Shown here: in pieces, positions 1-26,110 of the stretch
Position numbering within the stretch: the stretch's first letter is position 1
Layout of the letters: every line of letters begins with the position of its first letter
Virus record (IMG/VR): IMGVR_UViG_3300032116_001165
Location: 1-26,110 of that record
From: a virus
DNA: 26,110 nucleotides
Direction: 5' to 3' (one strand)
Notes under the pieces: model-generated
What the model was told of the DNA's origin: nothing
What the model saw: only the letters and a program-made list of their open reading frames with translations
The model's database searches: none
Translations under genes and position numbers: made by a program

Positions 1-80
1 GTACCATAACTGTTGTATTGGGCCATGGCCAATGGGGCAGTGGCTGTAAACAGGGTAAACAAAATTGCCAGGCGAGTCAT
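1..80 (-). CDS. Exported protein, N-terminal fragment (runs off window)
   Basis: The frame opens with ATG at 80 and stays open to the window edge, giving 26 residues. The start MTRLAILFTLFTATAPLAMA followed by QYNSYG looks like a classic signal peptide: one Arg, a hydrophobic core, then Ala-Met-Ala before a likely cleavage site. The mature protein should therefore be exported to the periplasm or envelope. A GGAGA Shine-Dalgarno site lies about 8 bases upstream and a full sigma70 promoter lies at 107..135, which support the start. Only the signal region is visible, so the function cannot be named. Lysis-associated or envelope proteins are possible but not shown. Confidence 0.7.
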   Translation of the reverse strand, partial: MTRLAILFTLFTATAPLAMAQYNSYG

Positions 81-96
81 ACAGTTCTCCAGAAGT

Positions 97-135
97 TAGT
101 GTATACACTATATACTATTTAACATTTCGTGTCAA
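97..135 (-). promoter_or_regulatory. Sigma70-type promoter with palindromic operator candidate
   Basis: On the minus strand TTGACA (135..130) and TATAGT (112..107) are separated by exactly 17 bases, a near-consensus sigma70 promoter for the exported-protein gene. A perfect 14-base palindrome, TAGTGTATACACTA (97..110), covers the -10 element and the expected transcription start, where a repressor would block initiation. A second inverted repeat, GTCAAC-5-GTTGAC (131..147), overlaps the -35. The promoter is well supported; operator function is inferred from position and symmetry. Confidence 0.7.
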
Positions 136-155
136 CCTTTAGTTGACCAAATTGG

Positions 156-518
156 TTAAACGCCGCGGTCTCGATTCATTGCCGATTTGGCAGCACTGGC
201 CACAATGTCCTGTGCTTTGTTTACTGGCATGGCAACATCTGGTTGCCCAGCACCTTTAAACATTAGCACACCTGTGTTTGGATCCATGGGTTCCAAAAGG
301 TTACTCAGTGGCTCTTGACTCACAACATCGGCTAGATTTTGGGGAGTGACATTGATGTCCAAATCATTGGCCAGTTTGATGAATGCATCTTGACTGATTT
401 CTTTTTTGGCACTGGTATCATCAGCACGGCCATTAAGGAATTGAACCAGACCTGACAGTTGCGCTGGATTGGGCGGAAGCGCCATTCCCATGCTACTATC
501 AACTTCAAATATTTTCAT
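156..518 (-). CDS. Conserved phage-type hypothetical protein (120 aa)
   Basis: I do not recognise a named family. The 120-residue protein is mostly helical and acidic, with a short hydrophobic patch around residues 82-98 and no membrane segment or signal peptide. It begins MKIFEVDSS, so Ile-Phe-Glu falls at residues 3-5, a match to the (I/L)xE pattern cut by T4-type prohead proteases. Its ATG overlaps the stop of the upstream Ala-rich gene (TAATG), so the two are probably translated together and may act together in the virion. Gene reality is well supported by the coupling and ordinary composition; function is unknown. Confidence 0.75.
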   Translation of the reverse strand: MKIFEVDSSMGMALPPNPAQLSGLVQFLNGRADDTSAKKEISQDAFIKLANDLDINVTPQNLADVVSQEPLSNLLEPMDPNTGVLMFKGAGQPDVAMPVNKAQDIVASAAKSAMNRDRGV

Positions 519-1477
519 TATCTTTTGGCACGGCCTAGCGCAGCGGCAGGGGCTTGAGCATCAGCGGCAGCAGCATCTAGTGCGACATCAGCACCCATGT
601 CGGCGCCAGCTTCGGCACCCATAGCGCCAGCGGCGGCCATATCTGCGCCAGCGGCGGCCATGTCTCCTGCCCCAGCGGCAATGTCAGCGCCCATGGCGCC
701 AGCGGCTGCGGCACCAGCAGGAGCCTGACCAGTTACCACACCCAATGCGGCGTCAAGTTGTTGTTTGGCACCTTGAATGTTTTGTAACAGGCCTGTTAAT
801 GCGGCTGTGGCATCTGCATTGAATTGTGCGGCTTGATCAACACCAACTTGATTCTTGATTGAATCAACCAAGGCTGGCAATTCTTTGAATTGCAGTTCAC
901 TCACATCTTCCAACATGGCTTGCATTTTGTCAACCATGTCTTGAGCGGCCAACACAACTTGAGCTTGTTGAATTTCGCTTTCGTTCAGTCGGCGTGCCAT
1001 CCTGCGGAAGCGGCTTTCAGCTTGCATCATAGCAGCTCCAGCTACTAACTTTTGTTCTTCAGGATTCAATGTTTGGCCAGCAGCTGACTTCTTGAGTGCA
1101 GCGGCTAGTTTAGGATCTTTAGGGGCAGTTCCTGATGTGGGTGCAGGTGCAGCACCTGGTGCAGGAGTAGCGCCCGGTGCAGGAGTAGCGCCCGGTGCAG
1201 GAGTAGAACCTGGAGTGGGAGGCATGACGTTCTCTTTTAAACGTGTGCTCAATGCCTGTTCCATCATTACCAATTGCAGATAACGTGGATCTTGCTCACT
1301 GCTGTGACGTGCAGAAGTCTTACGGTGCTCACCCAGGATGCCACGTACTTTGCCCAACATTGCTCGAGTTTGACCACGTGTCAATTGGTCAAAACTAATG
1401 CGGTTACCAAAGTAACTTTCGAATACTTTGGCTATTTGCTTACTTGGCGTCGGAGCCGATAGTTCTTGCAGTTTCAT
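518..1477 (-). CDS. Ala-rich repeat protein, probable virion component (319 aa)
   Basis: Residues 1-80 are a helical, basic domain that starts MKLQELSAP. The middle (about 87-113) is a Pro-Ala-Pro-Gly-Ala-Thr tandem linker. Residues 114-250 are helical and Gln-rich, and the C-terminal 70 residues are almost only Ala, Gly, Met and Asp in imperfect repeats. Low-complexity linkers and Ala/Gly tails are usual in phage structural or scaffold-like proteins, but no family match is clear. The start is supported by AGGGA upstream of ATG 1477. It overlaps the end of the preceding gene by 38 bases, and a TAAATA late-promoter motif sits 23 bases upstream. Leu-Gln-Glu at residues 3-5 could be a prohead protease site. 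Confidence 0.75.
   Translation of the reverse strand: MKLQELSAPTPSKQIAKVFESYFGNRISFDQLTRGQTRAMLGKVRGILGEHRKTSARHSSEQDPRYLQLVMMEQALSTRLKENVMPPTPGSTPAPGATPAPGATPAPGAAPAPTSGTAPKDPKLAAALKKSAAGQTLNPEEQKLVAGAAMMQAESRFRRMARRLNESEIQQAQVVLAAQDMVDKMQAMLEDVSELQFKELPALVDSIKNQVGVDQAAQFNADATAALTGLLQNIQGAKQQLDAALGVVTGQAPAGAAAAGAMGADIAAGAGDMAAAGADMAAAGAMGAEAGADMGADVALDAAAADAQAPAAALGRAKR
1155..1208. repeat. Three tandem 18-bp units coding for a Pro-Ala-Pro-Gly linker
   Basis: Three successive 18-base copies (1155-1172, 1173-1190, 1191-1208) differ at only a few positions and keep the reading frame. They encode PAPGAT-type hexapeptides in the Ala-rich protein. Such in-frame minisatellites expand and contract by slippage, so the linker length probably varies between relatives. 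It is not a CRISPR: units are adjacent with no spacers. Confidence 0.85.
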
Positions 1478-1925
1478 TATTGAATCCCTTAATTTGCATA
1501 TATTTAGCCTGATTTACACATTTCTCTAGTTCGGCTGTGACTGAGTTGTACTGGTCTATTTTGGGTTGCAGTTTCATGTTTATGATTTCATAAAATGACT
1601 CTGTTTGCCCGCGCTCGCCAATGGCTTGCCGACAGTATATATCTGCCGCTAATACTTGTTTTTTACGATCTAACACCAGAATTTGATTGGCTAGATTGTA
1701 ATAATGTTTATGATCTGTTGTACACCAACTCATGGCTGTTTTTTTAGTACTGAACGAATGAATAGTTTTGTCCCAGGTACTGACTTGATATCTCGTGCCT
1801 TGCGGCTGTATGCAATACTTGCCAAAAACCACAAGAGAACCAGTGCCATCATCTAGTATGATAGAATCAATATTGCGTTTGAGCTCACGTTCAGCCCATT
1901 GTTCTAGTTTTTGGTCTCGGGTCAT
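1440..1925 (-). CDS. Helical hypothetical protein (161 aa)
   Basis: I chose ATG 1925 because it overlaps the upstream stop as ATGA. A longer frame opening at 1994 would run inside the coding sequence of the upstream gene. The 161-residue product starts MTRDQKLEQWAERELK. It has a central segment rich in Trp, His and Lys, then a long helical C-terminal half with scattered cysteines. No signal peptide, membrane span or known catalytic motif is visible. Its place in the virion-like module, coupled to a coiled-coil membrane-anchored protein upstream, suggests a structural or lysis-related role, but this is only context. Confidence 0.7.
   Translation of the reverse strand: MTRDQKLEQWAERELKRNIDSIILDDGTGSLVVFGKYCIQPQGTRYQVSTWDKTIHSFSTKKTAMSWCTTDHKHYYNLANQILVLDRKKQVLAADIYCRQAIGERGQTESFYEIINMKLQPKIDQYNSVTAELEKCVNQAKYMQIKGFNNETARTIGSDAK
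1501..1507 (-). promoter_or_regulatory. Late-promoter-like motif CTAAATA
   Basis: CTAAATA on the minus strand lies 23 bases before the ATG of the Ala-rich gene, leaving room for a leader with its AGGGA ribosome site. It resembles the T4 late promoter core TATAAATA. It lies inside the end of the preceding gene. The motif is short, so the assignment rests mainly on its position. Confidence 0.4.
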
Positions 1926-2185
1926 TTTAATACGTAGTGTGTAACCAAGTATCCTATGACGGCTGTCAAGAATCCAATGATTCCCACTCCCCATCCAATC
2001 AACTGTGTGTTACGACTGTCACTCATTTTATGTACTAATCTATGCACTTCTTGAATAGTGGCTTTTAGTTCCACGGTGTCTGTTTTGACATCGTCAATGC
2101 GTTGTTCTAAAGCAGTGTAGCGTTGGGCACACAACTCAACATGTGCCTCGAGACTTTTCTTTTCAATGTCAGTGGTATCAGCCAT
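1922..2185 (-). CDS. Coiled-coil protein with C-terminal membrane anchor (87 aa)
   Basis: Residues about 8-55 form a heptad-rich coiled coil, and residues about 61-84 form one hydrophobic membrane segment ending in a short polar tail. This layout resembles small XhlA-like (hemolysin/holin-associated) phage proteins, in which a coiled coil projects from the membrane. The match is to architecture, not to specific residues. GGAG lies just upstream of ATG 2185 and a GTAAATA motif lies 16 bases upstream. The downstream gene overlaps it as ATGA. A role in lysis or membrane attachment is plausible; a structural role is also possible. Confidence 0.7.
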   Translation of the reverse strand: MADTTDIEKKSLEAHVELCAQRYTALEQRIDDVKTDTVELKATIQEVHRLVHKMSDSRNTQLIGWGVGIIGFLTAVIGYLVTHYVLK

Positions 2186-2187
2186 GG

Positions 2188-2619
2188 TTACTCCAATGCA
2201 TTATTTACCGTAGAGAACCAAATATTTTGATTGTCTCCTGACGTGGTAATAGTAGGGGCAAGACTTGGTTGTTCAGTTAAGTTCAACATCATTGGAACTC
2301 CTTCACAATCTTGTTTGAGTCCAGCCAATGGGTCTGCATTGCCATGCATTTCAAACACACCTTCTGACTCGGATCTAAACTCAAACTCCCATGCTGTGTG
2401 TTTTTTCTCAGGCACAGTGAGATCAACGGGTTGTGTTCGCAAACTTATAATTTGCAAGAGTGTTTCCCAATTGCGTTGTTGGTTTCGCGAATGATTCCAG
2501 TCATGTTGGTTGTGTACAGTCTGTCCGGCTCGATCCACAAAAGGAATCTCACTTGATCTGAAGTGTCCGGTTACACCAGTGAGACTGCAATCAAAAAGGG
2601 TACGGCATATGATCTTCAT
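2188..2619 (-). CDS. Conserved phage-type hypothetical protein (143 aa)
   Basis: The product begins MKIICRTLFDCS and is a mixed alpha/beta protein with several Trp and His residues in its first half. ATG 2619 is preferred over an in-frame TTG at 2640 because a TTAAATA late motif lies eight bases before the ATG. The next gene starts two bases after the stop. I recall proteins with a similar N-terminus (MKIICkTLFDCS) in marine T4-like phages but cannot name a function. There is no obvious Shine-Dalgarno site, so this may be one of the leaderless-type starts in the window. Confidence 0.7.
   Translation of the reverse strand: MKIICRTLFDCSLTGVTGHFRSSEIPFVDRAGQTVHNQHDWNHSRNQQRNWETLLQIISLRTQPVDLTVPEKKHTAWEFEFRSESEGVFEMHGNADPLAGLKQDCEGVPMMLNLTEQPSLAPTITTSGDNQNIWFSTVNNALE
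2202..2208 (-). promoter_or_regulatory. Late-promoter-like motif GTAAATA
   Basis: GTAAATA on the minus strand is placed 16 bases before the coiled-coil gene start, upstream of its GGAG ribosome site. It matches the TAAATA core used by T4-type late promoters. There is no independent support. Confidence 0.35.
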
Positions 2620-2627
2620 TCTGTGAG

Positions 2628-2634
2628 TATTTAA
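2628..2634 (-). promoter_or_regulatory. Late-promoter-like motif TTAAATA, 8 bases from ATG
   Basis: TTAAATA on the minus strand lies between the upstream terminator and the start of the 143-residue gene, exactly where a new transcription unit must begin. With T4-type spacing, transcription would start at or next to the ATG. Confidence 0.45.
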
Positions 2635-2638
2635 TGCC

Positions 2639-2673
2639 AAAAAGAAACCCTGGAGTTTTTAATTCCAGGGTTT
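2639..2673 (-). terminator. Rho-independent terminator after the small beta-rich gene
   Basis: AAACCCTGGA (2645-2654) pairs perfectly with TCCAGGGTTT (2664-2673) around a 9-base loop. Read on the minus strand the 10-bp stem is followed by C and five T residues. It sits 18 bases after the stop of the gene at 2691, the right place to end that transcript. A short T run on the other side could give weak termination on the plus strand too. Confidence 0.9.
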
Positions 2674-2690
2674 TGACGATCGCTAACTGA

Positions 2691-3098
2691 TTACAGGTTA
2701 GTGAATGTAGCTGATGCAGCAACGTTGGCTGTTGGGATACCAATGTTCAAGCCACCTGTTGCGTTGGCTGTTTGAGCGGCTGCAACCAATGTTGTTGTGG
2801 TGTAAGCACCACTTGGATAGATAGCCAAGTTGATTGTACCAGCTGTGGCACCAGCTTGGTAAATTGCGATTGTACCAAGTTGTTGAACTGCCGTCAAAAC
2901 GTTGTTCAAGTAACCGTTAACGTTACCAGCGTTGGTCAACGCGGCGTTAGCTGTCAAAGTGAAGAAGTCAAGTTTTGGACCTTGGATCTGAACTGGACCT
3001 TGAGCTGCTACGTTAGCTGTGCCTGCGATGGAACCGTTTGCCACATCCAGTGCAAATACTGGTTGTGTAGTTCCGTTTACTTTTGTAAATGTTGCCAT
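2691..3098 (-). CDS. Small beta-rich, Ala/Thr-rich probable virion protein (135 aa)
   Basis: The product, starting MATFTKVNGTTQP, is rich in Ala, Thr, Asn, Gly and Val, has no Cys or Trp, and looks all-beta. It is free of charged clusters, as in decoration, tail or other abundant virion proteins. It has its own promoter-like motif (CTAAATA), a 42-base leader with AAGGAAA, and its own strong terminator. A private, well-insulated transcription unit of this kind suits a highly expressed late gene. No family can be named, and the structural role is inferred from composition and transcription layout. Confidence 0.8.
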   Translation of the reverse strand: MATFTKVNGTTQPVFALDVANGSIAGTANVAAQGPVQIQGPKLDFFTLTANAALTNAGNVNGYLNNVLTAVQQLGTIAIYQAGATAGTINLAIYPSGAYTTTTLVAAAQTANATGGLNIGIPTANVAASATFTNL

Positions 3099-3140
3099 GA
3101 TAAATTTCCTTTAAGTTAGTGGCCTCTATGGACCTGCTTT

Positions 3141-3147
3141 TATTTAG
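3141..3147 (-). promoter_or_regulatory. Late promoter CTAAATA for the small beta-rich gene
   Basis: CTAAATA followed by AA lies 42 bases upstream of ATG 3098, in a true intergenic gap, and is followed by a good Shine-Dalgarno site (AAGGAAA). Together with the terminator at 2639-2673 it frames a one-gene transcript. T4-type late promoters have a TATAAATA core. Confidence 0.55.
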
Positions 3148-3161
3148 CCAGTTTGGAAAAA

Positions 3162-5066
3162 TCACGCCTGTTGCGGATTGTTTCTCTGTCTATTTTGAGC
3201 CGCAAATGCATTGGGATCAAATCTATTTACCGCCTTTGCATAGCCTACAGGGGTGGCCATAACCCAGCCCTCTTGCCCTGGGTGCTCTGTATCTGCCTGG
3301 CGTAGCAGGTGCATTTTGACGTCATGCAACAAGTTAAATGCGTTGAATGCGGCTGCCAGAGCAGGAGTATTTGACGTAGGGCTGTTCAAGTATTCCACAA
3401 TGTTACGGAACTTTTGCGGAGTGACCTTTGTTTCCAACCACTTGCCAAACTCAGGCAGTAGCGTAGCACCGTTGAGTGGTGCTCCAACTTTGGTGTTGAT
3501 AAAGTCCACGCACAGTTTTGCCAGGTCTGTGATCTTGTGTGCCCGCAATTCTGTGGGGTTGAACAAGGTGTCAATTGCTTGGCCCTGAGACTTGATCAAC
3601 TGTTTGAGTTGTTTTTCAGTGTTGGTTTCAGTTTCAAGTTGACGAGGGCTGGCTGGCTTTTCCAACATCAGTCCAGGAACTGGATTAAACGCTACTCCAC
3701 TCAAGGGCTGACGTGGCTCACCCACATCCGCATACATTGAGTGTATGGCAATGCCAATGTTTGAGTTGCCAATGCGTTGTCCCAGTGTGCTCTTGACTGG
3801 GATTCGGTATTCCACAGTGTTGGGACGGAACACATAGTTGCCTGCTTCCACAGGCGGGGTTGACATGTACAACAAATCACCTTTGACATAGCCACGGAAG
3901 TTTGGGGGCAATGCGGCTTCTAGCACAGGAAACAATGTGGCATACAGTTGAATCAATTCAGTTCTGTCCCCGGATCTTTTGCTCTGTATGTCGGCCATCA
4001 TTTGAGGACTGGTAGCAAGACCATCGTAGCCTTTGGCTTCAAAGCCCGACCCGTCTGTCAGCACAAACTCGCCTGTGGCAGGCTTGCGCCCAAATATCAC
4101 AGCAGGTTTGCCGTCCCACTTGGCTGTGACTGTTCGGGGCTGTTGTGTAGCATGACTGACAATTTCTAGTGCGTCTCGGATGCCTTGTGTGCCACGTCGG
4201 AACACAAGATCTTCCAGGTGTTCAATACCCTTGGCTCTACCGCCTACACCAGCTTGCTCAGCTTCCACAAGAGCAACATAACCCCGATTTACAATTCTAT
4301 CACGTAGACGTGCCAAGAAGTGAACGTCACTTTCTGCCATGCCCGTTTCAGGTTCCTTTACACCCTCACGTGAGAGATATTCACGAAAGTCTGCTAGTTT
4401 GACATCACGATCAGGGTCCATGGCCAAGGCTTTGTAAATGTTTTCTACAGTCATCAACTGATTACGTTTGTACTGTGGAGCCAGCAATATACCAGCGGCT
4501 TGATCTGGATCCATTGTGATTACTTTTTCAGTCTGACGACTAATAATACCCTTAGCTGAGGCTTTGAGTCCCAGTGCTTTGGCAATGCTTGACATCAGCA
4601 CATTACGAAACACACCTTTATAGGCCGATCCTGCACCACCACCCAGCCAGAATGTGCCCCATTCTAAATTGGGCATGAACATGAAGTCTGTTTGCACATA
4701 ACCACGCTTGGGGTCGCCTTGTATGGGCGTTTTAAAATGCACAGCTTCACCTGACAGTCTGCACCATTCTCGAGGATCTTGTTTGTTTTTTGTGGCCCAG
4801 GCATCTAGCATGCCCTTGAGTTCAGCCTTGGTTATTTCGTTAGCATCCACAGCAAGGTCTAGGTCACCTGAGTCAGGCTTCTTGCCTGTTGAGCCCAACC
4901 ACTTGATCGGAACGCCGTTTTCATCTTTATCATGTGATAAATCAAGACCTGTGACTGCTTCCAACCAGGCCACTGTGCTGGGTATGTCTGCTTGTTTGAT
5001 GCGTTGTGTTACGGGCTGGCCTTGTGCATCTTTGAAAACATTGCCGCCCTCAAACAAGTTTGTCAT
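3162..5066 (-). CDS. Fusion of polymerase-beta-type nucleotidyltransferase and ligase-like KxDG domain (634 aa)
   Basis: Two nucleotidyl-transfer signatures are visible. Near the N-terminus, Gly58-Ser59 is followed by Asp68-x-Asp70 (GDLDLAV), with a third candidate carboxylate, Asp127 in VQTDFMF: the GS...DxD...D pattern of polymerase-beta-fold nucleotidyltransferases. From about 290, Lys316-Trp-Asp-Gly (KWDG) matches motif I of covalent nucleotidyltransferases (DNA/RNA ligases, capping enzymes). GDLL at 396-399 could be motif III, Glu599-Gly (EGWVM) motif IV, and Lys611 motif V. Marine T4-like phages carry KWDG-bearing proteins of unknown role; I recall the label DUF6267 but cannot verify it. 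It starts MTNLFEGG, with Leu-Phe-Glu at residues 4-6, so it could be processed and packaged in the head. The gene begins one base after the upstream stop. The gene call is secure; enzymatic activity is inferred. Confidence 0.8.
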   Translation of the reverse strand: MTNLFEGGNVFKDAQGQPVTQRIKQADIPSTVAWLEAVTGLDLSHDKDENGVPIKWLGSTGKKPDSGDLDLAVDANEITKAELKGMLDAWATKNKQDPREWCRLSGEAVHFKTPIQGDPKRGYVQTDFMFMPNLEWGTFWLGGGAGSAYKGVFRNVLMSSIAKALGLKASAKGIISRQTEKVITMDPDQAAGILLAPQYKRNQLMTVENIYKALAMDPDRDVKLADFREYLSREGVKEPETGMAESDVHFLARLRDRIVNRGYVALVEAEQAGVGGRAKGIEHLEDLVFRRGTQGIRDALEIVSHATQQPRTVTAKWDGKPAVIFGRKPATGEFVLTDGSGFEAKGYDGLATSPQMMADIQSKRSGDRTELIQLYATLFPVLEAALPPNFRGYVKGDLLYMSTPPVEAGNYVFRPNTVEYRIPVKSTLGQRIGNSNIGIAIHSMYADVGEPRQPLSGVAFNPVPGLMLEKPASPRQLETETNTEKQLKQLIKSQGQAIDTLFNPTELRAHKITDLAKLCVDFINTKVGAPLNGATLLPEFGKWLETKVTPQKFRNIVEYLNSPTSNTPALAAAFNAFNLLHDVKMHLLRQADTEHPGQEGWVMATPVGYAKAVNRFDPNAFAAQNRQRNNPQQA

Positions 5067-5067
5067 T

Positions 5068-5844
5068 TTATTCTGCAGCCCTTTGTAGGCCTGTTAGTTC
5101 TGCAATTCTTGGATCGGTTATTGATGTAATACCCAATCTTTGTACGGCTTGTTGAAGCGAGGCTATTTCAGCATTGTCAAACTTTGCGGCATTTGCAAGT
5201 TGTTGTGTTTGTGAACTTATTCCTTTTACCGCGCCTGCGCCACCCACTCCTCTTCGACCAGTATCATAGGCCATTATATTCTGTGCTGGCAATATCCCCA
5301 TGCCAACCAACTGAGTAAACAAATTTGCCACGGCTTTGGGGTCAGTATTATTCAATGTAGCGTTGTAGATTGCATCTATAGATTTGTCAATGTCAACTAT
5401 GATATCTTCAGCATTGTCTTTAAAGTTGGGATCACTGACAAAGGTTGGTATGTTTTTGTAGTCTGAACCTTGACGCCCGATCATTTTGTTAACTAGGTCT
5501 TGAAGATTGGTTTTGAGAGTTGCGATACTGGGCTGGGTTACTTGACTGAGATTGGTAGGAGGGTTACCACTGGAATCTTTACTGTTGGCCAGGAAGTTTT
5601 GCACAGTTTGTTGCCAGGCAGTTTGCATGGTAGTGGCCAGTGTTTTGGCCGCCGAGCTGTTGGCCAATGCCTGAAAGCCTTGTTCGCGATTTTGAGTATC
5701 ACCATATTGCGGTGTTACGTCTTGGCCAAACGCCTGGGTCATTAAACTTTTGCCCAGAGCGGATCCTATACCGCTGGCCACAGCTCCTGCGGCTCCCACT
5801 ACTTCGTTAATTTTGCGTGGTCGTGTTAATTCATGAATCTGCAT
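5068..5844 (-). CDS. Probable internal virion protein (258 aa)
   Basis: ATG 5844 is chosen because AGGAG lies six bases upstream; the frame extends further but only through the overlapping gene. The protein starts MQIHELTRPRK (Ile-His-Glu at 3-5). A Gly/Ala-rich hydrophobic stretch follows at about residues 14-30, then a long helical, Gln/Asn-rich body with a glycine patch near residue 195. There is no catalytic motif. The N-terminus resembles the short leader of head-packaged phage proteins, and the Gly/Ala stretch could be membrane-active. It is followed one base later by the fusion nucleotidyltransferase gene, so the two are almost certainly co-expressed. Function is unknown. Confidence 0.7.
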   Translation of the reverse strand: MQIHELTRPRKINEVVGAAGAVASGIGSALGKSLMTQAFGQDVTPQYGDTQNREQGFQALANSSAAKTLATTMQTAWQQTVQNFLANSKDSSGNPPTNLSQVTQPSIATLKTNLQDLVNKMIGRQGSDYKNIPTFVSDPNFKDNAEDIIVDIDKSIDAIYNATLNNTDPKAVANLFTQLVGMGILPAQNIMAYDTGRRGVGGAGAVKGISSQTQQLANAAKFDNAEIASLQQAVQRLGITSITDPRIAELTGLQRAAE

Positions 5845-6079
5845 TGGTTCTCCTAACTGAACGCGAGAACTTGCCAGCATCTTTGGTACGTATTGCATTG
5901 AGCAATTTACGTGTGAGATTGTCAGCTTGTTCTGCACCAAACTCTGCTTCGATTTGTTCTATCAGTCGTATGGCGCTGGATATAATGCTGTCGGCCCGAG
6001 TTTCAATTATCAGGCGGCGATCACGCTCTACATACAACGAGTCTAGTTCTTCTAGTAAACTTCGGGTCTTTTTCTGCAT
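5831..6079 (-). CDS. Small helical protein (82 aa)
   Basis: An 82-residue, almost wholly helical and highly charged protein starting MQKKTRSLLEELD, with heptad-like spacing over residues 5-60, suggesting a coiled-coil dimer. It overlaps the next gene by 14 bases and carries that gene's ribosome site within its own coding sequence. It has a CTAAATA motif 19 bases upstream. No family is recognised; scaffold or structural accessory roles fit the neighbourhood. Confidence 0.65.
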   Translation of the reverse strand: MQKKTRSLLEELDSLYVERDRRLIIETRADSIISSAIRLIEQIEAEFGAEQADNLTRKLLNAIRTKDAGKFSRSVRRTNADS

Positions 6080-6098
6080 TCGATCTGGGCCTTTGGAT

Positions 6099-6128
6099 TA
6101 TTTAGTGCTTTTTAGATTCTAATAAATA
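6099..6128. promoter_or_regulatory. Divergent late promoters (CTAAATA minus, AATAAATA plus)
   Basis: In the 69-base gap between divergent genes, CTAAATA is on the minus strand at 6105..6099 (19 bases before ATG 6079). AATAAATA is on the plus strand at 6121..6128 (20 bases before ATG 6149, with AGGA in between). The back-to-back pair accounts for transcription of both flanking virion-type units, and the location makes chance matches less likely. Confidence 0.6.
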
Positions 6129-6148
6129 TCTATTATACAGGAATCCCC

Positions 6149-7735
6149 ATGACAAGTCAAATTAACCCAAACAACGTAGATGGTACATACCCAGTTGCCG
6201 GACAACCCAACAACACACAAGGGTTCAGGGACAACTTTACCAACATCAAAACCAATTTTAGTTATGCAGAAACTGAGATTACAGACTTGCAAAACAATGG
6301 TATTTTCAAAGCTGCCTTGAGTGGTACCACTCTAAACAACAACATGGCAGATAACTTAATATACGCCGTCAAATTACAAGATGTCAGCTACACTTATGTG
6401 CAAAACACAGCAAGTGCTGGTTCCGTTCCCATTGACTATAGTGCTGGACAATATCAGTTGATTTCAACCACAGGGCCTATCAGTTTGAGTTTTGCTAATT
6501 GGCCAGTGAGTGGCACAGCAGGCACTGTACAAATTGCAATAAATGTCACTAGTACCGCACATACATTGACCTTGCCTGCCTCGGTTACTCTAGGCACAAC
6601 TGGCATCCAAGGATATTCAGGCGGTGTTATTACATTTGCCGCAACTGGTACCTATCAGTTCTCATTCAGCTCTGTAGACTATGGTGCTACCATTACCATC
6701 TACGATTTAAATCGTCCGTTAAACTATTTTACCAACACAGTCAATATAGTCGCAACTACTCCTAGTACTAGCAAAACAACCGGTGCATTGACTGTGGCAG
6801 GCGGTGTGGGCATTGGTGCTAACTTGAACGTAGGTGGAAACCTTAGCACATACACCACTGCTAATGCTGTGGCATTCCAAGCCCTGGACACTGGTCTTGT
6901 GTCAATCTATGCTCCTGTTGTGGCGGCCAACACAGGCGGTGCTCTAAACATTGTGGGCAGTACCAGCGGCGCATATCAACCCATTTACAATGCAGGTAGC
7001 ATGCTTCATATCACCGGCAATGATGGTGTGAGTGCCAGGGTAACTGTTGACTCCTTTGGTACTAGTCAACAGTCAGCATTTGTACAACGAGCAGCCAGAG
7101 GCACAGCGGCTGCACCCACAGCAGTTCAAGCCAATGACATCATAGCCAGGATAACTGGATCAGGATATGGCAACACAGGATATGTGCTGGGCGCAGGCAA
7201 CATAGGAACCCTGGGCATTGACTTTGTGGCCATGGAAACCTATACTACTACCTCGGCTGGTAGTGCATTAAAGTTGTACACATCACCTATTGGTGCTGTG
7301 ACCAAAACACTATCAGCCAACGTCACTGCCAACGTCACAACATTCCCGGCCAACGTTTTTACTAGTGGAGGCAATATCCTGGTCACCGGTGGTGCAGGTG
7401 GAGTAGGATATACTGTAGGTACTGGTGGCACAGTTGCTCAAACAGGTAACAAGGCCACTGGTGTTACACTCAACAAACAGACTGGTGAGATCACCATGCA
7501 GGCCACTGCATTGAGTGCGGCTACTATAGTGAGTTTTGTATTGACCAACAGTACAATTGGCGCAAATGACTTACTGGTATTACAACATCAAAGTGGTGGT
7601 ACCCTGGGTGCATACACTATCAATGCCGCATGTGCAGCCGGTAGTGCTACTATCTATGTTAGAAACAACACCGCCGGATCACTAAGTGAAGCCTTGGTAC
7701 TACGCTATGCTGTGATCAAAGGCGCTGTGGCTTAA
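6149..7735 (+). CDS. Tail-fibre-like structural protein (528 aa)
   Basis: The N-terminal 55 residues (MTSQINPNNVDGTYPVAG, then a helical NFTNIKTNFSYAE region) resemble an attachment domain seen on many aquatic phage fibre proteins. The middle is Gly/Thr/Ala/Val-rich beta sequence, including a TGALTVAGGVGIG segment near residue 210. Roughly residues 415-528, from the GGTVAQTGNKATGVTLNK stretch onward, match a C-terminal module common at the ends of phage tail proteins. It should be a trimeric, elongated virion protein for host recognition. It is on the plus strand against the surrounding genes, with its own AATAAATA late motif and an AGGA ribosome site. Its stop codon directly abuts the stop of the convergent gene. 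Confidence 0.8.
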   Translation: MTSQINPNNVDGTYPVAGQPNNTQGFRDNFTNIKTNFSYAETEITDLQNNGIFKAALSGTTLNNNMADNLIYAVKLQDVSYTYVQNTASAGSVPIDYSAGQYQLISTTGPISLSFANWPVSGTAGTVQIAINVTSTAHTLTLPASVTLGTTGIQGYSGGVITFAATGTYQFSFSSVDYGATITIYDLNRPLNYFTNTVNIVATTPSTSKTTGALTVAGGVGIGANLNVGGNLSTYTTANAVAFQALDTGLVSIYAPVVAANTGGALNIVGSTSGAYQPIYNAGSMLHITGNDGVSARVTVDSFGTSQQSAFVQRAARGTAAAPTAVQANDIIARITGSGYGNTGYVLGAGNIGTLGIDFVAMETYTTTSAGSALKLYTSPIGAVTKTLSANVTANVTTFPANVFTSGGNILVTGGAGGVGYTVGTGGTVAQTGNKATGVTLNKQTGEITMQATALSAATIVSFVLTNSTIGANDLLVLQHQSGGTLGAYTINAACAAGSATIYVRNNTAGSLSEALVLRYAVIKGAVA

Positions 7736-8854
7736 TTACAAATACCGACGATAAAACTCAGCAACTTCGGGGAAAGTTTTTTTCCAATCCTGCTCCCGGA
7801 GTTGATCAAATTTTTGTGTTTCTTTAAGAAAAGTTTTAATAACATCGGGGCGTTCTTGCCAATTTGGAGACAGCATGTGAATCATGTCTGTTCCTTGCAA
7901 AGCGTCAACATACTCTTGCGTGATTGTGTTAACGTTAAGATAACCATGCTCAGCAAGTTGTGTGGTATAATTCGTTGGATCGCCTTCTCGATTGGTGGCA
8001 AAATTATTTTTGACCCAATTGCCAACTTCATTGTAATAATACAGATTCAAACAACTGGTGCATTCTTGTACAAAAAACATCACATTGCCGGGAAGTTTTT
8101 CTCTTAGTTCTAAAATGTTATCTGCAACTTGATTCCAACTTGCAGGCCATCTCAAATATTCAAATTTGTCACCAACTCCGTCTATACTGATCATCAGTTT
8201 GACCAATTTAAATTTATCAATTACTTCAAACCACTTTGGATCAATGGGCTGAGTACCATTGGTTTGAAATCCCAATTCTAATTGAGTTTTTGAGTTTGGT
8301 ACTAGTGTTGTCAACAGTTGAGCAGTTTGCCAATAGTTAGTACCTAGTAATGTTTCGCCACCACAAAATTGCACCATTCCAAGATTTTCTAGATTTAAGT
8401 TTTTGAGAATTGTGTGTATTCTGTTTATGTTATTGGTCTGTGGCAACACCGATTGGATCAAGTTGTTTTCTTTTAAATGTTTTGACCAAAATGTACTAGA
8501 GTGCGGACCACATGTTCTGCAGGCCAAATTACAACTACGGTCAAACAACAAGTCAATGCGTTGCGGTCCAGATAAGTTTGTTTTTGTTCCAAATTTATCA
8601 ATCATTGACTTTCTAAAACTTTTTATTCCAACTTTTTCCAATGTCTCGCACTGTCCGCATCCAGGAAGCCATTGATTGGTATCATTGACCTGTCTGTTTC
8701 TATTGAGATTTTTGCCAGTCCAGTCAATTATATCCTGCTCAACAAAAGTCAAAGGAGTGGTGCTCAGACAGCATTGGTTATATGCTAAATTGTCGTTGGT
8801 CTTTAGATTGACGTTTAACCCGCCGTGAATCATGGGACAAAAGATGTCTGTCAT
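7736..8854 (-). CDS. Radical SAM protein with N-terminal cysteine (twitch-like) region (372 aa)
   Basis: The radical SAM signature Cys108-x3-Cys112-x2-Cys115 (CNLACRTC) binds the 4Fe-4S cluster that cleaves S-adenosylmethionine, and CGGET further on is the SAM-binding GGE motif. Before the core, Cys6, Cys28-Cys29 and Cys66-x2-Cys69 form an N-terminal cysteine region like that of the phage family called twitch-domain radical SAM, which holds a second cluster. The substrate is unknown; relatives modify peptides or sugars. By eye the gene is richer in A+T than the helicase beside it, hinting at separate origin. It overlaps the helicase start (ATGA) and so is probably co-transcribed with primase and helicase. 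Confidence 0.85.
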   Translation of the reverse strand: MTDIFCPMIHGGLNVNLKTNDNLAYNQCCLSTTPLTFVEQDIIDWTGKNLNRNRQVNDTNQWLPGCGQCETLEKVGIKSFRKSMIDKFGTKTNLSGPQRIDLLFDRSCNLACRTCGPHSSTFWSKHLKENNLIQSVLPQTNNINRIHTILKNLNLENLGMVQFCGGETLLGTNYWQTAQLLTTLVPNSKTQLELGFQTNGTQPIDPKWFEVIDKFKLVKLMISIDGVGDKFEYLRWPASWNQVADNILELREKLPGNVMFFVQECTSCLNLYYYNEVGNWVKNNFATNREGDPTNYTTQLAEHGYLNVNTITQEYVDALQGTDMIHMLSPNWQERPDVIKTFLKETQKFDQLREQDWKKTFPEVAEFYRRYL

Positions 8855-10308
8855 GAAGATTTAATCTGTCCCAGCAGTTGTTTTAATTTTGCACTTTGAA
8901 CATCTGCTGTTACTTTGCCTGTGTCCTGTGGGCCTTTTTCCCAGGCAGGAGTTCCTGTGGCTCGTTCCCATGGTGGAGATGATTCACCATCCCCTCCGGT
9001 ATCAGCAGTCTTGACCTGGCTTTTGGCCTTGATTGAGTCCATGATACTGCTTTGGGGTCTGTTGTATCCAGTGCCCTCGTCTCCACCTTCATCAGTAATG
9101 CGCATGGTTTCAATGTTGTACTCCAAATCAATCTTTTGACCAACGCCGGTCGAGCTTCGAGACTTCATACATTGTATTTGATACTTGCCACGCTCTTTCA
9201 TTGCACGTGACGTAAAGATACCAAACACGTTGTCTGCTGTGTTAATTTTAGAGATACCACCCGAAATATGCGAGTGATCAAATTCAATTTCCTCTACTGC
9301 ACTTCTATTCAACTGGCTTGCAGTGACCATTAGCACTGCCAGTTCCTTGGCCAAGTTGCGTAGTTCTTCTGACACATACTTGTCTTTTACAAACAAGTCA
9401 TTGGGCGACACCTTGGCACTCACCGGCATCAGCAAGTCCAAGTAGTCAATCATCACAAAGTCTACCTTTTTGCCTGTTTGAATTTGATACTCTTTCAAAT
9501 ACGCACGAATGTCGTTGATGTTGCTCTGTGCCGGCAAACCTTTCACTTGATAGTTGCCCGACTTCTTGGCCACAAGTTTGACCTTGAGTTCGGTGGTATC
9601 CATGTCACGTCTAATATCCTTGGTGCTCATGTTGGTTAACATGGCATCTGTTCGCAAACTTGTGAGTTCTTCTGATAGTTCTAGTGTAATGTAAACGCCA
9701 CTCAGGCCTTGTTGCAACCAGTTCAGTGCAATGTTCATCATCACAAGACTCTTGCCCGAACCCGATCCGCCAGCAAAAATGTTTAGTTCACCTCTTGAGA
9801 ATCCGCCATACAACAATCTATCCAGTTGTGGCCATCCTGTGCTTACTTGTCCACCCGAGTTGAAGTATTTCTCAATGCGAGCCTTAGGATCAGCAAAGTA
9901 GTCTGTGCCCATGTCTTTAGTGAGTGATATTTGTACTGCATCTTTGATGAGTTTTTCAACGGGTTCAAATTCGCCTTTCTCCAGCAAGTCTGCTGATTTC
10001 AAAATAGCACGTTCAAGTTCCTGACGTCGAGTGAATGCCTCAAACTCGCCCATGAACCAGTCAAAGTGACCTTCGTTCAAGTCTGGCACTGGTTGCAGTT
10101 TGACACCTGTGGTTGCAGAAATCTGCTGCCTGTCAGGCATGGTCTTGTGTTTGTCTGAGTGTTCTTTGATGAACTCAGCCGCTGGCCTTAGACTCCGGTC
10201 AAAGTTCTGCGGGTTATAGATGTTTTGAACACGCACATAACTTGTTGCGTCTTCCAACATCATTTCTAGAAATAGTCTTTGGACATCAAGTCCGTAGTCT
10301 TTTAACAA
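8851..10308 (-). CDS. 41: Replicative DNA helicase, DnaB/gp41 type
   Basis: This is the ring helicase that unwinds the fork and recruits primase. The N-terminal ~140 residues are a helical interaction domain. The RecA-like core has Walker A GGSGSGKS at 180-187, Walker B hydrophobic strand ending in Asp288 (VMIDYLDLL), a TASQLNR sensor around 329-335, and a CMKSRSSTG segment near 380 in the arginine-finger/DNA-loop region. Length (485 residues) is close to T4 gp41 (475). The C-terminal 60 residues are Gly/Ser/Pro-rich and probably a flexible tail. Its start overlaps the end of the primase gene by 23 bases, preserving the helicase-primase partnership in one operon. Confidence 0.92.
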   Translation of the reverse strand: MLKDYGLDVQRLFLEMMLEDATSYVRVQNIYNPQNFDRSLRPAAEFIKEHSDKHKTMPDRQQISATTGVKLQPVPDLNEGHFDWFMGEFEAFTRRQELERAILKSADLLEKGEFEPVEKLIKDAVQISLTKDMGTDYFADPKARIEKYFNSGGQVSTGWPQLDRLLYGGFSRGELNIFAGGSGSGKSLVMMNIALNWLQQGLSGVYITLELSEELTSLRTDAMLTNMSTKDIRRDMDTTELKVKLVAKKSGNYQVKGLPAQSNINDIRAYLKEYQIQTGKKVDFVMIDYLDLLMPVSAKVSPNDLFVKDKYVSEELRNLAKELAVLMVTASQLNRSAVEEIEFDHSHISGGISKINTADNVFGIFTSRAMKERGKYQIQCMKSRSSTGVGQKIDLEYNIETMRITDEGGDEGTGYNRPQSSIMDSIKAKSQVKTADTGGDGESSPPWERATGTPAWEKGPQDTGKVTADVQSAKLKQLLGQIKSS

Positions 10309-11275
10309 GTTGTTTCTTCCTTATTTCTATTTTAATTCGGCTAGTTTCTCTTGCTTGCATAATAGTTAGCAAGGCCCCTAGTCGACCTAGTTTTATTACA
10401 GCATCGTTGACATCTTTGCAACCCGCAGGCCACTCAGGTATGCTTACTGCCCAGCCCAGTTCCACAGCACGGTCAATAAGTTCTACACCTGCGACATCTT
10501 GGTCTGGCACCACAGTGACTTCACGTCCAAGACTGCGAATCAATCTTGCTTGTGCGTCACTTATGGTGTTGTGCATCACGGCCAGGCCACCAATTGACAG
10601 TGCATCAAATATGCCTTCCATCACCAACACATGTTGCCAATTGGCATGTTGCAAGTCTGTTCCAAACACATAGCCTGGTTGTGAGTGATTGATATACCGG
10701 GGCTGTTTGTCATCCAAGAACCTAGCACACCAGCCTACCACCCGGTTGTCGTATGTGAACGGAACCAACACAAACGGCCTGACCCAATGAACACCATCTG
10801 TTTTGATAGAAGTCATTATGGGAAAGTCTTCTGGTACTCTACGTTTTTGGATATAGTTCCAGTATGCAGGGAACTCTGGTGTGACTACTTCTGAGAACGG
10901 AGGGAAGTCATCTGCTTCTTCAAACTCAATAGTACTGAGTGCGTTGAATACTCGTTGTCGATCTTCCAGTATGCCGTGTATGCTACGGTGACGCAGGCTT
11001 TCAAGATTGAGCATGTCAATCTCATTGTCTGGCACACCCATCCATCCCAGTAATCTTCGGGCTTTGAAACTAACTGTGCGTCCTAGAATAAAACTGGCTG
11101 TGTATGCGCAGTTGAAGCAATGGTAACTCCAACCTGATTCAGTCGCTTTGATCCCACCACGTCCACGTTTGTCTGCACTGTTACCATTATGGGTGCAACA
11201 TACCGCATTGAAACTCAACCAACCCTGTGGACTGGGCTTTCTTTTTGCGGGCAGGTAAGCAAGGACGTCTAGCAT
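10286..11275 (-). CDS. 61: DNA primase, gp61 type
   Basis: This primase makes RNA primers at the replication fork with the gp41-type helicase encoded next. The N-terminal zinc-binding domain shows Cys26/Cys27, His29 and Cys53-x2-Cys56. The Toprim catalytic domain follows: the conserved Glu220-Gly (LVMEGIFDAL) and Asp258-x-Asp260 (VPDQDVAG), with KDVNDAV at about 287-293. At 329 residues it is close to T4 gp61 (342). A sigma70-type promoter sits immediately upstream with its -10 six bases from the ATG and no Shine-Dalgarno site, so the message is probably leaderless. Confidence 0.9.
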   Translation of the reverse strand: MLDVLAYLPAKRKPSPQGWLSFNAVCCTHNGNSADKRGRGGIKATESGWSYHCFNCAYTASFILGRTVSFKARRLLGWMGVPDNEIDMLNLESLRHRSIHGILEDRQRVFNALSTIEFEEADDFPPFSEVVTPEFPAYWNYIQKRRVPEDFPIMTSIKTDGVHWVRPFVLVPFTYDNRVVGWCARFLDDKQPRYINHSQPGYVFGTDLQHANWQHVLVMEGIFDALSIGGLAVMHNTISDAQARLIRSLGREVTVVPDQDVAGVELIDRAVELGWAVSIPEWPAGCKDVNDAVIKLGRLGALLTIMQARETSRIKIEIRKKQLVKRLRT

Positions 11276-11281
11276 CTGTTG

Positions 11282-11310
11282 AGTATAACAGATTTATTGC
11301 GCTAGATCAA
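11282..11310 (-). promoter_or_regulatory. Sigma70-type promoter abutting the primase ATG
   Basis: TTGATC (11310..11305), 17 bases, then TATACT (11287..11282); the ATG of the primase follows after exactly six bases. Normal spacing puts the transcription start on the A of the ATG. The -35 overlaps the stop codon of the upstream tail-like gene. Confidence 0.6.
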
Positions 11311-12377
11311 CGATATTGAACGTTTTCAATCTTGCCGTTTGTGAATATCGCGGTTGCAGCAATTGAACCTTGGAATTGAATTGGCAAGTAGCCTGAACCA
11401 CCATTCACAATGGTCACTCCAGAAATTTGGTTGTTATCACCAATGGTACAAGTGGCCACAGCACCAGATCCTGTTCCAAGGATTTGAATACTGGGCGGAG
11501 CCACGTAGTAATAACCTGCGTTGGTGATGCTTATACCAGTGACCACGCCGTCGGTGACCTGCACATTGCCCGATGCGCCGTATCCAATAGAATTATTCAG
11601 TGCCAATCGCAACAGCGGATGAAATCCAATTACATTGAAATAATCAGTAACTGTTTCACTCAGATACTGTCTAGTTTCAGTAACATCATACCAAACTGAT
11701 TCATAGTTATCTGCGGCCTGTACTTTCACTGTGCCGGTGTAGGTATCTAGATCAAACTTCACTGTGGTCAGGCTGGCACCATTTGTGGGCATGTGACTGC
11801 TGTAGAATTCGGTTTGTTGAATAGAGTTCTGTGGTTGTGGTGTGAGTGCCCAGTCAGGAAATTGTGTAGGAGCTGTGCCCACAAAGTTGTTTTTACCATA
11901 CATGTCGGGCACTGTGCATACTGCACTGGGCACAAACTGTGGAAATACACTGTCTACTATGTTGCAATCTGCTCTGGCTTGTGAGTTAGCATCTACATAT
12001 ACCGCCTGCACATAGTTTCCTGCGCTGCGTTGAATACTGTAACTGGCTGGCTGTGCCTGAATGTTGATAGTATCTGCAGAATCCAATACTACTTTGACTC
12101 GGCCCAGTGCCGAACTCAAGATTTCCATGGGTTTGGTAACCAAGAGTTCATCCCCTGCTTGATTCACCACACGGAAAACAAAACTAGAACCAGCAATGTT
12201 TACCGGTTTCTGGTCTTGATTTATGAATTCAAATAGTAGAACATTGTCCACTCCCTTGTTTATTGTTAGTTGTTTTGCGTACACAGGATCGTACCTCGCT
12301 GTAAAATACCCGCCACTGGTATCTACCAAAAGTACTCGGACAAGTTGCTGATAAAGATAGGCGGTGGTGGAATACAT
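11307..12377 (-). CDS. Tail-associated beta-rich protein (356 aa)
   Basis: The product begins MYSTTAYLYQQLVRVLL. An Ig-like or baseplate-like beta region of about 110 residues follows (NKGVDNVLLFEFINQD, then SFVFRVVN). A middle domain, about 165-230, has many Gln and Thr residues. The C-terminal 80 residues hold two copies of the GxGASG/NAGYY and NGGSGY pattern, a beta-solenoid-like repeat common in phage tail and fibre proteins. A CTAAATA late motif lies only four bases before the ATG, so a leaderless late message is predicted. Tail or baseplate wedge accessory is the best guess; no single named family is certain. Confidence 0.7.
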   Translation of the reverse strand: MYSTTAYLYQQLVRVLLVDTSGGYFTARYDPVYAKQLTINKGVDNVLLFEFINQDQKPVNIAGSSFVFRVVNQAGDELLVTKPMEILSSALGRVKVVLDSADTINIQAQPASYSIQRSAGNYVQAVYVDANSQARADCNIVDSVFPQFVPSAVCTVPDMYGKNNFVGTAPTQFPDWALTPQPQNSIQQTEFYSSHMPTNGASLTTVKFDLDTYTGTVKVQAADNYESVWYDVTETRQYLSETVTDYFNVIGFHPLLRLALNNSIGYGASGNVQVTDGVVTGISITNAGYYYVAPPSIQILGTGSGAVATCTIGDNNQISGVTIVNGGSGYLPIQFQGSIAATAIFTNGKIENVQYR

Positions 12378-12381
12378 GTTA

Positions 12382-12416
12382 TATTTAGTTTATCCAAAAT
12401 CTGCTGTCCATAAATA
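12382..12416. promoter_or_regulatory. Back-to-back late promoters almost touching both start codons
   Basis: The 45-base gap between divergent genes holds CTAAATA on the minus strand (12388..12382, four bases before ATG 12377). CATAAATA lies on the plus strand (12409..12416, six bases before ATG 12423). Neither gene has a Shine-Dalgarno site. With T4-type spacing both transcripts would begin at about the ATG. Confidence 0.6.
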
Positions 12417-12422
12417 ACCGCA

Positions 12423-12800
12423 ATGGGAAACAACATCTTTGACAAATTAACAGAAAAATATCCTTTCATAACATTGTGCGTGTATGCCAATGCAGAATAT
12501 GTGGGGGTAGTGCAGAACCGAGACGATGTTGTCACCACCATCTACGACTTCGGCGCGGTGATAGATCAAGAATCTAAGATATTATTTTTAGAACTGGCCA
12601 GCACATGGTGGTGGGAAAGCAATCGCTCAATCCCTATCAACATATTTCTGCGTGGTGATTGGGAACAATTCCGCTACACTCTGCGAACTTTTGTCAATAA
12701 AGACTTAGAAATCCTGCACGGCCCAGCATGCAGTCTGCTGGATATAGTGCGAAGAAAAGGCAAGAGAAAATCGATTACGCTGGTGCGTCGACTTGATTGA
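12423..12800 (+). CDS. Conserved phage-type hypothetical protein (125 aa)
   Basis: Mixed alpha/beta protein starting MGNNIFDKLTEKYPFI, with a Trp cluster (TWWWES) near residues 61-66 and a very basic C-terminus (RRKGKRK at about 109-115) that could bind nucleic acid. No catalytic motif is recognised. It is the only plus-strand gene in this stretch. It is fired by a CATAAATA late-type motif, and its last 26 bases overlap the 3' end of the opposing DnaE-like gene. Similar small proteins occur in marine T4-like phages as far as I recall, without a known function. Confidence 0.7.
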   Translation: MGNNIFDKLTEKYPFITLCVYANAEYVGVVQNRDDVVTTIYDFGAVIDQESKILFLELASTWWWESNRSIPINIFLRGDWEQFRYTLRTFVNKDLEILHGPACSLLDIVRRKGKRKSITLVRRLD

Positions 12801-13344
12801 GCAAGTTCATGTGCAAGACAACCAAGGCCGCGTAGGAAACTGCGTGGCTTTTCTTAAATGTGTAGCCTTGTGAGTCATCTCCGTCCCATACCCCAGCAAA
12901 TACTTTATCCCAGGGCTGAAGTTGTAGATGTGCTTTGCCTGGGCGAATAATTGAGATAAAAGCAGCCATCCTGGGTATCGAATCTGGTTTCATCTTTTTG
13001 AGCAAATCTGTATAATTGCCCACGTGTACCAGTTGAGAGGCCCAAGGTCCGTCGGTCCACAGTAGTTCCCAAGGTGGGCTTGCTGTGAGCATTGCTTCAT
13101 AGTGTGCAGGATCACGGATCAACTGATACACACTCATGTTTAGGAAGTCCAATTTAAAATATCCACGTTGCTCTGCTTCCTCGTAATCTATTGCGGCACA
13201 CTGATTGACGGGATCTTGAGGAATGTCTGTTACATAGATGCCCGAGTTGTGCCGGCGTCCATTGCTTTGTCGTGCAGGCACATGCTGAATCAATTTCAAC
13301 ACAGTTTCTCTGTTGGCAAAGTCAATGTCAATGTCTGCGCTCAT
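12775..13344 (-). CDS. Miniature DnaE (Pol III alpha)-like protein (189 aa)
   Basis: Five DnaE (C-family polymerase) motifs appear in order. ADIDIDF at 3-9 matches PDxDxDF, carrying two catalytic Asp (here Asp6, Asp8; E. coli D401, D403). HNSGIYVTD at 32-40 matches the HAxGVVI segment, and GYFKLDFL at 61-68 matches GLVKxDFLGL with the third Asp (Asp66; E. coli D555). FISIIRPGK at 129-137 matches ALYRPGP, and FKKSHAVSYAALV at 163-175 matches FNKSHAAAYAL. DnaE is over 1,100 residues; here the PHP, beta-binding and OB regions are absent and the inter-motif loops are cut down. ATG 13344 is chosen because it overlaps the upstream stop (TAATG) with AGGA in front. The homology is a strong motif argument; polymerase activity is not shown and a structural or decoy role is possible. 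Confidence 0.75.
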   Translation of the reverse strand: MSADIDIDFANRETVLKLIQHVPARQSNGRRHNSGIYVTDIPQDPVNQCAAIDYEEAEQRGYFKLDFLNMSVYQLIRDPAHYEAMLTASPPWELLWTDGPWASQLVHVGNYTDLLKKMKPDSIPRMAAFISIIRPGKAHLQLQPWDKVFAGVWDGDDSQGYTFKKSHAVSYAALVVLHMNLLNQVDAPA

Positions 13345-14018
13345 TACCATCCTGCCTTGTTCAATATATCTTTCACATACTCTTGATCCGCTGGGTAGTT
13401 GGTAAACTTCTTTTGCCAAGCATCTGAATCAACATAGGGCCAGACCATGGCCACTTGTTCCGTACTCAATTCGCTCAGAAACTTTTGTCCTGATTCTGAA
13501 TTGTAAATTACCCAAGGACTGATACGTCCGGCTGTGACAGCATAGCACAAGGCGTTGGTGTTGCCATAGCGCATCCAGTCATGTGCGGGATTGCCTGTCT
13601 CCTCGGCCCAACGCATGCTGTGTTCTATTGCTCGAGTCAAAGCGTCATCCACCGCTTCCACACGCAAGTATTCTATCAAGTACTCTGTGTACACATTGTC
13701 ACTACACCAATGATCAATTTTCTTTTGTGCTTTCAGTAACCAGGTCATGAAACGTGCTGGTGCGATTACATTGGAGTTTACACAGTAGTTGCCAAACTTG
13801 ACAAATGCTCGATAATAAGGACTGTCACAAAAGTCATCGTGTGTTTTGTTCTTGGCCGATCCTTGCATGGTTTCGTAAAATTTGATGTAGGCTTGAAATC
13901 CCATTCGAACGCCTGCTTCATCTCGAGCCAAGCGTCTGCGTTTGGGCTCACAGGAATGCACCAACAGCGACGTTTCTTTAATGAAAGTCTTTTTGCAATA
14001 CTCGCACACAAAACTCAT
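13344..14018 (-). CDS. Zinc-finger protein paired with the DnaE-like gene (224 aa)
   Basis: The N-terminus carries a CCHC finger: Cys5-x2-Cys8 then His21-x-Cys23 (FVCEYCKKTF), followed by a basic KRRR stretch, typical of nucleic-acid-binding fingers. The remaining 190 residues are helical and rich in Trp, Tyr and Phe, with no known catalytic motif. Start and stop are coupled to both neighbours (ATGA upstream, TAATG to the DnaE-like gene), which suggests a two-protein complex in which this member may recognise DNA. The pairing is inferred from layout. Gene reality is well supported. Confidence 0.75.
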   Translation of the reverse strand: MSFVCEYCKKTFIKETSLLVHSCEPKRRRLARDEAGVRMGFQAYIKFYETMQGSAKNKTHDDFCDSPYYRAFVKFGNYCVNSNVIAPARFMTWLLKAQKKIDHWCSDNVYTEYLIEYLRVEAVDDALTRAIEHSMRWAEETGNPAHDWMRYGNTNALCYAVTAGRISPWVIYNSESGQKFLSELSTEQVAMVWPYVDSDAWQKKFTNYPADQEYVKDILNKAGW

Positions 14019-14743
14019 GTTAATAGTTTACGCTCTTGAATGTAGTTTGTCAAATATTCATTTAGTTTTTGGTGATGTCCGCCAGCCGGGTGGGTCATGT
14101 CTGGCGGCACATATGGTGCATTGAGTCCATAATCTTTTGGCGGTACGCCTTGTTCAGCTTGCCAGGCAGTGGCTCGCCATCGAAATTTTCCCACAATTTC
14201 AGGTTGATCAAACAAGGCCAGTCTGGGATTATCTAGATACGATTGATACAAGTTGTCGGCCTGTTGAAACATAATCACACGATGACCTCGACTTTTTAAA
14301 TCAGTTATGGTTGCCAACATGCGATACATCAGATCTTCTATGCGATCCAATATAGAATATACTTCGCTTTTGAGTTTTGTTTCCACAAATCGATCTGAAT
14401 CTTTTTTTGTCCATTTGTATTGCCAACGTGACTGAAATTCCTGGTTTTGTGGATTTGCCCAGCGACCTTCAAATTCGTTTTCTGGTTCGCAGATTGGGAT
14501 CTCTAACCTTGACAAAAACGTCATACCCAGCACATAAAGTACAGGCTGAGTTGTCTGGTAACTGTGTTTGAGAGTAGTGCGTAGTATTCTGCTGTTTGCA
14601 CTACCGCCTATGGCCAACGTTGATGCTTGTGGTATATTAAATTTGCCTATAAATCCTAGGCGGCGAGCTAGATCAATATGTCCTCCACCGTGGGCATAAC
14701 TTTCCATATAACTACACCCGTTGACAACCACATGTGCAATCAT
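14015..14743 (-). CDS. SGNH-hydrolase-like protein (242 aa)
   Basis: The first strand ends in GCSYM (residues 9-13), where Ser11 fits the block I nucleophile. GGSAN at 46-50 fits block II, and Asp215-x2-His218 (DMTHP) fits the C-terminal block V. Together these suggest a GDSL/SGNH esterase-like fold. The substrate is unknown; family members remove acetyl or acyl groups from sugars and lipids, but phage versions with GCSYM are uncharacterised as far as I know. ATG 14743 overlaps the stop of the gp62-like gene as ATGA. It is one of two such proteins in this operon. Confidence 0.75.
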   Translation of the reverse strand: MIAHVVVNGCSYMESYAHGGGHIDLARRLGFIGKFNIPQASTLAIGGSANSRILRTTLKHSYQTTQPVLYVLGMTFLSRLEIPICEPENEFEGRWANPQNQEFQSRWQYKWTKKDSDRFVETKLKSEVYSILDRIEDLMYRMLATITDLKSRGHRVIMFQQADNLYQSYLDNPRLALFDQPEIVGKFRWRATAWQAEQGVPPKDYGLNAPYVPPDMTHPAGGHHQKLNEYLTNYIQERKLLT

Positions 14744-15186
14744 TTTTTGTCAGCACCTGCGGCACGATTGTATGCGTCAATTTCTTTCTGGGTAGTGATC
14801 TCGCACATTACATCAATCTCATCATCTTTGTATGTGGGGTATATGGCCATTAAGGCTTTGCGTTTGCCACTGAGTCCTGCTTCCTTTTTCTTGGGGGCTA
14901 TCCAAGGATGTCTTGGTGTGCCCAGGTCTGGACTCACTGACGTGGCCATGAGCCAATGTAGTTTGGGGTGCTTGCTAACGTCAAAGAAGTGTTTGTTCAG
15001 TCGTTCGTTGCAACTGATGACATAGAACTCTTGCAGTTCCCTTGAGCCTTCCACTGCTGATCCCCAACGTATCATGAGATAGTTTGAAAACTTTTTCTTT
15101 TCTTCTGCTGTGAGTTCGTCGTAGAATGATCTGTTCTTGCGGTCAAACTGTCGCATCTCATTGGCAATGTTTAGTTTGTCACTCAT
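14740..15186 (-). CDS. Probable small clamp-loader subunit, gp62-like (148 aa)
   Basis: Short helical protein with the series RSFYDELTAEEKKKFS, YLMIRWGSAV, NKHFFDVSKHP and LHWLMATSVSP. This agrees with my memory of the clamp loader subunit A (gp62-type) proteins annotated in marine T4-like phages. The gp62-type subunit pairs with four gp44 AAA+ subunits to load the sliding clamp. It does not visibly resemble T4 gp62, which is longer (187 residues), so the call rests on the marine variant and on the replication context (UvsW, DnaE-like). It starts eight bases before the end of the preceding gene. Confidence 0.6.
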   Translation of the reverse strand: MSDKLNIANEMRQFDRKNRSFYDELTAEEKKKFSNYLMIRWGSAVEGSRELQEFYVISCNERLNKHFFDVSKHPKLHWLMATSVSPDLGTPRHPWIAPKKKEAGLSGKRKALMAIYPTYKDDEIDVMCEITTQKEIDAYNRAAGADKK

Positions 15187-15490
15187 CTGTTTTGCTTAGT
15201 TTATAGATTACTATAGCACGTTCCAGGGCATCTTGTAAAGTGGGATTGGTCTTTGCGGCTCTACGTATCTCACCCCACATCTTGTTTTCCTGTATGTGAT
15301 CGCGTAAGGGTCTACCATCTGCGGTTCTTGAATCGTAGTCTATTTTGTGACCGTTGATGGGATCATATTCCGTACCTGACTCATACCCTACCACCTGACG
15401 TGTACTGGGATCAGAACCTGACTCACGTGCATATACGATACCTTCAGCACGTTCATAAATGTAAGTAGCACCAGGTTTGAGATTTCCCAT
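15179..15490 (-). CDS. Small conserved phage-type hypothetical protein (103 aa)
   Basis: The first half is beta-rich (MGNLKPGATYIYERAEGIVY, then repeated short polar turns) and the second half is a helical, charged tail. I recall proteins with this N-terminus in many aquatic T4-like phages with no known function. It is translationally linked on both sides (TGATG start, eight-base overlap at the end). The steady linkage to a gp62-like gene suggests a replication accessory, but that is context only. Confidence 0.7.
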   Translation of the reverse strand: MGNLKPGATYIYERAEGIVYARESGSDPSTRQVVGYESGTEYDPINGHKIDYDSRTADGRPLRDHIQENKMWGEIRRAAKTNPTLQDALERAIVIYKLSKTDE

Positions 15491-15825
15491 CAGTGATTGC
15501 GCTTTCCATCAAACACACAGTTAAACAACAGATGCATTTCACCGTCGTTTATAACTCTGTGGAATGCCCCGTCCGGCACAAGAATAATATCACCGGATGC
15601 CACACGAAATTTTTCGTCGTCAACAATCATTACGCCAGTACCCTGCACAAAGAAATAAACTTCTTCTTGACCGGGATGGCTATGCCCACGTGTGGCTTGC
15701 CCGCGGTACAGTTTGGTGGAACTCAACACAAGATTGTTTAGTATTCGATTGTCCTTCAGCAGATAAGTCTCGTTGTCTTTGACAACTTCTCCACCAATGT
15801 CATATGAGTCGTATTTGAGTTTCAT
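15490..15825 (-). CDS. Cupin-domain protein (111 aa)
   Basis: A single small cupin barrel. His48-x-His50 with Glu54/Glu55 (GHSHPGQEEVYFF) forms cupin motif 1, and His89 (PDGAFHRVIN) belongs to motif 2, so a metal site is intact. Enzymes and sugar-binding proteins share this fold; the short length and motif spacing resemble sugar-phosphate isomerase-like or mannose-6-phosphate-isomerase-like cupins, but the substrate cannot be read. ATG 15825 is preferred (TAATG overlap) over a TTG two codons upstream. Why a cupin lies inside a replication operon is unexplained; it may act in nucleotide-sugar metabolism. Confidence 0.8.
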   Translation of the reverse strand: MKLKYDSYDIGGEVVKDNETYLLKDNRILNNLVLSSTKLYRGQATRGHSHPGQEEVYFFVQGTGVMIVDDEKFRVASGDIILVPDGAFHRVINDGEMHLLFNCVFDGKRNH

Positions 15826-16325
15826 TACCAAGCCAGATTATAGTTGACGATTTCACAGTTGCGACTGACATCTTTCACAAAGTACACACAGTCAGGTTCT
15901 GCGTCATCGTTCAAGGGCACGGCCAACATCTGACCGTTCTTGAGTTTGGGTGCGTACCAGTTGACTTCATGATACACATCTAGTATTTCAATATCCGGGA
16001 AGGAGGGCCTATAACTGCTTAGTGGATTGAATTGAAATACCTTGAAACCTCTATCATTGATCGAGGTCAGTGGTAGTACTTCTAGGTCACCCACGTCGGG
16101 TTCACCAATCAGTATCTGCCAATCCATGGGCATTTTGATTGTTTGTGTGCCAATGCGCAACACCAGGGCAGGTGCATTGAACGATTCTAAAAAGATCAAG
16201 GGAATGAAATGATAGTCTGGATCTGCTGGATTGGAATTGTCAAGTATGGCAAAACGCATGTCATCCACTTCTTCAGGCAAGTGATTTAGATCGTAATAGG
16301 TGTTGTCTAATGTTAATATTCTCAT
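15825..16325 (-). CDS. Conserved phage-type hypothetical protein (166 aa)
   Basis: A beta-rich acidic protein starting MRILTLDNTYYDLNHLP, with no Cys-metal motif, membrane span or nucleotide-binding site. Its central section (MPMDWQILIGEPDVGDLEVLPL) and the FQFNPLSSYRPSFPD segment look like conserved surface loops. I cannot name a family. It has a private sigma70-type promoter whose -10 is six bases before the ATG, and no Shine-Dalgarno site, so it probably starts a leaderless transcript that continues through the cupin and the rest of the operon. Confidence 0.7.
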   Translation of the reverse strand: MRILTLDNTYYDLNHLPEEVDDMRFAILDNSNPADPDYHFIPLIFLESFNAPALVLRIGTQTIKMPMDWQILIGEPDVGDLEVLPLTSINDRGFKVFQFNPLSSYRPSFPDIEILDVYHEVNWYAPKLKNGQMLAVPLNDDAEPDCVYFVKDVSRNCEIVNYNLAW

Positions 16326-16331
16326 AGTGTT

Positions 16332-16360
16332 ATAATACAGTATTTGTCACACAATGTCAA
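16332..16360 (-). promoter_or_regulatory. Consensus sigma70 promoter abutting ATG 16325
   Basis: TTGACA (16360..16355) and TATTAT (16337..16332) are 17 bases apart, and the -10 ends six bases before the ATG. A perfect -35, optimal spacer and a true gap between genes make this convincing. Transcription should start at the A of the ATG. Confidence 0.8.
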
Positions 16361-16368
16361 GTTCTTTT

Positions 16369-17073
16369 TCAATTCCAATCCTCAGTGAGTTCCAGAAGTG
16401 TGTTTAAAAATCCGTCATGAGCGGCTTGTCCATTGTGTGTAACACTACGCTCAAAATCAAAAACACCGTTTGGCATCTGGCAAGGAAGGCGGTCAGACGG
16501 CCATACTTTTGTCACCCAGGACCAATCCATGTCTCCCAGTCCGTGTGGTACGTACACAAAGGGTATTTGATAATGTTGCAGTTTTCGTAATCCATCGGAT
16601 ATGACAAAATAATTTTCTTGGCGCTTTAAATTATTATTGTGCAAGTCTGCCACATAGTTTTTGATTGCCAGGCGCTGATGGTCATTCAACACAGTTTCGT
16701 GTTTTTTATTCAAAAAGTTTTCTATCACATCACTCACAACCAATGGATTTTTTGATTTGATGTTGTGTTCACTTAGGCTACGATATCCTGTGTACAGAAT
16801 ATTGTTTAATTTGACCCAGCTGTAATTCTGCACCCCTGGTGCTGCCACATCCATTCTGTTGCTAGAGGTGCATCCTACTATTACAAAGTCAGCTCCGCGT
16901 TCAATAGCACTGTCAATTTGTAACCGTATGGCAAAGCATGTGGCGGCGGCTCGAGCCAGACTAACATGTAAAAAATTTTTACGTTCAGCATACAGTTGTA
17001 AAAAACTTGTGACTTCACCCGGAGGCGAGTCTAGACTCATATAACTGTCGCCACAAGTTACTAACTTTTTCAT
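16369..17073 (-). CDS. Second SGNH-hydrolase-like protein (234 aa)
   Basis: CGDSYM at residues 7-12 (Ser10) matches SGNH block I. Near the C-terminus, THNGQAAHD at 212-220 supplies His in the block V position, though the usual Asp-x2-His spacing is altered, so catalysis is less certain than in the other copy. ATG 17073 overlaps the uvsW stop (ATGA); the longer upstream frame would run inside uvsW. It shares only the GxSYM opening with the protein at 14015, so it is at best a distant relative rather than a fresh duplication. Confidence 0.7.
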   Translation of the reverse strand: MKKLVTCGDSYMSLDSPPGEVTSFLQLYAERKNFLHVSLARAAATCFAIRLQIDSAIERGADFVIVGCTSSNRMDVAAPGVQNYSWVKLNNILYTGYRSLSEHNIKSKNPLVVSDVIENFLNKKHETVLNDHQRLAIKNYVADLHNNNLKRQENYFVISDGLRKLQHYQIPFVYVPHGLGDMDWSWVTKVWPSDRLPCQMPNGVFDFERSVTHNGQAAHDGFLNTLLELTEDWN

Positions 17074-18539
17074 GCTATCTTCATCCACTCCAGTTTCTCT
17101 GCAGAGAAAGGGTAGTTGGCTTCCTTGTAGAACTGTTTGCGTTTGGTCAGGTGTCGCTTGGCAAACTTGCAGGTGCTGGTGATGTCCCAAATTTGCACAT
17201 GATCTTTGTCCTCTGCTTTTCGGATGCCCCTACCAATACTTTGGATAACCCTAACAAAGCTCTTACCGGGCTCAATAAGCACCAGATTAAAGATTCTCGG
17301 TATGTTAATTCCAACCGCTGCCACACCGTAAGTGGCCACAATGATTTTGTCTGTTGAGTCTGCGACTTCGTCGTATTCATCTTGTCTGTCCTTTGCTTTG
17401 GTTGCCCCGCTTACAAACACAGCACGATCGCCTAGTCGTTCTACTAGTGCATGTCCTGCAGCCACCCTGTCCACAAGTACCAGGGTGTTGCCTGTTTCGT
17501 TTACCCGGCGGATCAGTTCAGCCATGGTATCCAGGCGGCCTGATTCTTCCAGCAGATATTTGAGTTCTGATTGATACTCTTTGTACTCAACATGATCTAC
17601 CAACTGCACAATGTTCACATGACAGTTGGCCAGTACACCTTGTTGTTGCAGTTCATTGGCACTGAGCCTGCCAATAACTGGTCCAAGTCCTACCAACAGG
17701 GCTTGGCTTTCAAACTTCTCTTTGGGAATAGTTCCAGTCAACCCCCACCGAATTGGCACTCTAGCCATCACACCAGTTAGCAAGGTTTTGAGTGCATCTG
17801 CTTTGGCCATATGTACTTCGTCTACAATAACACATACCACACCTTCAAGAAACTCACCGATGGTTACTTCACCTGTGCCTGCTTTGGTATTCTTTAACAG
17901 CACGTTCAAACTTTGCCAGGTACAAATAGTGTGCTGGCGGCCGTACTCTTTTCTATCGCCAAAGAACACACCCACATCCTGTTCCATGTTGATGTAATCT
18001 TTTTCTGTTTGTGTCACTAGACTTTTGTTGGGCACAATCACAATGCTTCGCCCATACGGTGTAACCGCATTGCTCAGGGCCGCTGTCATGATTGTTTTAC
18101 CTGCACCTGTTGCCACCTCTTGCAGGCACTGCGGGTTGGCCAGGAAGTTGTTGACGATTTCTACTTGATAGTCTCGCATGATGATAGGCTCACCCGCAGC
18201 AGGGTGTCCTTTGGGCCACTTGATATGTGCAAACGAATCCTCACGCACTTGTTCAAATGCAAACGTGGTTGAGTAGTCTCTTTGATCATCTACTTCGATA
18301 TCATAATTGAACTTGTCAAGTATGGGAATGATCTCGGGTAACAAGTTTGTGTATGTGCTACCGCCTAACTGGAAGTATGAAACCTTGCCGTCCCAGCGTC
18401 CCAGTCTAACTGCGGGCAAATAACGTGCATATGGAACATCATATTTGAAAGCCGTGACCAAGGCTTTGCGAGCATCTAAATCTAGTCCTTCTAGTCGGAT
18501 GTTTACTTCATCCCGGATTTGTATTGTGCATCTTTTCAT
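17070..18539 (-). CDS. uvsW: UvsW-type RNA-DNA and recombination helicase
   Basis: UvsW is a superfamily 2 helicase that unwinds R-loops and branched DNA and shifts T4-type phages from origin- to recombination-dependent replication. Visible motifs: Walker A ATGAGKT at 143-149, DEVH at 240-243, TGT at 268-270, and motif VI QSIGRGIR at 433-440. The ~120-residue N-terminal domain resembles the DNA-binding domain of the family. At 489 residues it has the expected size. ATG 18539 overlaps the upstream stop as ATGA; an alternative start eight codons earlier is less likely. Confidence 0.92.
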   Translation of the reverse strand: MKRCTIQIRDEVNIRLEGLDLDARKALVTAFKYDVPYARYLPAVRLGRWDGKVSYFQLGGSTYTNLLPEIIPILDKFNYDIEVDDQRDYSTTFAFEQVREDSFAHIKWPKGHPAAGEPIIMRDYQVEIVNNFLANPQCLQEVATGAGKTIMTAALSNAVTPYGRSIVIVPNKSLVTQTEKDYINMEQDVGVFFGDRKEYGRQHTICTWQSLNVLLKNTKAGTGEVTIGEFLEGVVCVIVDEVHMAKADALKTLLTGVMARVPIRWGLTGTIPKEKFESQALLVGLGPVIGRLSANELQQQGVLANCHVNIVQLVDHVEYKEYQSELKYLLEESGRLDTMAELIRRVNETGNTLVLVDRVAAGHALVERLGDRAVFVSGATKAKDRQDEYDEVADSTDKIIVATYGVAAVGINIPRIFNLVLIEPGKSFVRVIQSIGRGIRKAEDKDHVQIWDITSTCKFAKRHLTKRKQFYKEANYPFSAEKLEWMKIA

Positions 18540-19399
18540 TCGAGTATTGCTTGTTGTACCCATTGCCTTGCAGCAATTTGGGATAATAATTGTTCACGGT
18601 TGCCATCATAGATTAAATCAGCAACTGGAAATCTCACAGGTCGTGCTTGTGTATTATACACACTTGTGATGTCATGCGCAAGAAAAAAGTCACGGTGTTG
18701 GTCAATATAGGTTTGAATTTTGCCGTAACGTTCAGTTAAATCTTGAGCCCGGAACTGTACGTTAAAATCGGCACTGTAGTGACTGAATGGCTTGAACGCA
18801 TCATCACCTATGTACTTATCATTGTCGTTGGCCAAGTCCTCAGCAGTCTTTCCAATCTCACAGTAGTTGAGATACACTGTGCCAAATTCAACATGATCCT
18901 CACTGTATTGTGCCTGTAGTTCTTGATCCAGTTGACATGTTTTGGGCATACCAAACCATGTGCAAACCAATCTTGGATAAATTTCTTTCATTGAACTTTC
19001 ACATCTATGCACAGCCAAGTTTAGTTCTGCCAGAGCCTTTCTAACCTGAGTCGGAGCACGAGACCAATAGTCACTGTTTTGTTGATCCAACAATCCATGA
19101 TACTGTTCAAATATATTGTGCAGATAATTAAGGCAGTCTTGTGTGTACTCAAATGGTCTATGTATTATAGTTTCATGTGCATTGATGGTGGCAATGCAAC
19201 GTTGGATATACTCAACCGCGCGAGCCTGTTCTTGTGCCAGGGTGCCAAATCCATAAAATCTATCTGGATTGTCCAAAGGATAGTGGCCGCGAGCTTGCAT
19301 ACGTTCTGTCCATAATTGTGCAACAGGTGTGTCACGTATTCGAAATTTGAGTTCAAGGTCTCCGTCTTGTCCCAGACGAATCAAAAGATGTTGAGGCAT
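18536..19399 (-). CDS. Helical hypothetical protein leading the uvsW operon (287 aa)
   Basis: A largely helical, acidic protein starting MPQHLLIRLGQDGDLELKFR. It has many aromatic residues and a stretch with repeated Tyr/His (YSEDHVEFGTVYLNYCEIG) but no catalytic or membrane motif I recognise. It overlaps uvsW as ATGA, so the two are made together; a recombination accessory is possible. Its sigma70-type promoter overlaps the terminator of the preceding unit, and the -10 is six bases from the ATG without a Shine-Dalgarno site. Confidence 0.7.
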   Translation of the reverse strand: MPQHLLIRLGQDGDLELKFRIRDTPVAQLWTERMQARGHYPLDNPDRFYGFGTLAQEQARAVEYIQRCIATINAHETIIHRPFEYTQDCLNYLHNIFEQYHGLLDQQNSDYWSRAPTQVRKALAELNLAVHRCESSMKEIYPRLVCTWFGMPKTCQLDQELQAQYSEDHVEFGTVYLNYCEIGKTAEDLANDNDKYIGDDAFKPFSHYSADFNVQFRAQDLTERYGKIQTYIDQHRDFFLAHDITSVYNTQARPVRFPVADLIYDGNREQLLSQIAARQWVQQAILE

Positions 19400-19405
19400 A
19401 TTAGC

Positions 19406-19434
19406 AGTATATACTTATTGCTACTAGAAGTCAA
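19406..19434 (-). promoter_or_regulatory. Sigma70-type promoter abutting ATG 19399
   Basis: TTGACT (19434..19429), a 17-base spacer, then TATACT (19411..19406), six bases from the ATG. The first T residues of the -35 belong to the T tract of the upstream terminator, so termination of one unit and initiation of the next share the same bases. Confidence 0.75.
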
Positions 19435-19465
19435 AAAAACAGGTACCTTTTTAGGGGTACCTGTT
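19431..19465 (-). terminator. Rho-independent terminator
   Basis: A 10-bp perfect stem (19438-19447 with 19456-19465; AACAGGTACC pairing with GGTACCTGTT), eight-base loop, then on the minus strand a run of seven T (19439-19433). It ends the AAA+ ATPase / membrane-protein transcript. Confidence 0.92.
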
Positions 19466-19471
19466 GTAAAG

Positions 19472-19516
19472 CCCGGGCCGGAGCCAACCAATGCCCGGGA
19501 TAACCTTGGAAGGTTA
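19472..19516 (-). other. Two further hairpins in the 3' untranslated region
   Basis: Just before the terminator, CCCGGGC (19472-19478) pairs with GCCCGGG (19493-19499) around a 14-base loop. AACCTT-GG-AAGGTT (19502-19515) spans the stop codon of the membrane-protein gene. Together with the terminator they give three stacked hairpins, which could protect the mRNA 3' end. Function is inferred. Confidence 0.55.
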
Positions 19517-19729
19517 ATCTTTTGAGTTGACTGTGGTCTTAAACAAGAAGCCACACAAGATAGTGATACCCCATGCCTGCAACCAAGTCACCTCACTAAC
19601 ACCTGCTACGGCACTCACCAAGCAACCGTTCCACAGCATGTACACAGGCCAACTCAATAAGAAACTCAGTAACAGGAGTCCTGCAATAGCAATCAGAACT
19701 GTACCAACCAAAACTGCAAATTTTTCCAT
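19514..19729 (-). CDS. Small membrane protein (71 aa)
   Basis: Two hydrophobic stretches, about residues 4-29 (very Leu/Ala/Val rich) and 47-63, indicate a two-span inner-membrane protein starting MEKFAVLVGTVLIAIAG. ATG 19729 follows the ATPase stop by one base; a GTG three codons upstream is the alternative. There is no family name I can support. Tight coupling with the AAA+ ATPase and sharing its strong early promoter suggest an early host-takeover or defence-related membrane role, or an anchor for the ATPase. Confidence 0.75.
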   Translation of the reverse strand: MEKFAVLVGTVLIAIAGLLLLSFLLSWPVYMLWNGCLVSAVAGVSEVTWLQAWGITILCGFLFKTTVNSKD

Positions 19730-19730
19730 A

Positions 19731-20753
19731 TTAGGCACTCTTCATACAAGTGGTCTCTGCCAAACGTTTCCAGTTCAACACTGACATCTTGCGCAAGTCT
19801 GCAATCTTGAGGGCCATACGCAAAGATACTTCGCGCAGGCGGTCCTTGTTAGTGTGCATGAAGTCAATGATATCGTCTTGCACTGCCTCTTCAAACTCGT
19901 AGTCCTGGAACAACACGCCGTCTTTGGCAATCTGTTTGATGCGCAGGAGTTTGTCACGCATGGTGTCCAGCGTCAAGTCCAGATAGTGACAACGACTTTG
20001 CAGAGCGTCCAAGTGGTCACGCAACTTTTGCGATTTCATCTGATCAAACTTCAAGTTGGTAATGAAAATAACACTGCCTTTGAACTCGAAACGATCTGGG
20101 ATGCCTTCACGGCGCAGAGCACTAGACTCACTCAACCAGCTAATGGTACGCTTCTTGCCAGAGTCAAGAGCACCTTTCAGCAAGTTAAGGGCCACGTCGT
20201 CTAGCAAAATGCTGTCACAGTCGTCAAACACAATCACACAATTCTCATCTGAGTATTTGTACAGGGTTTGGAACAGGCCAATGGGGGTTGCTGAGCCTTT
20301 GACAACTTCTGCTCGCAGTCGCTTGCCTGCCAACTTGTCAAAAAGGCAAGCCTTTTCAATTTCAGTTTCAACACCGTAGCTCTTGCCCACACCAGGAGGG
20401 CCCGACACAATCATAGCACGGATGTCACCGCTCACGGTGGCCTTGGTCATTTCAGTAAGGATTTCAAAACGCTCGCGAATGCGAGTCATTGCATCCTCGT
20501 CGGATTCAACAACAGGTGCGGGCTTTTCAAAGTGTACGGTATTATTGTGTGTCATGCCGTTAGTATACTCAATATCTGAGATGTTGTCTACACTGATACG
20601 AATCGTTTCAGGGCAGTTAGGGAAGGTACCATTGTTTTTCACAGTAACATAGTTACCTTTGGCACCAGATTGGAAACCGCTCACAAGAACAAATTCTTGA
20701 TTACGGACGGATTTGTTACGGTAAGTACCGTTTACTACACGAATTGCACTCAT
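19731..20753 (-). CDS. AAA+ ATPase with N-terminal beta domain (340 aa)
   Basis: The AAA+ core shows Walker A GPPGVGKS at 118-125, Walker B VIVFDDCD at 173-180, sensor 1 Asn in IFITN at 229-233, a candidate arginine finger Arg254 and a helical lid to the end. About 65 N-terminal residues (MSAIRVVNGTYRNKSV) are a small beta domain likely to bind a substrate or nucleic acid. It does not read as gp44 clamp loader, which lacks such an N-domain; MoxR- or ClpX-like remodelling is possible. ATG 20753 is chosen on AAAAAGGAG spacing. A TTGACC-17-TATAAT promoter drives it. Confidence 0.8.
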   Translation of the reverse strand: MSAIRVVNGTYRNKSVRNQEFVLVSGFQSGAKGNYVTVKNNGTFPNCPETIRISVDNISDIEYTNGMTHNNTVHFEKPAPVVESDEDAMTRIRERFEILTEMTKATVSGDIRAMIVSGPPGVGKSYGVETEIEKACLFDKLAGKRLRAEVVKGSATPIGLFQTLYKYSDENCVIVFDDCDSILLDDVALNLLKGALDSGKKRTISWLSESSALRREGIPDRFEFKGSVIFITNLKFDQMKSQKLRDHLDALQSRCHYLDLTLDTMRDKLLRIKQIAKDGVLFQDYEFEEAVQDDIIDFMHTNKDRLREVSLRMALKIADLRKMSVLNWKRLAETTCMKSA

Positions 20754-20783
20754 AGTTGGCTCCTTTTTGTGCGTTAAAAACAT

Positions 20784-20812
20784 ATTATAGCAAATGTTGA
20801 TTTATTGGTCAA
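20784..20812 (-). promoter_or_regulatory. Strong early promoter, copy 1 of 3
   Basis: TTGACC (20812..20807), a 17-base spacer, TATAAT (20789..20784), with TG one base before the -10 (extended -10). A leader of about 24 bases has AAAAAGGAGC as ribosome site. It shares the opening and end of the motif with copies at 21026 and 21363. Confidence 0.9.
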
Positions 20813-20816
20813 CCGC

Positions 20817-20993
20817 TTAGGCCGGGGCAAACAACCGGCTCATGTCACGAAAAACCACACGATATGCACGGGCTTCCTGGCCGCTGAGATCGTCGTAACA
20901 ATCCTGCATCTGTTGCAGGGTTTCCAGCAGTCCGGGCAGAGCCCAATCTTGTTTGTATTGCTGGACGATTTCAATGGCTTGTTCAAAGTTCAT
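20817..20993 (-). CDS. Very small early protein (58 aa)
   Basis: Starts MNFEQAIEIVQQYKQDW; helical, amphipathic, Gln-rich, no membrane span. ATG 20993 is supported by CAGGAGC spaced seven bases upstream; the frame extends ten codons upstream but without a ribosome site. Its stop is followed almost at once by the next promoter, with no terminator, so read-through into the ATPase is likely. No family recognised; early phage genes of this size often inhibit host proteins. Confidence 0.7.
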   Translation of the reverse strand: MNFEQAIEIVQQYKQDWALPGLLETLQQMQDCYDDLSGQEARAYRVVFRDMSRLFAPA

Positions 20994-21025
20994 TTTGGGC
21001 TCCTGTTTTGTTACTCTATGCATAT

Positions 21026-21054
21026 ATTATAGCAAAATGGACATTTCTGGTCAA
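21026..21054 (-). promoter_or_regulatory. Strong early promoter, copy 2 of 3
   Basis: TTGACC (21054..21049), 17 bases, TATAAT (21031..21026), with TTTTGC just before the -10 (extended TGn). The leader contains CAGGAGC before ATG 20993. Confidence 0.9.
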
Positions 21055-21083
21055 CCGGAAAAAATGTGGCTTTTTTGCAACAA

Positions 21084-21105
21084 AAAATAGTACTAAAAAG
21101 TATTA
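21084..21105 (-). terminator. Possible weak terminator after the 76-residue gene
   Basis: On the minus strand the stop region AAAAGTAATACTTTT is a near-perfect palindrome, and ATTTTTTG follows shortly after. The stem is AT-only and its loop tiny, so termination would be weak at best. Confidence 0.3.
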
Positions 21106-21333
21106 CTTTTGGAAATCAACCAGTCGTTGCACAAGAATACCATGTTCTGCGTCCATTTCCTCATGGCTGAGGTAGAAGTCTGTGGTGGGGTCATAGTAGC
21201 GACCTTCTTGGGGATCGTAATACAGCACCCGTCCTGAGGCATATTTGAACGGGCCTTCGAGACCCTTGCGTGGGCCATACTTTTGGCGCATCATGTCTGT
21301 CTCAAACCGGTCTGCAATAATTCGGTATCCCAT
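21103..21333 (-). CDS. Small conserved phage-type protein (76 aa)
   Basis: Begins MGYRIIADRFETDMMRQKYG. It has a central segment GLEGPFKYASGRVLYYDPQE, beta-hairpin-like and rich in Tyr and Gly, and ends in an acidic helical tail. I recall small proteins with the same GPFxxxSGRVLYYDP core in aquatic phages, with no function known. It has its own strong early promoter and a good ribosome site (AAAAAGGAGC), so it should be made early and in quantity. Confidence 0.75.
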   Translation of the reverse strand: MGYRIIADRFETDMMRQKYGPRKGLEGPFKYASGRVLYYDPQEGRYYDPTTDFYLSHEEMDAEHGILVQRLVDFQK

Positions 21334-21362
21334 GTCAGCTCCTTTTTGCTTTGTATGCCATT

Positions 21363-21391
21363 ATTATAGCAAAATGGGAATTATTGGTCAA
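21363..21391 (-). promoter_or_regulatory. Strong early promoter, copy 3 of 3
   Basis: TTGACC (21391..21386), 17 bases, TATAAT (21368..21363), extended TGn before the -10, in the 83-base gap between divergent genes. It is the same design as the copies at 20784 and 21026. Confidence 0.9.
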
Positions 21392-21416
21392 CCACTACAA
21401 AAGTACTACATATAGT

Positions 21417-22064
21417 ATGAATATTGTGGTCAACGATTATTTGACATGGGAGCGGGCAGAACAAGCAGACTCTGCGCCCGAACCTATTCCCTGTGCCCGA
21501 CACTTTCCCGAATGGTGGAGAAACCTGCGTGGGGACCTACGTCATTATGTGCCCGAGTCAGGTGATCACAGAAATCATACAGCACGATTGTGTCACGGAC
21601 TCCGCGGAGCAAGTCAATTGGGATATACCATTCCCTTGGACTGCACATTGCACAGCGGTATCGCACAAGGCTCCTGGCGGCATGGTCCATTACTGCAAGA
21701 AATGTTACACGGCACGCCCTGGGCAGAAAAAGTCAATGACACGTATGTGTGGGAGAGACCCCGTATACTGGCCTGGCCATGGCGAGCCAAAATGGCCCCA
21801 GGTTGGAGACTACTAATGAATGACTATCCACTGGAGTGGAGAGATGACTTTCATTGCTTTACTGGATTTGTTGAAGCCAATCATGGATCAGGTTTTTGGG
21901 GGTGGAGTAATCATATGGATCCTGCATTTAACTACTACAACGTAGAGACTGTGGTCATAACAAAAAAACAAACACAGATTGAGTCTGGCTCTGCGGTGTT
22001 TTCCATGGTACCTGTATATGACCCGGACTATGTTCCCAAACCCTACGCTGCATATCCTTTTTAA
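21417..22064 (+). CDS. Hypothetical protein, possibly DUF6065-like (215 aa)
   Basis: Starts MNIVVNDYLTWERAEQADS; ATG 21417 is preferred over an open frame from 21351, which would run back through the opposing promoter. Many Trp, His and Pro residues are present. The middle has a pattern like DUF6065 proteins (ILAWPWRAKMAPGWRLLM, then FTGFVEANHG and later VPVYDP), a family of unknown function seen in phages and bacteria; this match is from memory and uncertain. It is one of three plus-strand genes, lacks a clear promoter or Shine-Dalgarno, and its stop overlaps the opposing gene's stop within TTAA. Confidence 0.65.
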   Translation: MNIVVNDYLTWERAEQADSAPEPIPCARHFPEWWRNLRGDLRHYVPESGDHRNHTARLCHGLRGASQLGYTIPLDCTLHSGIAQGSWRHGPLLQEMLHGTPWAEKVNDTYVWERPRILAWPWRAKMAPGWRLLMNDYPLEWRDDFHCFTGFVEANHGSGFWGWSNHMDPAFNYYNVETVVITKKQTQIESGSAVFSMVPVYDPDYVPKPYAAYPF

Positions 22065-22501
22065 CGAGCCGTTGGCACAACGATTGTGCCTGTAAACTCA
22101 ACTGTTTGTCCAGCAAGTATTTGTAAACTACCATTTCCTTGATACTGAGCATTATCGCCTTGGTGGCCAGATATGTCATAGGGTTGCCACCCAGCCTCAT
22201 CCCAAACAGGCTGACTGGTGATTCGAAACTGCCCCCAAGACATAGAATAACCACACACCAAGACATCACTGCCCTGGGCTGTGATTTTTAAATCAACATC
22301 ATATGAGTTGGTGTTTGCAACAGGTGTTGTGAGTGCAATATCCAGTGATATTTTATGTGCGCCCACCTGGGAAGAACTTGGTACCCAGTTTATAGTCGGA
22401 GTTAACTCAAATTCGTAAGTGTTTTCGCCCACGTTAACCAAAACCACAGCATTGGCACCTGACCGTGCATGGCAATCTAACTCAAGTGTTGATGTATACA
22501 T
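22061..22501 (-). CDS. Beta-rich hypothetical protein (146 aa)
   Basis: Starts MYTSTLELDCHARSGANAV; AGGAAA sits about nine bases before ATG 22501. The sequence alternates hydrophobic and polar residues along most of its length (YEFELTPTINWVPSS, then KISLDIALTTPV), as in an Ig-like or jelly-roll beta sandwich. No signal peptide or catalytic motif. It follows the glycosyltransferase/radical SAM cassette by ten bases, so it may be a carbohydrate-binding or substrate protein for it, but that is only context. Confidence 0.65.
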   Translation of the reverse strand: MYTSTLELDCHARSGANAVVLVNVGENTYEFELTPTINWVPSSSQVGAHKISLDIALTTPVANTNSYDVDLKITAQGSDVLVCGYSMSWGQFRITSQPVWDEAGWQPYDISGHQGDNAQYQGNGSLQILAGQTVEFTGTIVVPTAR

Positions 22502-22511
22502 ATTTGATTTC

Positions 22512-23615
22512 CTATTGGCTGTTGACTCTTTGCCGTGACAATGCAATCAGACGTTGTTTATTGTATCTACAAATTTGTCTACTGTTTTCGTATAATTCAA
22601 GTTGGTCACTTGCGGACATGTTGGCAACATTTTTTACGATTGTCATGATTCGTTTATACCTATCCGGCCCTTCACATGTATCGTAACCTTCGTCCCACAG
22701 ATCACCAAAGGTTTTGAATCCCAACCTTTGCATGTGTTGTAAAAAATGTTGGGGCGCATAAACAATCAGTGGTTTTTCTGCCATTATGGTTCTTATGGTT
22801 TTTTCGCTGGGGGTAAATGTCAATCCCCTGGTCATTGTTTCAAATGTAATTTCAAACAGATATTTACCACTTAGGTTTATTAAATTTTGAATAAGACTCA
22901 CGTTGCGATTGTCACCGTTGTCTGTGTCTATGTCTATGTATTGGTCAGTGATTTTGCAACCATCTACTGAATTGATGGGCATGTTTGCGCAAAAACTTTG
23001 AAAATGTTTATATGTAAGCATTTTCTCAATGGAATTTGATAGTGGCATCCAATCATCCAGCTGATCAAAAAACATATGAGCTTGGTTAAAAGGTTGAAGC
23101 ATCGGTGGCGCTGACTCAATCATTTTACTGATCAAACATTTTTCTCTCAATGCAGAATCGCACCAGATATCATACAACGCCAACAATCTTGGTGTGGTTC
23201 TTCTTCCCACAAACAATGCCCAGGGTCGCCAGTCTGGGTCTAGGTTTCTAGCACTATCTGTTTGATATGTTTTACTTCTAACAAATTCATCACTGACTTT
23301 GTATTGGCGCCAAAACAGATTGATCCAAGGTGCATCATCTGCAACAGCATTGGGACTGTAGATAAAAACAGAATCTGTTGATCTACCAGTTTCCTGCATG
23401 ATCTTTTGAACTGTTTCTACTACCCCGGCCCGAGTAAGACTCAGTCCTTCGAATTGCACATGAATTACCACATTGTGCAAGGCTGGTGCAGCTCGAAATG
23501 CCGCACAAAATTCTTGTTGTTTGATCCAATAGTCTCCGTCGGCCCAGAGATACACCACAGTTACATTGGGTTGACCCAGCAACTGCGACATATGAGTTGT
23601 GTTAAAATCCGTCAT
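22512..23615 (-). CDS. Putative glycan-modification protein (367 aa)
   Basis: An alpha/beta protein starting MTDFNTTHMSQLLGQPNV. The C-terminal third holds LTFTPSEKTIRTIMAEKPLI, then LQHMQRLGFKTFGDLWDEGYD. This resembles the EKT...KPF...LGFKTF..WDE pattern in uncharacterised proteins near polysaccharide genes, where EK may contact a nucleotide-sugar phosphate (as in GT-B folds). The N-terminal half has no clear motif. It overlaps the radical SAM gene as ATGA. Glycosyltransferase-like is the best guess; certainty is low. Confidence 0.65.
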   Translation of the reverse strand: MTDFNTTHMSQLLGQPNVTVVYLWADGDYWIKQQEFCAAFRAAPALHNVVIHVQFEGLSLTRAGVVETVQKIMQETGRSTDSVFIYSPNAVADDAPWINLFWRQYKVSDEFVRSKTYQTDSARNLDPDWRPWALFVGRRTTPRLLALYDIWCDSALREKCLISKMIESAPPMLQPFNQAHMFFDQLDDWMPLSNSIEKMLTYKHFQSFCANMPINSVDGCKITDQYIDIDTDNGDNRNVSLIQNLINLSGKYLFEITFETMTRGLTFTPSEKTIRTIMAEKPLIVYAPQHFLQHMQRLGFKTFGDLWDEGYDTCEGPDRYKRIMTIVKNVANMSASDQLELYENSRQICRYNKQRLIALSRQRVNSQ

Positions 23616-24457
23616 CGTTGTACCACCCGAAGCCGATGGTCAATTGCAGATTCATGGTGCTGGGCCGAAGGACACTGTTCGCAAATTGCATGAGCATGTC
23701 CAAAGTTTTCCACAAACTGATCAACTGCACTAGCATGAGAATCGAGTCCAATGCTACCATTGGTCTCATTATCAAAATATTTTTTCCACACAGCCAAGTT
23801 AGTGTTACCATGTGTTTGCCATGCCGACTGTGTCAGGGCCGATGTTGAACATTTGTAGATTCTACCTTGCCACAACATGGGGCATGTTTGTTGGTGACAA
23901 TTTGCGTAGGCCTCCTTGGGGTCAGAACGCCAAGGTTGCATGTTTGTGTATGTGCCCCGAAATGTTTGAGTAAACTTTGTGGGTGTGTTTATTTGCAATC
24001 TTAACCCGGTATCTGTGATCCATCGGTCAATGCCATATTCACGTATGGGTTCCCAACGATAGGCGCTACGTAACCTATCTATAGTGTCAAGTACTGCACC
24101 ATCAGTGTGGTTGGTTATTTTAAGAACAGCATTGCCGTCCTGATACAACCACTCCACAACGTCCCAGTGTTTTTCAAGTAATAGTGCATTGGTTGGAAAA
24201 CGTATACGACTTTCAGGCAACAATTTGCGCACACCCTCAAGCCATTCAAGCACACGTGGATTTATCAAGGGCTCACCTCCCATGAATCCAATGTCCTCAA
24301 TTGAGATTTTTTCCAGCCATTGTTGCAACCACTGCTGAGTTGTAGACCAGTCTGCATAGCCTTGATGACGATAATCACTGTATGTGCTACATCCTGCGCA
24401 ACTTAGATTGCACACCTGTGTAAGCATTATTTCTACAAAAGGTAATACTGGTTTCAT
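23612..24457 (-). CDS. Radical SAM enzyme with C-terminal auxiliary cysteines (281 aa)
   Basis: Cys16-x3-Cys20-x2-Cys23 (CNLSCAGC) binds the radical SAM cluster, and GGEPLI follows at the SAM-binding position. C-terminal Cys residues (CHQQTCPM, then YKCS, then CEQCPS) look like a SPASM/twitch auxiliary cluster. Such enzymes usually modify peptides or sugars. ATG 24457 overlaps the upstream glycosyltransferase stop (ATGA), so it belongs to one transcript with two glycosyltransferases. It is distinct from the other radical SAM protein at 7736-8854, whose extra Cys residues are N-terminal. The substrate is unknown. Confidence 0.85.
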   Translation of the reverse strand: MKPVLPFVEIMLTQVCNLSCAGCSTYSDYRHQGYADWSTTQQWLQQWLEKISIEDIGFMGGEPLINPRVLEWLEGVRKLLPESRIRFPTNALLLEKHWDVVEWLYQDGNAVLKITNHTDGAVLDTIDRLRSAYRWEPIREYGIDRWITDTGLRLQINTPTKFTQTFRGTYTNMQPWRSDPKEAYANCHQQTCPMLWQGRIYKCSTSALTQSAWQTHGNTNLAVWKKYFDNETNGSIGLDSHASAVDQFVENFGHAHAICEQCPSAQHHESAIDHRLRVVQR

Positions 24458-25257
24458 TGCCAATGTTCCCGGATCACGGAGTCTGTGATCTGATGTGGTT
24501 TAGGGCGGCCATGAAATACCACAACTGCTGTGTCTGAAGAAATAACAGTGCCCGACCCAGGTTGATAATGGTGACGACGTTTGAAATTATAGCCACCATC
24601 CAAACATTGCCAACGATAGCTTTGAAATTTACTGTCATCAAAGAATCTGCGCTGGTTGTGATTTATTGTGTGATTTAAAAAATCCTGGTCGCCTGGGAAA
24701 CCTTGAATCATTTGCGACACAGGACCAGAATTAAATTTTTCCCATACCCAACTAAACTGAGTCACATCAAACCACATTACACTGGAGTTCATGGAGTTGA
24801 TTCGAGGATTTTGTAGATATCTAAAATCTCTAATGGTCCAAAAATAGTCTGTAGGCAGTGCGGTGATCCATTCCAGGTTGCTGACCACTACCACATCAAG
24901 ATCCAAGTACAACAAGCGTCCTGAAAAATGTGCAGGATTAAACAACTGCATCTTGTACCACCAGGACTTTTTTGGGCCGCCGAATCCCCAATCATCCAGG
25001 ATGTGCTTGATCATGTGTGGTGGCACTGACCTATCATGTTCAGTGTACACATGAAAACGTATGCCGCCTGGAAGTTGGCGTGTTAGCATGTTATACAGTC
25101 GTTCCACATACTCCCAGTCATAACCAGTGCCGTGAATAACACAAGCACAGTCAATCACTGTGGGGTTGCTCGCTGTGACCGATGGGTTTCTTTTTGATTC
25201 ACGATGTGCTTGTCTAGCCGCACGATGCTGTTGCTTGAGTTCTCGATCGGTTTTCAT
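24454..25257 (-). CDS. Glycosyltransferase with DxD motif, GT-A type (267 aa)
   Basis: Asp119-Leu-Asp121 (YLDLDVVV) is the metal/nucleotide-sugar-binding DxD of GT-A transferases, after a KSWWYKMQLF segment and before PGDQDFLN, which is shared by GT8-like and related transferases. The first 25 residues are very basic. ATG 25257 overlaps the GT17-type stop (TAATG). Donor and acceptor are unknown; the cassette context suggests sequential sugar transfer to a shared acceptor. Confidence 0.8.
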   Translation of the reverse strand: MKTDRELKQQHRAARQAHRESKRNPSVTASNPTVIDCACVIHGTGYDWEYVERLYNMLTRQLPGGIRFHVYTEHDRSVPPHMIKHILDDWGFGGPKKSWWYKMQLFNPAHFSGRLLYLDLDVVVVSNLEWITALPTDYFWTIRDFRYLQNPRINSMNSSVMWFDVTQFSWVWEKFNSGPVSQMIQGFPGDQDFLNHTINHNQRRFFDDSKFQSYRWQCLDGGYNFKRRHHYQPGSGTVISSDTAVVVFHGRPKPHQITDSVIREHWQ

Positions 25258-26045
25258 TATAGCGCCGGGGCATGATTCCAATATTGTGGATAGTTTTTCA
25301 ATACTGATTGTACTTGTTCAGGGTATGCTGTATCAATGGTTTGTGTGGTACACTTGTGATTGATTGCTGATATTGTGTCCAGGCGTTTGAATGCTTCAAG
25401 TATTTGATCTGGATCTCTATGTTGGCTTTCAATGCAACTTCGTGCTTTGTTTTTTACCAATTCATCTGTGCCAATCCAGGTCCAGTGCCATCCCACTGGT
25501 TCTTTGAGTCCCACACAATGACTGCGGTCTTTGCGTTTGACGTTTTGTCCTTTGTACAATTCATGTGGGGTAACGAACATGCGCTTTCTAGCCGCCACAC
25601 TGCCTTTCCAGCCACGATCAGCCCGCTGGTCAAACCTATACATGTACATTTCAAATCCACAGGTAACTGGGCGATCATGAGTGTTCATGAGATCAACGAT
25701 GGCCGGCCACTTGGTAGGGTCAACAATTTCATCTAGGTCGCCGTGTATAATAATATCATCTGCGCTGTATTGATCTATAGCAGGTTGCAGACCTTGTCGC
25801 ATCATGGTTTCACAAATCAAGTTGGTTTGGTCAGCAGTCAACTCCAGCGTGACCACTTGAATTCTGTTAGGATACTGTGCCTGATACCGCGCCAGGTTGT
25901 TGGTTAGATTATACGGCTTGGGTATGCCACTAAACGTTCTACTTGCTTCCAGCACTATCCAGCGGTCAACAAAGTGATTGGTAATTGCTAGATGTATATC
26001 CAGCATGTCAAATTCGTCATTGAATAAAAATGTATCTATAATCAT
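25257..26045 (-). CDS. GT17-family glycosyltransferase (262 aa)
   Basis: The opening MIIDTFLFNDEFDMLDIHL, then VLEASRTFSG, matches glycosyltransferase family 17 (N-acetylglucosaminyltransferase III-like proteins, also common in marine phages). Asp103-Leu-Asp105 (HGDLDEIVDP) is the expected DxD. GWHWTWIG further on fits the acceptor-side motif. The start overlaps the previous partial gene (TAATG). The acceptor is unknown. Confidence 0.85.
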   Translation of the reverse strand: MIIDTFLFNDEFDMLDIHLAITNHFVDRWIVLEASRTFSGIPKPYNLTNNLARYQAQYPNRIQVVTLELTADQTNLICETMMRQGLQPAIDQYSADDIIIHGDLDEIVDPTKWPAIVDLMNTHDRPVTCGFEMYMYRFDQRADRGWKGSVAARKRMFVTPHELYKGQNVKRKDRSHCVGLKEPVGWHWTWIGTDELVKNKARSCIESQHRDPDQILEAFKRLDTISAINHKCTTQTIDTAYPEQVQSVLKNYPQYWNHAPAL

Positions 26046-26110
26046 TAGAATTGAAATATTATTTGGTATTCATCGTGGATGGGATGATGATTCTTGGTTT
26101 CAAGATATTC
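26045..26110 (-). CDS. C-terminal end of an upstream gene (runs off window)
   Basis: Twenty-one codons (EYLETKNHHPIHDEYQIIFQF) are open from the window edge to a TAA that overlaps the GT17 ATG as TAATG, the same junction used throughout the operon. Too short to assign a function; its coupling suggests it belongs to the modification cassette. Confidence 0.6.
   Translation of the reverse strand, partial: EYLETKNHHPIHDEYQIIFQF

Follow-up and report, generated by a model that had tools for sequence, protein, structure and literature searches.

In phages, glycan clusters are commonly interpreted as sets of glycosyltransferases with ordinary nucleotide-sugar enzymes. The lipopolysaccharide and capsular polysaccharide clusters of cyanophages and jumbo phages (P-SSM2 type) are multi-gene and vary between related phages (PMC7824862), and the host-recognition cluster of pelagimyophages also includes glycosyltransferases (PMC7029224). 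Several radical SAM genes in one phage have already been reported, a T4-like viral genome having 12 of them (PMC5332604). Among radical SAM enzymes that carry auxiliary clusters, the twitch domain has one such cluster and the SPASM domain two, and the chemistry of BtrN, one of the enzymes to which we return below, is described in the same paper (PMC9012708).

The locus described here resembles these phage glycan clusters, with which it has in common glycosyltransferases, a nucleotidyltransferase, a cupin isomerase and methyltransferases (and, in some cases, carbamoyltransferases). It differs from the clusters of the jumbo-phage overview, where the word 'radical' occurs 0 times (PMC7824862), in that a twitch radical SAM gene is fixed beside a gene for a glycosyltransferase-like partner. 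The open-licence papers on phage radical SAM enzymes plus glycosyltransferases that we searched do not describe this pair.

Results

The window, a 26,110-nucleotide stretch of the IMG/VR virus record IMGVR_UViG_3300032116_001165, encodes on its minus strand a GT17-family glycosyltransferase of 262 aa (25257-26045), a GT8-like GT-A glycosyltransferase of 267 aa (24454-25257, with its ATG at 25257), a radical SAM enzyme of 281 aa (23612-24457) and a 367-aa protein, W367 (22512-23615). All four reading frames of the overlapping cassette given in the original prediction were recovered with the junctions expected: the GT17 stop and the GT-A start share a TAATG (25259-25255), while the GT-A/radical SAM and radical SAM/W367 junctions are both ATGA overlaps. 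This stretch has 4 frames that run for 260 codons or more from stop to stop, whereas 200 mononucleotide shuffles averaged 0.0. A possible fifth partner running off the window was also borne out by direct reading of the DNA. Positions 26045-26110 (-) encode EYLETKNHHPIHDEYQIIFQF followed by a stop, the C-terminus of a Methyltransf_24-type methyltransferase that lies upstream of the GT17 gene, overlaps it through a second TAATG and is cut by the window end. The nearest relative, L002, has a complete copy with an identical C-terminus (3067-3705), which matches PF13578 (E=6.6e-8). At the level of sequence, the operon genes are translationally coupled through these overlaps.

Two further genes, outside 22512-26110, are part of the same conserved block: one for a 146-aa protein, beta-rich by a look at its sequence (22061-22501, minus strand), and a convergent gene for a conserved protein, p237 (21417-22064, plus strand). 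The 146-aa gene always comes after W367 within the clade (6 loci), and its product is fast-evolving, with 37-80% identity among clade copies, vs. 63-85% between p237 and its clade relatives (alignment A6). No relative of p237 was found in Pfam or the PDB, and none of the 146-aa protein in Pfam, PHROGs or the PDB (best PDB match insignificant, E=0.6); tblastn of both proteins against annotated phages gave no match. In other phages (L078-L085), p237 adjoins twitch radical SAMs, W367-like genes, a NodU-type carbamoyltransferase and an amidinotransferase.

The most widely conserved part of the block is the radical SAM/W367 pair, which recurs in many uncultured phages. The two families are adjacent in 33 of 56 distinct loci, where the density of W367-like genes (97 in 2.6 Mb) would predict about 6%, and remain paired in 18 of 33 clusters after clustering at 70% identity. 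W367 occupies 34 of the 112 positions flanking the radical SAM gene, but only 4 of 355 at a distance of 3-6 genes (Fisher p=3.6e-19). In some phages (L020, L097-L105), the radical SAM gene has no adjoining W367 and lies beside DNA-polymerase-region genes. As far as searched, this core is restricted to phages: a W367 profile run on cellular genomes found no relative, and the radical SAM relatives there are all distant (about 21-35% identity). A cultured phage, Synechococcus phage S-SCSM2R, has a remote homologue.

The original prediction would have been undone by the four genes being scattered in relatives. The strong link between radical SAM and W367 upholds half of this set, whereas the GT17 and GT-A half is scattered. 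GT17 was seen in the window and L002 only (1 of 16 records searched), and GT-A is limited to part of the clade (in L003 and L036-L044 it lies 5′ of the radical SAM gene) and absent from G001 and G002. Because of this patchy distribution we ruled out GT17 and GT-A as core partners, and GT17 is best considered an accessory gene. The GT17 protein matches PF04724 (E=1.8e-15, 57.3 bits vs. a gathering score of 26) with GDLDE as its DxD motif, and the GT-A protein matches phrog_1962, 'glycosyltransferase' (E=7e-25), with conserved DLD and FHGxPKPH motifs (alignment A11), and had no relative in a PDB search.

The radical SAM protein matches PF04055 over the cut-off (E=1.5e-8). Its CX3CX2C motif (C16/C20/C23) and GGEP are invariant in an alignment of 41 members (A10; two rows from annotated phage records left out), as are five further cysteines, C187, C192, C203, C259 and C262. 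The second-cluster motif of SPASM domains is CX2CX5CX3C-gap-C; in A10, C259-x2-C262 are the only invariant cysteines after the gap. Because the last auxiliary segment has only two cysteines, we correct the earlier label of SPASM-type to twitch, with a predicted single auxiliary cluster. The protein scored 37.1 bits over residues 7-106 against the N_Twi_rSAM model (NF033640; cut-off 170), a separate family with a model of 398 positions vs. about 280 aa here. N_Twi_rSAM proteins are frequent in phages of this type, often as neighbours of the radical SAM/W367 pair, and another window gene, at 7736-8854, does reach the NF033640 cut-off (176.4 bits).

Foldseek with the AF2 model of the radical SAM protein (pLDDT 91) placed SpeY entries at ranks 1-4 (E 8e-12 to 4e-11, TM 0.66-0.67, about 274 columns), and the same SpeY chain also came first in the sequence-profile search (E=7.7e-17), at an identity of only 17-18%. 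MoaA (6e-7) and the peptide epimerase EpeE (3e-6, TM 0.5) were weaker matches, and BtrN, SkfB and SuiB were also among the fold matches. The protein thus appears to share with SpeY and BtrN the overall fold, the CX3CX2C core and a predicted one-cluster twitch domain. It differs from BtrN, which has four auxiliary ligands, in its five invariant extra cysteines, and from both enzymes in its setting, among phage glycan genes rather than in antibiotic synthesis. On the modelled structure, the fold shared with SpeY leaves the substrate unfixed, since the peptide-acting EpeE and SuiB match too.

W367 gave no match to Pfam, NCBIfam or PDB sequence profiles, nor to annotated phages by tblastn, and an insignificant one to PHROGs (E=0.05). 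Its AF2 model, of medium confidence (pLDDT 76), matched mostly GT-B enzymes in the PDB, including WaaG and GT10 fucosyltransferases (probability up to 0.98, TM 0.3-0.4), with a best E of 4.3e-3 and none at E≤0.001. Viral fold family matches reached E=4e-18, one being a 788-aa protein named UDP-glucose/GDP-mannose dehydrogenase, and a W367 relative in L116 (608 aa) is fused to an SGNH-like domain. The likeness to GT10 alpha-1,3-fucosyltransferases and WaaG-type GT-B enzymes is thus one of fold, with PDB E values above 1e-3 and no significant sequence match. From these weak fold matches, W367 is probably a divergent, GT10-like GT-B glycosyltransferase, a better description than the 'glycan-like protein' first proposed.

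The neighbours of these genes, both in phages and in bacterial relatives, are mostly glycan genes. In L002, a cytidylyltransferase-mannose isomerase fusion, a GT8 and methyltransferases lie beside the operon, as in a surface-glycan cluster. Elsewhere, phage neighbours include an NAD epimerase/dehydratase and an amidinotransferase that matches inosamine-phosphate amidinotransferase and AGAT. GT2, TupA ATP-grasp or UDP-glucose dehydrogenase genes adjoin the radical SAM gene in 6 of the 10 bacterial relatives examined; the other 4 have no glycan gene nearby.

Discussion

We propose, with a probability of about 0.6, that this is a phage-encoded operon for glycan synthesis and tailoring, whose core is the twitch radical SAM enzyme with the GT-B-like W367. 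As judged from sequence, the operon proteins have intact SAM-cluster and auxiliary-cluster cysteines and DxD motifs. Radical sugar chemistry by the operon has moderate support. The sugar-plus-radical modification cassette originally foreseen is supported.

In the proposed pathway, the radical SAM enzyme would act on a sugar at a carbinol carbon by removing a hydrogen, and the auxiliary cluster would accept electrons, giving a keto sugar, on the model of BtrN acting on 2-deoxy-scyllo-inosamine and of SpeY in spectinomycin synthesis; alternatively, the sugar may be epimerised. W367 would pass the sugar, before or after tailoring, to a growing glycan, with GT-A, GT17 and the methyltransferases as exchangeable decorating enzymes. 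The pair would probably make an unusual sugar coat. Most likely the product belongs to a surface glycan of the host, O-antigen or capsule, where it may shut out competing phages.

The next option, possible but distinctly less probable, is that the enzymes build a tailored glycan not on the host surface but on structural proteins of the virion, either a tail fibre or the 146-aa protein, which we speculate could be an acceptor or a glycan-binding protein. The constant position of the 146-aa gene after W367 fits this scheme, as do the tail-fibre-like genes (judged by eye) next to W367/twitch clusters in L046, L050 and L078, and virion glycosylation exists in mycobacteriophages, according to work cited in PMC12619734. 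However, in many relatives the pair adjoins DNA-polymerase-region genes rather than tail genes, and the 146-aa protein occurs in one clade only, whereas the pair is widespread.

The other targets first envisaged, a peptide and a DNA base, have both lost ground. A RiPP-like route would consist of radical crosslinking or epimerisation of a polypeptide, from phage or host, and its glycosylation by the glycosyltransferases. It recalls the many twitch/SPASM enzymes that are peptide maturases and the fold matches to EpeE, SkfB and SuiB, but is improbable because SpeY is clearly the better match across the full length and the operon, whose genes overlap without gaps, showed no conserved short ORF of the precursor kind; nor did the radical SAM protein reach any peptide maturase family at curated cut-off. 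Elaboration of a modified base in phage DNA by the glycosyltransferases and radical SAM enzyme is least credible of all, despite known phage DNA glycosyltransferases, T4 alpha-glucosyltransferase among the weak W367 fold matches and replication genes around the operon, because, of 19 related records, none had Tet_JBP (a search without positive control) and only 3 had the thymidylate synthase/hydroxymethylase family, although these records may be incomplete.

Returning to the proposed glycan-tailoring operon, at least 18 divergent phage sequence clusters have an aminocyclitol-dehydrogenase-like radical SAM enzyme tied to a glycosyltransferase-like partner, and the two form a specific enzyme pair open to expression and testing. 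More tentatively, and at rather less than even odds, they may represent a family of sugar-tailoring radical SAM enzymes peculiar to viruses, each with a dedicated GT-B-like partner, that place keto or epimerised sugars on host-surface or virion glycans. None of the papers that we found describes radical-made sugars of this kind in viruses. If this is true, phages would make sugars that their hosts may lack, with consequences for how phages compete, how receptors are masked and how virions are recognised.

A local operon around a conserved gene pair

The window, an IMG/VR virus record of 26,110 bases, reads by gene content as a T4-like phage (UvsW-like helicase, DnaB-like helicase and primase-like protein). 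Four minus-strand genes overlap at its right end, joined in turn by TAATG, ATGA and ATGA junctions: GT17 (25257-26045; PF04724, E = 1.8e-15), GT-A (24454-25257; phrog_1962, E = 7e-25, with conserved DLD, GDQ and FHGxPKPH motifs), a radical SAM gene (23612-24457; PF04055, E = 1.5e-8) and the gene for W367, a 367-aa protein (22512-23615). The overlapping operon of the original prediction is thus borne out, as is its possible fifth partner beyond the window: the gene upstream of GT17 likewise ends in a TAATG overlap and encodes a Methyltransf_24 protein, complete in the related locus L002. Ten bases after W367 begins the gene for a 146-aa protein, beta-rich by look (22061-22501, minus strand), whose end is overlapped by the convergent gene for the conserved protein p237 (21417-22064, plus strand).

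The order radical SAM, W367, 146-aa protein and convergent p237 is preserved in clade relatives with a complete region, among them contigs of 128 and 364 kb. GT-A precedes the radical SAM gene in L002, L003 and L036-L044 and is absent from the related records G001 and G002, while GT17 is limited to the window and L002 among the relatives compared. The four-gene operon is therefore a local arrangement surrounding a conserved pair, radical SAM and W367. The flank in the closest relatives carries a cytidylyltransferase-mannose isomerase fusion, GT8 and methyltransferases.

Pairing across phages

A profile scan of IMG/VR yielded 344 stretches encoding radical SAM relatives, from which the best 79 loci were kept. 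A W367-like gene directly adjoins 33 of 56 distinct radical SAM proteins; of the same-strand neighbours, 18 lie upstream and 16 downstream, with two loci having both or differing in strand. Same-strand W367-like genes occupy 34/112 flanking positions, compared with 4/355 positions at a distance of three to six genes (Fisher p = 3.6e-19). Given 97 W367-like genes across 2.6 Mb (12 related records), chance adjacency would be approximately 6%, assuming 850 bp per gene. Because the radical SAM gene was the sole query for nearly all loci, W367 is no source of sampling bias. When sequences are clustered at 70% identity, the pairing persists in 18 of the 33 clusters. Such clustering removes phage kinship incompletely; that both gene orders exist points to something beyond common descent. 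Searches of cellular genomes turned up only distant relatives of the radical SAM family (about 21-35% identity, the upper values being over short stretches) and, by profile scan, no relative of W367; these scans begin with an exact-pattern step that distant members may escape.

W367-like genes are multi-copy: each of twelve related phage records, among them G003 (364,404 bases), has 3 to 14. A further, independent cassette of three genes (L005 646-3549, minus strand; L049 3514-6384) combines a W367-like gene with a protein of 291-296 aa and a radical SAM protein different from the one studied here. In L020 and L097-L105, the radical SAM family occurs without W367, adjoining an 85-aa gene and DNA polymerase in many phages.

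Predicted functions of the pair

An alignment of 41 relatives, 40-95% identical to the window's radical SAM protein, shows conservation of C16/C20/C23, GGEP and five additional cysteines (C187, C192, C203, C259 and C262). Twitch is defined as a shortened SPASM that has a single auxiliary cluster (PMC9012708). Because just two cysteines come after the gap, the C-terminal domain is assigned from sequence as twitch rather than SPASM, and the SPASM-type label first given to the enzyme is replaced. Its model (pLDDT 91) matches the twitch dehydrogenase SpeY, which acts in spectinomycin synthesis, across nearly the full length (E = 8e-12, TM 0.67, rmsd 3.6). SpeY outranks MoaA, EpeE, SuiB and BtrN structurally and is also first in the sequence-profile ranking (E = 7.7e-17). 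BtrN oxidises a cyclitol alcohol (PMC9012708). Together, these likenesses suggest that the phage enzyme oxidises or epimerises a sugar.

None of the family libraries searched gave a significant sequence match to W367. The PDB matches of its AlphaFold2 model (pLDDT 76) are mostly GT-B glycosyltransferases (WaaG, GT10 fucosyltransferases and T4 alpha-glucosyltransferase); their probabilities reach 0.98, but E is no better than 4e-3. W367 is probably a GT-B enzyme. In a viral fold library the model matches a large unnamed phage family (E values down to 4e-18), one match being a 788-aa protein named UDP-glucose/GDP-mannose dehydrogenase. Fold relatives of W367-like proteins generally are almost all unnamed, forming a large uncharacterised phage protein family. 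A fusion in L116 joins a W367 relative to an N-terminal domain that, by eye, reads as an SGNH hydrolase.

Neighbourhoods and candidate acceptors

The radical SAM gene lies in the DNA polymerase region in many phages. Its neighbours include other twitch radical SAM genes (19 loci), an amidinotransferase-like family (13 loci) whose C-terminal, catalytic region matches AGAT and inosamine-phosphate amidinotransferase, and NAD epimerase/dehydratase and SGNH-like proteins. In L078-L085, p237 relatives cluster with several twitch radical SAM genes, four at most. Those of the loci that were read closely also contain an amidinotransferase and a NodU-type carbamoyltransferase (PF02543/PF16861), and W367-like genes are present in L079-L081 and L083-L085. 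These clusters resemble an elaborate phage pathway for a small molecule or glycan. In six of ten bacterial relatives examined (L153, L154, L155, L158, L161 and L168) the radical SAM gene adjoins GT2, TupA ATP-grasp or UDP-glucose dehydrogenase; none of these lies beside it in the other four.

The window has a second radical SAM gene (7736-8854, minus strand), a true N_Twi_rSAM member (NF033640; 176.4 bits, above the cut-off), which is convergent with the gene for a 528-aa, apparently tail-fibre-like protein (6149-7735). Two further window proteins read as SGNH-like from GDSY and similar motifs (16369-17190 and 14015-14743, both minus strand), the former with relatives in other fetched loci. 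In L025 (2202-11087), about seven radical SAM/twitch genes follow one another in one phage cluster, alongside the radical SAM family studied here.

Virion glycosylation, with identical chemistry and a different acceptor, is a less likely alternative to a host-surface glycan. Peptide modification by the radical SAM enzyme is less likely, because SpeY ranks ahead of the peptide-acting EpeE and SuiB and no evident precursor was seen. DNA modification is disfavoured, since Tet_JBP was found in 0/19 possibly incomplete records, by a search run without a positive control, and thymidylate synthase-type enzymes are missing from 16 of these.

Surface-glycan clusters are already known in cyanophages and jumbo phages (PMC7824862; PMC7029224), as are radical SAM genes in a Campylobacter phage (PMC3322345) and, in abundance, in some T4-like phages (PMC5332604); no account of the radical SAM-glycosyltransferase pair turned up in the open-licence papers searched. 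In a scheme whose substrate, acceptor and order of steps are conjectural, we propose that the radical SAM enzyme oxidises or epimerises a sugar and that W367 and the variable glycosyltransferases assemble it into a glycan.
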